NCBI GenBank assembly: GCA_025057905.1
Contig: JANWUX010000002.1
Span: 124,001-188,000, forward strand
Direction of reading: 5' to 3'
DNA length: 64,000 nucleotides
Source of the DNA: Patescibacteria group bacterium
Lineage (GTDB): Bacteria; Patescibacteriota; Microgenomatia; UBA1406; GWC2-37-13
Part shown: piece by piece, positions 1 to 64,000 of the stretch
Position numbering within the stretch: position 1 is the stretch's first letter
How the letters are laid out: each line of letters opens with the position of its first letter
Translations under genes and position numbers: made by a program
The notes under the pieces: model-generated
What the model was told of the DNA's origin: nothing
The model's input: only the letters and a program-made list of their open reading frames with translations
Database searches by the model: none

Positions 1-1128
1 CTGAAAAAGGAGTCGCGAAAGATCATCGAAGCCTCAAGTGGCAACACCATAAAAGCTCTGGCTGGCTTGGCTAACCTCTGCGGCCTGTCATCGGTTAGCG
101 TCACCAATCGAATCCGGGTCCCCGAGATTAAAGAGATTTTGTTGCTAATGGGCGTTGAGATAATCGAAACACCGGGCCGAAGCGCTTGTCTTGATCCAAA
201 CAACCCTGATGACCCTCTTTATGTTATCAATAAAATGATACTCGCTGAGCCGGACAAATACTTTTATCCAAATCAATATCACAACGAAAATAATCCAGCC
301 ATCCATGAGCAGACGACCGCTCAAGAGATCCTCAGAGACTTGGGGTCGATTGATTATCTGTTTGCCTCTTTGGGGACGACGGGATCGTCTTTGGGCCTAT
401 TTCGGGCCTTAAAAAAAGAGAATCCCCGACTAAAGATTTTTGGTATCGCTGCCTCAGCCGAGGACTTTATTCCAGGAATTCGAAGCCAAGGCGAACTTTT
501 AGAAGTGGGCCTGTTTGAACCAGAAATCTATGAGGAGATCATCTATGTCTCCAGTTTGAAGGCTCTTGAAGCAATGAGAGAGTTAATCATTAATTTTGGC
601 ATTTTAGCTGGCCCAAGCAGTGGGTCAGTTTACTTTGCCGCCAAGAATAAACTTTCTTACCTTAACTCGGAGACATCAGGCAAGAAAGCAGTCATTATAA
701 CCTGCGATCGGTTTGAATGGTATCTTTCCTATATCAAAAAAAGAAAGCCAGAATGGTTTGGCTTGAAAAAAAAAGCCCACAGTCCCTATGAGTTTGAGTT
801 TGACGAGAATTTTCCCTATGAAATTGAGTCAGAAAACTTACTTGAATTTATTCAAAAAAATGAGCCACTTGTGATTGATCTTCGATCACCTTTTGCCTTC
901 CAGCTTGGCCACTTGCCCGAGTCAATTAATATTGAAGCTTCTTTTTTTGCGGAGTTGGTTGATGATCGAAGGCCATTTTCTATAAAAAAACCGTTGCTTT
1001 TGGTTTGTGCCATTGGTGTTGTTTCGAAGCGTCTAGCTGCTTACCTGCGAACTCTTGGATATGAAAGCTATTCTCTCAAGTATGGTCTCAATAGTTTTGA
1101 GGGTGATCTGGAAAGCTCTGATCAATGA
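1..1128 (+). CDS. Cysteine synthase-rhodanese fusion (5' end cut by window)
   Basis: The frame is open from base 1, so the N-terminus, including the expected PLP lysine, lies outside the window. The visible part begins with SSGNTIKALA, the substrate-loop motif of cysteine synthase/cystathionine beta-synthase fold-type II PLP enzymes, and GTTGSSLG fits the phosphate-binding turn. The last ~100 residues form a rhodanese-like domain (VIDLRSPFAFQLGHLP, then a candidate catalytic Cys in LVCAIGVVSKRLA). The family joins sulfide to O-acetyl- or O-phosphoserine; the rhodanese domain may deliver or receive persulfide sulfur, which is inference. Its TGA overlaps the ATG of the next gene by 4 bases, indicating translational coupling to a cysteine-desulfurase-like enzyme. 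Confidence 0.85.
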   Translation: MKKESRKIIEASSGNTIKALAGLANLCGLSSVSVTNRIRVPEIKEILLLMGVEIIETPGRSACLDPNNPDDPLYVINKMILAEPDKYFYPNQYHNENNPAIHEQTTAQEILRDLGSIDYLFASLGTTGSSLGLFRALKKENPRLKIFGIAASAEDFIPGIRSQGELLEVGLFEPEIYEEIIYVSSLKALEAMRELIINFGILAGPSSGSVYFAAKNKLSYLNSETSGKKAVIITCDRFEWYLSYIKKRKPEWFGLKKKAHSPYEFEFDENFPYEIESENLLEFIQKNEPLVIDLRSPFAFQLGHLPESINIEASFFAELVDDRRPFSIKKPLLLVCAIGVVSKRLAAYLRTLGYESYSLKYGLNSFEGDLESSDQ

Positions 1129-2384
1129 GTCAAGAGAATAAATATCGTCGTCATTTTCCTCTTTTTGATCATCAGCCAGCGCTTGTCTATCTTAATTCAT
1201 CAGCGGTCAATCCTCTTCCTCGCTTTTCAATTGAGAAATTGACACAGCTTCTTGGCCAGACTGTTCTTCTTGAAAATCGAGATAACGCATTTTTAAGCCA
1301 AAAAATAAATCAAATGATCGAGATAACAAGAAGAAAAATCCTCAACTTTTTTTCTGCCAATGAAAAACTCTGGTTCGTTTTCTTCACCGCCGGCACAACC
1401 GATTGGGTCAATCGACTGGCCCTGTTGATGTTGACAGATTTTTTTAAAGAGGAAGACAAGGTTCTTGTTGGTCAAAATGATCATCAATCAGTTGTTTATC
1501 CTTTTGTTTGGCTTTCGCAATTAGCAAAAGCGAGCAAACCCAAAATGCGAGTTTGGGTTAGATTTTACCTCAATGCTGAAAATGGTTTGATTGACTCTAG
1601 AAATTTTCTCTCTCTTGTTGACAGTCGAACAAGATTGGTCATTCTCAGTCTTGTCAACAACAGCTTTGGTGTCATAAATGATCTTAAATGGTTGATAAAT
1701 CAGACTAAGATAAAAATAAATAACAGCCAAGAGAAGTTACCTCTTTTTTGTATCGATATCAACCAGGCTGTTTTGAGAACAAAGATTGATCTAGAGTCAA
1801 TTGGGGGCGACTGTTATTTTTTTTCGGGGGAAAAGCTCTTGGGACTTGGCGGGGTCGGGGTGGTGATTGTAAGAAAAGATCGACTGAAGACTTTGCCGGT
1901 GATTTTTTCCGGCAGTGGCGGCGGTTTTGAGTTTTCTAACAATGAGCTCTCGATAAAAAACCTCTGGCAGGCTCAGGAGGTAGGAACAAAAAATGTCTTG
2001 GGAATCGTTTCTCTACTTTTTGGGCTCGAGTTCATCGAGAAAATAGGCCTTGAGACTATCATTAAGAAAAATTACCATCTTAGAGATTATTTTCTAGCAA
2101 AACTTCGCCAAGTAAAATTTTTAACTCTTATAAATGAAGACACCTTTGTCGACAGCCAGCGGGTCGGTATTTTTACCTTAACTTTGAATGAAAGAATCTC
2201 TCTTTCGGATCTGGGTTTATTTCTCAAAAAGAACCAGATCCTCGTTCGGCTAGATGATCTTTGTCAGGCACGGCCTGATAAAAATTCATTTCTTCGAGTA
2301 AGTTTAAATTTTTACAACGATTTCGAGGATATTGATAGATTTTTTGAGGTTTTTACCAATTTTTTTGAGAAAGTGGGAGGATAA
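1125..2384 (+). CDS. Class V aminotransferase / cysteine desulfurase-like PLP enzyme
   Basis: A 419-residue fold-type I PLP enzyme of the class V aminotransferase family, which includes SufS/CsdA-like cysteine desulfurases. Visible signatures are an N-terminal YLNSSAVNPLP stretch, FFTAGTTDWVN for cofactor phosphate binding, and CYFFSGEKLLGLGGVGV, where Lys237 should bind PLP. Most relatives have SxHK there; this one has SGEK. The start ATG overlaps the preceding cysteine synthase stop (ATGA), so the pair is one operon, and cysteine made by one enzyme may be the sulfur source for the other. A role as desulfurase rather than another aminotransferase or lyase is inferred from this context. No SUF or ISC scaffold gene is visible. 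Confidence 0.75.
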   Translation: MSQENKYRRHFPLFDHQPALVYLNSSAVNPLPRFSIEKLTQLLGQTVLLENRDNAFLSQKINQMIEITRRKILNFFSANEKLWFVFFTAGTTDWVNRLALLMLTDFFKEEDKVLVGQNDHQSVVYPFVWLSQLAKASKPKMRVWVRFYLNAENGLIDSRNFLSLVDSRTRLVILSLVNNSFGVINDLKWLINQTKIKINNSQEKLPLFCIDINQAVLRTKIDLESIGGDCYFFSGEKLLGLGGVGVVIVRKDRLKTLPVIFSGSGGGFEFSNNELSIKNLWQAQEVGTKNVLGIVSLLFGLEFIEKIGLETIIKKNYHLRDYFLAKLRQVKFLTLINEDTFVDSQRVGIFTLTLNERISLSDLGLFLKKNQILVRLDDLCQARPDKNSFLRVSLNFYNDFEDIDRFFEVFTNFFEKVGG

Positions 2385-2426
2385 ATTTCTTATTGAATTT
2401 TTCCTTTTTTTCGTTTAATCTTTCTT

Positions 2427-2435
2427 TGCTAAAAT
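2427..2435 (+). promoter_or_regulatory. Extended -10 promoter for the cobalamin riboswitch
   Basis: TGCTAAAAT is an extended -10 (TGN plus TAAAAT). Transcription would start near 2442, right at the 5' arm of the riboswitch P1 stem that begins at 2444. No clear -35 is seen. Confidence 0.55.
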
Positions 2436-2443
2436 AAAAGTTG

Positions 2444-2607
2444 AAAAAGCTTGATTTCAGTCACTCTCCGTTCACTCTGGGGGGGAAGACTGGTCCTAGG
2501 AGACTGGGATTACTGGGAACACCGGTGAAAATCCGGGGCTGTGCCGCAGCGGTGATTTCAACCCGCAGTTAAGGTTGAGAAAGCCCGAAGACCGATCAAG
2601 CTTTTTT
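2444..2607 (+). promoter_or_regulatory. Cobalamin (B12) riboswitch
   Basis: The conserved core is present: GGGAA followed by the GGTGAAAATCC element near 2524-2534, then GGGGCTGTGCCGCAGCGGTGA, and downstream GCCCGAAGACC at 2583-2593. A perfect 12-bp P1 stem closes it (AAAAAGCTTGAT at 2444-2455 with ATCAAGCTTTTT at 2595-2606). The class is a known adenosyl-/hydroxo-cobalamin sensor that usually represses the downstream gene when B12 is bound. Here the next start codon is at 2626, only 19 nt after P1, so translational control or a P1-linked T-run attenuator are both possible. Confidence 0.92.
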
Positions 2608-2628
2608 CCCCGAGCAGGGAGAGTAATG
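2606..2628 (+). promoter_or_regulatory. Ribosome-binding site within a short hairpin
   Basis: GGGAGAG lies 3-9 nt before ATG 2626. Its GGGAG can pair with TTCCC at 2606-2610 across a 6-nt loop, so the site could be hidden or exposed depending on the adjacent P1 stem. It is one of the few clear Shine-Dalgarno-like sites in this window. Confidence 0.5.
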
Positions 2629-3690
2629 ATTAGTGTTGCCGAGTCACTAGCTCGGTTTGGCCTTAATCCTGAAGAAAATTTCTACTCTAGAGAGGCTCTT
2701 GAGAAGCAAATCGAGGCATATTTTAACCATGTGGTATGTGACTGCCCAGTTTCCAATAAGTACGTCTACTGTGTCAGGTATCAAGAAAATGATCTAAAAA
2801 TCATAACTGAAAATCATCAAGAGCTCTATCTTGATGAGGAAGAAAGAGGTGGCCTTGCCAAAGAGGGAACGCTTAAAGCGGTTTCAGAAGCCCTCAAACA
2901 CCCGAGAAAAATTGTTTTTCTTTACAGCCCGCCCGGCCCGGTGGCTTTTGAAAAAGGGACAAAGTATGATAAAGTGCCTCCTTACACCTCAGGCCAGCTA
3001 TATCTGATGATCTCCAACAATCCCGACCAGGTTGAGGCTTTGGCCATCTCCATTTCTGAGGAGGGTGAAGCTAAGTTTCTAAAGGAGATTGATATGAAAA
3101 TTTTTCAAGGTGAAGATAAGATTGGAAAAATTAAGTATTACCTGTCTAATCCCTTTGTAACTAACATGAGTCTTGACCAATTACTTGAAAAATTTGCCAT
3201 TATCTCAAAAGAAGAAGATTTTATTGTTTATCAAAATGTGCATGGGCATAAGTTTTCTCTCTCTCGTGTCGTTCAACTTGTAAAAAAGGGATGGAAGAGA
3301 CAAATAAAGCCTATTCCTTCAGTTAATGACCTTGTACCTCAAGGTAAAATCAAACCTTTTTTTGCTTATCTTAAGGCCCTTGCAAGTTTTTTTCCTCAGG
3401 GTCAATCTTCTCTGAGACTTGCCGGCAGTTGTGGTGGTGGGGAGGTTACGTGGAATCAGATTAGTTCCTTACTTGATTCATTCACCAAGGTTGCGTTTGC
3501 TCCTCTTTCCCCTTTCTATCGAGCAAAAGATTTTTTTCTACCTTATTTCTCTGTGGCTGATTCAGATGAGTATGGTCCGTTAAATTTTGAGTGTCCTCAT
3601 TGTCTAAGTGAGGTCAGGCGGCCGAGACATCAACTTCTTGAAAGCTGTCCCTATTGCAACGGCGATCTTCGTTGTGGAAGCAGTGAGTAA
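2626..3690 (+). CDS. Unknown zinc-ribbon protein under B12 riboswitch control
   Basis: About 354 residues, with no recognised family. The start is ATG 2626, preceded by GGGAGAG; an upstream in-frame TTG at 2575 lies inside the riboswitch and was not chosen. The body has no obvious membrane segment or signal peptide. Two features are visible: a central YSPPGPVAF...SGQLYLMI stretch, and a C-terminal four-cysteine zinc ribbon (CPHC near residue 325 and CPYC about 20 residues later). An early CDC pair is also present. The riboswitch ties expression to cobalamin, so a B12-independent substitute enzyme, B12 uptake or salvage are all conceivable; none is shown by sequence. Its 3' end overlaps pus10 on the other strand by 77 bases. 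Confidence 0.75.
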   Translation: MISVAESLARFGLNPEENFYSREALEKQIEAYFNHVVCDCPVSNKYVYCVRYQENDLKIITENHQELYLDEEERGGLAKEGTLKAVSEALKHPRKIVFLYSPPGPVAFEKGTKYDKVPPYTSGQLYLMISNNPDQVEALAISISEEGEAKFLKEIDMKIFQGEDKIGKIKYYLSNPFVTNMSLDQLLEKFAIISKEEDFIVYQNVHGHKFSLSRVVQLVKKGWKRQIKPIPSVNDLVPQGKIKPFFAYLKALASFFPQGQSSLRLAGSCGGGEVTWNQISSLLDSFTKVAFAPLSPFYRAKDFFLPYFSVADSDEYGPLNFECPHCLSEVRRPRHQLLESCPYCNGDLRCGSSE

Positions 3691-4627
3691 AGTTATTGTC
3701 AGGAAAATTAACTTTGGTGACAACTAGCTTCTCGACTTGGCACTTGGTATTCAAAAACTCAGAGAGGGAGGGTTGGGTTCGGCCGTTGTCACCGTTTATC
3801 AGCTCTTTAATATAGGTCCCGGCCTGAGCCTTAATTTCAATCACTGGCTTTTGGGAGTCAAAGCTGATAATCCGGGCATAGTATATCTCCTTTTTTCTCT
3901 CAAGATTTGCTCGCCGGCGAAGAACTCTTGTCGGTGTTTTTTGGCTGATTATGATACCGGACAGTTTTTGACAAGCTTTTTCTAGACTCTCCTTGTCGAT
4001 TGGTGTTTCAGTTTTTACAGTAGCTTGATAAACTTTATCGGGAGAGGCGAACTTGACTTGTTTAATCTTCTTCTTGGAACAAAACTCAAGGCGACTGACT
4101 CTGACATATTGAGAGGTTTGATTAATCGCTTTGGTAATCTCTTCAAGATCAAAGGTACGTTTCTTTGGATTTTTTATCTCAATGACAAAAGGTCTTCCTT
4201 GACCAACGTTCACGACGTCAATGTCTTCTCGGCCGCAGCCATGAAAAGAATGATCCTCTCCCCTACTCTTCTTTAGAATGACCTCGCCGATTTCTTCCTG
4301 AACTGAGGTCAAGTATCTTTTTTTGTGCCAGCGTGTTTGAGGGATTCCAGCAGTAATCTTTTGGTAATAGCCAAAAAGATATACTGGCCTAACTCGAAGA
4401 GTTAACTCTTCTTTTTCAAGATCGATCTCAACATGTATCTCTGGTTCCTTGTAGTCAACTCTTTTTCCCAGTTTAAGCTCAGTTATCTTTCCAAGAGTTG
4501 TTTTCCAGTTCTTTTTCTCTTCCGGCGAGAACTTACCTTTTATCCCCAAAAGAAAGGTAGTAAACTCAAACTCTTTCAGCCTGTTAACGATCTTTTCTGA
4601 CAGCCTCTCAATTTTCTCTTCATTCAT
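3614..4627 (-). CDS. pus10: tRNA pseudouridine synthase Pus10
   Basis: About 337 residues matching the archaeal/eukaryotic Pus10 family, which makes pseudouridine in the tRNA T arm (positions 54/55). Diagnostic blocks are FTTFLLG, YQKITAGIPQTRW, the catalytic FHGCGREDIDV followed by GQGRPFVIEI (Asp135 of the RED triplet is the expected nucleophile), and C-terminal AGTYIKELINGDNGRT. Archaeal homologues carry an N-terminal zinc domain with CxxC pairs; that part is absent, so this is a shortened form. ATG 4627 is chosen because the longer in-frame extension runs into tRNA-Leu. The start lies 9 nt after that tRNA, so both should share a transcript. Pus10 is rare in bacteria, suggesting transfer. 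Confidence 0.88.
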   Translation of the reverse strand: MNEEKIERLSEKIVNRLKEFEFTTFLLGIKGKFSPEEKKNWKTTLGKITELKLGKRVDYKEPEIHVEIDLEKEELTLRVRPVYLFGYYQKITAGIPQTRWHKKRYLTSVQEEIGEVILKKSRGEDHSFHGCGREDIDVVNVGQGRPFVIEIKNPKKRTFDLEEITKAINQTSQYVRVSRLEFCSKKKIKQVKFASPDKVYQATVKTETPIDKESLEKACQKLSGIIISQKTPTRVLRRRANLERKKEIYYARIISFDSQKPVIEIKAQAGTYIKELINGDNGRTQPSLSEFLNTKCQVEKLVVTKVNFPDNNFTHCFHNEDRRCNRDSFQEVDVSAA

Positions 4628-4636
4628 TAGTAGAGG

Positions 4637-4718
4637 TGCCGCAGAGAGGATTTGAACCTCTACGGGTTTACCCACACGGTTCTAAGCCGTGCCTGTCTGC
4701 CAATTCCAGCACTGCGGC
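4637..4718 (-). tRNA. tRNA-Leu (UAG anticodon)
   Basis: An 82-nt cloverleaf with a long variable arm. Acceptor strands GCCGCAG and CTGCGGC pair, the anticodon stem is CACGG/CCGTG with loop CTTAGAA (anticodon TAG), and the T arm reads GAGGTTCAAATCCTC. The discriminator is A; the genome continues CCT, so CCA is not fully encoded and must be completed by a CCA-adding enzyme. A TAAAAT box at 4732-4727 lies 8 nt upstream. The pus10 start codon follows 9 nt downstream. Confidence 0.95.
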
Positions 4719-4778
4719 GTTAATTTATTTTATTTTTATATATTATAATAATCCTTTTAAAATTATCTTTTATATTTA

Positions 4779-5248
4779 TTGTTATTAAAATTAACGAGAG
4801 ACTATCTTATAAAAAAGAATAACGGTTTCGTCAAATTTTATTTTTCCTACTTTAAAAGTGTCACTTTTGAATTAGTGATGGTTATTATTAGTTTTTTTTT
4901 TAAATTTATTTCTTTTAATTTTCTTGGAGACACTATAAATAATTTTCTTATTTTTATCGAAATTATTTTTATTCAATTGTTCAAAACTTATTTAGTTTTA
5001 AAATTAATTCTTGTTTGGATTTATAAAAAGTATCATAAGAAGTGACGAAATTGTGATTAGGAAGGGATTAATAAATTCGAAAGAAACGACTTATGAAATA
5101 TCCAATCTTCAATCAATGATTATCAATCAGGGGTTATTTTGGAAAAATTTTTAATTTTGGGACGATCAGGTTATATAATCCAGTTTTAAAATATGAGATT
5201 TTTATTGAATATATTCTTAAACCAGAATTTTATGGTGAATTTATTTAA
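4779..5248 (+). pseudogene. Frameshifted bPH2-type (PH-domain) membrane protein
   Basis: The first frame encodes two hydrophobic helices (around VMVIISFFFKFISF and FLIFIEIIFIQLF) ending near IYKK. Removing one A from the A5 run at 5025-5029 and one T from the T5 run at 5148-5152 continues the protein through IIRSDEIVIRKGLINSK, YEISNLQSMIINQGLFWKN and NFGTIRLYNPVLKYEIF to a TAA at 5246-5248. Two membrane helices followed by a rigid beta-rich domain with RxGL, an IQS motif and FGT matches bacterial PH (bPH2/DUF304) proteins. As written it cannot be made in one frame. Either it is decaying or both indels are homopolymer errors. Confidence 0.6.
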
Positions 5249-5314
5249 AAAAAAAGAGCCAAAGTCCCTTTTATCATAAAAAAAGTAACCAAAGAGAACT
5301 TTAAAAGATAAAAG

Positions 5315-5962
5315 CTATTTTTTTAAGAAGTTTGCAACTGTCCAGAAACCAAAAATAAAACCACCAATATGGGCAAACCAGGCAATCCCGCCTTGATTGA
5401 TATCGAAAGTGACAAGCGAGCCAACTCCGGAAAAAAGCTGTATCAAAAACCAATAACCTAAAAAAAACCAAGCTGGTAGATAGATAATCTGAAAAAAACC
5501 AAAAAAAGGCACCAGAGCTTCAATCTTTGATCGATTAAAAAGAACAAAGTAAGCCCCGGTTACCCCAGAGATTGCTCCTGAGGCCCCAATCATTGGAATT
5601 TCACTTCCGGGATTAAAGCTATACTGAAAAAGAACGGAAAAACAGCCAGCTAAAAGATAAAAGACTAGATACTTTAGATGACCAAGTCGGTCTTCAACAT
5701 TGTCGCCAAAGATATGAAGAAACCAGAGATTCGAGGCAATATGAAAAAGGCTACCATGAAGAAAGATTGAGTAAAAAATGAACTGATAGGATGAAAGTTC
5801 AAGAAAGTTAAACTGAGCCGGGATAAAGCCGTACTGGTAAATAAACTCTTCAAAGTCAGGGCTAGCAAGTTGTCTAATAAACACCAGAATGTTAGCAAAA
5901 ATGATGAGGTAATTAATAAGAGGGAAACTTCTTGTCCTGTTAATATCTCTTAGGGGAAGCAT
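5315..5962 (-). CDS. Rhomboid family intramembrane serine protease
   Basis: A 215-residue polytopic membrane protein with the rhomboid catalytic dyad: Ser128 in GASGAISG and His198 in AHIGGFIFGF. The supporting HxxxN motif (His74-Asn78 in HIASN) and the loop sequence WFLHIFGDNVEDRLG are also typical. It cleaves transmembrane substrates within the bilayer; the substrate here is unknown. ATG 5962 is preferred over an upstream TTG because a TATAAT box ends 6 nt before it, placing transcription start essentially on the ATG. It stands alone, flanked by a decayed gene and tRNA-Ser. Confidence 0.93.
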   Translation of the reverse strand: MLPLRDINRTRSFPLINYLIIFANILVFIRQLASPDFEEFIYQYGFIPAQFNFLELSSYQFIFYSIFLHGSLFHIASNLWFLHIFGDNVEDRLGHLKYLVFYLLAGCFSVLFQYSFNPGSEIPMIGASGAISGVTGAYFVLFNRSKIEALVPFFGFFQIIYLPAWFFLGYWFLIQLFSGVGSLVTFDINQGGIAWFAHIGGFIFGFWTVANFLKK

Positions 5963-5968
5963 TCTATT

Positions 5969-5974
5969 ATTATA
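5969..5974 (-). promoter_or_regulatory. -10 box of rhomboid gene (leaderless)
   Basis: TATAAT on the minus strand, with 6 nt between it and ATG 5962. Confidence 0.6.
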
Positions 5975-6007
5975 AGTAAAAATCAAGGCAGTTTTGGTCT
6001 TTTAAGA

Positions 6008-6013
6008 TAAAAT
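6008..6013 (+). promoter_or_regulatory. -10 box of tRNA-Ser
   Basis: TAAAAT ends 6 nt before G1 of the tRNA, so transcription would begin at or within a base or two of the mature 5' end, leaving almost no leader for RNase P. Confidence 0.5.
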
Positions 6014-6019
6014 AAATAA

Positions 6020-6106
6020 GGAGAGGTGCGAGAGTGGTTGATTCGGCACGCCTGGAGAGCGTGTATGACCGAAAGGTCATCGCGGGTTCGAATCCCGCCC
6101 TCTCCG
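6020..6106 (+). tRNA. tRNA-Ser (GGA anticodon)
   Basis: An 87-nt class II tRNA with long variable arm (ATGACC gaaa GGTCAT). Acceptor GGAGAGG pairs with CCTCTCC, the anticodon stem is CACGC/GCGTG with loop CTGGAGA (anticodon GGA), and the T loop is GGTTCGAATCCC. Discriminator G is followed by CCC rather than CCA, so the CCA end is not encoded. A cation antiporter gene begins 19 nt downstream on the same strand. Confidence 0.96.
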
Positions 6107-6111
6107 CCCTT

Positions 6112-6117
6112 TAAAAT
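6112..6117 (+). promoter_or_regulatory. Possible -10 box between tRNA-Ser and antiporter
   Basis: TAAAAT, 8 nt before the TTG at 6126. It could give the antiporter its own leaderless transcript in addition to read-through from the tRNA. Confidence 0.4.
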
Positions 6118-6125
6118 TTTTTTCC

Positions 6126-7124
6126 TTGATCGTGATTGTCAATCTTGTTTTGTTTGTTATCGGCTTTGTTGTTCTTCTTAGGTCAGCCGATTTGCTGGTT
6201 GTTGGAGCCTCTTCTTTGGCCAAATCTCTAAAGATCTCTCCTTTAATTATCGGCTTGACTATTGTTGCTTTTGGAACGTCCTCGCCCGAGTTGATAGTCA
6301 GTCTAATTGCTGCCATTCGAGGTTCAACTGATTTGATCTTTGGCAACATTGTCGGCTCTAACATCTTTAACATCGGCGTCATTATGGCCTTGGCTTCAAT
6401 CATCAATCCGCTTAGAATTAGGACCAAGACGGTTTGGCGAGAGATTCCTATCTCGCTTCTTGGTTCAATTGTTTTTCTTTTTCTCAGTTATGACTCACTT
6501 AACCTTATCAAGAAAATTAGAGATTTTGCTAAACCAGAGCTTAATTTTGGCTACATTAACCAAACTGATGGTGTAATTCTCTTGATTTTTTTTATCATCT
6601 TCCTTTATTACTCGTTTATTGAAACGAAGACAGGAAACAGTCAAGAGATGACTGACCTTCCAGTTGATCAGCTACGGAATCGGTTGACATCGGGGTTGTT
6701 TATCTTCCTTGGCTTGGTTGGCCTGATTATTTCGAGCAACTTAGTGGTTGACAACGGCGTTTACCTGGCCAGATTTTTGGGAATTTCGGAAAAGGTGATT
6801 GGTCTGACTCTCATTGCCGCCGGCACCAGTCTACCTGAGCTGGTAACAAGTCTTGTTGCTTCTTATAAAAAAGAGTCAGATATCTCAGTTGGGAATATTA
6901 TTGGTTCAAATGTTTTTAACATTTTTTTTATTCTTGCATTTTCCAGCCTGATTTCACCCATAAAGGTGACTAGTGAGAGTTTCATTGATATCCTGGTAAT
7001 GATCATCTTTACCTTCTTTACCTTTGTTTCCTTCTTTATTTTTCACAAAAAGTATTTTGACCGATTCGAAGGAATTATTTGCTTTGGATTTTATCTAGTG
7101 TATATTTATTTTCTTTTCTTTTAG
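6126..7124 (+). CDS. Calcium/sodium antiporter, CaCA family (YrbG-like)
   Basis: A 332-residue inner-membrane exchanger with the internally duplicated alpha repeats of the CaCA superfamily. Repeat 1 has LTIVAFGTSSPELIVS then GNIVGSNIFNIG; repeat 2 has LTLIAAGTSLPELVTS then GNIIGSNVFNIF. The paired GTS.PEL glutamates and GSN.FN asparagines form the ion site in known structures. About ten hydrophobic segments are present with a charged cytosolic loop in the middle. The start is TTG 6126, or possibly GTG 6132. Ion specificity (Ca/Na versus other cations) is not settled by sequence. The gene begins 19 nt after tRNA-Ser. Confidence 0.92.
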   Translation: MIVIVNLVLFVIGFVVLLRSADLLVVGASSLAKSLKISPLIIGLTIVAFGTSSPELIVSLIAAIRGSTDLIFGNIVGSNIFNIGVIMALASIINPLRIRTKTVWREIPISLLGSIVFLFLSYDSLNLIKKIRDFAKPELNFGYINQTDGVILLIFFIIFLYYSFIETKTGNSQEMTDLPVDQLRNRLTSGLFIFLGLVGLIISSNLVVDNGVYLARFLGISEKVIGLTLIAAGTSLPELVTSLVASYKKESDISVGNIIGSNVFNIFFILAFSSLISPIKVTSESFIDILVMIIFTFFTFVSFFIFHKKYFDRFEGIICFGFYLVYIYFLFF

Positions 7125-7177
7125 TGAAAATAAACAGAAAAGTATTGAGATTTAGTGGCTTTCAAAATTTCTGGTTC

Positions 7178-7621
7178 CTATTGGAAGTAAGAAGATCTCA
7201 GGGAGTGATTTGCATAGCGGTTTGTATATAACTCATAAGGAAAAAGTAAGTCATCTAATGAGGGGACACCTTCCTCTCCAGCAAGTAATCGTCTAATAAC
7301 ATAATTTGAATCATCTCTGATTTTGTCCAACCAGCCCATGAATATACCTTCAAAATCGCCCTCAACTCTATATTCAGGATAGACAGATAGTTCCATGATT
7401 TCTGTTCCTTTTTTATTAATAACTTGATCTGAAAGTTTTAAACGACCATCCTGCAGACTGAATATTGCCTGCTCGATTACTTCGATATCTTTTTTACTTA
7501 ACTGATCAATGTTTGGACAGTCAAATGACTGATTTTCTAAGAGGTCAAGATCTCTTTCTGTCTCTTGATTTGAAATACTAAGGTCTAGGGTTTGGGGGTA
7601 TTCATCATTCCTGTCTTTCAA
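7178..7621 (-). CDS. Hypothetical soluble protein
   Basis: 147 residues, acidic, without signal peptide or membrane helix, and not a family I recognise. The best start is a TTG at 7621, which makes the exact N-terminus uncertain. The middle (EVIEQAIFSLQDGRLKLSD) looks helical and the C-terminal third contains FMGWLDKIRDDSNYVIRRLLAGEE. It follows two unknown genes on the same strand, 57 bases downstream of the nearest, and probably belongs to the transcript led by the Nudix gene at 9542. Confidence 0.55.
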   Translation of the reverse strand: MKDRNDEYPQTLDLSISNQETERDLDLLENQSFDCPNIDQLSKKDIEVIEQAIFSLQDGRLKLSDQVINKKGTEIMELSVYPEYRVEGDFEGIFMGWLDKIRDDSNYVIRRLLAGEEGVPSLDDLLFPYELYTNRYANHSLRSSYFQ

Positions 7622-7678
7622 GACAATGACTAATTTTGTCCTTACTAGCTTGCTTCCTTGAGAGCCAACTCTAACCCC

Positions 7679-8785
7679 TCAAATTTCCTCCTGTTTAAGT
7701 CCTTCGCCAGAGTAATACCTCTTTGTTCCGTATGTTCGAACATCAACAAATCTAACTTCTTTGTCGGGAAATTGTTCCTTTAAGAAATTTTTGAATTTAT
7801 TCATAATCATAAAAGCTGAAAGGAGATTTCTAGGATCGGGTTTTGATAACTTTGTTTCTGGCATATGATTTTTAGTCGGTGACTTTTGATTTTCTTGGGG
7901 CAAAATAACAACACTTACTGAGAAGACATCAAAAATGTTTGGTCCCTCAAAACTTTTTCTCAGGAAGGAGGCGAAAGTTTTAATTGGCTTTTCGTCAACG
8001 ATGAGTCTTTGGCCATCAATTTTTCTTATGTTTATGGTGAAATATCTCATCTCATCTAACTGAAGAATGGTTCTTTCGATTACTGGGCCAAAGAACTGAT
8101 TTACGGCCATTTGTAATCTTCCGTTTCTTAGTTTTTCTAATTCCATTCGGTATCTCTTAATTCCGGCCAAAGCCTTAAGAACAACGAGAATTTCTCGGCC
8201 GGCTTCAAATCGGATTAATTTCTCGGCCTCAGGAGGATTAACTTTTGTGTCATATCCAAGAAAGAGACTTAATAACAACCCAAGACTGGCGTTGTTAACT
8301 TCATTAAATAGAGCAAAATCTTGGTAAAGACCCCCGGTCAGTCTTGGGTCAGCAACTTTTAGCTCGTTGGAAATTTCTCTAAAGAAATCTTGGCTAAGTC
8401 TTAATGCTTCCTCTAAATCTTTATCACTAACTCTAAAAATCCTTTTCAACTTTTTCCTGAACTTGAAGTCTAAGTCCATGATTAAATTAATTTTCTCTTC
8501 AAGATTTCGTTTGCTGTCTCTGAGAGTTTCTTGATAAGCAAATTCAGTAAGCTTTTTTTCTTTGAGGAGATCATCGAAGACTTTTCTCAGAAAATTAACA
8601 AAAATTTTGAATCCTTCAGTGGTTTCCTCTATCCCGGGCCATTTGAGTCCTTTATCAGCAACAAAACGTAGATAGTAAAAAATGTCCTTGCCGAAGTAAC
8701 CATCATCAATGGCCTTAAGAAGTTCGTGTTCTTTGGGTTGTTCGTAATCTTTTTTTTTGTGCTTTTTCTTTGAAGACAAATCCAA
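7679..8785 (-). CDS. Hypothetical protein, probably the continuation of the Nudix gene
   Basis: About 368 residues, rich in predicted helix and charged residues, with no recognised domain. The best independent start is a TTG at 8785, inside the upstream Nudix gene in another frame. The overlap contains a run of nine A (coding strand, 8758-8750). Removing one A would join Nudix residues ...KEKAQKK directly to DYEQPKEHELLKAIDDG, giving one protein of about 600 residues. So it may be translated separately, be produced by slippage, or be split by an indel. Visible stretches include DPRLTGGLYQDFALFNEVN and a C-terminal KEVRFVDVRTYGTKRYY. Confidence 0.6.
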   Translation of the reverse strand: MDLSSKKKHKKKDYEQPKEHELLKAIDDGYFGKDIFYYLRFVADKGLKWPGIEETTEGFKIFVNFLRKVFDDLLKEKKLTEFAYQETLRDSKRNLEEKINLIMDLDFKFRKKLKRIFRVSDKDLEEALRLSQDFFREISNELKVADPRLTGGLYQDFALFNEVNNASLGLLLSLFLGYDTKVNPPEAEKLIRFEAGREILVVLKALAGIKRYRMELEKLRNGRLQMAVNQFFGPVIERTILQLDEMRYFTINIRKIDGQRLIVDEKPIKTFASFLRKSFEGPNIFDVFSVSVVILPQENQKSPTKNHMPETKLSKPDPRNLLSAFMIMNKFKNFLKEQFPDKEVRFVDVRTYGTKRYYSGEGLKQEEI

Positions 8786-9542
8786 ATCCCTGCCTGATAA
8801 TTCGACTTACAAATTTTTCATAACTTTCTTTAAACTCCTCGAAAGAGACGACTTTCCCATCTTTCTTGAAAATCATCTTTAAAATTATTTTTTCTCTTAA
8901 ATATTTCTCGACTTTGCTCAATTTTTCGAGTAAACCTTTCAATGCAATTTCTCTCTTTTTTTTCTCTTCGGGTGAGATTTCGATTGGATCTAACTCAGAG
9001 TCACAAAGAGCCAGGTGACCTTCAATGGGAACACCTTTTTGGTTTTCAATCTTACCTAGACTTCCAGTGTTAATTAGAGTATTTAATTGATCAAGAGTCA
9101 ATACCTTAAATCCCGTAATTTTCTCGTCGCCAATGATCAGTTGTTTCTCTGGGGGAATGATAGCGAAATGAACAAGATAAACCTCTCTATCTCCAGACTT
9201 GGGAGAAGAATATCGCCATTGACCGTCTAACTTTCGGGCAGTTCCAACGGCAGGGGTGGCGTTATTTTCTTCTATGATCTCTCGCTGAATTGCCTCCGCC
9301 GGCTTTTCACCTTCTTCAATTTTACCTCCAAAGAAGGTATATCTCTCGTCTTCTCCTTTTCCTTTTACCGCGAGGTAAAATCTCAAGACCGGGAAATTTT
9401 TTCTTTTTTCGTCACCAAGAGCACTGAGGGCACTGTTGTATAATTCCTCAGCTGAAGCGAGAGAGAAAACCAGACCACGAACAACCTTTTGAATCTCTTT
9501 GTTTTTGGGCAATTCACTTGGCGACAATCTTTCAGTATCCAT
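8715..9542 (-). CDS. Nudix hydrolase-domain protein
   Basis: The N-terminal ~150 residues hold a Nudix box: GKIEEGE, seven residues, then REIIEENNA, which fits Gx5Ex7REUxEExGU except that the final Gly is Asn. Nudix enzymes hydrolyse nucleoside diphosphates linked to another group; the substrate is unknown. The last ~16 residues (after EKAQKK) are low-complexity and arise after an A9 run, consistent with an out-of-frame tail. ATG 9542 is supported by TATAAT 6 nt upstream. It leads a three-gene minus-strand set of unknown function. Confidence 0.75.
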   Translation of the reverse strand: MDTERLSPSELPKNKEIQKVVRGLVFSLASAEELYNSALSALGDEKRKNFPVLRFYLAVKGKGEDERYTFFGGKIEEGEKPAEAIQREIIEENNATPAVGTARKLDGQWRYSSPKSGDREVYLVHFAIIPPEKQLIIGDEKITGFKVLTLDQLNTLINTGSLGKIENQKGVPIEGHLALCDSELDPIEISPEEKKKREIALKGLLEKLSKVEKYLREKIILKMIFKKDGKVVSFEEFKESYEKFVSRIIRQGFGFVFKEKAQKKRLRTTQRTRTS

Positions 9543-9548
9543 TTAAAT

Positions 9549-9554
9549 ATTATA
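9549..9554 (-). promoter_or_regulatory. -10 box of Nudix cassette (leaderless)
   Basis: TATAAT on the minus strand, 6 nt before ATG 9542. The region 9555-9690 between the divergent promoters is very AT-rich and shows no gene. Confidence 0.6.
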
Positions 9555-9690
9555 TAAATTTTATAAAAAAATTTAATATAAAAAAAATTGCTAAATCAAC
9601 TTTCTTCATAAAAATATATCTTATAGTAAAAAAATACAAGTTTTAATCACTAGCAAGTTCGTTTGAAAACTGGCTTTGTGTCGTTTAAGA

Positions 9691-9696
9691 TAAAAT
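9691..9696 (+). promoter_or_regulatory. -10 box of recombinase gene (leaderless)
   Basis: TAAAAT, 6 nt before ATG 9703; no Shine-Dalgarno sequence can fit. Confidence 0.55.
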
Positions 9697-9702
9697 CAAG
9701 CA

Positions 9703-10638
9703 ATGTCAGTCAAGGAAGGTATTGTTAGATTTCTTGAGTACTGTGAGCTTGATCGAAACTTATCTTTGCGAACCGTAAGGATGTATGGCTATTATCTCAA
9801 TTTTTTTTCTAGCTGGCTAAGCCAAAAGTATCAAAAAGAAATTAATGTTGAAGAGATCACTGAAGAGACAGTCAGAAGCTTTCGTCTTTTTCTCTCTCAC
9901 CAATACCTAAATCCTCACAAAGGTGAACTAAAGCGCCAAACTCAAAACTATTTTTTGGTTGCCCTCAGAAGTTTTTTTCGATTTTTGCTTAAGAAGGGAT
10001 ATTCAGTATTGTCGCCAGAGATGATCGAGCTTGGAAAAACCAGAGATCGAAACATCAAGTTTCTCCTTCCAGAGGAGCTTGAGCGGTTGTTCAATGCTGT
10101 TGACACCAGTGATGAAATTGGCTTAAGAGACCGGGCGATTCTTGAGGTTTTGTTTTCGACTGGTCTTAGAGTGTCGGAACTTGTTTCCTTGAATCGTGAA
10201 CAGGTCAATCTTGATAAAAAAGAGTTTGGCGTGATCGGCAAAGGTGGCCGAGCCAGGGTTGTCTTTCTCTCAAAAAGAGCGGTTGACTGGCTAAAAAAAT
10301 ATCTAGACAGAAGAACCGACTCCTACTCGCCTCTGTTTATCCGCTATGCTGGTCCAAGAACAGAAGCTGAGCTAACCAATGAAAAAATGAGACTATCAGT
10401 TAGGTCAGTGGAGCGAATGATTGACAAATACCGAAAAAAAGCCGGGATCTTGTTTAGAATTGGCCCTCACGTCCTTCGCCACTCCTTTGCTACTGACTTA
10501 CTCTCTCAAGGAGCTGATCTGCGCAGTGTCCAGGAGATGCTTGGCCACAAAAACATCGCGACTACTCAGATTTATACCCATGTCACGAATGTTCGTCTGA
10601 GAGAAATTCACGAAAAATTCCACTCTGGGAACAAGTAA
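9703..10638 (+). CDS. Tyrosine recombinase, XerC/XerD/XerA type
   Basis: A 311-residue site-specific recombinase with an N-terminal SAM-like core-binding domain (residues ~1-95) and a C-terminal catalytic domain. All catalytic residues are present: Arg156 (STGLRVSEL), Lys180 (GKGGRAR), His256 and Arg259 (PHVLRHSFAT), His282 (MLGHKN) and Tyr291 (QIYTHV). Length and lack of extra domains fit the housekeeping Xer enzyme that resolves chromosome dimers at dif rather than a phage integrase. No dif-like palindrome was found nearby, and no mobile-element boundaries are visible. A single-enzyme Xer system is plausible, but that needs the whole genome. Confidence 0.92.
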   Translation: MSVKEGIVRFLEYCELDRNLSLRTVRMYGYYLNFFSSWLSQKYQKEINVEEITEETVRSFRLFLSHQYLNPHKGELKRQTQNYFLVALRSFFRFLLKKGYSVLSPEMIELGKTRDRNIKFLLPEELERLFNAVDTSDEIGLRDRAILEVLFSTGLRVSELVSLNREQVNLDKKEFGVIGKGGRARVVFLSKRAVDWLKKYLDRRTDSYSPLFIRYAGPRTEAELTNEKMRLSVRSVERMIDKYRKKAGILFRIGPHVLRHSFATDLLSQGADLRSVQEMLGHKNIATTQIYTHVTNVRLREIHEKFHSGNK

Positions 10639-10662
10639 ATCTGACGAAGTTTCTTTTTTGTG

Positions 10663-12171
10663 ATGAAATTGAGCCAAATGGCAAAAAAAGTCTTTAACTT
10701 CATTCTTGACAGAAAATACTTTTTTATCTTGTTTGTTGGTTTTCTTGTCTTCATTGGTTATTTTGGCTACCTTTCGATTGTCAGAGTCGAAAATCTTCAT
10801 TCTCATTACTATGATCTTGGCATTATGAACCAGGTTGTCTACAACACCTCTCGCGGCCGGTTTTTGGAGATGACTAATCCAACTTTTCTTGAGAATATGT
10901 CGCGATTAGCGATTCACTTTGACCCAATCTTAGCCTTGTTCGCTCCTCTCTATTTGATCTATCCCTCTTATCGCTGGCTGGTTCTCTCTCAGGTGGTCAT
11001 TGTTGCTTTTGGCGCCTATTTTTTATTTTTGATTGGCAAAAGGATATTAAAAAGCGAAAAAATAAGTTTGCTCATCTCTTTTTCTTATCTCTCTTTTTTC
11101 GGTGTTCAGCGAATGATTCTTTTTGATTTCCACGCCGTGGTTTTAGCAACAACTTTTTTTATTGCTTCTTTTTATTTTCTAGAAGTCAAGAGGTGGTTCT
11201 GGTTTTATCTTTTTGTATTTTTAGCATTGTTAACCAAAGAACATGTAGGCCTGGTAGTGTTTTTTTTGGGAGGTTATCTTCTGATTGGGAAAAAAGAAAT
11301 CGGTCATGGTCTGACGACGATGGTCTTGGGGGCAGTGTTTTTTTTCTTCACTGTTTATGTGATTATTCCCTACTTTCGGGGCGATATCCACTTTGCAAAA
11401 ATTTATTTTTATGGAATTGAATCAAGAATATTTTCAATTATTAATGAAGGAATGAGATACTTTGCCAGACTAACTACCCCTCTTTTTTTTGTTTTTTTGG
11501 CACCGGAGGTCTTTATCATCGCAGCCCCCGAGTGGGGGATTAACATTCTAAGCACAAATAGCAACATGAGGGCGATCTATTTTCATTATCAGGCAATAAT
11601 TGTTTCTTTTTTGTTCATTAGTTTAATTTATGGGATCAAAAGATTTCTTGTCCTGGTCAAAAGCCAAGCAAAGAGAGTAATCGTTTTTTTTGTTTTCTTA
11701 TGTTTAAATCTTTATTGGATTTACCTTTACAATCCTCTAACTTTTTTTTCAAGAGAAAAAGTTAATTATTTTAAAATCAATTCCCGGACGAAAAAATCAA
11801 TTGACTACTGGAAAGAAAAGCTAAAAGATGAGAATATTGTCGTTTCAACAACGCCGGCTCTCTCCCCTTTTTTTACGAATCGGAAAGTTTACTTTAATTT
11901 TTTATTTGACCCGGCTTTTGAGCAAACCGGTGAAGTCGAGGACGATTTAATAAAAAGATCTGATAATAATTATCGACTGGCTGATTATGTAATTATCTAC
12001 AGGCGAGAAATTGATTTTTTTGGGCCAACCGGCCTACCAGCAAAGTTTTATCAGAAACTAAAAAACGATCCAGATTTCCAGATGATATATGATAATCAAC
12101 TAAATGATCAAAACTTTTATGGTAAAATTGAAGTTTTCAAGAAAATCAATAATTACAATGAGAGAAAGTAA
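10663..12171 (+). CDS. DUF2079 polytopic membrane protein
   Basis: About 502 residues with roughly ten hydrophobic helices. The early luminal motif YYDLGIMNQVVYNTSRG, followed by FLENMSRLAIHFDPI, is characteristic of DUF2079, a family distantly related to GT-C glycosyltransferases. The C-terminal ~130 residues form a soluble domain (TTPALSPFFTNRKVYFN), as in other lipid-linked sugar transferases. The reaction is unknown. The start could be GTG 10660 or ATG 10663; ATG is preferred. It follows the recombinase by 24 bases and may be its operon partner. Confidence 0.8.
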   Translation: MKLSQMAKKVFNFILDRKYFFILFVGFLVFIGYFGYLSIVRVENLHSHYYDLGIMNQVVYNTSRGRFLEMTNPTFLENMSRLAIHFDPILALFAPLYLIYPSYRWLVLSQVVIVAFGAYFLFLIGKRILKSEKISLLISFSYLSFFGVQRMILFDFHAVVLATTFFIASFYFLEVKRWFWFYLFVFLALLTKEHVGLVVFFLGGYLLIGKKEIGHGLTTMVLGAVFFFFTVYVIIPYFRGDIHFAKIYFYGIESRIFSIINEGMRYFARLTTPLFFVFLAPEVFIIAAPEWGINILSTNSNMRAIYFHYQAIIVSFLFISLIYGIKRFLVLVKSQAKRVIVFFVFLCLNLYWIYLYNPLTFFSREKVNYFKINSRTKKSIDYWKEKLKDENIVVSTTPALSPFFTNRKVYFNFLFDPAFEQTGEVEDDLIKRSDNNYRLADYVIIYRREIDFFGPTGLPAKFYQKLKNDPDFQMIYDNQLNDQNFYGKIEVFKKINNYNERK

Positions 12172-12241
12172 TAAATATAAATAAAATTTTTAAGATTGTT
12201 TCTCCATTATTAAAAAAATTTAATAAGATTTATATTTTATC

Positions 12242-12649
12242 ATGAACAATAAATATCCTATTCCTGTTGTTGGGGCATTGATAATTAATGAGAAAAACGA
12301 GTTGTTTTTGATGAAATCAAGCGGAAAATTTGGCAACGAGTGGATTGTTCCTGGAGGTAAGGTGAATTTTGGTGTGAATCTAATTGATGCTTTAAAAAGA
12401 GAGATAAAAGAAGAAACTAATATTGAGATATTAAATCCAAGATTTTTAGGAATACAAGAGTATATTAAAAAAGGTAATCATTATATATTCATAGAATTTA
12501 TCGGCTACTCGATCAATAGTCAGGTAAAGTTGAATAATGAAGCTATTGATTTTGGTTGGTTCAGTAAAAAAAAATTAAAAAATATTAAGATTGCCGAACC
12601 AACTCTTCATCTCATTGACACATATTTAATCCCTCTCGAAATTATTTAA
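12242..12649 (+). CDS. Small Nudix hydrolase (GDP-mannose hydrolase-like)
   Basis: 135 residues forming a single Nudix domain, most like the short GDP-mannose mannosyl hydrolase/ADP-ribose group (WIVPGGKVNFG, then LKREIKEETNIEI). The metal-binding REIKEE core is intact, but the first conserved Glu of Gx5E is Val (GKVNFGV), and the late Gly is Asn. It may therefore be weakened or use a variant site. A TATATT box lies 5 nt before ATG 12242, consistent with a leaderless transcript. It opens a noticeably more AT-rich block shared with the next two genes. Confidence 0.82.
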   Translation: MNNKYPIPVVGALIINEKNELFLMKSSGKFGNEWIVPGGKVNFGVNLIDALKREIKEETNIEILNPRFLGIQEYIKKGNHYIFIEFIGYSINSQVKLNNEAIDFGWFSKKKLKNIKIAEPTLHLIDTYLIPLEII

Positions 12650-12664
12650 TTTAACTTATTCTGC

Positions 12665-14020
12665 ATGATAAAAGATCATGTCCTAAAACTATATTCTAGT
12701 ATTAATTTTAATTATTTGTCTTCTGTTCTTAATTTTAAAGAGTATTCTTCGGTTATTAATTACTTTAATAATGATTATTTATCTTTCTTTAGCGATCTTA
12801 GAATATTAAAAGAAAATGAAAGACTCAAATTTTATCTTTTTCAGTACAAAGAAGAGCTAAAGAACATCCCTTTTGCCACAAAAAAACAGCACACAATGGA
12901 TCATGCTCTCAACTGGTATATTCTTAGCAAAATTCCTTTTTCAGTTGTGAATGATTATATAAAAAATGAATTTTTAATCGAGATTCATGGGTATTTTCCA
13001 ACGGATTTTGATCTTTACCATAAATTGAATAATGTCGAGCTAATCAGCAAGGTTGATTTTAATTATTTTAGCACGACAAAGAAATTTAATTTTATAAGAC
13101 CAGGCTTTTTCGAAATGATCAAGAATAATAAAAAAACCTTAGTAATTTTAGTTCCACCGGGAAAAGACTATATTTATCACTATACTAGTTTTATAAAATA
13201 TTTTTTTTACAAACTAAATAAAAAAATTAAAAATTTTTTTATCTTTCGCTACCCTCTCGCTGAAATAAGAATTTGCGACCTTACTAAATTAGATGAAAAT
13301 TTTGTTCTGAGAGGTGATAAGGTAGTAATCAGCTATGTTGAAGAAATGAGATTAAGACTACAAAAAGAAAAAAGACCAGTTTTGATTAGTTCTTTCGAGA
13401 ATCAATTTTACAAAAGTTATCGTTATCGTTTAAAAAACAATTTTGTTGTTAATTTCTTGGGAGTTAAGTACAGTTTTTGGGGAGATATTAGTTCTAAAAT
13501 TGTCTATAGAATATGTAAACTAGGTGCAAGTGAAGTTATTTATATTGGGAAATTAGGTTGTCTGACAAAAGAGACTGATCTTTATAATAAAATATTTGTC
13601 CCGTCAATTTATTTTGTTATGAATCAGCATAGAGTTATGATTAGTATTAATAAAATAAAAAACAAGCTAATTGATAGGTTTCCTTTCCTAAATACTTATG
13701 GTCACTTATCAGTGCCTACAGTCATAGAAGAGACTTATTTGCAAAGAAAAATTGCCGAGCAGTTTTCAATTAATTCTATTGACAATGAGATTTCTCAGAT
13801 TGCTTATAGTATCAATAGATTTAATTTAATAAACAAAAAAGATGTCTCTTTCTCAGCGCTTCATTTTAGTACTGATTATTTAAGAAATGAAAACGAAAGG
13901 GGAAAATTTATAAAACTAAATTTAAGTACTAATCGAACTATTCTTGCCAAGATGAAGAAGAATAAAATACTCGATAAAATTTACAGTATTTTGTCAAATT
14001 ATTTGGATGAAGCTTGTTAA
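12665..14020 (+). CDS. Unknown two-part protein, C-terminal half possibly nucleoside phosphorylase-like
   Basis: 451 residues. The N-terminal ~170 are unrecognised. The second half has an order of motifs reminiscent of the purine nucleoside phosphorylase/MTA nucleosidase fold: GDKVVISYVEEM, then VYRICKLGASEVIYIGKLG, a GHLSVPTVIEETYLQRKIAE segment, DNEISQIAYSI (place of the ME(T/S)A motif), and SALHFSTDYLR near the end where SD is usual. This is fold-level inference without a decisive signature. It lies 15 bases after a Nudix gene, and its stop overlaps the next oxidoreductase by 14 bases, so the three are probably one operon. Base composition is very AT-rich. Confidence 0.5.
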   Translation: MIKDHVLKLYSSINFNYLSSVLNFKEYSSVINYFNNDYLSFFSDLRILKENERLKFYLFQYKEELKNIPFATKKQHTMDHALNWYILSKIPFSVVNDYIKNEFLIEIHGYFPTDFDLYHKLNNVELISKVDFNYFSTTKKFNFIRPGFFEMIKNNKKTLVILVPPGKDYIYHYTSFIKYFFYKLNKKIKNFFIFRYPLAEIRICDLTKLDENFVLRGDKVVISYVEEMRLRLQKEKRPVLISSFENQFYKSYRYRLKNNFVVNFLGVKYSFWGDISSKIVYRICKLGASEVIYIGKLGCLTKETDLYNKIFVPSIYFVMNQHRVMISINKIKNKLIDRFPFLNTYGHLSVPTVIEETYLQRKIAEQFSINSIDNEISQIAYSINRFNLINKKDVSFSALHFSTDYLRNENERGKFIKLNLSTNRTILAKMKKNKILDKIYSILSNYLDEAC

Positions 14021-15017
14021 GTTAGGAATAATAGGAATTGGCAATCATTTTCAAGAGAAGCTTCTTCCTGCATTAATGATCACGAAAGGATTGGTCGTTG
14101 ACAGTGTTTATTCTAGCGATATCAATAAGGCAAAGAAATTTAAAGATATTTTAGGGGCTAAACAAATTTTTGATAATTGGAAAAAGCTGATTGATCAATC
14201 TGATATTGATGCTCTCATAGTTACCGGTTCACCTGATTTTCACCAAAAAATAATAACATATTGTCTTGAAAAAGATTGTTTTATCTTCGTGGAAAAGCCC
14301 CCAGTAAAAGACTTTCGAAGTTTGAAGTTAATTCTTGAGCAAAAAGAAAAAATCAAGAATAGAATATTTGTCGGATATAGTTTTAGACATAGTCAGTCTT
14401 ATGATAATCTTGTCAAGATTTTGAGTCGCGAGAGCGAGATTGTTTATTTGAATTTTCGATATCTTACCAATAAGCCCAAAGACCTTCTTTGGCATTGTAA
14501 ATCTGTCTTTGAAAGTTATATTTTGGCAATTGGTATACATCCAATTGAGATGGCTATAAATATCTTTAAATCGAAACCAAAAAAGATTGATTTGTTCTTA
14601 ACCAGAATTAAAGAAAGAGATTTTGTGGCCAATTTAGCTTTAAGTTTTATTTCTGGTAAAAATGCTTTGATTGAGATCAGTAATTGTTCTAATAAACTAG
14701 AAATGGAGTATAAAATAATAAACAGAAAGGGAGAAATAGGAATTTTGACCGGCTTTGAAAAATTTAGATTTTATAATCTTAAAAACATTGAACTGAACTT
14801 AACCTTAGAAGATATCGTCAGAGATAGATATGAAATTATCTATCAAGTATCATCAACAGAGAATGACTACTATAAAAATGGCTACGGAAGAGAGTTAGAA
14901 TTATTTTACAAAACGGTTATTGGAGAGATCGAGAATCCTTCTCCTTTAGAAGAGAGTCTTTTAGTATATTATGTTATTGATCAGTTAATAAAAAAATACC
15001 AAAAATTAAAATCTTAG
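14007..15017 (+). CDS. Gfo/Idh/MocA family oxidoreductase
   Basis: A 336-residue NAD(P)-dependent sugar oxidoreductase. The N-terminal Rossmann motif is LGIIGIGNHFQ; the family signature EKP appears in FIFVEKPPVKD, and the second domain carries GYSFRHSQSYD and IGIHPIEMAINIF. Such enzymes oxidise or reduce sugar or inositol substrates, often as nucleotide sugars in surface glycan synthesis. The start overlaps the preceding gene by 14 bases, and a GT2 gene follows 39 bases later. The specific substrate cannot be read from the sequence. Confidence 0.88.
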   Translation: MKLVKLGIIGIGNHFQEKLLPALMITKGLVVDSVYSSDINKAKKFKDILGAKQIFDNWKKLIDQSDIDALIVTGSPDFHQKIITYCLEKDCFIFVEKPPVKDFRSLKLILEQKEKIKNRIFVGYSFRHSQSYDNLVKILSRESEIVYLNFRYLTNKPKDLLWHCKSVFESYILAIGIHPIEMAINIFKSKPKKIDLFLTRIKERDFVANLALSFISGKNALIEISNCSNKLEMEYKIINRKGEIGILTGFEKFRFYNLKNIELNLTLEDIVRDRYEIIYQVSSTENDYYKNGYGRELELFYKTVIGEIENPSPLEESLLVYYVIDQLIKKYQKLKS

Positions 15018-15056
15018 ATTTTTTTAGTGATTAATTTTTAATCTTCAAATTTTTCA

Positions 15057-16031
15057 ATGATGATTTCAGTTGTTATTCCTTTTCATAATGAAAAGAAGAA
15101 TCTGCCGATTTTAATCAAAAAATTAACTCATGTACTAAAAAAAATTAACCTAAAATGGGAGATTTTGCTAGTCGATGATGGGTCAACTGACCAATATCAA
15201 TTATCAGATATTGAGACTTTAAACGAAAAAATTAAATTAATTAAACATATAAAAAGGCTGGGAAAAGGAGAGGCACTAAAGACTGGAATTGAAAATTCTA
15301 AAGGAGAATTGATCAGTTTCATTGACGCTGATCTTCAAGATGATCCGGAAGATTTGCCAAAATTTCTAGAAAAAATCCATCAAGGTTATGATTTTGTTAA
15401 TGGCGTGAGAATCAACAGAAAAGAAGGTCTATTGATAAAGATTTACTCAAAAATTGCCTATCTTTTTCTAAAAATTTTTTTTCATTCTCCTTACAAAGAT
15501 ATCAACTGCGGTTTTAAAGTTTTTAGAAGAAAGATTCTCGATGATTTTATTTTTTACGGCAACAATTTCCGATTTTTTCCTTTATACGCTTTTTATCAAG
15601 GATACAAAGTGACCGAGGTTCCAGTAAACAACCATAAAAGAAAATTTGGTCGGTCGAAATTTGGTTCGGGAAAGCTAATCGGTGGTATTTTTGATATGAT
15701 CACGGCGTTTTTTTTATACAAATTTTCTGAAAAGCCCCTTTATTTTTTTGGGGGCATCGGCATGATTTTTTCTTTAGGTGGTTTTTTGGTTCTGGTGTAT
15801 CTTGCTTATGAGCGACTTATTCATAATCTTCTTCTTTACCGTCGGCCGCTTTTGTTTTTAGGGATGCTTTTTATGATTGTTGGAGTTCAGATTACGATGA
15901 CTGGGATAATCGGCGAGCTGATTCTCTATCTTAATAAAAAACTCGAGGATAAAAATAAATTTTCATATGAGTCCCGTTCTAGCTTTGATCATCACCAACA
16001 TCATCTGGGGTGGCGCTCCACCAATATTTAA
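15057..16031 (+). CDS. GT2 glycosyltransferase, DPM1/GtrB-like with membrane tail
   Basis: 324 residues. The N-terminal GT-A domain has ISVVIPFHNEKKNLP, LLVDDGSTD and the metal-binding DADLQDDPED of the dolichol-phosphate-mannose-synthase-like group; these move a sugar from a nucleotide to polyprenyl phosphate. Two C-terminal hydrophobic helices (FFGGIGMIFSLGGFLVLVYL and FLGMLFMIVGVQITMTGIIG) match GtrB. The final ~20 residues are out-of-frame reading of the next gene, which overlaps by 65 bases, so the original stop codon may have been lost. Confidence 0.9.
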   Translation: MMISVVIPFHNEKKNLPILIKKLTHVLKKINLKWEILLVDDGSTDQYQLSDIETLNEKIKLIKHIKRLGKGEALKTGIENSKGELISFIDADLQDDPEDLPKFLEKIHQGYDFVNGVRINRKEGLLIKIYSKIAYLFLKIFFHSPYKDINCGFKVFRRKILDDFIFYGNNFRFFPLYAFYQGYKVTEVPVNNHKRKFGRSKFGSGKLIGGIFDMITAFFLYKFSEKPLYFFGGIGMIFSLGGFLVLVYLAYERLIHNLLLYRRPLLFLGMLFMIVGVQITMTGIIGELILYLNKKLEDKNKFSYESRSSFDHHQHHLGWRSTNI

Positions 16032-16872
16032 ATTTGCTCTGGAGAACATTCCACCTTTTACTTTGGCCTTCGTTCGGTTTTTTTTCGCCGGATTAATTTT
16101 TTTGCCTTTTTTGATCAGAAAATTTCCGTCAATAAGCCCAAGAAAAACTATCGGGGTCTTTTTGGTTGGTTTTTTTGGTATCTTTATTAACATTACTTTT
16201 TTCTTTCTGGGTCTAAAAAAAACGGAAAGTATCAACACCCCAATTATTGCCTCGGCTGGGCCGGTCTTTCTCTACTTTCTTTCGATTGTTTTCTTGAAGG
16301 AAAGACCTCGATTAAAGGTTTTATCAGGAATGATGATTGCTTTAGTTGGGGTTTTAATTATTGTTCTTTCGCCGATACTGATCTCAAAAAGAGAATTAGT
16401 TTTTGGCGAGATTGAAGGAAACATCTTTATTGTTATTGCTACCTTAGGAACGATTATCGCTACTATTATTGGTAAGGATGTTCTTAAAGTTGTCAGTCCT
16501 TACTTTGTTAGTTGTTTTTCCTTCTTGACTGCTAGTTTGTTGTTTTTGATTTTTGTCCCGTCTGAGCTGAGAGACTGGAGTTTTGCTGATCTTAATCTCA
16601 ACGGCTGGACAGGGATAATTTACGGGGTCTTTCTTTCCTCGGCAATGGCTTATTTTTTGTATTATTATGGAATTTCTAAGCTAGATGCCCAAGAAGTTGG
16701 GGTTTTTACCTATCTGGATCCAATTGTTGCTGTCGTCATTGCCTACTTTTTGCTTGGTGAGGTACCTAGTCTTTGGTATCTGTTGGGTAGTTTTTTTGTT
16801 TTTGGAGGGATTTATGTTGCTGAGGGGCGATTTCACTGGCATCCCATAAGAAGATTAAAAGTTGCTCGCTAG
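15967..16872 (+). CDS. EamA/DMT-family transporter
   Basis: 301 residues with about ten hydrophobic helices in two EamA repeats. The first begins NIIWGGAPPIFKFALE and ends in FLKERPRLKVLSGMMIALVGV; the second includes YYGISKLDAQEVGVFTYLDPIVAVVIAYFLLGE, the typical second-repeat signature of drug/metabolite transporters. The substrate is unknown; metabolite or amino acid export and glycan-precursor transport are all possible. Its start lies inside the 3' end of the GT2 gene, and galE follows 16 bases after its stop. Confidence 0.88.
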   Translation: MSPVLALIITNIIWGGAPPIFKFALENIPPFTLAFVRFFFAGLIFLPFLIRKFPSISPRKTIGVFLVGFFGIFINITFFFLGLKKTESINTPIIASAGPVFLYFLSIVFLKERPRLKVLSGMMIALVGVLIIVLSPILISKRELVFGEIEGNIFIVIATLGTIIATIIGKDVLKVVSPYFVSCFSFLTASLLFLIFVPSELRDWSFADLNLNGWTGIIYGVFLSSAMAYFLYYYGISKLDAQEVGVFTYLDPIVAVVIAYFLLGEVPSLWYLLGSFFVFGGIYVAEGRFHWHPIRRLKVAR

Positions 16873-16888
16873 GGCACATTTTTTTCCT

Positions 16889-17896
16889 ATGGAGAAAAAA
16901 ATTTTAATCACCGGTTGCGCTGGTTATATCGGTTCGGTCGCCAGTGATTTGTTTTTAAGTAATGGTTACCGGGTAATTGGTGTAGATAATCTTCAAACCG
17001 GCTATCGACAGGCGGTTGAGTTTATAAGCCAGCGTCATCCTCAAAGATTCTTTTTTTATCAACAAGATCTAAAGGAGGATCTTGCCAGCATTTTTGAGGA
17101 AAATCAACCAATAGCTTTGGTGGTTCATTACGCCGCTTCCTGTGTTGTTGATGAGTCAATGAGAGATCCCCACAAGTACTTTTACAACAATGCTTTTGGG
17201 ACGCTTAATCTTTTGGAAACGATGAGAAAATTTCAGACAAGAAAAATCGTTTTTTCCTCAACCTGCGCCGTTTACGGCGAAGCTGAGACTGTTCCCGTTA
17301 GTGAAAAACATCAGCTTCTTCCGGTCAATCCTTATGGTCAGTCAAAAAAGATGGCCGAAGAGATAATTCAATGGTATGGGCAGATCTTTGACTTTGACTT
17401 TTTCATTCTTCGCTACTTCAATGTCTGTGGCGCCTCTGATGACGGGACGATTGGCGACTCAAAAAAACCCTCGACTCTCTTGGTACAGAACGCTGTCAGA
17501 GGCGCTCTGAGAATTGAATCATTCTATCTTACTTGTCCTCAAGTGGATACTCCCGACAAAACCCCAATTAGAGACTATATTAATGTCGTTGATCTTAATG
17601 AGGCTCATTTACTTGCCGCAGAAAAGCTTTTGGAAAGCCACTATCGCGAAGTTGTTAATCTGGGTACAGGGCAAGGAAACTCAGTTCTGGAAATTGTTTC
17701 AAGAGTTCAGGAAATCACCGGTCGAACGTTTAAGATCAACCGGGGCAGGCCTAGAAAGGGCGAGTATGCCAGGATTTTTGCTGACATTACCAAGGCAAAG
17801 AGAGTGCTTGGTTGGCAGCCTCGAAGAACCATCGATGACTCAATTAAGACTTTAGTTAAGTGGTACACTCACCATCCTCAAGGATGGGATTATTAG
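16889..17896 (+). CDS. galE: UDP-glucose 4-epimerase
   Basis: 335 residues, an extended short-chain dehydrogenase that interconverts UDP-glucose and UDP-galactose (or the GlcNAc pair). The NAD motif TGCAGYIGSVA starts the protein; FSSTCAVYGE and NPYGQSKKMAEE supply the Ser/Thr-Tyr-Lys catalytic set, and RYFNVCGA is typical of GalE. ATG 16889 is chosen over the longer TTG form because it begins just before the Rossmann strand. UDP-galactose from this enzyme is the substrate for the UDP-galactopyranose mutase at 37.9 kb. The nucleotidyltransferase gene starts 3 bases after its stop. Confidence 0.93.
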   Translation: MEKKILITGCAGYIGSVASDLFLSNGYRVIGVDNLQTGYRQAVEFISQRHPQRFFFYQQDLKEDLASIFEENQPIALVVHYAASCVVDESMRDPHKYFYNNAFGTLNLLETMRKFQTRKIVFSSTCAVYGEAETVPVSEKHQLLPVNPYGQSKKMAEEIIQWYGQIFDFDFFILRYFNVCGASDDGTIGDSKKPSTLLVQNAVRGALRIESFYLTCPQVDTPDKTPIRDYINVVDLNEAHLLAAEKLLESHYREVVNLGTGQGNSVLEIVSRVQEITGRTFKINRGRPRKGEYARIFADITKAKRVLGWQPRRTIDDSIKTLVKWYTHHPQGWDY

Positions 17897-17899
17897 AAA

Positions 17900-18673
17900 A
17901 TGATTGTTGGGATAATTTTGGCTGCTGGTAAAGGAAAGCGTGCCGGCTCAAAAACTGTTAACAAAGTGACTTTACCTTTTTTGGGTAGGCCGCTTGTCAC
18001 TTATGCCCTCGAGTTGATAAGTCAAGTGACCGAAAAAAACGTTGTCGTTGTCGGGGCTTTTTCTCAGAGTGTAAGAGCAGTTCTTCAATCCTATTCTGGC
18101 CTTATTTATGCTTATCAGACCAAAAGGCTGGGTACTGGTCATTCGGTCAAAGTAGCGGTCAGAAAAATAGTTGAGCTAAATCTCAGGCCAAAACTAGTTC
18201 TTGTTGGCCAGGGCGATCATATGATGTTTTATGAAAAGTCAGACCTTGAAAGGTTGATAAAAATCCATAAAAAAGAGAACTCAGTTTTATCTTTCTTTAC
18301 CACCAGGACCAGAGAAAATGATCGTCTTCATTGGGGTTATGTCATCAGAGATAACAAAGGCAAAGTTATTGATAATATCGAATACAAAGATGCACCAGCG
18401 TCGGTGAGAAAAACAGTCACTGAGGTGAATGCTGGCTTTTACTGCTTTGATTTTGAATTTTTAAGAAAAAACATTGATAAAATTCCCAAATCGCCGATCT
18501 CTGGCGAGTATTACCTCAATCAAATGATTCGAATTGCCAATGATAAAAAACTGCCGGCGGTCGGGGTTGAGTTACCTTTTGCTTCGGTGGGGATAGGTGT
18601 CAATACTAAAGAAGAGCTTGAAGAAAGCCAAAAACTTTACCTGTCGACAAAAAAATACCAGCGACTAGGCTGA
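17900..18673 (+). CDS. Sugar nucleotidyltransferase (GlmU N-domain-like)
   Basis: 257 residues. The NTP-binding loop IILAAGKGKRAGS...NKVTLPFLGRPL and LVLVGQGDHMMF (metal-site region) place it with GlmU-type pyrophosphorylases; TEVNAGFYCFD and SGEYYLNQM match the UDP-GlcNAc pyrophosphorylase core. The C-terminal left-handed beta-helix acetyltransferase domain of full GlmU is absent, so only the uridylyl (or other nucleotidyl) transfer step is expected. It follows galE almost without gap, suggesting that both feed nucleotide sugars to the glycan genes. Confidence 0.85.
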   Translation: MIVGIILAAGKGKRAGSKTVNKVTLPFLGRPLVTYALELISQVTEKNVVVVGAFSQSVRAVLQSYSGLIYAYQTKRLGTGHSVKVAVRKIVELNLRPKLVLVGQGDHMMFYEKSDLERLIKIHKKENSVLSFFTTRTRENDRLHWGYVIRDNKGKVIDNIEYKDAPASVRKTVTEVNAGFYCFDFEFLRKNIDKIPKSPISGEYYLNQMIRIANDKKLPAVGVELPFASVGIGVNTKEELEESQKLYLSTKKYQRLG

Positions 18674-18700
18674 TCTTTCAGGTCAACTCCCTTTGGTTTT

Positions 18701-18709
18701 TGTTAAAAT
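18701..18709 (+). promoter_or_regulatory. Extended -10 of trans-sulfuration gene (leaderless)
   Basis: TGTTAAAAT, with 7 nt to ATG 18717. Confidence 0.6.
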
Positions 18710-18716
18710 TTAGACA

Positions 18717-19904
18717 ATGTCAAAAATTAAGACAAAACTCATTCACTTAGGTTTAAAAAAGATTGATCCGGTTTTTGGGTCTGTCAATCCGCCAATCTAC
18801 CTGACGACAACTTATCGCTTCCCTGATAGTCAAACTGGTGCTAGAAGATTTAAGGGCGACGAAGAAGGGATGATCTACTCTCGGTTCACCAATCCGACTC
18901 TTCAAGTTCTTGAGGAGCGACTGGCTGCCTTAGAAGAAGCCGAAAAAGCGATCGTCACCGCCTCTGGTATGGCGGCGATATCTATGGTCCTTTTTCATTT
19001 TCTTAGACCAGGCGACGAGATTGTTGCTCATCGGGTTCTTTACGGTGGCACAGCTTATCTTCTCAATGAGATTCTGCCTCAATTTGGCATCAAAACTCAC
19101 CTGCTTAATTTTAAAATCCCGGAGACGATAAGCCGTGTTCTCTCCTTACGGACCAAAATTATTTACCTAGAAAGCCCAACCAATCCGATGCTCGAGGTAA
19201 TTGACATCAAAAAGATCACCAAAATTGCCAAAGCCAACAAAATTCTCACTGTCTTTGATAATACCTTTGCACCCTTAATCCAAAAGCCAATAAGCCAAGG
19301 AGTCGATATTGTCGTTCACAGTCTCACCAAGTACATTGGCGGCCACTCAGATTTCATTGGCGGAGCAATTGTTGGTCAAAAGAGCCTAATTGATGAGATT
19401 TACCGGCACAGTTTCATTTTTTTTGGGCCAACACTCTCCCCCTTCACGGCTTTTTTAGCCCTGCGAGGACTGGCAACTCTTGAGGTCAGGTTAAAAGAGA
19501 TCTCAAAGACAGCTCAAGCCATTATTGATTTTCTTGGAAATCATCCTCTAGTGGAGAGAGTCTACTATCCGGGCCTGGGTGATCCTGATCAAGAGGAAAT
19601 TGCTAAAAAACAAATGAATTCCCAGATCGGGTTTGGTGGGGTAATTTCTTTTGAGGTAAAAGGTGGTTTTTCGGTGGCCAGAAAGATTGTTGACAGTGTC
19701 AAGTTAATTAATCTGGCTGTTTCTTTAGGCGCGGTCGAAAGCCTCATCGAGCACCCAGCCTCGATGACTCATAGCGAGATGAGTGAGGAGGCGCTAAAAC
19801 AAGCTGGTATCAGTCCGGGTTTGATTCGCTTGTCGGTTGGTCTGGAGGATGTGGCTGATTTAATTGGTGATTTGGAGCAAGCTTTTAGAGCAGCTCATCC
19901 TTAG
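18717..19904 (+). CDS. Cystathionine/methionine gamma-lyase family PLP enzyme
   Basis: 395 residues of the Cys/Met metabolism PLP family. Key blocks are PPIYLTTTYRFP, YSRFTNPTLQVLEERLAALE, ASGMAAISMVL, YLESPTNPMLEV, the cofactor lysine in VVHSLTKYIGGHSD, and the C-terminal SLGAVESLIEHPASMTH and IRLSVGLED. Members make or cleave cystathionine, or release methanethiol or H2S. The sequence cannot separate gamma-lyase, gamma-synthase and methionine gamma-lyase. With the cysteine synthase and aminotransferase at the window start it broadens the sulfur amino acid set. Confidence 0.92.
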   Translation: MSKIKTKLIHLGLKKIDPVFGSVNPPIYLTTTYRFPDSQTGARRFKGDEEGMIYSRFTNPTLQVLEERLAALEEAEKAIVTASGMAAISMVLFHFLRPGDEIVAHRVLYGGTAYLLNEILPQFGIKTHLLNFKIPETISRVLSLRTKIIYLESPTNPMLEVIDIKKITKIAKANKILTVFDNTFAPLIQKPISQGVDIVVHSLTKYIGGHSDFIGGAIVGQKSLIDEIYRHSFIFFGPTLSPFTAFLALRGLATLEVRLKEISKTAQAIIDFLGNHPLVERVYYPGLGDPDQEEIAKKQMNSQIGFGGVISFEVKGGFSVARKIVDSVKLINLAVSLGAVESLIEHPASMTHSEMSEEALKQAGISPGLIRLSVGLEDVADLIGDLEQAFRAAHP

Positions 19905-19920
19905 ATTTGGTTATTTTTTG

Positions 19921-19991
19921 AGCGGGATACGGGAATTGAACCCGTTTCTCCACCTTGGAAGGGTGGCATTGAACCGGTCAACTAATCCCGC
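19921..19991 (-). tRNA. tRNA-Gly (UCC anticodon)
   Basis: A 71-nt cloverleaf: acceptor GCGGGAT/ATCCCGC, anticodon stem CCACC/GGTGG with loop CTTCCAA (anticodon TCC), and T arm ACGGGTTCAATTCCCGT. The discriminator is T and the genome continues CAA, so CCA is not encoded. It lies 67 bases downstream of glyA on the same strand; no gene follows it closely. Confidence 0.95.
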
Positions 19992-20058
19992 TGGTACTTT
20001 TAATAATAACCTATTCTCAAGAGAAAATCAATTAACCGCCTTAGTTTCTGCTTATCTG

Positions 20059-21414
20059 TTATGGAATTGGAAATTGCCGGGCGAGATTTTTTATCTCATT
20101 TTTAATTTCTTTTATTCGCCTATTTTTTTGTATTTTTTCTTCAAACTTCTTTATGAAGGCTCGTTTTTTTTCTTTACTTAAAGTGATAAAAGAGAAATTT
20201 TTTTGATGGGAAGAGAAATAATCCTTGACAAGATAAATCACTTCAACAATTTTTTCTCCAATGATTTCGATCTCTTTTTCTTTCATGCCTCGGGAGGTGA
20301 CCGCTGGAGTTCCCAGTCTGATGCCTGAGGGATAAAAAGATGACCCTGACTCATTAGGAACAGAGTTTTTATTTATAGAAATTCCGACCAAATCGAAAGC
20401 TTTCTGAACGAAGATGCCGGTGCCTGGACCTAAGAGAGGCGTTAAGTCGACTAAAGTTAAATGATTGTCGCTACCACCACCGATAAGCGAAAGACCGTTT
20501 TTGAGAAGAATTTTTGCCAACAATCGACTGTTTTTAACGACCTGCTGAGCGTAGCTTTTAAACGAAGGTTGACTAGCTTCATACAAAGCGACGCCAATGG
20601 CGGCTATCTGATGATCGTGAGGACCTCCCTGCAACCCCGGAAAAACTGCTTGGTTGATTTTCTCTGGCAGACCAGGGTCTTTGGCGATCCCCTTCTCCGT
20701 CACCAAAATCATGGCGCCACGGGGTCCGCGAAGCGTTTTGTGAGTGGTTGTTGTAATAATATGAGCATATGGAACAGGTGAAGGATGAACGCCACCGACC
20801 ACCAAGCCAGCAATATGAGCAATGTCAGCGACCAAGTAGGCGCTAACTTTCTCAGCAATCTGAGAAAACTTCTGGAAATCAATCATAAGGGGGTAAGCAC
20901 TGGCGCCGACCCAGATAATCTTTGGCTGGTGCTTTTTCGCCAAGTTTTCAATCTCGTCGTAATCAAAGAGATCTTCGTGAACATAAAGATTTTTCTTTCT
21001 CAGGCCATACTGAATACTTCTGAATAAAATGCCGGTTGCTGAGACTGAATGGCCATGAGACAGATGACCTCCGGCTGTCAATGACATTCCGATTACCTGA
21101 TCTTCAGGTTTGCAGAGAGCAAGGTAAACGGCGAGATTTGCCGGGGAACCAGAATAAGGCTGAACATTGGCAAAGGGTACCCGAAAAAGCTTTTTTGCCC
21201 GGTCAATCACTAATTTCTCCAGCTCATCAACAATCTCATTGCCGCCGTAATATCTTTTTCCGGGATAGCCCTCGGAGTATTTGTTGACAAAAAAGGATGC
21301 CAAAGCTTCTCTGACTTCCTTTGAGGCGTAGTTTTCTGAAGGTATCAGTTCAAGTTCATCCTCTTGTCTTTGTTTTTCTTTCTTTATAAGACGCTCGATT
21401 TCTCTGTCCCTCAT
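20059..21414 (-). CDS. glyA: Serine hydroxymethyltransferase
   Basis: About 451 residues. SHMT converts serine and tetrahydrofolate to glycine and methylene-THF. Visible motifs are ELELIPSENYAS, NKYSEGYPGKRYYGG, the PLP-lysine segment TTTTHKTLRGPRG and FPGLQGGPHDHQIAAIGVAL. ATG 21414 matches the family N-terminus. An upstream in-frame TTG at 21423 has GGAG 7 nt before it and could be the true start. The C-terminal ~40 residues are lysine-rich. It is transcribed divergently from folD, so two linked one-carbon enzymes share an intergenic region. Confidence 0.95.
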   Translation of the reverse strand: MRDREIERLIKKEKQRQEDELELIPSENYASKEVREALASFFVNKYSEGYPGKRYYGGNEIVDELEKLVIDRAKKLFRVPFANVQPYSGSPANLAVYLALCKPEDQVIGMSLTAGGHLSHGHSVSATGILFRSIQYGLRKKNLYVHEDLFDYDEIENLAKKHQPKIIWVGASAYPLMIDFQKFSQIAEKVSAYLVADIAHIAGLVVGGVHPSPVPYAHIITTTTHKTLRGPRGAMILVTEKGIAKDPGLPEKINQAVFPGLQGGPHDHQIAAIGVALYEASQPSFKSYAQQVVKNSRLLAKILLKNGLSLIGGGSDNHLTLVDLTPLLGPGTGIFVQKAFDLVGISINKNSVPNESGSSFYPSGIRLGTPAVTSRGMKEKEIEIIGEKIVEVIYLVKDYFSSHQKNFSFITLSKEKKRAFIKKFEEKIQKNRRIKEIKNEIKNLARQFPIP

Positions 21415-21454
21415 ATAAATCAAAGTATTTCTCCAATTAGCCAAAACTTGATTT

Positions 21455-21460
21455 ATTATA
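21455..21460 (-). promoter_or_regulatory. -10 box of glyA
   Basis: TATAAT on the minus strand. Transcription would start about 30 nt upstream of the start codon, giving one of the few real leaders here; it contains GGAG, a plausible ribosome-binding site for TTG 21423. Confidence 0.5.
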
Positions 21461-21488
21461 TAATCTTTCCTTGTCAAAGTGATTAAGA

Positions 21489-21494
21489 TAGGAT
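21489..21494 (+). promoter_or_regulatory. -10 box of folD (leaderless)
   Basis: TAGGAT, 7 nt before ATG 21502; a weaker match than most. Confidence 0.4.
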
Positions 21495-21501
21495 TTTTTC
21501 T

Positions 21502-22359
21502 ATGGCGGCAAAAATTCTTGATGGCCGACGAATAAAAAAGAAAATAGTCAAAAAGCTAAGAGAAAAAGTCGCCAAGCTAAAAAAAAAGCCTGGTTTGGCA
21601 ATTATTTTGATTGGTAATGATCCAGCCTCAAAAATTTATGTCAAACAAAAAATTAACGCTTGCCTTGAGGCCGGCTTTTACTGCAAAAAAGTTGTCTTTC
21701 CAGAAGATGTTTCTCAAAAAAAAGTTCTTGATTGTCTAGAAGGATTAAACAGCGACAGCAAGATACATGGAATTGTTCTTCAGTTGCCGATAGGAAAGAA
21801 TCTTTCGACGGCAGAAAGAGAGATTCTTGAAAGGATTGACCCCAAAAAAGATATTGACTGTCTTCATCCCCTTAATCTTGGAAGATTGTTTATATCAAAA
21901 AACAACATTGAGCCAATATTTTTTCCGGCGACTGCCAGAGGAATAATCAAACTTTTGAAGGAATATGAAATTGATCTTGGCGGTAAAAAAATCACTCTTG
22001 TTGGTCGAAGCCAGCTTGTTGGTAAGCCTTTAACTTTGATGCTAACTAACGAACAAGCAACTGTGACTCTGACTCACTCAAAAACCCCGAATCTCAAAGA
22101 CGAAACAAACGCTGCTGATATTGTCATTGTTGCTGTTGGAAAAAAACACTATTTCAAGAAGGAATTCTTCAAAAACAAAGCGATTGTTGTTGATGTTGGT
22201 GTCACGCGAGAAGGTAAACAAGTCTTTGGTGATGTTGATTTTAGGGATGTTTTTGACAAGATCGCTGCCATTACTCCTGTGCCCGGTGGGGTTGGACCAA
22301 TGACCGTCGCCTCCCTTCTTGAAAATCTTTTTTTTGCTTATCAAAATCAGGAAAAGTAG
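21502..22359 (+). CDS. folD: Methylene-THF dehydrogenase/cyclohydrolase
   Basis: 285 residues. This bifunctional enzyme oxidises methylene-THF and hydrolyses methenyl-THF to formyl-THF. Diagnostic segments are the substrate site SKIYVKQKINACLEAG with catalytic Tyr/Lys (YVKQK), GIVLQLPIG, the signature PATARGIIKLL, the NADP-binding VGRSQLVGKPLTLML and the C-terminal TPVPGGVGPMTVASLLEN. It is divergent from glyA, whose product it consumes. The last 89 bases overlap the convergent flippase gene. Confidence 0.96.
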   Translation: MAAKILDGRRIKKKIVKKLREKVAKLKKKPGLAIILIGNDPASKIYVKQKINACLEAGFYCKKVVFPEDVSQKKVLDCLEGLNSDSKIHGIVLQLPIGKNLSTAEREILERIDPKKDIDCLHPLNLGRLFISKNNIEPIFFPATARGIIKLLKEYEIDLGGKKITLVGRSQLVGKPLTLMLTNEQATVTLTHSKTPNLKDETNAADIVIVAVGKKHYFKKEFFKNKAIVVDVGVTREGKQVFGDVDFRDVFDKIAAITPVPGGVGPMTVASLLENLFFAYQNQEK

Positions 22360-23653
22360 CTCGCTTATTGTTTTCTGGTAGTTTTTGATATTCCTTGATT
22401 GTTGAAGAGGTCAAAATTGCCAACATCATCAAAAAACTTAGAGTGTAAGCAATCACTGGCGCCAGCCAGCCAATTCTGGGGATAAGCCAAAAGCTGGTCC
22501 CGGTCATGATCAGAAAAAAAGAAAGATTACTAAGAAGAAGAGGTCTGGTTTTTTTGGCCGTGTGAATGATAAAGATCAAAGGCAGGTGTAAAAGAACAAA
22601 GATGACAAACGGCCAAGCTAAGGCTTTGGTGATTGAGGTGCTTTCTTGATACTTGGCCGTGAAGAAAAACTCGAAAATCCGATCTGGTATGAAAATCAAG
22701 GACAAAAACAAAAAAGCTGGAATAAGAAGATAAAAAAGACCATTGAGAAACTCTTTTCTGGCCTGGTGCCTAGTGCTAATTTTGGCAAAACTGGGCGAAA
22801 GAACCTGGGTGATGGCGATGATTGAGGCTAGGACCGTTAAAATCACCTTTTGGGACAGACTATAGTAGCCAACTTGGGGGCTTTGGGGAAAGAAAAAAGA
22901 CAAAAGAAAAAGGTCGATCCGCGAGCCTAGATTATAGAACTGAGAGGCAACGAAGATGCCAAAAGTGTAGGAAAAGCGCAGTTCTCTTCTTAAAACCGCT
23001 GAAGTTAAAATTTTTTTAACAATTGAGAATTTTTTAATTATCAAGAAAATAAAAACAATCACTGGACTGACAATCCCAAAAGTTGCCATAACCGTCGCCA
23101 CATTGATCAGGTTTAATTGATAAAGACCAAGGATGACCCCAGTCTTAACCAAGTTGGAAATGTTGATTGTCAAATTTGAGAAGAAAAAATTGCCAGTAGC
23201 GTTTAAAGCGTTAACGATATAGTTTTGCCAGATGAAAAATAAAACTGAGATGGCGGTAAGAGCGAGCTGTTCCCAGGAGGCTGACGTTTTTAAAAGATAA
23301 CGGTCAACACTTGGGAAGAAAACAATCAAAAGACCGACGATCAAAAGCGAAAGAAGAGTTTGAAAGTAGAAAATTGTCTTAAGAAAAACATACACTCGCG
23401 ACGTTTGTTGCTCGACAAGAACCGGTAGGTATGAGTAGATGTTGGCAGCGGTACCAAAATCGAGGATGTTAGTTAAGACATAAATCACACCCAAAAGCAC
23501 GCTCAGGATTCCATACTCGACTGGGTCCATCACTCGAACGAGTAAAAAAGCTAAAAGAGCGGTAAAAAAAACATTAAGGTAGTTTCCAAGAGTATTGATG
23601 AGGATGTTTCTTGAAGTGGGTTTACTCAAAGACGCAAAGAGTTTTTTGATCAT
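22271..23653 (-). CDS. Oligosaccharide flippase (Wzx/MATE-like)
   Basis: 460 residues with 12-14 hydrophobic helices and the N-terminal pattern of polysaccharide flippases (NTLGNYLNVFFTALLAFLLVRVMDP, then YGILSVLLGVIYVLTNILDFG). Such proteins turn lipid-linked oligosaccharides across the membrane. The final ~30 residues (after EYQKLPENN) are hydrophilic and encoded opposite the end of folD; this tail may be a read-on after loss of an earlier stop. With the Wzm/Wzt-type exporter at 52-54 kb, the organism appears to have two glycan export routes. Confidence 0.87.
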   Translation of the reverse strand: MIKKLFASLSKPTSRNILINTLGNYLNVFFTALLAFLLVRVMDPVEYGILSVLLGVIYVLTNILDFGTAANIYSYLPVLVEQQTSRVYVFLKTIFYFQTLLSLLIVGLLIVFFPSVDRYLLKTSASWEQLALTAISVLFFIWQNYIVNALNATGNFFFSNLTINISNLVKTGVILGLYQLNLINVATVMATFGIVSPVIVFIFLIIKKFSIVKKILTSAVLRRELRFSYTFGIFVASQFYNLGSRIDLFLLSFFFPQSPQVGYYSLSQKVILTVLASIIAITQVLSPSFAKISTRHQARKEFLNGLFYLLIPAFLFLSLIFIPDRIFEFFFTAKYQESTSITKALAWPFVIFVLLHLPLIFIIHTAKKTRPLLLSNLSFFLIMTGTSFWLIPRIGWLAPVIAYTLSFLMMLAILTSSTIKEYQKLPENNKRATFPDFDKQKKDFQEGRRRSLVQPHRAQE

Positions 23654-23666
23654 TTATCCAAGATAA

Positions 23667-23672
23667 ATTCTA
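23667..23672 (-). promoter_or_regulatory. -10 box of flippase gene
   Basis: TAGAAT preceded by TGA (extended -10), 13 nt before ATG 23653. A leader of about 7 nt is expected, with no Shine-Dalgarno site. Confidence 0.45.
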
Positions 23673-23732
23673 TCAGAAAGCATTTTTTGGCTTGGCAAAA
23701 AACCTATTCTTTTGATCTTAGCCCTGTTTTTG

Positions 23733-23741
23733 TGTTATAAT
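23733..23741 (+). promoter_or_regulatory. Extended -10 of gmd (leaderless)
   Basis: TGTTATAAT, 8 nt before ATG 23750. Confidence 0.65.
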
Positions 23742-23749
23742 TTTTTTTA

Positions 23750-24754
23750 ATGTCAAAAAGAGTGGCTTTAGTTACAGGAATTTTGGGTCAGGATGGCCCC
23801 TACCTGGCAAAACTGCTCCTTGAAAAAGGCTACCGGGTTTATGGAATGATTCGCCGCTACTCTAATCCTAACTTCTCCAATCTAGATTATCTTGGAATTA
23901 CTCACGAGGTTGAGTATGTCGAGGGAGATATGACTGACGAGGCCTCGCTTCTTAATTTGGTTCGAGTCATCAGACCGACTGAGATTTATAATTTAGCCGC
24001 CCAATCATTTGTCGGCGCCTCTTTTGAGCAGGCAAAACTGACAACTGAGGTTAATGCTTTGGGAACTCTCCATTTTCTTAACGCCGTTAAGTATTTTTCA
24101 CCAACAACTAAGTTCTATCAGGCCTCAACAAGTGAGATGTTTGGTCTTCAAAACAAAGATGGCTTTCAAGATGAAACCACTCCCTTTCATCCTCGTTCGC
24201 CCTACGGTGTCTCCAAGGTCTATGCCTACTGGATCACAGTGAACTTTCGAGAGGCTTACGGTCTTTTTGCTGTTAATGGAATTTTGTTTAATCACGAATC
24301 GCCGATTCGCGGCCTTCAGTTTGTCACGCGCAAGATCACCGACGGCGTTGCCCGAATCAAGTTTGGTCTGGCAAAAGAACTTCGGCTAGGTAATCTTGAT
24401 GCCTATCGCGACTGGGGTTTTGCCGGCGATTATGTTGAGGCAATGTACCTTATGCTTCAGCAGTCACAGCCAGACGATTATGTTGTTGGGACCGGAGAAA
24501 GCCACAATGTCAGGGAGTTTGTTGAGCTTGCTTTTAAATTTGCTGGCATTGGTGACTGGAAAAAGTACGTTGTTGTTGATCCCCAGTACAAGCGGCCGGC
24601 TGAGGTTCCAAATTTGAGAGCCAAAGCTGACAAAGCGAGAAAAATTCTTGGCTGGCGGCCAAAGGTGACTTTTGAAGAGATAGTCAAGATGATGGTTGAG
24701 GCCGATATTAACCGCTATCAAGACAAGATAACCACCAACCAATCAAGTCAATGA
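23750..24754 (+). CDS. gmd: GDP-mannose 4,6-dehydratase
   Basis: 334 residues, an extended SDR that makes GDP-4-keto-6-deoxymannose, the precursor of GDP-fucose, GDP-rhamnose and related sugars. It shows the NADP motif TGILGQDGPYLAKLLLEKGY, IYNLAAQSFVGASFEQ, the catalytic STSEMFG and SPYGVSKVYAYW (Tyr-Lys), and NGILFNHESPIRG, a hallmark of Gmd. No GDP-fucose synthase or RmdA is visible next to it, so the next step is unknown. It overlaps the following gene by 4 bases (ATGA). Confidence 0.94.
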   Translation: MSKRVALVTGILGQDGPYLAKLLLEKGYRVYGMIRRYSNPNFSNLDYLGITHEVEYVEGDMTDEASLLNLVRVIRPTEIYNLAAQSFVGASFEQAKLTTEVNALGTLHFLNAVKYFSPTTKFYQASTSEMFGLQNKDGFQDETTPFHPRSPYGVSKVYAYWITVNFREAYGLFAVNGILFNHESPIRGLQFVTRKITDGVARIKFGLAKELRLGNLDAYRDWGFAGDYVEAMYLMLQQSQPDDYVVGTGESHNVREFVELAFKFAGIGDWKKYVVVDPQYKRPAEVPNLRAKADKARKILGWRPKVTFEEIVKMMVEADINRYQDKITTNQSSQ

Positions 24755-25584
24755 TAAAAAGAACGTCTTCCCTGGAGCTTCTTGTTTCTTCCGATAGTCT
24801 TGGGATTTTTGGAACCGCAGAGCAGTTTTTGTTTCTTTGGGAAGAGACCTTTAAAAGAGGCGTTTTATCCGGGGTAGAACTAATTGGCTTTCGGCCTATC
24901 AGAAGAATAAAGAAGTTTATCGAAAAACTTGGTCAAAAAAAAATCAAGGTTCTCTCAATTCATGGCCGAACCGGTCTGAGATCCGAGGGTCAGTTGACCA
25001 GTACTATCCTTTTAAGGATCCTTGATCTTCTAATCGCTAGCTACAACGAGCTTGTCTTCAATTATCTTGAGATTGATCTTCTTCTTCACTCAACTTATGC
25101 TGGCAGTCCCCAAGTGAAAGAAGAGATCCTTAGTCACCCTCCAAAGAGACTTTGGATCGAAAACGCGAAAGCCGATAAAGACTTCCGGGAACTTGACCAA
25201 ACTCTAAAACTGGTTGATTTTTTCAGAAAAAACCGGATCGATTGTCGGGCGATGCTTGATCTGTACCACGCTTTTGCTTTCAAAACTCACCGGGAGATTG
25301 TCAAAGAATGGTTTTCCCTTTTTAAGCGTTTGAGGCCCTATCTAAAAAACTTTGACGGGATTCACCTACCTGTTGGAACAAGAATCAGCGACTCCTTGCC
25401 AATTGATCTGATCGATGAATCCAGGCTAAGTTTCTTAAGAGAGGAAATCTTGTCAAAAGCAAGCCGGGTAGTTATTGAGAATCAGCAGGCTGGAACTGGA
25501 CTTTTGTTCTCCTCTACCTCTTCTTTGACTTCTCAAAAGCAAAGGAATCTTAATATACTCAGAAAATTGTTCTTTATCTCCTGA
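24751..25584 (+). CDS. Hypothetical protein, possible TIM-barrel (sugar isomerase/endonuclease IV-like)
   Basis: 277 residues without membrane helices. Regularly spaced strand-end motifs suggest a xylose-isomerase-like TIM barrel: GVELIGFRP, VLSIHGRTG, LLLHSTYAG, LWIENAKAD, AMLDLYHAF, FDGIHLPVG and VVIENQQAG. Histidine and acidic residues at these strand ends could bind a metal, as in that superfamily. This is fold inference only. It is translationally coupled to gmd, so a role in deoxysugar metabolism is a reasonable guess. The stop precedes a decayed region. Confidence 0.6.
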   Translation: MIKRTSSLELLVSSDSLGIFGTAEQFLFLWEETFKRGVLSGVELIGFRPIRRIKKFIEKLGQKKIKVLSIHGRTGLRSEGQLTSTILLRILDLLIASYNELVFNYLEIDLLLHSTYAGSPQVKEEILSHPPKRLWIENAKADKDFRELDQTLKLVDFFRKNRIDCRAMLDLYHAFAFKTHREIVKEWFSLFKRLRPYLKNFDGIHLPVGTRISDSLPIDLIDESRLSFLREEILSKASRVVIENQQAGTGLLFSSTSSLTSQKQRNLNILRKLFFIS

Positions 25585-25594
25585 AAGCATAATT

Positions 25595-26580
25595 GTAGCA
25601 AGGGAGTTTAATCAGATTTTGAACCTTCGGGAAATTTTTTTATTACCTCTCAGTCAGATTTTTAAGAAAGGAATAGTGCTTTGATTTTTTTAAGATTTGA
25701 ACAATTAAAGACTGCCCTCTGTCTTCGATCGACTTCCTGAAGATTATCTCAGAGAAGCCGGAATGATCTATTTTCTCTTGGCTTCACTTCTCATCAAGAA
25801 TGATCCGGAAGTTCTTGAAATATTAGTTAGGCAACCTTCGGATGACTTTGGTTACAAAATGACAGTTATTCTTGCCGTTATCTTTATGGGGGGATTGATT
25901 GCTTTTTGACGCGAAGATGTAAAAGAAGGTGAGTTTCCAGATTGCGATAAAGTAAATAGAACTTTTCCTGAAAACGTTTAACTCGACATCCCGTTGTCTG
26001 ACTAGGGACAAAGATTTTCTTATTCAGTTAAAAGAGCTTCAGATGATAGTCTGATTTTTGAATTCAACTTTGGGGAACCGGCACCCTCACCAATGACCTA
26101 TTTTTCTTTTAAATCTTATCTTTCTGAAAATCAAGATGTCTCTCCTTCTAAAAAGCATGAAGTATCTGCAACTCCAACGTCACCATCTTTTAGTCCTTCT
26201 TCTGAGTTTAGTCATTACCTCCCCAAACTTTCTCCCAGTCTTCTTCATCAAGCCTTAGACGAAGTTCAGATTCCAGAGTTAATTGCGTTGAGAAAAAAAG
26301 ACGAGTCAAAATCAATAAAGGCGTTGTTCGAGCCTGCCGAGTGGCCGTGGTTATGCTTGACAGAGAAGATGTCGTTTCTCTCTTAACAGAAGATGGATTT
26401 TACAAGGCTCCGCATTCAGAGTTAAGATATGACCTAAGAAAACCTTAAGTTCTTGGACCAGGAGATGTGGTTTGTATTTTTGAGTCTGATCCTGAAACCT
26501 ACCCCTAACACCCACTTCACTAACGCAAAGGCCTCATCGTTAAGCATTCTCAGAGGTAGAGGGCAAAGAGACACCTCTAG
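25595..26580 (+). pseudogene. Heavily decayed unknown gene
   Basis: One frame reads as protein through repeated stops: VFDRLPEDYLREAG, IYFLLASLLIKNDPEVLEIL and VILAVIFMGGLIAF, then TGA; a short run to TAA and TAG; then FEFNFGEPAPSP and a Ser/Pro-rich segment ending near 26386. Near 26330 the sense shifts frame to RVAVVMLDREDVVSLLTEDG, and after a TAA continues VLGPGDVVCIFESDPETYP. Several stops could derive from CAA/CAG by C-to-T change. The upstream fragment (VAREFNQILNLREIFLLPLS) at 25595 may be its N-terminus. I do not recognise the family; a hydrophobic stretch suggests a membrane-linked protein. Confidence 0.6.
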
Positions 26581-26586
26581 GGAATT

Positions 26587-27350
26587 TTAAAGATACTTCC
26601 TTACTTTAGTTGAGTACTGGAAGGCTTTTTTTGGCCGAAGGATAATCTCTTTGGGTAACCCAAGACTAACGGCAAGTTTTCTAGATAGATATTTTTCGTA
26701 ATTTTTGCCTTCAATTTGGTTTATCTTAAATTCTGGCGGAAGTTTCAGACAGAAATCAATCATTTCTTTTTCAAGATAGGGATTAATCAAGGTGATATCA
26801 AAAAAATCAGCGATCGCTTGGTCTCTTTTCTTGTCGATCTCAAGAAGATAAAGATCGCTGGCAATTTCTTGATTAAGAAACTCAAGAGGTATTTTCTGGT
26901 ACATATGGTAGCCTGCCAAAAGAACATCTGGACCCTGCCCGGTGAAAAGATAACTTATTCCTGACGCCTTGACTTTTTTCAAGAGGAAAAAAAACAAGTA
27001 GCGATCGAAAGATGAGTTAAACTGGAGGGAACTTTGGCTTTCTCTAGAATATCTTCAACTTTTTTTCTCACCGTGTTTACTTTCTCTTTGTCAAAATTAA
27101 CTGAGATCAATTCCTGGTCTAACTTCTGGTTGAGAAGCTTAGCATACACGAGATCGACGGCATCTTTTGAGTGGAGAATAAAAAAAACAGCTTCATCGAA
27201 GAACTTAGTGGTAAAATAAGCAACAATTGACGAGTCAATACCTCCGGAAACGAGAACGCCGACTTTCTGATGGTCAATTCTTTTTTGGTGCTTTAAAAAC
27301 AGATTTTCCAAAATTTGATAATATTTTTCAACAAAGTTGACCTCGGACAT
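26587..27350 (-). pseudogene. Asparagine synthase-like PP-loop protein, split by frameshift
   Basis: Part one (27350 to about 26976) holds the ATP-pyrophosphatase P-loop VLVSGGIDSSIVAYF and a short alpha/beta core. Part two (to 26587) resumes with YLFTGQGPDVLLAGYHMY and continues through typical asparagine-synthase C-domain sequence (INPYLEKEMIDFCLKLPPEFK). The join is a T8 run (coding strand, 26994-26987); adding one base or a -1 shift gives a single ~255-residue protein. The glutaminase domain of AsnB is absent, so it would need free ammonia or act on another substrate. Whether it is broken, recoded or a sequencing error is open. Confidence 0.7.
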
Positions 27351-27356
27351 TTTTTT

Positions 27357-27362
27357 ATTTTA
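27357..27362 (-). promoter_or_regulatory. -10 box of PP-loop gene (leaderless)
   Basis: TAAAAT on the minus strand, 6 nt before ATG 27350. The intact promoter argues for recent damage, or none, in the gene. Confidence 0.55.
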
Positions 27363-27373
27363 CCCAAGAGTCT

Positions 27374-29026
27374 ATGTACTATCCGCCAACTTTTCCCAGA
27401 GAAAAAGAATTGACTATTAAAAAGCTCTTTTTAGCTCTTCTTGATAAGGATATTTGCTCAAGAAAGGCGCTTAATCTCTCAATCCGTGAGTTTCTCGCTC
27501 AGGAAAAAATTTCCGATTTTTACCCAAAACTTTGGCATCTGAATTTTATCTACAAAAGACACTTCGAAGACAACCTGAAAGAAAGGCCCGCCTTTCTTGA
27601 TCTAACTCGAGTAGTCTCAGTTCGCTCACTTTCTGGAATCGTTCCTCTATCGGTCTTTACCTTACCTAAAAACTCATGTCCATTTCATTGTGTTTATTGT
27701 GCCTTGGTTAATGGTGCTCCAAAGAGCTACTTTCCCGATGAGGCAGCTGTGATGAGAGCGATCAGAGTTAAGTATGATCCATACGGCCAAACTTTTGATC
27801 GACTAGTTCAGTTTTATCTCTCCGGCCATCCAATTGACAAAATGGAGGTGATAATCCAGGGTGGAACCTTTTCTTTTTACCAAAAAGATTATCGAGAATG
27901 GTTTATCAGGCGGGTTTTTGATGGTCTGAACTCGGAGATTGAGAAAATTATCAAAACAGGTCAGCTGGCCTTCTCAAAATCAAAAGATCTAGAAGAAGCG
28001 AAGACAAGAAATGAAACGGCAAGATCTCGGCTGGCTGGGCTGACTATTGAGACCAGGCCAGATTTTATTGATGAGGAGGAGGTATTTTTTTTGCGAAGAT
28101 TAGGCGTTACCAGAGTCGAACTTGGCGTTCAATCAACTGATGAAGAGGTTTTAAGGCTCATCAATCGAGGTCACCAAGTCGAAGTAGTGGCGCAAGCAAC
28201 AAAACTTCTTCGGGATGCTGGGTTTAAGATCACATATCACTTGATGCCTGGTCTTCCCGGAAGCAGTTTTGAGAAAGACATTCAGGTCTTACGTCAGATC
28301 TTCACTGATGATCGATTTAAGCCCGACAACATTAAGTTCTATCCAACACAAGTAGTTAAAAACAGTCCCCTGGCTAACTGGTATCAAGTCGGCAAGTACA
28401 AACCAATTGACGAAGCTTATCTTTGGCACCTGACGGGAGTATTTACTCAAGAAATTGTCTCACCCTGGGTTAGAATTAATCGGCTAGCTCGCGATCTAAC
28501 CAGAAATGATTTGGTGGTCGAGACCTTTCCTTCAAATTTTCGCCAGAACTTGGAAAAGCACCTCAAGGAGAAAAATATTAAATGTCCGTGTATTCGCTGT
28601 CGGGAGATCCGCGATAAAAAAATCACTGGCCAGCCAAAAAATAACATCATCCCCTACTCTGCTTCTGATGGTCAGGAGTTCTTTATCGAAATTGTTGATG
28701 AGGCGTATAAACTTCTTGGCTATCTGAGGCTAAGAATTCCCTCTTTTGTCATCCAGAAGAAAAATTTTTTCATCACCCCACTTGATCACTCGTCAATAAT
28801 TCGCGAACTTCATGTTCTAGGCCCCCTAACGCCACTTTCCCAAAAAGGGATCATTCAGCATCAAGGCCTAGGCAAGGTTCTAATTGAGAAAGCAATCGAG
28901 ATAACAAAAAACTTTAATCTCAGAAAAATTAGTGTTATCGCCGCTGTCGGTACTAGAGAATATTACCGCAAACTTGGTTTTGAAATGCGCCAGCCGGGTG
29001 AGTACATGACAAAGGTAATTGCCTAA
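27374..29026 (+). CDS. elp3: tRNA U34 acetyltransferase Elp3 (radical SAM-GNAT)
   Basis: 550 residues with both Elp3 domains. The radical SAM part carries Cys102, Cys106 and Cys109 (SCPFHCVYC) for the 4Fe-4S cluster, IIQGGTFSFY, LTIETRPDFI, RVELGVQSTDEEVL, YHLMPGLPGS and IKFYPTQVV. A second cysteine cluster (KCPCIRC) sits near residue 402. The C-terminal GNAT domain has RELHVLGPLTPL and HQGLGKVLIEKAIEI (acetyl-CoA loop). Elp3 makes the carboxymethyl group on U34 of tRNA. It is general in archaea and eukaryotes but found in few bacteria. It is divergent from the PP-loop gene. Confidence 0.95.
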   Translation: MYYPPTFPREKELTIKKLFLALLDKDICSRKALNLSIREFLAQEKISDFYPKLWHLNFIYKRHFEDNLKERPAFLDLTRVVSVRSLSGIVPLSVFTLPKNSCPFHCVYCALVNGAPKSYFPDEAAVMRAIRVKYDPYGQTFDRLVQFYLSGHPIDKMEVIIQGGTFSFYQKDYREWFIRRVFDGLNSEIEKIIKTGQLAFSKSKDLEEAKTRNETARSRLAGLTIETRPDFIDEEEVFFLRRLGVTRVELGVQSTDEEVLRLINRGHQVEVVAQATKLLRDAGFKITYHLMPGLPGSSFEKDIQVLRQIFTDDRFKPDNIKFYPTQVVKNSPLANWYQVGKYKPIDEAYLWHLTGVFTQEIVSPWVRINRLARDLTRNDLVVETFPSNFRQNLEKHLKEKNIKCPCIRCREIRDKKITGQPKNNIIPYSASDGQEFFIEIVDEAYKLLGYLRLRIPSFVIQKKNFFITPLDHSSIIRELHVLGPLTPLSQKGIIQHQGLGKVLIEKAIEITKNFNLRKISVIAAVGTREYYRKLGFEMRQPGEYMTKVIA

Positions 29027-29034
29027 GAATGTTT

Positions 29035-29043
29035 TGTTATAAT
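29035..29043 (+). promoter_or_regulatory. Extended -10 of the 454-residue unknown gene
   Basis: TGTTATAAT, 19 nt before ATG 29063; a leader of about 12 nt is expected. Confidence 0.55.
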
Positions 29044-29062
29044 TGCCAAACTAAATGGAAAG

Positions 29063-30427
29063 ATGGAAAGACTTGGTAAACATAATATCTATGCTACAGT
29101 TATTAGAGGCACCATCAGAGCCCCAGACAAGCCGGCTGTTCGACAGATAAATAGCTTTGGCCAAAGATCGGATCAGGGACTAGACGTTGACTGGGAAAAA
29201 TTCTGGCAGAGTCTTTGTCAGGGAGCGATTCCAGAAATTGAAAGAAATTTGGGAACACAAGATGGAAGAAGAGAGTTTGTTGTCACTTCAAACATCTCCC
29301 CGCACACCCCGGTTACATTATCCGATGAAAAAGGTAATACAAGACCAGCTCATCTGCTAATTTGGGTGAAAAATTACCATCCAAGTTTAGGAACAATACC
29401 CGGTGTTGCCTCCTTGACCGATGAGCAGATAGTCAAGATGCCAAACTACGTCACTGCTGCAATTGAATATTTGGGTAGGTTTCTGGGAGATTCGAAATCA
29501 ATTTTTGTTTATTTCATGGGCGGTTTTACCGACAGGGGCAATCTTATTTTCTCCAATGCCTGCCAATCTAACCCCTACTTTCACCTTCATTTATCTGTTT
29601 TGAAAAAAGGCGAGAACGATTTTCAAGAAGATTTCTTAGAACCAACCTTCGTTGAAAGATTGAAATATCATGGCATCTTTAATCAAGAGATCTTCGATTT
29701 GTTTGATAAGTTAACAAAAAAGATCATTCAACAAGAAGATCTTCCAGAAAAAGACTCAATTAGCCTTGAATCAACCGCAGAGGGAGCATTAAGAATCTCT
29801 TTTAATGACTCAAATGGAGATCCAATAGATCGCTATCTCTGGAAGTTAAGATATCTTGCGAGAGCTTATGAGGATTTTTACCAAAAACTGCTTGGTTTTT
29901 ACAAGAAATTAATTCTTGAAGGAAAATGGTCTTCTTTTTCATCTCAGGATTTAATAAATTTTTTTGAGGGTGAAGGATTCGATGTTGATTTTTATTCAAA
30001 GCTCACGGAGATACTGAAAGCTACCATGCCATCAAAAAGATTTATCATAGATCTTATTAAAGATCCAAATAATCGCGATCACATCCAGAACCTAGTTAAG
30101 TTTTTGAAGAGATTAAAAAATAAACGCCGTCAAGTTGCTGATTCGAATATCAAAATCGGAATTGAAAGATTTTTTAGTTTTACTAGTGAAGAGGTTGAAT
30201 TTTTTTTATTCGTAATGAGTGAAGTCTTGGAGAAAAAAGGATTTAATCGGCCAAATTTGCTTCTTCCTCAAAGATTCTCCTGGGCAGCGATATTTTCCAG
30301 TATAAGAGAGAATTCGGATGGAAAGTTGGTTTTTGACTATGTTGATGTAAGACCGATGTTTATGACAGCAGGAGGAAACGTGGCTGAGAAGATTTCTGGA
30401 TCAATAATAAGAAGAAGTTCGGTTTAA
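29063..30427 (+). CDS. Hypothetical protein with HLHLS motif
   Basis: 454 residues, soluble, no recognised family. The first ~200 residues contain SNISPHTPVTL, FVYFMGGFTDRGNLIFS and PYFHLHLSVLK. The HLHLS element recalls the HxHxH of HIT-type nucleotide hydrolases/transferases, but the third position is Ser and the surroundings do not clearly match, so this is a weak hint. The rest is helix-rich (KFLKRLKNKRRQ) with a basic C-terminus (IIRRSSV). It has its own promoter 36 bases after elp3; no functional link is shown. Confidence 0.65.
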   Translation: MERLGKHNIYATVIRGTIRAPDKPAVRQINSFGQRSDQGLDVDWEKFWQSLCQGAIPEIERNLGTQDGRREFVVTSNISPHTPVTLSDEKGNTRPAHLLIWVKNYHPSLGTIPGVASLTDEQIVKMPNYVTAAIEYLGRFLGDSKSIFVYFMGGFTDRGNLIFSNACQSNPYFHLHLSVLKKGENDFQEDFLEPTFVERLKYHGIFNQEIFDLFDKLTKKIIQQEDLPEKDSISLESTAEGALRISFNDSNGDPIDRYLWKLRYLARAYEDFYQKLLGFYKKLILEGKWSSFSSQDLINFFEGEGFDVDFYSKLTEILKATMPSKRFIIDLIKDPNNRDHIQNLVKFLKRLKNKRRQVADSNIKIGIERFFSFTSEEVEFFLFVMSEVLEKKGFNRPNLLLPQRFSWAAIFSSIRENSDGKLVFDYVDVRPMFMTAGGNVAEKISGSIIRRSSV

Positions 30428-30483
30428 TTTTTTGACTTTTCGATTGATTGAGGGCTAAGCTAATTGTTTTTTTCTAAAAACTT

Positions 30484-30492
30484 TGCTATAAT
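30484..30492 (+). promoter_or_regulatory. Extended -10 upstream of lipoprotein gene
   Basis: TGCTATAAT; it gives a leader of about 38 nt to ATG 30537. A second candidate (TGACATAAT, 30504-30512) would shorten the leader. Confidence 0.5.
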
Positions 30493-30536
30493 AATTTTTA
30501 ATCTGACATAATTAAAAGAAATTAATCAAACAAAAA

Positions 30537-30917
30537 ATGAAAATCGAGCATAGACAATCTAATAAATTGGAGGAGATTTTTACTAGATTTTGGGCATTTA
30601 GTGTTGTAGCTGCAGCTTGTTTAAGTCTTGCTAGTTGTGGTGGAGGTTGTGACGTTGAACCGACACCAACTCCCTCACCTACTCCCACGGCTACTCCCAA
30701 TCCTCCTGAATGTGTTGTTATCTCAGCCGAAGTTCCAGATGCTCACGGCGCCTGGGTCATATTAGGAAAACCAAAGGAAGTAATTTTTGGAAATTATTTT
30801 GGTCCAGATGCCGATGTTCCCAGAGAATTAAAATTAGTTGATCATGATGGTGACGGAGCGCCAACACTTCCAAGATTAGTTCACTACGGTGATTACTTTT
30901 GCAAAACCAGACGATAA
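30537..30917 (+). CDS. Small secreted lipoprotein
   Basis: 126 residues. A long charged N-terminus is followed by a hydrophobic helix (FSVVAAACLSLASC) ending in a lipobox LASC|GGG, so Cys should be lipidated after export. Then comes a short TPTPSPTPTATPNP linker and a ~75-residue domain with VISAEVPDAHGAWVILGKPKEV and DHDGDGAP; the DxDGDG element could bind calcium. The same Thr/Pro linker style is used by the larger surface protein at 48.5 kb. Function unknown. Confidence 0.7.
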   Translation: MKIEHRQSNKLEEIFTRFWAFSVVAAACLSLASCGGGCDVEPTPTPSPTPTATPNPPECVVISAEVPDAHGAWVILGKPKEVIFGNYFGPDADVPRELKLVDHDGDGAPTLPRLVHYGDYFCKTRR

Positions 30918-31040
30918 TTTGATCAAGTTACCTTGGAATCTCTTCACCTAAATTTTTCTTTAATTCATTGAGGAGGTTTTTGAAATAAAACTGACTACCT
31001 TCGTTAAAAATCTCTTTATTGATAAAAAAAATAAAAAATT

Positions 31041-31049
31041 TGATACAAT
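31041..31049 (+). promoter_or_regulatory. Extended -10 of the main glycan operon
   Basis: TGATACAAT, 23 nt before ATG 31073. Confidence 0.45.
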
Positions 31050-31072
31050 AGCTCTTCAGTCATATTCGTCGG

Positions 31073-31762
31073 ATGATAACCAAAAATAAAGTCTTCATCA
31101 TTATACCGGCCTACAATGAAGAAAAAGTTGTCGGCTCAGTGATTGACTCGATAAAAAAAGAAGGTTGGAGAAATATTATCGTTGTTGATGATGGTTCAAA
31201 TGATGGGACTTTAGAAATTGCCAAAAAACACAAAGTTATTGCTCTTAGGCACATCATCAATCTTGGTCAGGGAGCCTCACTTCAGACTGGCTTTGAGTAT
31301 TTTCTTAGAAAAACCAAAGGCGAGCTAGTTGTTACTTTCGATGCCGATGGTCAGTTTGATCCAAAAGAGATAAAAAGGGCAGTTAATTTTTTGCTCAAGA
31401 ATAAGCTTGATGTTGTTCTTGGTAGCCGATTTCTTGGCAAAGCGGTTAATCTACCTTTGGCAAAGAAGATCATCTTAAAATTGGGAATTTTTTTCACTCG
31501 AGTTTTTTCCGGAGTGAGATTAACAGATACTCACAATGGTTTTCGAGTTCTCACACGAAAGGCTCTGGAAAAAATTAAACTTAATCAAAATGGCATGGCT
31601 CATGCTTCCGAGATAATTCATCAGATTATCTCGAATGACTTCCGTTTTGATGAATTTCCTGTAACTGTTTACTACGATCGATATCATAAAATCAAAGGCC
31701 AAAAACTTACCAACAGCTTTAGAATTGTTTTTGATCTGATTTTTGATAGAATTTTCAAGTAA
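31073..31762 (+). CDS. GT2 glycosyltransferase (polyprenyl-phosphate sugar transferase-like)
   Basis: 229 residues, a lone GT-A domain: FIIIPAYNEEKVVGSVI, IIVVDDGSNDGT, INLGQGASLQTG, the metal-binding TFDADGQFDPKEI and the HNGFRVLTRKAL acceptor-side motif. It is closest to the DPM/polyprenyl-phosphate glycosyltransferases and lacks C-terminal membrane helices. A DUF2304 membrane protein follows 8 bases downstream, a pairing common in bacteria and archaea, where the small protein probably anchors or assists the enzyme. It opens a run of co-directional glycan genes. Confidence 0.92.
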   Translation: MITKNKVFIIIPAYNEEKVVGSVIDSIKKEGWRNIIVVDDGSNDGTLEIAKKHKVIALRHIINLGQGASLQTGFEYFLRKTKGELVVTFDADGQFDPKEIKRAVNFLLKNKLDVVLGSRFLGKAVNLPLAKKIILKLGIFFTRVFSGVRLTDTHNGFRVLTRKALEKIKLNQNGMAHASEIIHQIISNDFRFDEFPVTVYYDRYHKIKGQKLTNSFRIVFDLIFDRIFK

Positions 31763-31770
31763 ACTAATTC

Positions 31771-32094
31771 ATGCTTCCATCCCAGATTTTCTTGACGGTA
31801 ATCATTTGCTTCATAATCATAAAAACCCTCATGGCTTTCAAAAAAGAAAAGATAATTGATAAAACTTTTTATTTTTTTTGGCTTGGTTTTTGGTTGGTTG
31901 TCTTGGTTCTTGTTAACTTTACTCAAATTCTTTCTTACCTTGCCCAACTTCTTGGAATTGGCCGGGGTGTTGATTTTGCCGTTTATGTCTCAATCATTTT
32001 CATTTTCAACTTACTCTTTGTTTTTTTTCAGAAGATAAAAAAAATAGAAAAAGAAATAACGAAGATTATCAGGGAAATTGCCCTAAAAGAGTGA
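31771..32094 (+). CDS. DUF2304 small membrane protein
   Basis: 107 residues with three hydrophobic helices, the last followed by a charged helix (KIKKIEKEITKIIREIALKE). The layout, including LGIGRGVDFAVYVSIIFIF between helices 2 and 3, is that of DUF2304, which nearly always sits beside a DPM-like GT2 gene as here (8-base spacing). A role as membrane partner of that enzyme is inferred. Confidence 0.8.
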   Translation: MLPSQIFLTVIICFIIIKTLMAFKKEKIIDKTFYFFWLGFWLVVLVLVNFTQILSYLAQLLGIGRGVDFAVYVSIIFIFNLLFVFFQKIKKIEKEITKIIREIALKE

Positions 32095-32148
32095 GAAATG
32101 ATTATCATGAAGTCAGAAACGGATGGATTTCTAAAATAATACCTAAAA

Positions 32149-33552
32149 ATGGTTCTATTCGGCTGGTCATTACCTAAACTCTTCTTTTTAATTTTTCTTG
32201 CTTTTTTTATTTTTCAGTACTCAAATATTCTGGATATAAGATATGCAAGTGACGATATCTGTCGATTGGCTCATATAAATAACAAGGGTTATTTAGATTA
32301 TGTGATGAGTGAGTACTTTAACTGGGATGGAAGATATTCCTTCAAAGTCATCTTTGCTTTGCTGGTTTTTTTATTCAGAGACCAATCAGCGATAATTAAT
32401 GCCCTTTTGCTTCTGGGTTTGTTGTTTGCTATTTTCTGTAGAGAGATTTTTAAAAATAAGATATTTGACTTTTTTCGAATTGGACTAATCTACCTTGGCT
32501 TTACTATTTTGATTCTTCAAGAGAGTTGGTTTAGGAGAATTTTTTTTAATATGACTCTTAGTTTGACTTATTTTCTTCCAGCCATTCTCTCTTTTTTGAT
32601 TTTTGGATTACTAAATCAGAAAAAGAAAATTAGAACATCGACTTTGCTTGTCAAGTCGTTTATTTTGTTTATCATGAGTGGCTTTCATGAGACATTCTCA
32701 GTAATTTTGGTGATTTTCTTCTTCGTTACTTTACTTACAGATCTAACCATCAAAAAAAGGCTTGATATAACAAAGTTTATCTTTTTTTTGAGCGCACTTT
32801 TAGGTTTTTTAGTGATGTTTCTGGCGCCAGGGAATAATGTCAGAATAAGTTATCATAAAGGCTTTGATTGGTTTGACAGTGGGAAATTCGCCTTTTTTGA
32901 GTTTCTAACCAAACTCTCTAACCTGAGTTTTGATTTACATTTCTTAGGATTAATTTTTTCACTGGCGTTGATAGTTACTTTAGGAATTGATAGAGATAAG
33001 TTAATCACTCTCATTCAATCTTGGAGTAGTCGTTTACTAGAGATTCTCTCGTTCTTCGTTATATCTACGTACTTGACAGATTTTCTTTCTTTGAGAATTA
33101 TGGGTTTTTCGGCAGATGCCCGCCACGCCTTTTTTTTTGATTTTTACCTTTTTATTCTCAAATTTCTTTTTCTTTTCGATATTTCGGCAATTATTATTCT
33201 TTTTGGAAAAATCTTTTTTTCTCAATTTAGAAAAGAGCTAAAGTCATTGAATACCATTGTCCTGGAAAAATTTGTTTTTGTTGCTCTAGTTCTTTTGGTT
33301 CTAATGTATTTTGGAAAAATCTTTCTTTCAACAAGAGAGTTTTTTAATCACCAAAAATTTTATGCTGATTACTTTGATAGATATATCTTCAAACGTTCCG
33401 ATGAATTTTCTAAAGCACAAGGATTAAGAAAAGTTGTTCTTCCCTCTTATCCAATTGATCTAGAACACTTCAACAGTAATCCAAACCACTGGACTTATGA
33501 GTGTCTCTCTGAGTACCTGAAAGAGAAAATCGAGCTTAAGAGAATTTATTAA
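32149..33552 (+). CDS. Polytopic membrane protein (GT-C-like, DUF6056-type)
   Basis: 467 residues and 10-11 hydrophobic helices. The first periplasmic loop has YASDDICRLAHINNKGYLDYVMSEY followed by NWDGRYSFK; an acidic pair after helix 1 and a WxGR motif are seen in DUF6056 and other GT-C-type proteins that use lipid-linked sugars. A short C-terminal soluble tail is present. TAAAAT lies 11 nt before ATG 32149, so it may have its own promoter within the operon. Sugar and acceptor are unknown. Confidence 0.65.
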   Translation: MVLFGWSLPKLFFLIFLAFFIFQYSNILDIRYASDDICRLAHINNKGYLDYVMSEYFNWDGRYSFKVIFALLVFLFRDQSAIINALLLLGLLFAIFCREIFKNKIFDFFRIGLIYLGFTILILQESWFRRIFFNMTLSLTYFLPAILSFLIFGLLNQKKKIRTSTLLVKSFILFIMSGFHETFSVILVIFFFVTLLTDLTIKKRLDITKFIFFLSALLGFLVMFLAPGNNVRISYHKGFDWFDSGKFAFFEFLTKLSNLSFDLHFLGLIFSLALIVTLGIDRDKLITLIQSWSSRLLEILSFFVISTYLTDFLSLRIMGFSADARHAFFFDFYLFILKFLFLFDISAIIILFGKIFFSQFRKELKSLNTIVLEKFVFVALVLLVLMYFGKIFLSTREFFNHQKFYADYFDRYIFKRSDEFSKAQGLRKVVLPSYPIDLEHFNSNPNHWTYECLSEYLKEKIELKRIY

Positions 33553-33557
33553 AACCT

Positions 33558-34367
33558 ATGAAAAAAAAACCCTTAGTTTCGGTGATCATGCCAGTTTACA
33601 ATGCTGAAAAATTTCTTTCTCAGGCAATAGAGTCAATCCTCAATCAAACCTACAAAAATTTTGAATTCATCATCATTGATGATTATTCTACAGATAACAG
33701 CAAAGAAATTTTAAAAACCTACTTGAAAAGGGATAAGAGGATAAAGGTTTTTTTCAACAGAAAAAATTTAGGTATTGAGAAAGTTTTGATGAAAACAAAA
33801 AAAATCTTCAGAGGAAAATACTACGCAAGAATGGATGCTGACGATATTTCAAGAAAGGACAGATTAGAAAAACAGATTGATTTTTTGGAGAATAATCCTG
33901 ACTATGTCATTGTTGGCTCAAACATCAGAATCATTGATGAAAATAATAAAATCCTTGGCTTAAGAAAATATCCTGAAACACATCAAGAGATAGTAGACTA
34001 TCTATACCTCGGGAACCCATTTGCTCATCCTTCTGTCTGTCTTAAAGCTGATGTTCTAAAAAAAGAATTTTATAATGAAAAGTTTAAAAACGCGGAAGAT
34101 TATTATCTTTGGTGGAGAATTTTAAAGCTTGGCAAAGGATTAAATCTTCAAGATTACCTTGTCGACTACCGTTTCCATTCCAATCAAATTAAATTAAAAC
34201 AACTTAAAAATCAACTTAAAGCATCAATTCAAATTCAAGATCATATCTTTAAAAAATCAAACAATGTACCTTTTATTGCTCGTATCAATCATTTTCGTTT
34301 AAGATTAACATCCTTCTTACCAAGTAGATTAATCTACTCTCTATTCAGAGCCATCATAAAAAAATAA
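33558..34367 (+). CDS. GT2 glycosyltransferase
   Basis: 269 residues. Standard GT-A features are VSVIMPVYNAEKFLSQAIESI, FIIIDDYSTDNS, the metal motif ARMDADDIS and a late AEDYYLWWRIL, which holds the ED catalytic-base position of inverting GT2 enzymes. No membrane helix is predicted, so it probably works at the cytoplasmic face on a lipid-linked glycan. It starts 5 bases after the preceding gene. Confidence 0.92.
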   Translation: MKKKPLVSVIMPVYNAEKFLSQAIESILNQTYKNFEFIIIDDYSTDNSKEILKTYLKRDKRIKVFFNRKNLGIEKVLMKTKKIFRGKYYARMDADDISRKDRLEKQIDFLENNPDYVIVGSNIRIIDENNKILGLRKYPETHQEIVDYLYLGNPFAHPSVCLKADVLKKEFYNEKFKNAEDYYLWWRILKLGKGLNLQDYLVDYRFHSNQIKLKQLKNQLKASIQIQDHIFKKSNNVPFIARINHFRLRLTSFLPSRLIYSLFRAIIKK

Positions 34368-34385
34368 GAGATATTTTTCTTCTAT

Positions 34386-35759
34386 ATGAAAAATTTGATT
34401 TTCTTCGACTTCTGTGGAACGATTACATCGACCAACAATACTTACGATTTTTTATTTTTCTATTTCAGAAGAAGGAATGGATTAAAATTCTTAATTTTTC
34501 TGATCTTTGACAATCTGAATCTTTTTAAGAGTCTAATCCCCTTCTTAACCAAAACTAGTTTCGAAATTTGGCTAAGAAAAAAGATCTTTTGGTTACTGAA
34601 AAATGAGGACTACGATAATTTTATGAAAGAGGCTGAGAATTTTGTCGATTTAATTATTAAAAAAAAACTGTTTGATCAGGAAAAAGTAAATTTGATCAGG
34701 GAATATTTAAAAAAAAACAACAAAGTAATGATACTTTCAGCTTCTATAGATCCCGTGATTAGGATTTTTTTTAAAAAAATGAACTTGGCTAACGTTGAAA
34801 TTTTATCGAGCAGAGTTGAATTTAGAATTATAGAGAATAAAAAATTACTGACAGGGAAAGGCAGGGATTTCATTTTTAATAAGGACAAATTGCTTCTAAA
34901 TTTCAAAGAAAAAGAATTAAAAAAAGCGATTTATTATACCGATAATGATGAGGACAAGTCTTTTAAAAATTTGGTAGGAAAGTTTATTTTTTTGAGACCT
35001 CTGTTAAAAAAAATTAGTACGCCTTCTCTTTTTTCAGTAAAAGCGAATAATTACCTTTTTACTTATATTCCCACACTTTACTATCTTTTAAGCAGGTCTT
35101 ATTCTTTGATGTTCTTTTTTTTAAATGAGTTTTTTGTTTTTTTTGTTTATTTCAAAAATTTATTTTTTGTCTTGGAAAATTACCTAACCTACTTGATATT
35201 TTTTTTACCAATATACGAGATTAGTAGCCTTTACAATGATTACATCTCTGCGAAAAAAGAAAAAAAACCTACCCTAAGAATCGAAAAAGGTCTTCGATAT
35301 AACTTTTTACTTTTTATTCTAATCAGAATTGCCTTCATGTTAGTTCTTTTAGGGATATTTAAGTTTGATCTGAAAGCAATATTGTCAGTTGTTATCAGTG
35401 TCTTAGTTTCAATTGGCGGAATTGTTCACTCCTTGTTTTCTGTTGATAAGAGAGTGATTTCAATAGTTTTTTTGAGAATAGCAAAATTGTTTCCTTTTTA
35501 CTTTTTTGTATCATCTTCAATATCAATTGACAAATTCATGTATCTGGTGTTTTTAATTCAATCAATGCCTATTGTTTTTTATATTCTTGAAAAGAAGAAT
35601 ATTTTCTCATTGCGGCTAGTAAAAAAAACCTTCTTAGTTTTTGTTACTATCAATTTGGTAACCAGTCTTTATTTCCTAGATTTAGGCATTTTCTTCTCGT
35701 TCTTAATTGTTTTATTTTTAAGATATTTGAGTTTTTATGAATATCTAAGAGCGATTTAG
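34386..35759 (+). CDS. HAD-like domain fused to UbiA-like membrane domain
   Basis: 457 residues. Residues 1-210 are HAD-like: motif I FFDFCGTIT (nucleophile Asp8, with Cys10 where phosphatases usually have a second Asp), motif II ILSAS, and motif III YYTDNDEDKSF. The remaining ~240 residues have 8-9 hydrophobic helices. After the second of these, LYNDYISAKKEKKPTLRIEKG resembles the UbiA prenyltransferase NDxxDxxxxxxxRP element, but the second Asp is Ser. Actinobacterial UbiA enzymes attach phosphoribose to decaprenyl phosphate for arabinan synthesis and also occur near HAD proteins and galactan genes. A comparable polyprenyl-phosphate sugar step is inferred, with activity uncertain. Confidence 0.6.
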   Translation: MKNLIFFDFCGTITSTNNTYDFLFFYFRRRNGLKFLIFLIFDNLNLFKSLIPFLTKTSFEIWLRKKIFWLLKNEDYDNFMKEAENFVDLIIKKKLFDQEKVNLIREYLKKNNKVMILSASIDPVIRIFFKKMNLANVEILSSRVEFRIIENKKLLTGKGRDFIFNKDKLLLNFKEKELKKAIYYTDNDEDKSFKNLVGKFIFLRPLLKKISTPSLFSVKANNYLFTYIPTLYYLLSRSYSLMFFFLNEFFVFFVYFKNLFFVLENYLTYLIFFLPIYEISSLYNDYISAKKEKKPTLRIEKGLRYNFLLFILIRIAFMLVLLGIFKFDLKAILSVVISVLVSIGGIVHSLFSVDKRVISIVFLRIAKLFPFYFFVSSSISIDKFMYLVFLIQSMPIVFYILEKKNIFSLRLVKKTFLVFVTINLVTSLYFLDLGIFFSFLIVLFLRYLSFYEYLRAI

Positions 35760-35824
35760 ATCGTTTTTGGTGAATTTCGAGAGTTTAAAATTGAATAACT
35801 TAGTTTTTTTTATTTAGTAATAAA

Positions 35825-36955
35825 ATGATTATCGATCATAAGAAGGTGCTTTTTCTAACTAATGATCTTAACCTTCAAAAAGGTGGTCAGGAGCTCGTTA
35901 GTAAGTACTTGATAGAGGTTTTCGGTGAAACGAACAAGCTCTTCATTTGTAATCAAAAATTTTTCCTCGAAGGAAATCATTACGGGTACATCAAATCTGA
36001 TTGGGAGATTGACTTTACGAGAAAAGGTTTTATTCGAGGAATAATTGAGTTGGTCAGTAAATTAAGAAAAATATCAAAAAAACAATCCTTCAATGAAGTT
36101 GTCATCTCGGCAACTCCCTTTTCGACTCTACTTTATTTTTTTTTCATAAAAATGTACTTCTTATTTAAAAGATCAAAATTTGTTCACTGGTGCCACGTAG
36201 ATCCGCTCTCTTCTCTTTTTCTAGGTTCAAGAATTCCATTTGTTCTTTATCCTCTAGGCCTTCTTCTCTATCGAAAATTTGACAAAATTGTTGCTACTAA
36301 TCCTGACATGGCTGAAAAATTTCGTAAATTCTACTTTGTTCCAAAGAAAAAAATTACAATAATTACTCTTCCAATAAGACCTGATTTCAAAAAATTAATT
36401 AGTGAGAAAATCAACTTCAATTTTTCAAAACCAGTGATCATTACAGTAACTCGACTCACTACAGTACAGAAAGATCCAGTTACCCTTCTAAAAGCTTTCA
36501 CCCTAGTCAAAGAAAAATTTCCAAAAGCTTCTCTTCTTTTTTTGGGTGACGGACCAGAGAAGGAAAAACTGAAAAAAATTGCTAAGGAGCTTAGGATTGA
36601 GAAAAACACACAATTCTTAGGTTTTGTAAAAAATCCTCTTGCTTACCTAAGAAGATCAGATGTTTTTGTTTTATCAAGCAAAAGCGAGGGGACGTCCGTG
36701 TCTCTTGTCGAAGCCCAAGCCTGCGGTATTCCAATAGTTGCTACTGACTGTCCAGTTGGACCAAAATGGATCTTAAAAAACGGAAAAGCTGGAATTTTAG
36801 TTAAAGTTGGTGACTGGGAAGATATGGGAAAAAAAATTATTAAACTCTTAAGTAATAAATCTCTAGCTAAAAAATTAGCTCAAGAAGGATTAAAAGCGAG
36901 TTCTCGGTTTAGTTATGATAATTTCAAGAAAAAGTGGTTAAGATTGGTGGCATAA
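35825..36955 (+). CDS. GT4 glycosyltransferase
   Basis: 376 residues with the two-Rossmann GT-B fold. The N-domain begins VLFLTNDLNLQKGGQELVSKYL; the C-domain has TVTRLTTVQKDPVTLLKAF, LLFLGDGPEKEKLK and LSSKSEGTSVSLVEAQACGIPIVATD, the EX7E motif of retaining GT4 enzymes. Donor and acceptor are unknown. It is the last plus-strand gene before the convergent GlfT-like and glf pair. Confidence 0.92.
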   Translation: MIIDHKKVLFLTNDLNLQKGGQELVSKYLIEVFGETNKLFICNQKFFLEGNHYGYIKSDWEIDFTRKGFIRGIIELVSKLRKISKKQSFNEVVISATPFSTLLYFFFIKMYFLFKRSKFVHWCHVDPLSSLFLGSRIPFVLYPLGLLLYRKFDKIVATNPDMAEKFRKFYFVPKKKITIITLPIRPDFKKLISEKINFNFSKPVIITVTRLTTVQKDPVTLLKAFTLVKEKFPKASLLFLGDGPEKEKLKKIAKELRIEKNTQFLGFVKNPLAYLRRSDVFVLSSKSEGTSVSLVEAQACGIPIVATDCPVGPKWILKNGKAGILVKVGDWEDMGKKIIKLLSNKSLAKKLAQEGLKASSRFSYDNFKKKWLRLVA

Positions 36956-36971
36956 TGAAGGATTTTTTAAA

Positions 36972-37925
36972 CTACAATCTCTTCCCTAGTTTTCCTAAAT
37001 AAAAGTCAAGGTATGCTCTTAATAGGATTGGAAATAAAATTATCTTTCTGTAAACAAAGATGATTGAAAAAATATTAGAGAAGAAAAAAAACAGTGGAAA
37101 TAAGGGAATTTTAAAGTAAAAATTTTCTTCTATCTCTTCAATCTTTTTATTTCTCTTTTTCGAAATCTTTTTGAACTTTTTTATCAAAATTAAAATATTT
37201 CTTACTATGTAGTAGAACTTTTTTACATCAACTTCTTCTCTGACAACTTTAATACCAAAAAAATTTATTTCTCGGTAGTTGACTCTTTTAAGAGAATACG
37301 CTTTTGCTGTTTTTACAAAAACCAATCTAGTATCCTCAAATGATTTGGTCAAAAAAAAGTCTATCTCCTCTCCTCTGATAAAGTAATCTTCACATAGAAA
37401 AGACATCTTATCTTTTCTGACTAAAGTAAAATTAAAAGGATTACCACCTCTTATTATTTTCTTGTCTATTTCATCTGGAGATTTGATCACCCTTTTTTTT
37501 TCAAAGTCAAGAAATGGAAAAACAATTTTGTTTTTTTCTTCTATGTCCAAAAAAATCGGGCTTAGTATATCTCCAGTTTCTCTGTTACTTATCAATTCTT
37601 CAAGGCATTTTTTATCAGCGACACTGTCATCATCAGTAATCCAAACATAATCCCAATCCTCAGCTTGTATGGTCATTAATGCTAAATTTATCGCATTTGC
37701 CATTCCAAGGTTATCTTTGTTGAAAATAACCTGAAATTTCTTATCTTTTTTTATTAAATTTTTTAAGTAGTCGCGTGTTCCATCAGTGGAAAAGTTGTCA
37801 ACGACGATAATCTTTTTTACGGGGAATGTTTGATTCTTTATTGAACTGAGACACTTTTTTAATAGGTTAAGACGATTGTAAGTGACGACAATTGTGTAGA
37901 TGATTGGTTTACTTGGCTTTTTCAT
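36972..37925 (-). CDS. GT2 glycosyltransferase, galactofuranosyltransferase (GlfT)-like
   Basis: 317 residues. The GT-A domain has YTIVVTYNRLNLLKKCLSSI, IIVVDNFSTDGT, the metal motif VWITDDDSVAD and IRGEEIDFFL. Two hydrophobic segments lie near the C-terminus. The (D)DDx metal motif and TYNR start resemble the GlfT1/rhamnosyl group. Its ATG overlaps the stop of UDP-galactopyranose mutase by 4 bases, so the two are co-translated; a transferase using UDP-galactofuranose is therefore the simplest reading, though not proved. Confidence 0.82.
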   Translation of the reverse strand: MKKPSKPIIYTIVVTYNRLNLLKKCLSSIKNQTFPVKKIIVVDNFSTDGTRDYLKNLIKKDKKFQVIFNKDNLGMANAINLALMTIQAEDWDYVWITDDDSVADKKCLEELISNRETGDILSPIFLDIEEKNKIVFPFLDFEKKRVIKSPDEIDKKIIRGGNPFNFTLVRKDKMSFLCEDYFIRGEEIDFFLTKSFEDTRLVFVKTAKAYSLKRVNYREINFFGIKVVREEVDVKKFYYIVRNILILIKKFKKISKKRNKKIEEIEENFYFKIPLFPLFFFFSNIFSIIFVYRKIILFPILLRAYLDFYLGKLGKRL

Positions 37926-39043
37926 AATTCTTTCTTGATTCTGTCGAAAAAATTGAGAGCATTTTCGAAAGCCTGGTCCATATTGAAATATTTGTAGTTA
38001 GCTAGTCTGCCGATAAAGTAAATTCCTTTTTTTTCAAGTTTTTCGGCTAGAGATTGGTATTTTTTGTAGAGACAAAGATTTCTTTCATTTGGCACGGGAT
38101 AGTAGGGTTCACCACTTGATGAGGGGTATTCATAAATTATTGTTGTCGTTGCTATTTTTTGTCCAGTTGCATGTTTTGGTTCGGTGATTCTTGTCCATGG
38201 AAATTCTGGCTCAGGATAGTTTATTACAGCTGACATTTGAAAATAGTCTAGATTTAGGTTTTGATACTCAAACTTGAGAGATCGATACTCGAGTGCTTTA
38301 CCCTCGCTATACTGAAAAAACTGATCAATTGGTCCAGTAAAGAAAATTTTTGCTTTGGGATTTAATTCGGATTTTACTTTGAAATAATCTGTATTCAAGA
38401 GAACTTTAATCCTTCTCGATTTTAGCATATTTTTAAAGATCTGAGTATAACTAGGGTCTGGCATAACTTGGTACTTGTCAGTAAAGTAGCGGTCATCAAA
38501 GTTGTCTCTAACAGGTATTCTTGCCAATACCTCAGGTCCAAGATCTTTTGGGTCTTTCTCCCATTGCTTTTTTGTGTAATTTTTGAAGATCATCTCGTAG
38601 AGTCTCTTCCCTACTCGGCTGAGAGCAACCTCTTCACTGTTTTTTGGATTGTTTATCTTTACCTGTTCTTTTTCTAGCCAAGATCTCATTTCTTTCTCAT
38701 TTTTGATACTAAGTCTAAAAAGTATATTGACGGTATTGATATTTACAGGCACTGGAACTAGCCTGCCTTTGACAAGAGCTTTGACTCTATGTTCATATTT
38801 TCGCCACTTTATGAAATTTGAGACATAGCGAAAGACTGTGTCACTGTTTGTATGAAAGAAGTGAGGTCCATAAAGGGGAACTAATACTCCAGCTTTGTCG
38901 TAAAAGTCAAAGCAATTTCCGCCAATATGATTTCTCTTCTCGATTATGAGAACTGGCTGTCTTAGTTCATTGGCAATTCTTTCGGCGATGGTACTTCCAG
39001 AAATGCCAGCCCCAATAATAACACAATCAAATTCTTCTAGCAT
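37922..39043 (-). CDS. glf: UDP-galactopyranose mutase
   Basis: About 373 residues. This flavoenzyme converts UDP-galactopyranose to UDP-galactofuranose. It has the FAD motif CVIIGAGISGSTIAERIA, IEKRNHIGGNCFDFYD, YGPHFFHTN, NYTKKQWEKDPKDL and the active-site Arg-containing YTGPID-like block (FFTGPIDQFF). ATG 39043 fits the family N-terminus; an in-frame TTG at 39055 lies 6 nt after a -10 box and would be leaderless, so it may be used instead. It needs UDP-galactose, available from galE at 16.9 kb, and feeds the coupled GT2. Confidence 0.95.
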   Translation of the reverse strand: MLEEFDCVIIGAGISGSTIAERIANELRQPVLIIEKRNHIGGNCFDFYDKAGVLVPLYGPHFFHTNSDTVFRYVSNFIKWRKYEHRVKALVKGRLVPVPVNINTVNILFRLSIKNEKEMRSWLEKEQVKINNPKNSEEVALSRVGKRLYEMIFKNYTKKQWEKDPKDLGPEVLARIPVRDNFDDRYFTDKYQVMPDPSYTQIFKNMLKSRRIKVLLNTDYFKVKSELNPKAKIFFTGPIDQFFQYSEGKALEYRSLKFEYQNLNLDYFQMSAVINYPEPEFPWTRITEPKHATGQKIATTTIIYEYPSSSGEPYYPVPNERNLCLYKKYQSLAEKLEKKGIYFIGRLANYKYFNMDQAFENALNFFDRIKKEL

Positions 39044-39061
39044 TCTGAGGGCCAATTGCTA

Positions 39062-39067
39062 ATTCTA
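39062..39067 (-). promoter_or_regulatory. -10 box of glf operon
   Basis: TAGAAT preceded by TGC (extended -10), 6 nt before TTG 39055 and 18 nt before ATG 39043. Confidence 0.5.
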
Positions 39068-39078
39068 GCATAGTTTTT

Positions 39079-39084
39079 TATAAT
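39079..39084 (+). promoter_or_regulatory. -10 box of divergent membrane gene
   Basis: TATAAT, giving a leader of about 45 nt to ATG 39136; an unusually long leader for this window. Confidence 0.4.
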
Positions 39085-39135
39085 TTTAGTCCATAAAGAT
39101 TTAACTCTACAGTAGAAAAGCTAAGAAAAAAACTA

Positions 39136-40944
39136 ATGAAGAAGTTTTGCCTTGTTACTATAAACTTTTTTTTACTTTTTCCTCTTAATTTTTTAATCGG
39201 ATCAGCTTTTTTATTTTTTTTAGGCTTTAACTTCGGTTTTCCCTTTGACTGGCGCAGTAGCTTAGTTTTTTACTCTGTGATTATATCTGGGCTTTTTTTT
39301 CTTGAAACAAGATCATCACTTTTTGAAAGGAAGTTATTTTATGGATTACTCATCTTTGTCATTTTCTTTTTTCAACTCTATCTTTTTTACTCAAGTTTTC
39401 GCACTGCACTTTTTCCCCATCATGCCCACGATGCCTCAAATCATGCTTTTTTTGTCAAAAGAATTAGAGAAACAAAAAAAGCGGATACTTCTTCATTGCT
39501 AATTGAGGTACCCGTCAAAGAGTTTTTTATTGGTGGTGATGAGACAAAAAAAGATGTCGAAAAAAAAGAAAACGATGAAAAAAAAATAAAACCTTGGTAT
39601 CCTCTTGGTCTTCATACCGGCGCTGCTCTTATCTGCGATCTTCTCAAAAAAGAAAACTGCTTAAGGACACCATGGTATCTTGCTTGGGTCTTTGCTTCAA
39701 GTTCTGTTGTCGGTGTTTATTTTGTCGGAAAGCTTTTTTTCGGAGATAAAGTTGGCTTGATCGCGTCGATGATCACAACAACCTTTTATCTTTTTCCTTA
39801 CATGCCTTTTGGCTGGGGTGGTTTTGGTATGGTCGCTGGTTTATTCTTAACAAGTTTCGGTTTTTTTGCCTGGAGTGCTTTTTTAAGACAAGGAAAGTTT
39901 GGTGATCTAATTCTGGCAACACTCATTACGGTGGCGATTTTCTATGTTCATACGACAGAGATTTTGACTTTGTTTCTGTTGGTGCTTATTGGAAATTTCA
40001 AACCAATAGTTGAGACTTTAAAAACAAAACAGAGTGTTTACCTAGTACTTAGTTGTTTTGTCATTCTTGGCTCGATTTTTCCTGCTTATGTTGTTGGTCA
40101 TCAGGTTCAATCTGAAGGTGTAAAAATTGTATCGCCTGCTGATTTTCATTTTAATCTGGAGGATTTAAATTTTCTTCTTAAGTATCATCTTCTAGATGTT
40201 AATAATAATTTTTTCTTCATCTGGCTTTTTTTTGGAGGGCTGATCTTTTTTTTCGAAAAGAAAAAGATCCTTCATCCCATTTTGGTCTTGGCGATTTTTT
40301 TTCTTATGTTTGTTGTCTTTTCTAGATATTGGGCTTGGTTTCAAAAACTCATTGCCTTCTTTTATCCCTGGGGCAATTTTGAGAGAATTTTTTACACGAC
40401 TTTCTTGATGTTTCCGTTAGTGGCTAGTCTAGGATTTTTTTGGTTTCAACAGCGGCTCAAGAATTTTGGGAGAATTATCTTCTTTTTTTTGCTTTTAGTT
40501 TTGTATTTAAACACGCTCTTCTTTACGACCAAGTTCATAAGTCACCTGAATCAAGTTCTGAATCCAGTAACAGCGGATGACATTAGAATTTTTGATTACA
40601 TAAACAAGAACAAGAGTAAATTTAAAAGGGCTATTTTTTACAATAATCCATTTAACGACGCGGGAGCTTGGTTATACGAGACAACTGGGGTGATTACATT
40701 TTTTCCAACTGCCTCTTCTTCTGGATTAAGTCAAGAGGGGAAAAAGTTTCTTTATCTTTTCTACGAAAAAAAACCAGAAGAAATTTGTCATAAGCTAAAG
40801 GAAAGAAAAGTAGATTTTCTTTTTGTTGGCTCAAAAACGATACCTGAAACTGATCGGTTTTTTGATGATGGAAAAATTATTCAAATGAAATGTTTAAAAA
40901 TCCATAAACAAGATGGTAAAGCAAAAATTTATGAGGTTTTGTGA
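39136..40944 (+). CDS. Polytopic membrane protein (GT-C-like, DUF6541-type)
   Basis: 602 residues and about 12 hydrophobic helices. A periplasmic stretch HHAHDASNHAFFVKRIRE followed later by KPWYPLGLHTGAALICDLL resembles DUF6541 and other GT-C-type integral glycosyltransferases, in which acidic or His residues after helix 1 bind the lipid-phosphate donor. The C-terminal ~130 residues form a soluble domain (FYNNPFNDAGAWLYETTGV). It is divergent from glf. Activity is inferred from architecture and context only. Confidence 0.65.
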   Translation: MKKFCLVTINFFLLFPLNFLIGSAFLFFLGFNFGFPFDWRSSLVFYSVIISGLFFLETRSSLFERKLFYGLLIFVIFFFQLYLFYSSFRTALFPHHAHDASNHAFFVKRIRETKKADTSSLLIEVPVKEFFIGGDETKKDVEKKENDEKKIKPWYPLGLHTGAALICDLLKKENCLRTPWYLAWVFASSSVVGVYFVGKLFFGDKVGLIASMITTTFYLFPYMPFGWGGFGMVAGLFLTSFGFFAWSAFLRQGKFGDLILATLITVAIFYVHTTEILTLFLLVLIGNFKPIVETLKTKQSVYLVLSCFVILGSIFPAYVVGHQVQSEGVKIVSPADFHFNLEDLNFLLKYHLLDVNNNFFFIWLFFGGLIFFFEKKKILHPILVLAIFFLMFVVFSRYWAWFQKLIAFFYPWGNFERIFYTTFLMFPLVASLGFFWFQQRLKNFGRIIFFFLLLVLYLNTLFFTTKFISHLNQVLNPVTADDIRIFDYINKNKSKFKRAIFYNNPFNDAGAWLYETTGVITFFPTASSSGLSQEGKKFLYLFYEKKPEEICHKLKERKVDFLFVGSKTIPETDRFFDDGKIIQMKCLKIHKQDGKAKIYEVL

Positions 40945-40954
40945 TTACTGATCC

Positions 40955-42598
40955 ATGATCAAAATTTTAGGTTATTTAATTTACTTCTATCTCTTTTTTT
41001 GCTGGCTCTCTTTTTTTCTAATATTCTTCCCCCTTACAGTAGCCTCGATTGCTAGTTTACTTTTGATGTTATTTTTTACAATAACTCTTAAACCAATCAG
41101 CATAAATAATAAAGGATTATTTCTTATTTCTTTAATATTTACTTCTATAACTATTTATACCTTTGTCTCAGGAAATCTTAAATACAACAACGGGAAAAGA
41201 CTGAATATCTTTAGTTACGGTGCAGATCCAGTTACTCACTTATCTATGTCAGAAGGTTCTTACCAAAAGCAATATCCAGAAAGATTTGATTATCCCCGGT
41301 CATTCAGTCTTTATGCCGGTTTTGGAATGAATTTGGCTAAGATATTTGGATTTATCAAAGAAGAATTTTCAGGCAAATCATTATTGTATAAGATTAACAT
41401 CTTTGCCCTGAAAACATATTTTCTTTTCTTTTTAATCTTACTAATGACAACAATTTATATCATCTCATTACTTGAAAATAAAAACTACTTTACCAAAATT
41501 TTCGTTGGTTTGTTGTTTTACTTTTTTTTTGGTCATTTTTTAGTGAGAGGCTTTACTGCTGGTTTTTATCCTCAGGTTTATAATCTTGTCATAATTTTTG
41601 GTTTTATCTACTTTTTAAGATTTTTTGATGATAAAAGAAAGACTCTGTTGGCTTTTTCCTGGCCTCTCTTTGAAAGTTACCCCTATACCTTCCCGGGAAT
41701 TTTTTTAGCTTTATTGGTTTATTTTTATAAATTTTTTCCAAAAAAAGTTCTTCTAGGTCTGTTTATTATCTTAATTATTTTCTTTTTTAACTTTGCTTTT
41801 CCCTACCTTGACAAGCAAAACCCCTTAAAACTTTTCAATATTTCCGGCGGCATCGAAAGGTTTTTTCTAATTGATACTTTTCTTTTTTTGACAGCTTTTT
41901 TTATTTTGATTTATGAGATAATCGCATCAATCTTCTCAAGATCAAGAAAAAAAGCCTTTCTTGAACTGGCTATTTTTGCCAATTACTTCTTGTTCTTTGG
42001 TTTAGCTTTTTTCTTGTATTTTACTGGTAAAGCTGTCTACTACTCTTACTACAAGACCTTAAATACCTTTTCTTTGATTGTAATCTTTTTTCTTTTTTAC
42101 CTTATCTGCCGCAATTGGGAGAAAAGTAAGGTCTTTTACTTAATAGTGTTTTTTTCAATGATAGTTTTTTTTTATCCCCCCCATCGGTTTGATGAGATAT
42201 TTAATGGAAGATACTCTCTTCTTTCAAAAGAGAATTTAAACGGGATTGTTATTCTTCTTGATGACAAAAGTCAATATCAAAAAGGAGATTATCTTCTTGG
42301 TTTTTTTTCCCATACTGAAGGGATTATCAGCAATGTTATCTTATCAAGAAAATTTTTGGTTGATTATGACTACATCTATCAAGCAGAAGGATACAAGATC
42401 AATCCTGAGGCCTACCTTAAAGTTCTCGAAGACAAGATAAAAAAACATAAGAAAGTAATCATTTATGATCCTCTTGTATATTTTCGCTATAATTGTCAAA
42501 TTGACAAAATTCGCCAAATTATCAAAAAAGCGCCAGAGTCAAAGGTGGTTTTCTATCCTCAAATAGCCTCAGAAGATGACCCAGTATGTCTTAGATAA
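40955..42598 (+). CDS. Polytopic membrane protein, unknown
   Basis: 547 residues with 11-12 hydrophobic helices and a soluble C-terminal tail. An early loop contains FSYGADPVTHLSMSEGSYQ, similar in placement to the aspartate/histidine loop of the preceding protein (HDASNHAFF), so the two may be distant paralogues of a GT-C family. It starts 10 bases after that gene. Its end overlaps the convergent GT4 gene by 8 bases. No family is recognised with confidence. Confidence 0.6.
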   Translation: MIKILGYLIYFYLFFCWLSFFLIFFPLTVASIASLLLMLFFTITLKPISINNKGLFLISLIFTSITIYTFVSGNLKYNNGKRLNIFSYGADPVTHLSMSEGSYQKQYPERFDYPRSFSLYAGFGMNLAKIFGFIKEEFSGKSLLYKINIFALKTYFLFFLILLMTTIYIISLLENKNYFTKIFVGLLFYFFFGHFLVRGFTAGFYPQVYNLVIIFGFIYFLRFFDDKRKTLLAFSWPLFESYPYTFPGIFLALLVYFYKFFPKKVLLGLFIILIIFFFNFAFPYLDKQNPLKLFNISGGIERFFLIDTFLFLTAFFILIYEIIASIFSRSRKKAFLELAIFANYFLFFGLAFFLYFTGKAVYYSYYKTLNTFSLIVIFFLFYLICRNWEKSKVFYLIVFFSMIVFFYPPHRFDEIFNGRYSLLSKENLNGIVILLDDKSQYQKGDYLLGFFSHTEGIISNVILSRKFLVDYDYIYQAEGYKINPEAYLKVLEDKIKKHKKVIIYDPLVYFRYNCQIDKIRQIIKKAPESKVVFYPQIASEDDPVCLR

Positions 42599-43928
42599 AA
42601 AAAGATTGATAAAAGTCAAAAAGCTCTTTAGCAACTTTTTTTGGAGAAAATCGCTCAAGTTTTTTTTCATCTGAATCTTTCGGTGAGAAATTTTTGAGTT
42701 TTCTTGTCAAAATTTCTTTTAGCTCTTGAGAGATTCTTTCCGGGTTAAAGAAAAAAGAGGTTGAAGGAGCGATCTCTCGAAAAGTATCAATTTCAGAGCA
42801 GATTATTGGCACTTTTAAGATAGCTGCTTCAACTATCTGGAAGCCAAATCCTTCAGCAAAGGATGGATAAATTAGCCCAGCGGAGTTTTTTAGGATCGAA
42901 AAGAGATACTCATCTGAGAGATAGTCAAGAATTTTCACCGGTGATCTTTCCAGGGAATAAAGTCGATCAATAATTATCCCTTTTGCTTTTTCCTTTATAT
43001 TTAGCCATCCTTCCCCTCCAATAAGGATCAGTTGATGGTTAAAAAGCTTTTTTTTGGAATGTAAATCAAGGAAGGTATTTATGAGAGCGATAATGTTTTT
43101 TCTTGGTTCAAAGGTGCCGTAGAATACAAAGTAATTTTTGGGCTTGAGATTAATCTTCAATGTCTTACTGATCGTTGAGAGGCTGACCGTTGATTTTTTT
43201 ATGATTTCCTCTTTGTTAACGATGTTGTAGACAGTCTTTATTATCTTCTTCGGAAAGAACTTTCTTGCTTGTTTCTCTGTTGATGAAGATACCGTTTGAA
43301 TGCCATCAACATATCTTTGAGTGAAGTACATTTTCCTTAAAAAGATTGTTTTTGTCTCTTCCTGATGAAATTGAGGGTGAGTAAGGGGCGTAAAGTCATG
43401 AAAGGTGATGATGTTTTTCTTATTCTTAAAGAAGTAAAAGCCAGTCTCTGAGTGGTGAATTACTCTGATTTGGTTTTGATTAAAAAAGCTATCCAGATAA
43501 TCAAGATGACGAATAAAACTTTCTTTCTTGGCCATGGTCTGGGTTAGTTTGTAGCTACGGGAGAGAAGTTTTTTGAAAAAAAAGAGAGGTTTATTTTTCT
43601 TGTAAATATCTTTCTCAAAGAAAAGCTCAAGATTGACTCGTTCCGAAAAATTTAGTGACCCGGAGATTTCCCCTTTTGGATTGGAACCGATGTGAATCAA
43701 ATTAACATTTTGAAGTTTTTTGAGTTCATCAAGAAGGTCAAAATATATCTCTAAATGAGGACTGAGGGTAAAAAGAAAAATTTGATGAGGGAGATTGTTT
43801 TCCCTTAAAAACAATGACAGAGATTTGATTTGGTTATACAAACATCGGTAGATGCCCGATTTGGTTCCTAGAAGAGCGTTGGCATCAAGAAGAGGCGTAA
43901 CTTCAAAAGCGATATTAAACTTGATCAT
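42591..43928 (-). CDS. GT4 glycosyltransferase
   Basis: 445 residues, GT-B fold. It shows IRVIHHSETGFYFF and ITFHDFTPLTHP in the N-domain, then FYGTFEPRKNI, LILIGGEGWLN and IYPSFAEGFGFQIVEAAILKVPIICSE (EX7E). This set is typical of mannosyltransferase-like GT4 enzymes. Its start overlaps the upstream GT4 gene by 14 bases, so the two act as a translationally coupled pair, probably adding successive sugars. Confidence 0.92.
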   Translation of the reverse strand: MIKFNIAFEVTPLLDANALLGTKSGIYRCLYNQIKSLSLFLRENNLPHQIFLFTLSPHLEIYFDLLDELKKLQNVNLIHIGSNPKGEISGSLNFSERVNLELFFEKDIYKKNKPLFFFKKLLSRSYKLTQTMAKKESFIRHLDYLDSFFNQNQIRVIHHSETGFYFFKNKKNIITFHDFTPLTHPQFHQEETKTIFLRKMYFTQRYVDGIQTVSSSTEKQARKFFPKKIIKTVYNIVNKEEIIKKSTVSLSTISKTLKINLKPKNYFVFYGTFEPRKNIIALINTFLDLHSKKKLFNHQLILIGGEGWLNIKEKAKGIIIDRLYSLERSPVKILDYLSDEYLFSILKNSAGLIYPSFAEGFGFQIVEAAILKVPIICSEIDTFREIAPSTSFFFNPERISQELKEILTRKLKNFSPKDSDEKKLERFSPKKVAKELFDFYQSFFI

Positions 43929-45060
43929 AAAGCTTTATAAATTCTATCACAGCCTCTTGCCACAGAAATTTTCTCCTGAGGAATTTTTTTGGATCAATTC
44001 TTCTTTTAAGAATGAATTCTAATGTTTTAAGTTCTTTTCCTTTCTTGGTGTAGGGGTAGTCGTTTTTGAATAGTTCTTTTAAAGAGGAGTTTTTATAAAG
44101 AAGCACCGGTGTTTGACAGTAAGCCGACTCAATTGGTGGATAGCCGAAGCCCTCATACTCAGAAAGATAGATTGTCGCTGACGCTCGGGTATAAAAAAAA
44201 GGCAGATCTTCATCTTTAACATAACCTAAAAAAATCACTTTTTCTTCCAGCTTGAGCTTTCTCACCAGAGAAAAAACTTGTTCATTTTTCCAGCCGGCCT
44301 TGCCGATGATGAAAAACTTAAGCTCTTTAATTTTTTTTTCGGTTGAGGTGCGGGTTAGCTCATTAAAAACGGAAATTGCCTTTTCGAGGTTTTTTCTTGG
44401 TTCAATGGCACCAACATACACCAAATAGTTACCTAGCTGAAAGCCGGAAGGAAGGTATTTTTTTATGTTTTTTTCTTCTTCTTGGAGCGATTTTCTTCTA
44501 AAGTTAACGAATCTTTCGTCAACACCAGGATAAATAACAAAGATTCTATTTCTATTGACTTTAGGGTAGAGATTAATGAGATCTTTTTTGGTGTTTTGAG
44601 AGTCAACAATGATTAAATCGTTATACTTGAGTGTTTTATCAATTTTTCTCTGGTGAGCCTCAATTACCTCTTGGGTGTGATACTGAGGATAAAGTTGCCA
44701 GGTGAGATCATGGATAGTAGTGATTCCTCTAGTCTCCGGCAGTGTTGGTGGTCTCAAAAAATCAGAAAAGAAAATCAACTGACACTTGCCAATAAACCAC
44801 TCAAGAGGAATGAGGTTAAGTCTCCCCCAAATTAGCGTCAGTACTCTTGGGGGAAGATGAGTGATAAAAACCTGACCGCCGAGTTTTTTTAATTGACTTA
44901 GCTTTTCAAGAGTTTCCGGTGGTTTTCTTAGAGATGAGTAGAAAATGAAATACTGGTTTTTGTCGTCATGAATTAGTAAGTTTTTTATTAGGTTATAAGT
45001 ATAATTGGCCACCCCTGAGCCTTGATAAACCATCATTGTTGCATCGATCCCAATTTTCAT
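43915..45060 (-). CDS. GT4 glycosyltransferase (mannosyltransferase-like)
   Basis: 381 residues. It begins IGIDATMMVYQGSGVANYTYNLI, common in mannosyl- and rhamnosyl-type GT4 enzymes, followed by TTIHDLTWQLYPQYH, YVGAIEPRKNLEKAI, FFIIGKAGWKNE and LSEYEGFGYPPIESAYCQTPVLL (EX7E). A TAAAAT box ends 7 nt before ATG 45060, so it is probably transcribed leaderless. It heads the two-gene minus-strand unit. Confidence 0.93.
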   Translation of the reverse strand: MKIGIDATMMVYQGSGVANYTYNLIKNLLIHDDKNQYFIFYSSLRKPPETLEKLSQLKKLGGQVFITHLPPRVLTLIWGRLNLIPLEWFIGKCQLIFFSDFLRPPTLPETRGITTIHDLTWQLYPQYHTQEVIEAHQRKIDKTLKYNDLIIVDSQNTKKDLINLYPKVNRNRIFVIYPGVDERFVNFRRKSLQEEEKNIKKYLPSGFQLGNYLVYVGAIEPRKNLEKAISVFNELTRTSTEKKIKELKFFIIGKAGWKNEQVFSLVRKLKLEEKVIFLGYVKDEDLPFFYTRASATIYLSEYEGFGYPPIESAYCQTPVLLYKNSSLKELFKNDYPYTKKGKELKTLEFILKRRIDPKKFLRRKFLWQEAVIEFIKLYDQV

Positions 45061-45067
45061 AGAAATT

Positions 45068-45073
45068 ATTTTA
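45068..45073 (-). promoter_or_regulatory. -10 box of GT4 pair (leaderless)
   Basis: TAAAAT with upstream TGT (extended -10), 7 nt before ATG 45060. Confidence 0.6.
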
Positions 45074-45120
45074 ACAATTTGGAAGATGACAACAAAAAGT
45101 TAAAATATACAATTAAGCGG

Positions 45121-45126
45121 TATAAT
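45121..45126 (+). promoter_or_regulatory. -10 box of GT2 gene (near-leaderless)
   Basis: TATAAT, 10 nt before ATG 45137. Confidence 0.6.
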
Positions 45127-45136
45127 TTCGGTACTG

Positions 45137-45976
45137 ATGGCCTCAGTCAGTGTCATTATCCCAACTTACACCAATCAGGAAGGATTGGCCAGGCTTTTAA
45201 AGTCTTTTCTCAAAACAAACCTGCCCGTCATTATTATCGACAATCACCCTCAAAACAAAAAAAAAATCGCCACCTTGACAAAAAGAAGAAGGAACTTGAT
45301 TTATCTTCCTCAGAAAAAAAATCAAGGTTTTGCCACTGCGGTAAATATTGGAGTCAGGCTGGTTGAGACTCCATGGCTTCTTATCCTCAACGATGATGTT
45401 GATCTAAAAAAAGGAAGATTTCTAACTCAAGTCCAATCTTCTTCTAGATTCTCGTCAGAAAGGGTGATTCAGTTTCTTGTTGAGTATGCAAAAAAAAATC
45501 GTCTTGATGCGATTAGCCCAGTTCTTGTAAATTCTCAAGGAGAGATTGAGAATGCCGGCTATCAACTTCTACCTTGGGGCAAGATTAAGCTTATCAGGAA
45601 TATTGATCAACAAATAGAAAATTTTGACACTATCGATGGCTTAACCGCTGCTTGTCTACTGGTGAAAACTAAAGTTTTTAAAGAGCTTGGGGGATTTGAT
45701 GAGCGGTTCTTTGCCTATCTAGAAGATGTAGAGTTTTTTCTTCGGTTCAAAAAATCTGGTTACAAGTTTGGTGTTGCGCCGATAATGGTACTTCATCACC
45801 AGCAAATGACCTCAAGAACAATGGGTCTTTTTAAGGCTAGACAAGATTTGGTTAATTGGTGGCGGTTGTTTTTTGCTCATCCGGACAAATTTAAACTTGA
45901 TCATCATTTTTTTCTTGAAAGGGTAAAGAATCTTTCAGGTCTGATTAAGGCAATTTTAAGGAAAGTTTTTTGCTAA
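45137..45976 (+). CDS. GT2 glycosyltransferase (WbbL/rhamnosyltransferase-like)
   Basis: 279 residues. GT-A features are VSVIIPTYTNQEGLARLL, VIIIDNHPQNKKK, LLILNDDVDLKKG (metal motif), ENAGYQLLPWG and AYLEDVEFFLRFKKSGYK, the catalytic-base block typical of the WbbL-like group. It contains no membrane helices. It is divergent from the GT4 pair, and the gene downstream is decayed, so the former operon partner is lost. Confidence 0.92.
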   Translation: MASVSVIIPTYTNQEGLARLLKSFLKTNLPVIIIDNHPQNKKKIATLTKRRRNLIYLPQKKNQGFATAVNIGVRLVETPWLLILNDDVDLKKGRFLTQVQSSSRFSSERVIQFLVEYAKKNRLDAISPVLVNSQGEIENAGYQLLPWGKIKLIRNIDQQIENFDTIDGLTAACLLVKTKVFKELGGFDERFFAYLEDVEFFLRFKKSGYKFGVAPIMVLHHQQMTSRTMGLFKARQDLVNWWRLFFAHPDKFKLDHHFFLERVKNLSGLIKAILRKVFC

Positions 45977-46051
45977 AACTCATTTGACTTTTCAATTGTC
46001 TATAAGAAAAAAATTTTCATCTATTTATTGATTTAAATTAAAATAAAAAAA

Positions 46052-47804
46052 GGATTTAACTTTTTAAGTTTTATTCCTTATTTTTTCTTAGCCTGTTTTT
46101 TGCCAATGTTGATGATCTTTCCCTTGTCTCAATTTTTGATAAAATTCATTTTTCTTTTCAGTATCCTGTTCTTAAGGTCATATTCATCGGCGATTCTTTG
46201 CCTTTTTTAGGGATTTTTTTCTGAAAAGTCTTCAGATCAAGAAGCAGAGTTTTTTTATCTCATTTTCCCTATTTACTCATCATCTTTTTGAGATGGCTAA
46301 TTTACAACAAGGTTCATAACGACCTTACCTATTACCTCACTGCGGGTGAGTACACAAAAAATCTTTGAAACCAGGATCATTTTCCCACTTACTCCATCTA
46401 TTTTTACAACGCTCTTCCCCTTTTCTGTAACTTCTTTGTTAATTTTTTGGGTTTAAAACTAACTCTTCTGTTCTCTTTTATTGGCCTAAGTATTTCGATG
46501 ATTAGCTTGAATTTGAGATTTTAAAAGTTTCTAAAAATCAGAACTCAGAATTGGCTTTAGATTTTTCTTTATCTCTTTCCCATTTTTGGCCTAACCTAAT
46601 GGCCCTACATGGCAGTTTTATGGCCGATTTTATTTCTCACTAGTTTTTGTTTTCGAGGCTTTTTTTTCAGTTTATCAACAGATACAACAACAAGACTTTT
46701 GCTGTCAATTTTTTTTATTGCTGGTTTGGTTAAGCAATCTTCGATCTTCTATGTCTTGCCTGTATTTTTTTATCTAATTTTGATTAATTTTAAGAAAATT
46801 AACTGGTTTGGGTCACCGATTTTGGTTTAATGTTTGTTCCCCCCTTTTTTCTACCGACCTTATCAAGAGACGGGTAATTTTTGCCGGTTTGTTTTTTAAC
46901 TTTATCTTTCACTCAACTTTCTGCCCGGAAAAAAGCGTTTTGCGATTGCTTTGCTCTTCCGGCGGAACGACTGTTTTTGAAAAAGTTTATCTGGCCGTTG
47001 ATTGCTCAATTCTCTCCCCGATTTGCTGAGGGATTTGCATCAAAGATATGTTAAGATCTACTTCACTTTATTTTTTGCCGTTCCAACTTTCTTTCTGTTT
47101 GGCTTTTTTTCTTTGAAAAAATTTTCTCTATTTTCTCTTGCTGGTTACGTTTTATTTTTGGAGTTTTTTATTGGCTATGTTCGCTGGGTGATCTCACTTA
47201 TTGCCAACGCCTGGGTCTGGATCGTTATTGTTGAAAGAGGAGTTAATCTAAAAATGATCTCTAGTCCAACTCTAACAAAAAAGACTCTTTTTTATACCTC
47301 TTGTTTCTTGGGCTCTCTCTGTCATCTATAAAAACCGAATTTGGCTGGCGACCCTATCATAATCCGCCTTTCTTTGCTGAGCTTTACCGAGAAGGTTGGC
47401 GGCTAGTTGGTAAAGATAAATATCGAGACATAAAAGAAGAATTTGATAACGAAGTCAAGAACAAGAGGACGATAGGCATTGTCTATGGTGAGAAAACATA
47501 TTTTTATAGATTGATGGCAAATTTTTTTGGAACAAAGCCAGTCTCGGTTGATCATCTAGCTGATTCTCAACGCTTTCTTGGAAGCCCAAAAGTCAGTTTT
47601 CGCCTTAAGACAAGGCTAAAAAAGTTCTTGAACAAAGATAAGGTCACCTTGATTTTTGATACCTTAAACGTCCCAGAAGAGAATGCCAGGAAGAATTCTT
47701 GCTAAAAAAACTATCGCTGTCGAAGAGTCGGCAACTTCAAAGACATCCCCCAGATCCAGTTTTCAAGTTTTAGTTCAATTGTCAAGTACGAGTGCCAAAA
47801 ATGA
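46052..47804 (+). pseudogene. Decayed GT39/ArnT-like membrane glycosyltransferase
   Basis: Protein-like sequence runs through several frames and stops. Pieces are FLSFIPYFFLACFLPMLM; after a shift near 46290, FLRWLIYNKVHNDLTYYLTA and TYSIYFYNALPLFCNFFVNF, interrupted by TGA, TAA and TAG; then WPILFLTSFCFRGFFF and GLVKQSSIFYVLPVFFYLI to 46830; then YVRWVISLIANAWVWIVI in another frame; and a soluble C-terminal part (WRPYHNPPFFAELYREGW to 47804). Many helices, an acidic loop after the first helix and the YFYN...F...P layout recall PMT/ArnT-type enzymes. No single frame is translatable, so it should be non-functional. Confidence 0.7.
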
Positions 47805-48486
47805 AAATATCACCAAAATCTCGATAAAGAAAGTATTCTTTTTGATAAGAAGGAGAGGTTTTTAGTAAGTTAATGATTGCCTGTCCATCCTGTGCTTGAG
47901 TTTGATGACACTCAATCGCTTTAATTTTCGTCTCTATAACGTTGCTAATGTCAACTTCAAGATCGGTTTCCTCTCTCTTGTAACCCTCAGGAAAGTAAAT
48001 GAAGTAATCTTTGATCGCTTGCCTTTGATTTGATTCAAGACAATAATAAAGGATCGCCAGCTTTTTTTTCTGTGCCACAAACGAGGTAACCATCGAAACA
48101 AATATGTGATCAATGTGGCCTGAGACACCTCTTGGCTCATAGGTCAATAAAAAATTGATTTTTTGATTGTCAATAATTTTTTCAATTTTTTTTGAGGCTT
48201 GATGGTAGAGACTGTTGGCAAGATGGCCATCGATGTAGTTGAGAAAAAAAACTTTTTTTATCCCTAAAACCTTGGCTGACTCTTGAGCCTCTTTTTTTCT
48301 TAGGGGACCTAGGTCGTTTTGTTTTTTTCCGGTTATTTGGTTGATTCCTGACTCGCCCTTAGTTAAAAAAACTTCAAAGACTTGGTTTTTCTGACAAAGT
48401 TTAACAATGGTTCCACCTGGGCCAAACGCCTCATCATCTGGGTGAGCAAAAACAAGCAGAATCCTTTTATCTTGAGGCAAAGACAT
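47782..48486 (-). CDS. PIG-L/LmbE family deacetylase
   Basis: 234 residues. The metal motif LLVFAHPDDEAFGPGG and the second His cluster SGHIDHIFVSM define the PIG-L family of zinc-dependent N-deacetylases acting on GlcNAc-type substrates (GlcNAc-PI, mycothiol precursors, glycans). Position next to the glycan locus fits a glycan or nucleotide-sugar substrate; a small-thiol role cannot be excluded. The -10 box lies within the tail of the neighbouring surface-protein gene. Confidence 0.93.
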   Translation of the reverse strand: MSLPQDKRILLVFAHPDDEAFGPGGTIVKLCQKNQVFEVFLTKGESGINQITGKKQNDLGPLRKKEAQESAKVLGIKKVFFLNYIDGHLANSLYHQASKKIEKIIDNQKINFLLTYEPRGVSGHIDHIFVSMVTSFVAQKKKLAILYYCLESNQRQAIKDYFIYFPEGYKREETDLEVDISNVIETKIKAIECHQTQAQDGQAIINLLKTSPSYQKEYFLYRDFGDIFIFGTRT

Positions 48487-48497
48487 TTTTATCTTTA

Positions 48498-48503
48498 ATT
48501 ATA
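48498..48503 (-). promoter_or_regulatory. -10 box of PIG-L gene
   Basis: TATAAT preceded by TGC (extended -10), 11 nt before ATG 48486, overlapping the stop of the upstream gene. Confidence 0.55.
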
Positions 48504-49782
48504 GCAACAGCCCAAGGATGATGATAGCCAGAGGAACCAGAAAGATTAAAACATTCGATCGGCCGGCCTGCTGGATGGTTGGCCGAGAGGTTGGACTGGT
48601 GATGGGTCTGAACTCTTGAGTGGATTGGGTTGGTGTTGGCGTTTGAAAGATCCGGGCAACTATAATCTCGGTTGGGGAGGGTGTTAGTGTTGGAGAGGGT
48701 GAGAAAGTAGGTTGAGGGGTAGGTGTTGGTGAGGTGTTTCTTTGAGTCAGTCTTGTCGGAGATGGAGTTGGTGTCAAGGTTAGTGATGGACTGACTCTTA
48801 ATCTAAAAGAGACAGTTGAGCCGGAATTTGGTGTCGGTGATGGTGTTAGAGTAAAGGTTGGTGTTGGAGTCAGTGTTGGCGTTGGAGTTGGGGTTCTAGT
48901 CGGTGTTGGAGTTTGAGTTGGTGTTGGCGTGAGTGTTGGCGTTGGTGTTTGTGTCGGTGTTGGGGTCGTTGTTTGAGTCGGTGATGGTGATGGTGTTTGG
49001 GTTGGCGTTGGTGTTGGAGTTTGATTGGGCGTTGATGCTGATGTTTGAGTTAAAGTTTGAGTTGGTGTTGGGGTGAATGTCGGTGTCGGTGCTGAGGTGG
49101 GAGTTAGGGTGGAAGTTGGGGATGGCGTGACGGAAGATGATGGGGTCGGGCTGGGCAAAGAAAAACTTACCGTTCTTGATCCACCATTGAAAACTTCCCT
49201 TCGAGAAAAGATCCCTGAAAGTGTAATTGCGCCGGAGCAACGATAAGAGAAAGGCTTGCACTGACAGTCTAGATTAGTCACTTGGCAATTGTCCTCGCCA
49301 GGAGAGATTTGACAGGTCGCGTTTTTGGAGGCCCCTCGGCAAGGAAGACCACCGCTTGAGCAGTTCCCCTGTCCAGTTACTTCGCAGATAACCGACTCAC
49401 CCCCAAGAAGATTTCGGTTTGCTCGAAAATATACCGTAAAAGTTCCTCCGCGACACTCGACTGGAGATGATGACGGTGATGGTGTCGGCGTCACCTGGCA
49501 TCGGTTCCGGTAACAGGATCCGCCTTCTTGAGAGTAGAGATAGACCCATCGACGATTTCTGCACTGGTAGACCTCAATAATAGGTATCTGATCTCGGCAG
49601 TGATGAAAAACTTCACAGAACTGACCTTTATTGTTGCAGAGACTATTTTGGCGGCAGTTACCACAACGGTTACCGCTTTGCCCAAAAAGTCTTTGATCAA
49701 TCTCTCTTTGAAGACTTAGAAGGAAAAAAAACAATCCTAAAGATAGAAAGATCAGTGAAAAAAGAACTTTGATCTTCATCAA
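48499..49782 (-). CDS. Cysteine-rich, Thr/Pro-repeat surface protein
   Basis: 427 residues: an N-terminal signal/anchor helix ([17 protein letters not shown]), a cysteine-rich segment ([17 protein letters not shown], residues ~38-100), a second Cys-bearing domain (~108-200), then ~190 residues of imperfect TPTPTxTPTP repeats and a C-terminal hydrophobic helix ([17 protein letters not shown]). This is the layout of a wall-spanning stalk with external disulfide-stabilised heads; Thr/Pro linkers are frequent O-glycosylation targets. It overlaps the upstream gene by 4 bases. Function is unknown; adhesion or host contact is a guess. Confidence 0.75.
48640..49140 (-). repeat. Imperfect 6-/12-bp tandem repeat encoding TP dipeptides
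   Basis: The plus strand shows many copies of units such as GGTGTTGGAGTT and GTTGGCGTTGGT; the opposite strand encodes Thr-Pro repeats. Such tracts can change length by slippage or recombination while staying in frame. Confidence 0.8.
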
Positions 49783-50708
49783 ATTATGTCTTTGTTGAGA
49801 AGATACTCATTGATAATCATTTCTAGTGGCTTATTTGTCCTCTCCCTTTTTTCAATGTAGAAAAAAACAAATGAGTATTCTTCAAGCTGGTTGCTTTGAG
49901 GGTTTTTTGTTCTAAGAGGGTAGATCTTTGTATATCTATTTATTTCTTCACTGGAAATAATGTCGTAGAGATCCGGGTCATCAAAGAGGGGGCTGCGATG
50001 ATCATAATTTTCAACTCTCTCTGAAGCAAGCTCGTCGTTGTTCAAGAGGGAGATTTGTTGATCTTTGTTAATCTGTTCTTTGAGTTGCTCAGGAGAAAGA
50101 TTACTTCTCTGGTAGAAATTAATTTTCTCCTCAGCTAGTTTTCTTAGGATTTTTTCTTTTTCGGAGTTACCTTGATCGATGCCCAAGGATCTAAGATTGT
50201 CCTGGGGAACGTTAATAAAGCGAACTTTGTAGTAGTAGAAAGTGATTTTTCTTAGATTATTTTGGTGATTGTCAAGAAGAGAATTCAAGGTTGCTTCAAA
50301 CTGATCGCCGTTGAAAATAAGCAGATTAGGTCGGCGCTCCTGAGTGAGGACCAAATAGCTGAAGATCTTTTTGTTTATGACTTCAATCAGTTCTTCTTCG
50401 CTTAGAGATGGAAATTTACTTTTGTAGTAATCATAAATTTTCTCCTTGTCAACGTTAATCTCACCGATTCGTCTGGGAACAAATCTTAGCTCCTCAAGCT
50501 TTCTTACCCTTATTGGTGAGGCGGATGACATCTGATTTGCCGCCTCTGTTCTTTGGCTGGTTTCAAAAAGGTACTGTCGGCTAAAGAAAATAACTAAGGA
50601 AAAAACAAAGACAAGCGAGGAAAAAAGAAGAGATAAGTTGATCACTTTTTTAAGAATTCGGCGCCGGTGAAGTTTTTTTATATCAAGCGGAGTGTAGTTC
50701 TTTGTCAT
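49779..50708 (-). CDS. Membrane-anchored protein, possibly SurA/PrsA-like
   Basis: 309 residues with an N-terminal basic region, one hydrophobic helix (residues ~22-48) and a large external, charged helical part. [19 protein letters not shown]...[20 protein letters not shown] resembles the SurA/PrsA N-terminal chaperone segment, and later [10 protein letters not shown]-like and [12 protein letters not shown] parts could be a degenerate parvulin domain. No parvulin catalytic signature is evident. It is translationally coupled (ATGA) to the Thr/Pro-rich surface protein, so it might help export or fold that protein. Confidence 0.6.
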
Positions 50709-50778
50709 AAACTGGTTTTAAAATTCACCAGAGGTTGTTAATTAAAAAAATTATAGAAAAAGGAAGAGTTTCTTTTAG

Positions 50779-50784
50779 TATAAT
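50779..50784 (+). promoter_or_regulatory. -10 box of the tRNA-Arg/pyk transcript
   Basis: TATAAT, 12 nt before the tRNA 5' end. No second promoter lies between the tRNA and pyk. Confidence 0.6.
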
Positions 50785-50796
50785 TTTTCATATCTT

Positions 50797-50871
50797 GACC
50801 CCGTAGTTCAACGGATAGAACGAATCCCTTCTAAGGATTAGATGGCAGTTCGATTCTGCCCGGGGTCGCCA
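50797..50871 (+). tRNA. tRNA-Arg (UCU anticodon) with encoded CCA
   Basis: A 72-nt cloverleaf plus CCA: acceptor GACCCCG/CGGGGTC, anticodon stem AATCC/GGATT with loop CTTCTAA (anticodon TCT), and T arm GGCAGTTCGATTCTGCC. Discriminator G (50868) is followed by CCA, unlike the other three tRNAs. The pyk start codon lies 5 nt after the CCA. Confidence 0.96.
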
Positions 50872-50876
50872 TCTCG

Positions 50877-52274
50877 ATGATCAAGCTAACCAAGATCATC
50901 GCTACTATTGGCCCATCTTGCGAGAGTGAAGAGGTTATTCGAGATCTGATTCTTGCTGGCGTCGATATTTTTCGCCTAAACTTCAAGCACAACACTCCTG
51001 ATTGGCATAGAAAAGTGGTCAAAAAGATAAGCGCTCAAGCCAAGAAACTCAACTGGTATGTTGCCACCCTTATTGACCTTCAAGGACCGGAGGTGAGATT
51101 GAAGATTTTAACTAAGGATAGCCAGATAAGACTTTCGAGAGGAAAAAAGCTCCTTGTTGGTGATGAGGTTGATTTTTCTCACCCCAGTGTCCTAAAGGAG
51201 ATTAAAAATGATCAACTGATAATCGTTGATGATGGTGCTTTTCTTTTTCGAAGTTTGTGGTCTAACGGTAAGCTTTTTTTAGTCAGCGAAAGAGATGGTG
51301 TTCTTGAAGATCGAAAGACAGCAAATTTTCCTAATCTTGACTTGAATCTCTCCTCTCTGACTGAGCGAGATTTGGAGGGAGTGGCTTTGGCCTGTCAGGA
51401 AAGGATTGATTTTATCGCCCTTTCTTTTGTAAGGTCAGCTAAAGATATTCAGAATCTAAAAAGAAGAATCAGGCATGTCAGTCAGTTTCTCCCGAAAGTG
51501 GTAGCCAAAATTGAGACTGAAAAAGCCATAAAAAATATCGACGAGATCATTGAAAGCGCTGATGGAGTGATGGTGGCCCGAGGTGATATGGGAGTTGAAC
51601 TACCCATTGAGCAGGTGCCCTACTACCAGAAATTAATCATAAAAAAAGCTAAGGAGCAGGGTCGATTTGTTATCACAGCGACCCAGATGCTCAAGTCAAT
51701 GGTCAACTCAACTATACCAACTCGGGCTGAGGTTTCTGATGTTGCTAATGCCTGTTATGACGAGACCGATGTCGTTATGCTCTCTGAGGAGACAGCCACT
51801 GGCAGATATCCGGTTGTGACGGTAAAAAAAATGAAAGAGATTATTCTCTTTAACGAAAACAAATTTCCAAAAAAGTTTAAGATTACTTCTGGCAAAATCT
51901 TGGAAAAAGAAGAAATCATCGCTGAGAATGTCGTTAGTATCATTAATTTACCAGTTGAAGAGTCAAAAAAAATTCAAGCCATAATTGTTTTTACTGAGAC
52001 CGGCAAAACTGCCAGAGTCATCTCTTCTTTTCGACCCCATCTGCCGATTATTGCTGTTGTCCCGGATGAGAAGACTGCTCTTGGTTTGATGGCACATTAT
52101 GGCATTTATCCAATTGTCTACAGCGAGGATAAAGGCAAAGAGATCACTCTTTCCTCAATCAACAAGGTCATTAGAAAAGTCAGATCAGTCGGGTTTGTTT
52201 TTCAAAATGCTTTGGTGATTCATGGAAACTTTTGGCGAGTGAAGGGAAAAATTTCGGTCATGAGGTTTTACTGA
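50877..52274 (+). CDS. pyk: Pyruvate kinase
   Basis: 465 residues. It transfers phosphate from PEP to ADP in the last step of glycolysis. Family blocks are TKIIATIGPSCESEEVI, LIDLQGPEVRLK, FIALSFVRSAKDIQ, VVAKIETEKAIKNIDEII (catalytic Lys), GVMVARGDMGVELPIEQVP and ITATQMLKSMVNSTIPTRAEVSDVANA. The usual NFSHG motif is NFKHN here. The C-terminal regulatory domain is present but short. ATG 50877 follows tRNA-Arg by 5 nt after CCA, so no ribosome-binding site can exist between them except within the tRNA itself. Confidence 0.95.
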   Translation: MIKLTKIIATIGPSCESEEVIRDLILAGVDIFRLNFKHNTPDWHRKVVKKISAQAKKLNWYVATLIDLQGPEVRLKILTKDSQIRLSRGKKLLVGDEVDFSHPSVLKEIKNDQLIIVDDGAFLFRSLWSNGKLFLVSERDGVLEDRKTANFPNLDLNLSSLTERDLEGVALACQERIDFIALSFVRSAKDIQNLKRRIRHVSQFLPKVVAKIETEKAIKNIDEIIESADGVMVARGDMGVELPIEQVPYYQKLIIKKAKEQGRFVITATQMLKSMVNSTIPTRAEVSDVANACYDETDVVMLSEETATGRYPVVTVKKMKEIILFNENKFPKKFKITSGKILEKEEIIAENVVSIINLPVEESKKIQAIIVFTETGKTARVISSFRPHLPIIAVVPDEKTALGLMAHYGIYPIVYSEDKGKEITLSSINKVIRKVRSVGFVFQNALVIHGNFWRVKGKISVMRFY

Positions 52275-53005
52275 GTGATATCTAGGTACTTCTTGACCCC
52301 TCGGACGGCTTCTCCAAAAAATATCTGCTTGCCTTGGTCAAGGACCAAAACCTTTTGACAGAAGCTTTTGGCCAAATTTAGATCATGAGTGACAAGGATG
52401 AGGTTAGTTTTTTGTTGTTGGAATTTTCTTATTCTTTCCAAGCATTTTCTTTGGAACTGAAGATCACCAACGGCTAAAATCTCGTCGACAAGCAGGATAT
52501 CTGGCCGTTTAGCGGTGGCAATGGAAAAAGCTAGTCTCAGATACATTCCTGATGAGTAATGCTTTACCGGCTGGTCAATAAAATGGTTAAGCTCAGCAAA
52601 ACTGACAATATCAGGCAAAAGCCGGTTCAAGTCTTTTTTTTTGTAGCCAAGAAGGGCACCGTTAAGATAAATATTTTCTCTGCCGGTCAGTTCAGGATGA
52701 AAGCCGGCGCCAAGCTCAATCAAGGGAGCAATTTTCCCTTGAATATGGAGTTTCCCGGCCGAAGGTTGACTGACACTGGCGATAATCTTAAGAAGAGTTG
52801 ACTTACCTGAGCCGTTTCTGCCAAGAATGCCAAGAGACTCGCCTTTGGTTAATTCAAAATTAAGATTATCCAAGGCGATTAGCTCGTCGCTGGTCTTTTT
52901 TCTAAATATAAAGGCTGGTAAAAACTCCTTAAAAGTCTTTTGCTTTGCTAATCGATATTTTTTGGTGAGATTTTCAGCTTTGAGAATGATTGAATGACTT
53001 GCCAT
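52268..53005 (-). CDS. ABC polysaccharide exporter ATPase (Wzt/TagH-like)
   Basis: 245 residues. Walker A GILGRNGSGKST, the Q-loop region, signature YSSGMYLRLAFSIATA, Walker B DILLVDEILAVGD and switch His (ILVTHDL) are all present. AENLTKKYRLA and FHPELTGRENIYLNGALLG are typical of O-antigen/teichoic acid/galactan exporters. The C-terminal carbohydrate-binding domain of long Wzt proteins is absent. It pairs with the permease 27 bases upstream on the same strand. Its stop overlaps the end of pyk by 7 bases. Confidence 0.94.
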   Translation of the reverse strand: MASHSIILKAENLTKKYRLAKQKTFKEFLPAFIFRKKTSDELIALDNLNFELTKGESLGILGRNGSGKSTLLKIIASVSQPSAGKLHIQGKIAPLIELGAGFHPELTGRENIYLNGALLGYKKKDLNRLLPDIVSFAELNHFIDQPVKHYSSGMYLRLAFSIATAKRPDILLVDEILAVGDLQFQRKCLERIRKFQQQKTNLILVTHDLNLAKSFCQKVLVLDQGKQIFFGEAVRGVKKYLDITQ

Positions 53006-53032
53006 AATTAAGTTTTGGTTTTGAGTTGATCT

Positions 53033-53815
53033 TTAAACGTAGTCGGCAAACTCGCTTTCCATTCTTTTGAAATAACCCAGAGCCACAGTAAAGAAAACTG
53101 CCGAAAAAAACATCAGACTAGTAAAGATCTTAAAGTCTGGCGGCTGGGAGTCAAAAATCGCTCTTCGGTAGCCCTCGATAATTGCGGCCATAGGATTTAG
53201 ATCGAAAATAAACTGGTAGCTTTCGGGAAATATATCTCTTGGATAGATAATTGGGGTAAGATAGAACCAAAGATTGATCAGCAAACTGAAAAGATACTGA
53301 ATGTCTCGGTAAAAAAGATTAAGACATGCAAGCCACAGGGACAAGCCAGCGGTAAAGATTAATTGAATCAAGAAAAAGCCTAAAACCCAAAAAAACTGAC
53401 TTTCTGGTCTGATCTGAAAAATGACGAAGAAAACGATGGCGATAAGTAATGAGAAAAAAAAATCAACCATTTTTGCGATAATGGTTGCGTAGACAAGAAT
53501 CTCTCTTGGAAAGGCGGTTTTGGTAATAAGAGAGGCATTGGTAACCAAGACATTAGCTGAGGCAGTGGTGCTTTGGACAAAGAAAAGCCAGGGTAGAAGG
53601 CCGACTACCAAAAATATTGGATAGGGAACCTGATAGGTATTGAGCCGGAAAATCGTTGAAAAGACCAAGAAAAGAACTAACAGTTGAAACGTCGGATTGA
53701 GAATGATCCAAAAGAAGCCGAGGATCGACTGTTTGTAGCGCTGGCTAATTTCTCGATAAACGAGGTTAAAAAGAAGCTCCCGATATTCGAAGATGGCTCG
53801 AAAGTTTCTAATCAT
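53033..53815 (-). CDS. ABC-2 polysaccharide exporter permease (Wzm/TagG-like)
   Basis: 260 residues with six hydrophobic helices. The N-terminal YRELLFNLVYREISQRYKQS and LGFFWIILNPTFQLLVLFLVF are the amphipathic and first-helix motifs of Wzm/TagG; FYRDIQYLFSLLINLWFYLTPIIYP is the second family block. Together with the ATPase it should export a finished lipid-linked glycan, plausibly the galactofuranose-containing polymer suggested by glf. Confidence 0.93.
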   Translation of the reverse strand: MIRNFRAIFEYRELLFNLVYREISQRYKQSILGFFWIILNPTFQLLVLFLVFSTIFRLNTYQVPYPIFLVVGLLPWLFFVQSTTASANVLVTNASLITKTAFPREILVYATIIAKMVDFFFSLLIAIVFFVIFQIRPESQFFWVLGFFLIQLIFTAGLSLWLACLNLFYRDIQYLFSLLINLWFYLTPIIYPRDIFPESYQFIFDLNPMAAIIEGYRRAIFDSQPPDFKIFTSLMFFSAVFFTVALGYFKRMESEFADYV

Positions 53816-53829
53816 TCTGTTTTTATTAT

Positions 53830-55101
53830 TTAGATTTTTATGAGCTTATCCAGAAAAACAGCCAAGATTCCAAAACCAACAAGGCCAAGAGAGACTTTTA
53901 TCAATAAATTTCGCCAATTAAGAATAGAATTTTGGGACGCTTCCAGAAGACTTTTATCCTCGCAAAACTTGGTCAGAAAGTAACCAATCACCGGTAGAGC
54001 CGTGGCGTTGAGATAATCTACCACCAAGGTGATTTCAAAAAGAGATTTTTGGCTAAAAAACAAAAAAAACCAGGCAATGGTCAGCTGGAGAATGAAAAAA
54101 AAGAAGAAATGCCAGGATTTTCCTAGATTATTCTCTTCAGTCTGGCCGTAGCCAAACATCTCAGAAAAAACCAAGGCTGAAGAAAAAGGAACAATCAATA
54201 GTCCAAAAATCGATATTCCCAAAAACCCCAAACTCAAAAAAATCTGGGCCCACTGGCCAAAAACTGGAATGAGCGGATAATGAGCAAAAGACAAATCAGG
54301 GTTGTTGATTCCTCTCTGAAACAAAGTTTGATTGATGCCTGCTGCCATCAGCCAGATAACAAGTATCGTGAAGAAGCTACTTAGATAAACTCTTTTTCTT
54401 TCCAAAGAGAAATAGTGAGGATTGAGTTTTTTTTTGGCAATAACCGAGTGGCTAAAAAACAAAGACCAGGGAGTGATTATTGTTCCTAAGATAGCCAAAG
54501 TTACGAACCAATAATCAACCGAAAACAAATGTCCATTCTCAGGTCCAAGGAAACTTTTCCGGGCGCTTTCAAGCCAGTTAGGGCGGGCTAAGAAAGCCGA
54601 GATTACGTAACTGAAGGAAATGATGAGGCCGAATAAAAAAAATTTTTGGACTTTTCTAAAAGAAGATTTAACAATAAAAATGAATAAAAACAAACTGAGA
54701 AGAACTGTCGCCGGTTGCCAGGGAAGCTGAAAAATTTGAAAGCTCGCCTTTAGGCCAGCTAGATTTTGAATAACGACTCCTTGATTAGATAGAAAGAAAA
54801 GGCAAAAAACAAAAAGAGAGACGCTAACCCCATAGCGCTCTCGAATCAGATCGCCTAGACCTTTCTTGGTAACCAAGGCAACGCGAAGACTCATTTCTTG
54901 AACAGCGGCCCAGATTAGTCCAATCAGAATAATCAAAAGCTGGGAGCTCATACCAAATTTGGCAACGCCGACGGTTAGGGTGGCGATGGCGCCAACATCG
55001 CTGGTGCCAATAAGTCCAAGAAGTCCTGAACCAATAAGCAAGAAAAAACTCAGAAATCTAAATCTTAACTCTGTCCAAAAAGAAGCGATTTTTTCGATCA
55101 T
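53830..55101 (-). CDS. Nramp-like metal transporter with altered metal-site motifs
   Basis: 423 residues and 10-11 helices. Alignment by eye to Nramp is good around helix 1 (SGLLGLIGTSDVGAIATLTVG) and helix 6 (LGTIITPWSLFFSHS). In classical Nramp these hold DPGN and MPH. Here they read DVGA (Asp35 kept, Asn to Ala38) and TPW (Met to Thr210, His to Trp212). The soft-ligand Met that selects Mn/Fe is thus missing, so the substrate may be a hard ion such as Mg2+ (as in the Nramp-related magnesium transporters) or something else. ATG 55101 has TATAAT 8 nt upstream. Confidence 0.8.
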   Translation of the reverse strand: MIEKIASFWTELRFRFLSFFLLIGSGLLGLIGTSDVGAIATLTVGVAKFGMSSQLLIILIGLIWAAVQEMSLRVALVTKKGLGDLIRERYGVSVSLFVFCLFFLSNQGVVIQNLAGLKASFQIFQLPWQPATVLLSLFLFIFIVKSSFRKVQKFFLFGLIISFSYVISAFLARPNWLESARKSFLGPENGHLFSVDYWFVTLAILGTIITPWSLFFSHSVIAKKKLNPHYFSLERKRVYLSSFFTILVIWLMAAGINQTLFQRGINNPDLSFAHYPLIPVFGQWAQIFLSLGFLGISIFGLLIVPFSSALVFSEMFGYGQTEENNLGKSWHFFFFFILQLTIAWFFLFFSQKSLFEITLVVDYLNATALPVIGYFLTKFCEDKSLLEASQNSILNWRNLLIKVSLGLVGFGILAVFLDKLIKI

Positions 55102-55109
55102 CTGGTTAT

Positions 55110-55115
55110 ATTATA
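55110..55115 (-). promoter_or_regulatory. -10 box of Nramp-like gene (leaderless)
   Basis: TATAAT on the minus strand, 8 nt before ATG 55101. Confidence 0.6.
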
Positions 55116-55164
55116 ATAGATTGCCTTTTAATGAGAATTAACATTATTACTCTTGAAATAGTTT

Positions 55165-56916
55165 ATGAATTTGCCAATAAGAAACTTTGCCATTATTGCC
55201 CATGTTGATCACGGAAAAAGCACGCTGGCTGATCGCTTTCTTGAGATTACCGGCGTTGTTCAAGCTGGCCAACATGAAGATCAATTTCTTGACCGAAACC
55301 CGATTTCTCGGGAGCGAGGAATCACTATTAAACTTGCGCCGGTGCGAATGAAGTATCAACTCGACAAGGAGTATATACTCAACTTGATCGACACGCCCGG
55401 TCATGTTGATTTTTCCTATGAAGTCGATCGCACCTTAGCATGTGTTGAGGGAGTGATCTTGCTTGTTGATGCGTTTCAAGGAGTCCAAGCTCAGACAATC
55501 GCTAATGCCTATAAAGCAATTGAAAAAAATTTGGTGATCATACCGGCGATAAACAAAATTGATTTGGAGAAGGCTCAGATTAAAAAAACTCAGGCTCAGC
55601 TCATTGACATCTTGGGGGTCAGCAAGGACTCAATTCACTATGTTTCGGCTAAAACTGGTCAGGCGGTTAAAGAACTTCTTATGTCGGTGATAAGAGAAAT
55701 TCCCCCACCCGCCTTTGCCGATAAGTTATTTTCTGGATCTTTTCAGGGACTAATTTTTGACTCCTACTACGATCCTCATCGCGGTGTGATTATCTTTGTA
55801 AGAGTGTTTCTTGGCCAGATCAAGGCTGACCAAAAAGCAAAGCTAGCTAACCTGAAAACCGTGTTTGAAATAGATGAGGTTGGTTACTTTACCCCTGATT
55901 TAACTCGCAGTGATGTTCTTAACCCAGGCGAGATTGGTTATCTAGTCACCAATCTTAAAGATATTCACCAAGTAGCAGTTGGTGACACGGTTATTGGAGA
56001 GAAAGATGATTCAACTCTTGCTTTGGCTGGCTATAGGAAAGTTAAACCAATGGTCTTTGCCTCGATCTTCCCGACTGATCCGGTTAATTTTCAGAGTTTA
56101 AAGAAAGCTCTTGAAAAGCTCTCTCTTAATGATGCGGCTCTTAATTATCAGGGAATCTATAGTCAGGCTCTTGGTGCTGGCTTTCGAGTTGGGTTCTTGG
56201 GGCTTTTACACGCCGATGTTGTTCGGGAACGACTTGAAAGAGAATTTAATCTCAGCATCGTTCTGACGCCACCAAAAATTGATTATCAGGATACGCCCAA
56301 TCGTGGGGTAAAAAAAGAACCTTGGGTGAAGGTGACAATCTTGACCCCAGAGTTATACCTGGGGAGGATTATGCAACTGATGCAAAACTATCGATCTCAG
56401 TTCCTGACAATGGACAATAAGAATCAGATAATTCTAAGCTATGAGATGCCAATGAGCGAACTGATTAGTGATTTTTTTGATAATTTAAAGACAGTCTCCT
56501 GTGGTTATGCCTCCCTCGATTGGGAGGTTATTGGCTACCGAAAAGTCAAAGCAGATGAGTTAAGAATCTTGATAAACGGCCAGCCGGTGGCAGAGTTTTC
56601 AGAAATTGTTGTTGAGGAAAAGGCCTATGAGAGAGCAAACTTCCTAGTCAACAGGCTAAAAGATTTAATACCTCGCCAGCAGTTTGAAGTGAGAATTCAA
56701 GGAGATTATCGAGGGAAGATTATTGCATCAGCAAAAATTGCTCCTTTCAGAAAAAATGTTCTTGTAAAATCGGGTAAGGTTTTGGGGACAGGCGACATTA
56801 GCCGAAAGAAAAAACTTCTAGAACGCCAAAAAGAAGGAAAAAAGCGATTAAAGTTGATTGGCAGGGTCGAGGTGCCCAAAGAAGCTTTTTTAAAGCTTTT
56901 CAAGAAAGAAGAGTGA
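55165..56916 (+). CDS. lepA: Elongation factor 4
   Basis: 583 residues, close to the family norm of ~600. This ribosome-binding GTPase acts during translation or subunit maturation. The G domain shows AHVDHGKSTLADRFLE (G1), RGITIK (G2), DTPGHVDFSYEV (G3), INKID (G4) and VSAK (G5). LEKLSLNDAALNY, GFRVGFLGLLHADVVRERLEREF and the LepA-specific C-terminal domain with RAGDYRGKIIASAKI-like sequence follow. It is divergent from the Nramp-like gene and convergent with miaA. Confidence 0.96.
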   Translation: MNLPIRNFAIIAHVDHGKSTLADRFLEITGVVQAGQHEDQFLDRNPISRERGITIKLAPVRMKYQLDKEYILNLIDTPGHVDFSYEVDRTLACVEGVILLVDAFQGVQAQTIANAYKAIEKNLVIIPAINKIDLEKAQIKKTQAQLIDILGVSKDSIHYVSAKTGQAVKELLMSVIREIPPPAFADKLFSGSFQGLIFDSYYDPHRGVIIFVRVFLGQIKADQKAKLANLKTVFEIDEVGYFTPDLTRSDVLNPGEIGYLVTNLKDIHQVAVGDTVIGEKDDSTLALAGYRKVKPMVFASIFPTDPVNFQSLKKALEKLSLNDAALNYQGIYSQALGAGFRVGFLGLLHADVVRERLEREFNLSIVLTPPKIDYQDTPNRGVKKEPWVKVTILTPELYLGRIMQLMQNYRSQFLTMDNKNQIILSYEMPMSELISDFFDNLKTVSCGYASLDWEVIGYRKVKADELRILINGQPVAEFSEIVVEEKAYERANFLVNRLKDLIPRQQFEVRIQGDYRGKIIASAKIAPFRKNVLVKSGKVLGTGDISRKKKLLERQKEGKKRLKLIGRVEVPKEAFLKLFKKEE

Positions 56917-56934
56917 GGAGTGACAAAATTATTC

Positions 56935-57864
56935 CTAGACCTCTAGCCAGTGAATATTTGGGTCTTTTTTCATAAAAGTCAGTTGCCGTTTGGCGTATTG
57001 AACCTCAGCCGTCAACCACTTTTCTATCGCCTGCTCCAAAGAAATTTTCCCTTCGAGATACTCGATTAGTGATTCGTATCCTATAGTCTGCAAACCTGGG
57101 TCGGTTTTTCGGTAGCCCATATCAAGAAGCTTTTTTACCTCGTTAACGGCACCTTGATCAATTCTTTTCTTCACTCTTGCTTTTAGGGTCTGGTAGACAT
57201 TGTTTTTAGTTTTAAATCTTAAACCAATGAAAATTGTTGGTTTGATCTTTTGTTCTTTTGTTTGGGTGACGTTGGTTGGTTTTGAAGAAGAAAAAATCTC
57301 GATTTTTCTGATTAATCGGCGAGGATTGTTCCGGTCGCTTGAGTTCATTGACAGAAAGGTTTCCGGGTTCAAGCGGCTTAGAATTTGCTGAAGCTCGCTG
57401 ACTGATTTTTTGTTCAGGTTTTTTCTCAACTGTGGTTTTGGGCTAGCTTGAATGTTAAAGCCGTAAAGGAGATGCTTCAAATAAAAATAACTTCCGCCAA
57501 CGAGAATCGGGGCTTTCCCCTGTTCATTAATGATTTTAATCACTTCCTTGGCCACCTGAACAAATTCAAACGAAGAAAACTGATCTTTTGGCGAAACTAA
57601 ATCATAAAGCCAGATTTTAGTTTTGAAAGGTTGATCTTCGATAAATGTTTCAATTTGATAGTAGCCAAAGGTTAATTTGTTTTCTTTTTTGATCAAATAA
57701 AATTTTGATTTCTTGTAGTCATTTAGGTCTTTGCCAGTGATGATGTCAAGATGCCGATAGAGCTGGCGGGAGTCGAAATTAACCAGCTCTCCGTGATATC
57801 TTTTGGCATATCGAAGAGCTAACTTTGTCTTGCCCGTTCCAGTTTGGCCGGTGATGACAATCAT
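56935..57864 (-). CDS. miaA: tRNA dimethylallyltransferase
   Basis: 309 residues. MiaA prenylates A37 of tRNAs reading UNN codons. The P-loop is VITGQTGTGKTKLALR (GPTxxGKT in most homologues), followed by NFDSRQLYRHLDIITGKD, ILVGGSYFYLKHLLYG and IGYESLIEYLEG; AEVQYAKRQLTFMKKD closes the tRNA-binding part. ATG 57864 has TAAAAT 9 nt upstream. It is the third tRNA-modification gene of the window, with pus10 and elp3. Confidence 0.95.
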   Translation of the reverse strand: MIVITGQTGTGKTKLALRYAKRYHGELVNFDSRQLYRHLDIITGKDLNDYKKSKFYLIKKENKLTFGYYQIETFIEDQPFKTKIWLYDLVSPKDQFSSFEFVQVAKEVIKIINEQGKAPILVGGSYFYLKHLLYGFNIQASPKPQLRKNLNKKSVSELQQILSRLNPETFLSMNSSDRNNPRRLIRKIEIFSSSKPTNVTQTKEQKIKPTIFIGLRFKTKNNVYQTLKARVKKRIDQGAVNEVKKLLDMGYRKTDPGLQTIGYESLIEYLEGKISLEQAIEKWLTAEVQYAKRQLTFMKKDPNIHWLEV

Positions 57865-57873
57865 AATTTTTTT

Positions 57874-57879
57874 ATTTTA
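57874..57879 (-). promoter_or_regulatory. -10 box of miaA (near-leaderless)
   Basis: TAAAAT on the minus strand, 9 nt before ATG 57864. Confidence 0.5.
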
Positions 57880-58036
57880 TTAAAACTACTTTTGCTTCGT
57901 TTTTTGCTTTCATGAAAGTTTATGAAGTATCTATCCTTAACCTTCTTTAAATTGCGTTGCGCCGGTGGCCGGTTTTATTCTCAAGAAGATTGTCTTTAGT
58001 CTTAGAAGAGGAATGGTTGAGAATTTAAAAAAGAAG

Positions 58037-58714
58037 TTAGTTACCAAAAAAGCCAGGAAGGTTAAAGCCGCTAAAGTTGTTAAAAGAGACCCCCTGGGGT
58101 AGAGAAAAAAGTGATTGATCTAGATTTTTTACCTTGCATTTGGCTTTAAGACTTGTTTCTAAAGTGCTGAGGTTGGTTGATTCGAGTGCTTTAGTAGTGA
58201 ATTCAAGATTCATTCCTGGCAGAAGGCCAGTCATTCCCTGAACGGATTCCGGCTTTTTATCCATTTTAAATTCTACCTTAAAGCCACTTTTTTCACCTTC
58301 TTGCCAATAATAGAATTCTTTTTGATCAAGCCAAAGACCATGAAGTTTTTTTTCCTGAGAATCGACAAGAACAAGTTTGATGTCATCTTTTTTGAAGTAA
58401 AATTGAGCTTGGTTGTTGGCGGTTTTTGATCGGCAAACTATTCCTTGACGAATTTGTTGAGATAGAGGTTGTTTTTCTGGTCTTGTCTTTTCTTGAGATG
58501 AGGTTTTTTCTTGAAAAGAAGTCTTTTTAATACTTTTTTCTACAGTTGATTTTTCTCTTTGTTTTTTTTCCAAAGGAGATTGACTAACCAAGGAATACGC
58601 CTGACTAATAAATTTTTTTATAAACTTATCAAAAATGAAAGAACCAGAATAGCCAATAATAAATGCAAGAAAAAAAATAATTAAGGCTTTTGAAAAAATT
58701 TTAAATATTTTCAT
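58037..58714 (-). CDS. Hypothetical membrane-anchored protein
   Basis: 225 residues: an N-terminal hydrophobic helix (ALIIFFLAFIIGYSGSFIF), a Lys/Glu/Ser-rich linker (residues ~45-88), and a compact extracytoplasmic domain with two cysteines (GIVCRSKTANNQAQFYF and LKAKCKVKNLDQSLFSLP) that may form a disulfide. HGLWLDQKEFYYWQEGEKSG lies between them. I do not recognise the family. The 172 bases between its end and miaA carry no gene; a GC-rich palindrome (CCGG TGG CCGG) near 57963 is seen. Confidence 0.65.
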   Translation of the reverse strand: MKIFKIFSKALIIFFLAFIIGYSGSFIFDKFIKKFISQAYSLVSQSPLEKKQREKSTVEKSIKKTSFQEKTSSQEKTRPEKQPLSQQIRQGIVCRSKTANNQAQFYFKKDDIKLVLVDSQEKKLHGLWLDQKEFYYWQEGEKSGFKVEFKMDKKPESVQGMTGLLPGMNLEFTTKALESTNLSTLETSLKAKCKVKNLDQSLFSLPQGVSFNNFSGFNLPGFFGN

Positions 58715-58807
58715 TTTGTTAATTTTGTTTTAAATCTATTAAATAATAGCATCGGCTGAGAGAATTTTCAATAAATCAAATTCAAAATTCAATCTATTTT
58801 TTATAAC

Positions 58808-58987
58808 TTAATTCTTTCCTTTTAAGTTATCTTTAAGACAAATGGAGTATTTTTTTGCTGGTTTTTTATCAAGACTGATTTTGGATATTTTCAGTCTAAC
58901 AAAAATAGGTGGCCTCCAAAGATAATCTAAATTAAAATTATCGGGTACAGTGAGGAGGGAGATTTTTTTGAGCATTATAAATGCCAT
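58808..58987 (-). CDS. Candidate small protein, 59 residues
   Basis: An uninterrupted frame from ATG 58987 to TAA 58808 with ordinary amino acid balance despite the very AT-rich DNA around it: MAFIMLKKISLLTVPDNF, LDYLWRPPIFVRLKISK and a basic C-terminus (KKYSICLKDNLKGKN). A second ATG at residue 5 is possible. No promoter or family match is clear. It may be a real small basic protein or a remnant of a larger gene. Confidence 0.35.
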   Translation of the reverse strand: MAFIMLKKISLLTVPDNFNLDYLWRPPIFVRLKISKISLDKKPAKKYSICLKDNLKGKN

Positions 58988-59328
58988 AAAAATCGAAAAT
59001 TAACAATGAGAACAAAACTAATTGTTAAAAGATAACCAAATCATGAGACACTTAAAAATACGCAAAAGTGTCCGAAAATAAGTTCTTGATAATAATTTTT
59101 CATCATTCTTTCAAATATTAAATCTCTTTTTTTGTTAATCTCTAAAATTTTACATAAAAATAAAAAAATTTTAAAAAAACTAATTTTTTTATCTTTAAAA
59201 AAAATCGGCATAATTTTTTTACGATTTTTAACTTTAATCTATTTTGATCTAAAATATTTAATTAAATAAAAAATAAATTTTTCTTGGTTGAAAATTTAAA
59301 AATTACTTTTTTTGATTTTTTTTAAATA
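58988..59328. other. AT-rich gene-free stretch with one inverted repeat
   Basis: No coding frame is convincing here. The only structure seen is an inverted repeat GACACTT (59047-59053) and AAGTGTC (59066-59072), 7 bp arms with a 12-nt spacer and no following T-run, so it is not a typical terminator. It could be an operator for the gene beginning at 59329. Confidence 0.4.
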
Positions 59329-60502
59329 ATGTCACAAAAAGAAGAGTTTTCTAAATTTCCTGACCGCCAGTTCGAACTTTTCCTAAAAAGTAAAACTGGA
59401 CCAGCTATTATTTACTTTCCTGGAATGATGGGTGGAGGCAAGAGTCTAACTGAATTAAGAAAATATTTACAAGATAATTTTCCTCAGTCATTAGTCCTTT
59501 CTTCAGCGTCGACTTTTGAGGGTGTAAAACTAGGTGGACCAAAAAATAGATTTCATATCCTTGCAAGTAGAGATTCTTAAGAAAACTCAAGGCAATCAAT
59601 TACTTGTCATGGGTCACTCGCTCGGTGCAATCGAGGCGCTTGATTTTACTAAAGGAATCTTAAAAATAAAAGATTCTGAAGGTCTACTTTCAATAGACTT
59701 GATTTTTATCAGCCCGCCTGGAATTAAAGGTGAAGGACTAACCTCGATAGCTGAACTTATGAAAAAAATCTCATTTTTAGTCAATCCTGATCTAGTAGCG
59801 ATGAAAGAGCAACATGTCTTTTATCCATTGCCGAAGGCATTTTATGAAAAAACTAAAGATATAATTCACCGCTATCAATTAATTTCTTTTAGTGAAGAAA
59901 AAAGGCAATCCCGAAGAAAATGGTTTGAAAAAGAAATTATCCACAATCTTGAAAGAGATCCAAAAAAGAGAGAAAGAATTCTTATGATGATCAGAGCAAT
60001 TGATGATAAAATTATCAACGATAATTCACTGAGTCCAACAAATAAAGATCAGCTTCTCCAAAACCGAGCCAAGATTATTTCTCCTTACCTTCAAGAGGTC
60101 TTTCAAGGGAAGCATCGCCCAGAGAGTCTACATCAAGAAATTTTGGTTTGCTATGAAGAATTAAATTTAAAACAAAAGTCATTAAAACAATGGCTTTTCT
60201 ATTTGGCAAATTTAATCATTTACATTGGTAAGACCTTTGAGTTTACATATAAAAACACTCGAACTTCTTTGGAAGAACTTTTAGGATTAGCTCAGAAAAA
60301 AAATAGTAATTTAAGAGTCGTTCTTGTTTCTTCGGAAAATGATGTTATTGTGACACCTAGTGAACTTGAGAGTTTAGTCGATGACCTAAGCTCATTAGTA
60401 AGTAATTATTTTCTTTTTGAATCAGCAGCCCACTCGAGTATTGGTTACGAGCCAAGCTTTCTGACGAAATTAATTTCAAGGTTAATTTCTAGACCATCGT
60501 AG
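59329..60502 (+). pseudogene. Alpha/beta hydrolase split by a frameshift
   Basis: Part one (59329-59580) begins the fold with GPAIIYFPGMMGGGKSL. Part two, readable from 59534, has the nucleophile elbow LLVMGHSLGAIEAL, LIFISPPGIKGEG, a helical lid of ~150 residues, and RVVLVSSENDVIVTPSELESL (acid region) then SAAHSSIGYEPS with the likely catalytic His. Deleting one A from the A6 run at 59541-59546 restores a single ~390-residue protein through GGPKIDFISLQVEIL. The Ser-Asp-His set looks complete, so a homopolymer error is as likely as true decay. The end overlaps gyrA by 14 bases. Confidence 0.7.
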
Positions 60503-62963
60503 CGCTAACTACTTTGTCTTGAGGATTAGAAAATCTCATCAGAATCACACCTTTAGCGGTCCGAGAACGAGACGGAATATCTCTGAGAGGTATTTTAACA
60601 ATCTGACCCATAGCAGAGGTAATAATCAAGGTTTCGTCATTGGGGTCAATGATTGAGGCATAGGCGATCTGGCCGATTTTTTCGTCAACTTCAGCGATCT
60701 TGACACCTTTGCCAGCTCGATGTTGGCCTTTAAAGTTAGCTAGCGCGGTTTTTTTGCCAATGCCTCTCTCACCGATAACTAGAATTTCTTTAGCAAAATC
60801 TTCTTCCGAAAAGACATCAGCGGCAACAACAAAATTATTGGTCTCCAAGGTGATTCCTTTAACGCCAATTGAGGCTCTGGCGGTAGGCTTAATTTCTTCT
60901 TCTCTAAAAACAATTGCTTTTCCATAAGCAGAGACCAGAATGACATTCTTCTTGCCGTCGGTGAGCTTAACCCACATTAGTTCATCGGTCTCTTCTAGTT
61001 TGATGGCAACAATTCCGCTTGAACGGATGTTGAGATACTCCTCAAACGGGGTTTTTTTTACGTTGCCAAGTTTTGTCGACATCAAAACATAAAATTCCTT
61101 GGCTCTAGCGAGAATTTCTTTGTTGTAGATGAGAATCGAGGTGATTTTCTCTTGGGGTTTTAGGGATATTAAGTTTATCAAGGGTTTGCCTTTGGAAGTT
61201 CGAGAACCTGACGGAATCTCCCAAACTCGCGTCTGGAACACTCGACCAACATTGGAAAAGTAGAGGATGTAATCATGAGTCATGGCCGTGGTGATAAGGT
61301 AAACGTTGTCGCTCTCTTTGGTCTCAATCCCAGAAACTCCTTTCCCACCTCGACTCTGAACTCGGAATAACTCTTTAGGTGTTTGTTTAATATAACCTTC
61401 TCTTGTTAAGACGACGATCACTTCTTTGTTTTCAATGAGCATCTCTTCACTGAATTCTCCCGGTTTGCTAGCAACAATTTCAGTTCTTCTTTCGTCTCCG
61501 TATTTTCTTTTTAGGTCCAAAAGCTCCTCTCTGATTACTTGCAGAATCTTAAAAACATCCTGAAGAAGACTCTCCAGGTAGTCGATGGTTTTTTTGAGTG
61601 TAGTAAGTTCTTCTTCCACTTTTCTTCTCTCCAATCCGGTAAGTTTTTTTAACTGCATGTCCAAGATAGCCTGGGCTTGGATCTCTGACAGCTTGAACCG
61701 GCTAATTAAGTTTGCCTTCGCTTCTTTCTCGTCGGCAGCTTTTTTAATTAACTCGATGATCTCATCAATATGATCAAGGGCGATCAGATAACCTTCGAGA
61801 ATATGAGCTCGTTCCTTGGCTTGTCGAAGATCAAACTGAGTTCGCCGGGTCACGACTTGAATTCGGTAACGCAGATAAATCTCCAGAATTGATCTGAGAG
61901 AGAGAGTCTGAGGGACACCATCGACTAAAGCAACCATATTCACGGGGAATGTGGTTTGAAGTTCTGTGTGTTTGAAAAGGTTATTGAGAACTTGTTTATA
62001 GGAAGCATCTTTTTTTAGCTCAATAACGATGCGAACTCCTTCTCGATCTGACTCATCTCGAAGATCAGAAATACCAACAATCTTTTTCTCGTTAACAAGC
62101 TGAGCAATTTTTTCGACAAGATCAGCTTTATTGACTTGATAGGGCAGCTCTTTGACAATGATGGCAGTCTTGCCGTTGTTGAGTTTTTCGCTTTCGACCT
62201 TGGCTCGGACCATAATTGAGCCTTTACCAGTGAGATATGCCTGTCTAATATCTGAAGCGCCATATATGATAGCTCCCGTCGGAAGGTCAGGACCTTTGAT
62301 GCAATTAAGAAGCCGATCAACGTTGATATCAAAGAGAAGTTGATGAGAGTTTGACCCATCTCTCTTGGTGTTGTCGATCATTAAGACTAAAGCATCGACA
62401 ACCTCGTTGAGATTATGAGGAGGAATTTTTGTTGCCATGCCGACAGCAATGCCCTCAGCCCCCATAAGAAGAAGATTGGGCAGCTTGGCTGGAAGACAAG
62501 CCGGCTCTTTTAAAGACCCGTCAAAATTATCCAACCAATCGACTGTTTCTTTCTCGATGTCAGCCAGCATCTCCTCAGAAATTTTGGCTAGCTTAACCTC
62601 AGTGTATCGCATCGCTGCCGGCGGATCGCCGTCGATTGATCCGAAATTTCCTTGCCCCTTGATTAATGGGTATCTCATCGAAAAATCCTGAGCCAGACGA
62701 GCCAATGCTTCGTAAACAGGAGCGTCACCATGGGGATGAAACTTGCCCAAAACCTCGCCTACGACCTTGGCTGACTTGGCAAACTTAGCGGTGGAGTCAA
62801 GACCCATCCGAGACATCGCATATAGAATTCGTCGATGAACTGGTTTGAGACCGTCACGAACATCCGGCAGGGCGCGTGAGACGATAACGCTCATCGCGTA
62901 ATCAAGATAAGCCCGCTTCATCTCGGCCGTTATTTCAGTTGGCTGGACTTGACTCATTTCCAA
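60489..62963 (-). CDS. gyrA: DNA gyrase subunit A
   Basis: 824 residues. The breakage-reunion domain has [20 protein letters not shown] and the catalytic Tyr120 in [12 protein letters not shown]. The C-terminal beta-pinwheel repeats carry the gyrase box QSRGGKG, which separates gyrase from topoisomerase IV. The quinolone-determining region reads [12 protein letters not shown]: the E. coli Ser83 position is Ala81 and Asp87 is Glu85. It starts 7 bases after ppa, with gyrB beyond, forming a gyrB-ppa-gyrA unit. Confidence 0.97.
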
Positions 62964-62970
62964 ATTTAGT

Positions 62971-63486
62971 TCAAATTCTCAATGATTGAGAGATGGTCTC
63001 GAAAGCCTTTTCTTTTCCAAGAAAATTTCTTGTTTTTACCCACTTACCCGGCTCAAGTTCTTTATAGTGATCGAAGAAATGCTTGATCTTATCTTTGGTT
63101 GATTGATCGAGACTATCAATATTCTCGATCTTGGCCAAGAATGGGTCAACCTTCTTTGTTGGTACCGCCAAAATCTTCAGGTCCTCCCCTTCTTCATCTT
63201 CCATTTCCAACAGACCAATTGGTCTGGAGGGGATGACTGTACCGGGATGAACGGGGAAACTGGAGATAACTAAGACATCAACCGGATCACCGTCCTTTGC
63301 TTGCGTTCCCGGTATAAAACCATAGTTAAAAGGATAAACTATGGCGGTATAGGAAAATCGATCAACAAACAAAGCACCGGTTTTCTTATCCAACTCATAT
63401 TTGATTGCCGAACCCTGAGGAATCTCAACAACAACATTAATCTCCTCTGGGGGGGTTTTTCCGGGAGAAAGTTTTTTGATATCCAT
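62971..63486 (-). CDS. ppa: Inorganic pyrophosphatase (family I)
   Basis: 171 residues. It hydrolyses pyrophosphate from biosynthesis. Conserved parts are [31 protein letters not shown], the metal-binding DGDPVDVLV signature and a late [19 protein letters not shown] 63486 is preferred; an in-frame TTG at 63504 would add six residues. Its place between gyrB and gyrA is unusual and implies co-expression with gyrase. Confidence 0.95.
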
Positions 63487-63512
63487 ATGATCTGAGAAAC
63501 TCAAACTTTTAA

Positions 63513-64000
63513 CTAAAGATCAAGATTGGCCATCTTGGCATGAGTGATGATAAATTTTTTTCTTGGTCCAACCTCCTCACCCATTAACATTGAGAAAACA
63601 TAGTCAGCTTCTTGGGCATCAGCGACAGTTACTTTTTTCAAAAGACGATTTTTTGGGTTCATGGTTGTCTCCCAAAGTTGATCTGGATTCATCTCTCCGA
63701 GACCTTTATAGCGCTGAATGGTGATTTTGTTTGACGGAATTCCTATATTAGTTAGCGAATCGACGATTTGATTTTTTTGTTCATCAGAGTAGGCATAGGC
63801 TAATTCCTTACCAGCTTGAATTTTGTAGAGAGGTGGTTGAGCGATATAAAGATGGCCATTGGTGACAATTTGAGTTAAGTGGCGATAAAAGAAGGTAAGA
63901 AGGAGAGTTCGAATGTGTTCGCCGTCAACATCGGCATCGGTCATAATGACAATTTTATGATAACGAAGACGTTTGTAATCGATGTTTTCCCCAATTCCCA
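63513..64000 (-). CDS. gyrB: DNA gyrase subunit B, C-terminal part (cut by window)
   Basis: The frame is open to the window end, beginning with [26 protein letters not shown]-like TOPRIM sequence. The metal-binding [19 protein letters not shown] and the family C-terminus [22 protein letters not shown] are clear. The final residues are [15 protein letters not shown]. ParE cannot be excluded from this fragment alone, but the linked gyrA makes GyrB the best call. It lies 26 bases upstream of ppa. Confidence 0.95.

What the first reader, a model, noticed from the sequence alone, without database searches (positions are those of the whole stretch)
2427..3690. Cobalamin riboswitch controlling an unrecognised zinc-ribbon protein
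The riboswitch core, the perfect 12-bp P1 and an extended -10 placed exactly at its 5' end are clear, and a ribosome-binding site in a hairpin follows. The only gene downstream is a ~354-residue protein with a C-terminal CPHC...CPYC ribbon that fits no B12 synthesis, transport or B12-dependent enzyme family I know. Riboswitches are strong pointers to function, so this may be a new B12-related or B12-sparing protein.
Basis: partly seen in the sequence, partly recalled or inferred. Interest (0 to 1): 0.72.

Follow-up and report, generated by a model that had tools for sequence, protein, structure and literature searches.

The report
B12-riboswitch-locked protein with swappable tails
In a large group of tiny, probably symbiotic bacteria (Microgenomates), a vitamin-B12-sensing RNA switch almost always sits in front of one unnamed, fast-evolving protein whose zinc-binding tail is exchanged between species, which points to a new, unexplained response to vitamin B12 shortage.

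Summary
A cobalamin riboswitch (RF00174, 50 bits, cut-off 31.5) lies at 2474-2614, with a 12-bp P1, a start-site hairpin holding the Shine-Dalgarno, and a 354-aa zinc-ribbon protein ("X") at 2626-3690 that matches no family in Pfam, NCBIfam, PHROGs, PADLOC or PDB. The pairing is conserved: 23 of 25 X homologues among 57 relatives have a riboswitch directly upstream (one is at a contig edge, one has a degenerate core). P5 of 28 leaders pairs in 99.3% of cells, with 55 double compensations. Profiles join eight very divergent X subgroups across the class; dN/dS is 0.10-0.17; the riboswitch-X unit has moved between families as one piece. The host's only RNR found is AdoCbl-dependent NrdJ, with PduO; in relatives X follows NrdR-NrdJ-PduO or flanks type IV secretion (T4SS) genes. 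The C-terminal ribbon is modular: similar bodies carry unrelated ribbons and unrelated bodies share ribbons. Best reading: a translational OFF switch makes X only under corrinoid scarcity, probably for corrinoid acquisition or an NrdJ-linked starvation response. What X does biochemically is unknown; a T4SS-linked polymorphic factor is the most novel reading not excluded.

The parts
2427..2435 (+). extended -10-like element TGCTAAAAT
   Evidence: read from sequence; no -35 and no scored promoter
2443..2455 (+). P1, 5' arm
   Evidence: perfect complement to 2595-2606; fold
2474..2614 (+). cobalamin riboswitch aptamer (RF00174)
   Evidence: cmscan 50 bits, full model
2522..2536 (+). P5 hairpin of the aptamer (CCGG...CCGG), strongly covarying in relatives
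   Evidence: 99.3% cells paired, 55 double compensations; slid controls 26-44%
2595..2607 (+). P1, 3' arm
2608..2619 (+). P13-like hairpin CCC-CGAGCA-GGG, expression platform holding the Shine-Dalgarno in its 3' arm
   Evidence: nearly invariant in related leaders
2616..2621 (+). Shine-Dalgarno-like AGGGAG
   Evidence: position before ATG 2626
2626..3690 (+). family X protein, 354 aa: N-domain (ERGG, YSPPGP, GQLY motifs), GSCGG motif, C-terminal zinc ribbon
   Evidence: homologues in 25 of 57 relatives; AlphaFold N-domain pLDDT 84, pTM 0.82
3592..3675 (+). C-terminal zinc ribbon (Cys 323, 326, 341, 344, 350), exchangeable module

Best explanation
A true cobalamin riboswitch acts as a translational OFF switch: when adenosylcobalamin (or another corrinoid) binds, P13 forms and buries the Shine-Dalgarno; when corrinoid is scarce, protein X is made. 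X is a Microgenomates-specific family that serves cells whose only ribonucleotide reductase is AdoCbl-dependent NrdJ. It most likely acts in the response to corrinoid shortage: obtaining or handling corrinoid from outside, together with the DUF4430 and DUF6580 proteins and the T4SS genes of the same neighbourhood. Shown: riboswitch identity and structure, the conserved pair, purifying selection, neighbours, modular ribbon. Inferred: ligand, OFF direction, and the role of X.
For: RF00174 above cut-off and P5 covariation. P13/SD hairpin nearly invariant. Of 25 homologue-bearing relatives 23 have a riboswitch match just upstream, down to 21 bits; 13 of 14 further homologues too, the 14th starting at a contig edge with the hairpin present. 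RF00174 is in 97 of 280 genomes of the class, nearly always one copy, mostly before an X-type ORF. dN/dS 0.10-0.17. NrdJ in 52 and PduO in 48 of 57 relatives. Own genome: one NrdJ next to PduO and NrdR; no NrdD, no B12-binding domain. Operons NrdR-NrdJ-PduO-riboswitch-X (L065, L081, L085). Other genes behind the same kind of riboswitch fit B12 shortage: metE, a decayed class I RNR, DUF4430.
Against: X has no family, no significant fold match and no recognisable corrinoid-binding motif. It is missing from near-complete relatives that keep NrdJ and PduO (e.g. G016, G023), so it is not needed for B12 use. No experiment or expression data. The L5-L13 contact was not established. A few corrinoid riboswitches activate (PMC10653944), so the sign is inferred.
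Confidence: 0.6

Rival explanations
1. X is a polymorphic factor delivered by, or docking on, the type IV secretion-like machine of these cells (substrate or adaptor), made under B12 starvation to act at the interface with a partner cell; the exchangeable zinc ribbon sets targeting or recognition.
For: T4SS genes (coupling protein, VirB4, PrgI) within 8 kb in 17 of 28 riboswitch regions from several families, in different arrangements. Ribbon swapped between unrelated bodies and, for two types searched, essentially specific to X. Whole-unit transfer between families. No signal peptide or TM segment seen by eye in the window protein.
Against: Some of the 17 regions carry a long protein behind the riboswitch that is not homologous, or not shown to be homologous, to X (f9, f36, f12, G131). 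Neighbourhood may be inherited gene order within families. No secretion signal was tested; no T4SS homologue was found in the window.
Confidence: 0.15
2. X is a regulator (nucleic-acid or protein binding through its zinc ribbon) that adjusts NrdJ, replication or T4SS gene expression when AdoCbl is low.
For: Soluble-looking protein, zinc ribbon, adjacency to NrdR-NrdJ-PduO. Weak fold leanings of the N-domain to PAS/GAF/CACHE-type sensor domains.
Against: Fold hits are not significant (best E 0.022). Extreme divergence and ribbon exchange are unusual for a regulator of conserved targets.
Confidence: 0.15
3. X is a B12-sparing enzyme that replaces an AdoCbl-dependent function when B12 is low.
For: Classical logic of cobalamin riboswitches (metE; nrdAB remnant behind a riboswitch in G033). 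NrdJ is the sole RNR found.
Against: 350-450 aa with no RNR, radical-SAM or other enzyme signature; poorly conserved outside a few motifs; a replacement enzyme would be expected to be well conserved.
Confidence: 0.08
4. The riboswitch-X unit is a mobile or selfish cassette with no role in B12 metabolism; the riboswitch only times its expression.
For: 86% nucleotide identity over the unit between two families with mostly different flanks; strong homologues in family f25.
Against: Nearly always one copy per genome, repeated placement next to NrdJ/PduO, no mobility gene noticed, purifying selection.
Confidence: 0.04

Closest known systems
Cobalamin riboswitch RF00174 (with RF01689/RF01482 in some relatives)
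   Same: Core, B12 box, P5, and RBS hairpin in P13 position; scores above cut-off
   Different: Target gene is none of the known B12 synthesis, transport or B12-independent isozyme genes
Cobalamin-riboswitch control of B12-independent isozymes (metE; nrdAB)
   Same: Same logic and the same lineages: riboswitch before metE (L027) and before a decayed class I RNR (L096)
   Different: X resembles neither enzyme
Polymorphic proteins with exchangeable C-terminal modules (from general knowledge, e.g. polymorphic toxins)
   Same: C-terminal module swapped independently of the body
   Different: The module is a 37-55 aa zinc ribbon, bodies diverge too, no toxin domain and no immunity gene were identified; not a membership claim
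DUF4430 / DUF6580 proteins of the B12 locus
   Same: Co-located with NrdJ-PduO and sometimes behind the same riboswitch
   Different: No sequence relation to X was seen

Membership tests
Cobalamin riboswitch RF00174 | covariance-model score at or above the gathering score | tested here: met
   50.0 vs 31.5 bits
Cobalamin riboswitch RF00174 | conserved paired core supported by covariation | tested here: met
   P5: 99.3% of cells paired, 55 double changes, 0 of 500 shuffles reach it; slid controls 26-44%
Cobalamin riboswitch RF00174 | expression platform: P13 hairpin with RBS, L5-L13 kissing loop | tested here: inconclusive
   P13/RBS hairpin nearly invariant; loop-loop complementarity not established
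Cobalamin riboswitch RF00174 | binds a corrinoid and changes expression | not testable with these tools
   needs in-line probing or a reporter
B12-binding domain proteins (PF02310) | match to the B12-binding profile | tested here: not met
   no match in X nor anywhere in the own genome
Ribonucleotide reductases (B12-sparing isozyme) | match to an RNR family | tested here: not met
   NrdJ is a separate gene on C4
Zinc-ribbon proteins | two CxxC knuckles 10-25 residues apart | tested here: met
   Cys 323/326/341/344; profile scores are all below curated cut-offs
Type IV secretion substrates | export through the T4SS | not testable with these tools
   only gene neighbourhood

The most novel reading that the evidence does not exclude
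X is a polymorphic protein kept under a metabolite riboswitch: a B12-starvation-induced factor of probably episymbiotic bacteria with an exchangeable C-terminal zinc-ribbon specificity module, working with the type IV secretion-like machine to obtain corrinoid (or dNTPs) from partner cells.
Probability: 0.13. Interest if true: 0.92.

Novelty: new variant of a known kind. Interest (0 to 1): 0.72.

Why it matters
Riboswitches name the metabolite a gene responds to. Here one riboswitch class marks a single unnamed, fast-evolving protein family across a whole class of reduced, probably host-dependent bacteria whose DNA precursor synthesis depends on adenosylcobalamin they presumably do not make (biosynthesis genes were not searched for). 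Finding what X does would make the question of how such cells cope with B12 shortage directly testable. The ribbon exchange is a second puzzle, because modular, diversifying evolution is not expected of a plain vitamin-response gene.

Tried and rejected
Known family: Pfam, NCBIfam, PHROGs and PADLOC give only sub-threshold or weak matches, mostly zinc ribbons. PDB by sequence: essentially only ribbon matches such as eL43, E 0.006. Fold search of the full model and the N-domain against PDB, and of the full model against viral structures: nothing at E <= 0.001; the weak leaning to PAS/GAF/CACHE sensors is not relied on. Viral origin: no relatives in viral contigs with the one pattern used. Ribbon as a general CPR module: rejected for two types. 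The first alignment was too diverse for the genome-contig scan; a narrower one gave only 6 loci. My automatic P1 pairing search in relatives was unreliable, so P1 covariation is not claimed. Proteins behind the riboswitch in f9 and f36 were tested and show no homology to X. Papers: nothing found linking cobalamin riboswitches to CPR/Patescibacteria.

Full report
Observation. The window carries one cobalamin riboswitch, RF00174 at 2474-2614 on the + strand, 50.0 bits against a gathering score of 31.5. It is the only one in the 783-kb, 92% complete genome. The 12-bp P1 (2444-2455 with 2595-2606) and the extended -10-like TGCTAAAAT at 2427-2435 are as described, though no -35 was found. The leader ends in a short hairpin, CCC 2608-2610 with GGG 2617-2619, whose 3' arm holds the Shine-Dalgarno of an ORF of 354 aa (2626-3690), here called X.

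The riboswitch is under selection for structure. In about 35 related leaders the motif CCCCG[A/T/C]GCAGGG before the start codon is nearly invariant. On 28 distinct P5 regions, 99.3% of cells form a standard pair, with 55 double compensations; no shuffle of 500 reaches this and slid controls pair in 26-44%. The arrangement matches the translational corrinoid riboswitches in which P13 formation, stabilised by an L5-L13 kissing loop, promotes an RBS hairpin (PMC10653944, read). I could not establish the loop-loop contact itself.

Who it is.

The pair is conserved. X has homologues in 25 of 57 relatives (the own genome counted). In 23 of them a cobalamin riboswitch match lies just upstream (the weakest at 21 bits, below the cut-off); one is cut by a contig end (G017) and one (G005) keeps a degenerate core and the hairpin. 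All six named records from the genome collection have it too. A profile search of 280 genomes of the class gave 28 genomes with X; 14 newly seen copies were scanned and 13 have a riboswitch upstream, two of these scoring below their family's cut-off, the 14th beginning at a contig edge with the hairpin present. Conversely RF00174 was found in 97 of those 280 genomes, nearly always once, and most downstream ORFs read are 290-480 aa proteins with a 'SPP'-type motif, a 'GSCG/GSCP' motif and a C-terminal zinc ribbon (part of the output was cut). Profile-profile comparison joins eight subgroups, some links resting on the ribbon or a short stretch only; the long proteins of families f9 and f36 are not related.

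Exceptions are informative. Behind the same kind of riboswitch stand metE (L027, a small contig, possibly a contaminant), a decayed class I RNR (L096: ATP-cone by Pfam, the NrdB-like ORF by eye), DUF4430 proteins (G008, G065, G130) and, in G056, an unrelated 657-aa protein followed by DUF4430 and DUF6580.

B12 context. Own genome: one NrdJ (class II, AdoCbl-dependent RNR) beside PduO adenosyltransferase and NrdR on another contig, no NrdD and no B12-binding domain. In relatives NrdJ-PduO-riboswitch-X occurs repeatedly, often with NrdR in front (L065; L052; L081, L085, L192, L193, L206). DUF4430 and DUF6580 genes often follow PduO. Near-complete genomes with NrdJ but without X exist (G016, G023), so X is an accessory response, not a requirement.

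T4SS context. In 17 of 28 riboswitch regions a coupling protein, VirB4 or PrgI homologue lies within 8 kb: divergent PrgI-VirB4 clusters next to X in family f5, or a small protein plus coupling protein downstream in f9, f12, f24, f25. Some of these regions carry a non-homologous protein in X's place, and the count is not corrected for phylogeny.

The ribbon is modular. Among 66 proteins, 71 cross-subgroup pairs share ribbons at E < 1e-4 and 68 of them have no body similarity (for example 84% identity over 37 aa, no body match), while 257 of 308 pairs with closely related bodies (E < 1e-15) have unrelated tails. A fixed 60-aa tail was used, so some of the 257 may reflect shifted boundaries or C-terminal extensions (L112 has one); most of the examples listed are plain ribbon replacements. 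Ribbon type 1 in 57 genomes hits X copies plus two marginal matches (E about 0.004, G041 and G043) that lie in an unrelated ORF beside their riboswitch; type 5 in 280 genomes hits only X loci. In G042 a stand-alone ribbon ORF lies right behind X.

X is a real gene. dN/dS is 0.10-0.17 in four usable pairs. L048 (family f1) and L124 (family f18) are 86% identical at the DNA level over the riboswitch-X unit and little else: the unit appears to have been transferred as one piece; binning errors cannot be fully excluded.

Structure. AlphaFold gives a confident N-domain (pLDDT 84, pTM 0.82) and a weaker full model (73.9, 0.67) from only seven sequences. No significant PDB or viral match was found. 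Conserved residues (R74, S101, P102, G104, Y120, G123, Q124) sit around helix 73-91 and strands 97-101 and 122-132, which suggests a ligand site; that is inference.

Interpretation. The best-supported account is an AdoCbl-repressed, translation-level OFF switch making X when corrinoid is scarce, in cells whose dNTP supply depends on NrdJ. That X serves corrinoid acquisition or an NrdJ-linked starvation response is the most economical reading of its neighbours; a T4SS-linked polymorphic factor, a regulator and a B12-sparing enzyme remain as rivals. The riboswitch is a member of a known class; the regulated family and its ribbon exchange are new as far as the libraries and papers held here show.

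Noticed in passing
window 3614-4675 (-): Archaeal/eukaryal-type tRNA pseudouridine synthase Pus10 (TIGR01213, 297.7 bits, cut-off 200) in a Patescibacteria genome; the G001 neighbourhood seems to hold one as well (L060 4517-5500 -, by eye).
   Followed up: no
window 1-2384 (+): Cysteine synthase-like PLP enzyme fused to a rhodanese domain, overlapping a SufS-type cysteine desulfurase-like gene, directly upstream of the riboswitch.
   Followed up: no
G008, G014, G017, G022, G043: NrdJ is split into several matched pieces inside one very long open frame (857-1594 aa), suggesting inteins.
   Followed up: no
L088 (G042) 2646-2778: A stand-alone zinc-ribbon ORF lies directly behind X, resembling a spare copy of the C-terminal module.
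   Followed up: partly
L096 (G033) 1603-4876: Second cobalamin riboswitch (20.9 bits, below cut-off) in front of a decayed class I RNR (ATP-cone, NrdB-like ORF).
   Followed up: partly
L079 12795-13696, L080 15014-15915: DUF4430 and DUF6580 genes form a pair behind PduO; candidate corrinoid-binding and membrane transport pair.
   Followed up: partly
L064 6719-6828: TPP riboswitch in a Roizmanbacteria record.
   Followed up: no
L095 (G008) 3573-5478 (-): Riboswitch followed by a DUF4430 protein and an alpha-alpha-toroid (prenyltransferase/cyclase-like) protein, reminiscent of transcobalamin-type domains.
   Followed up: no
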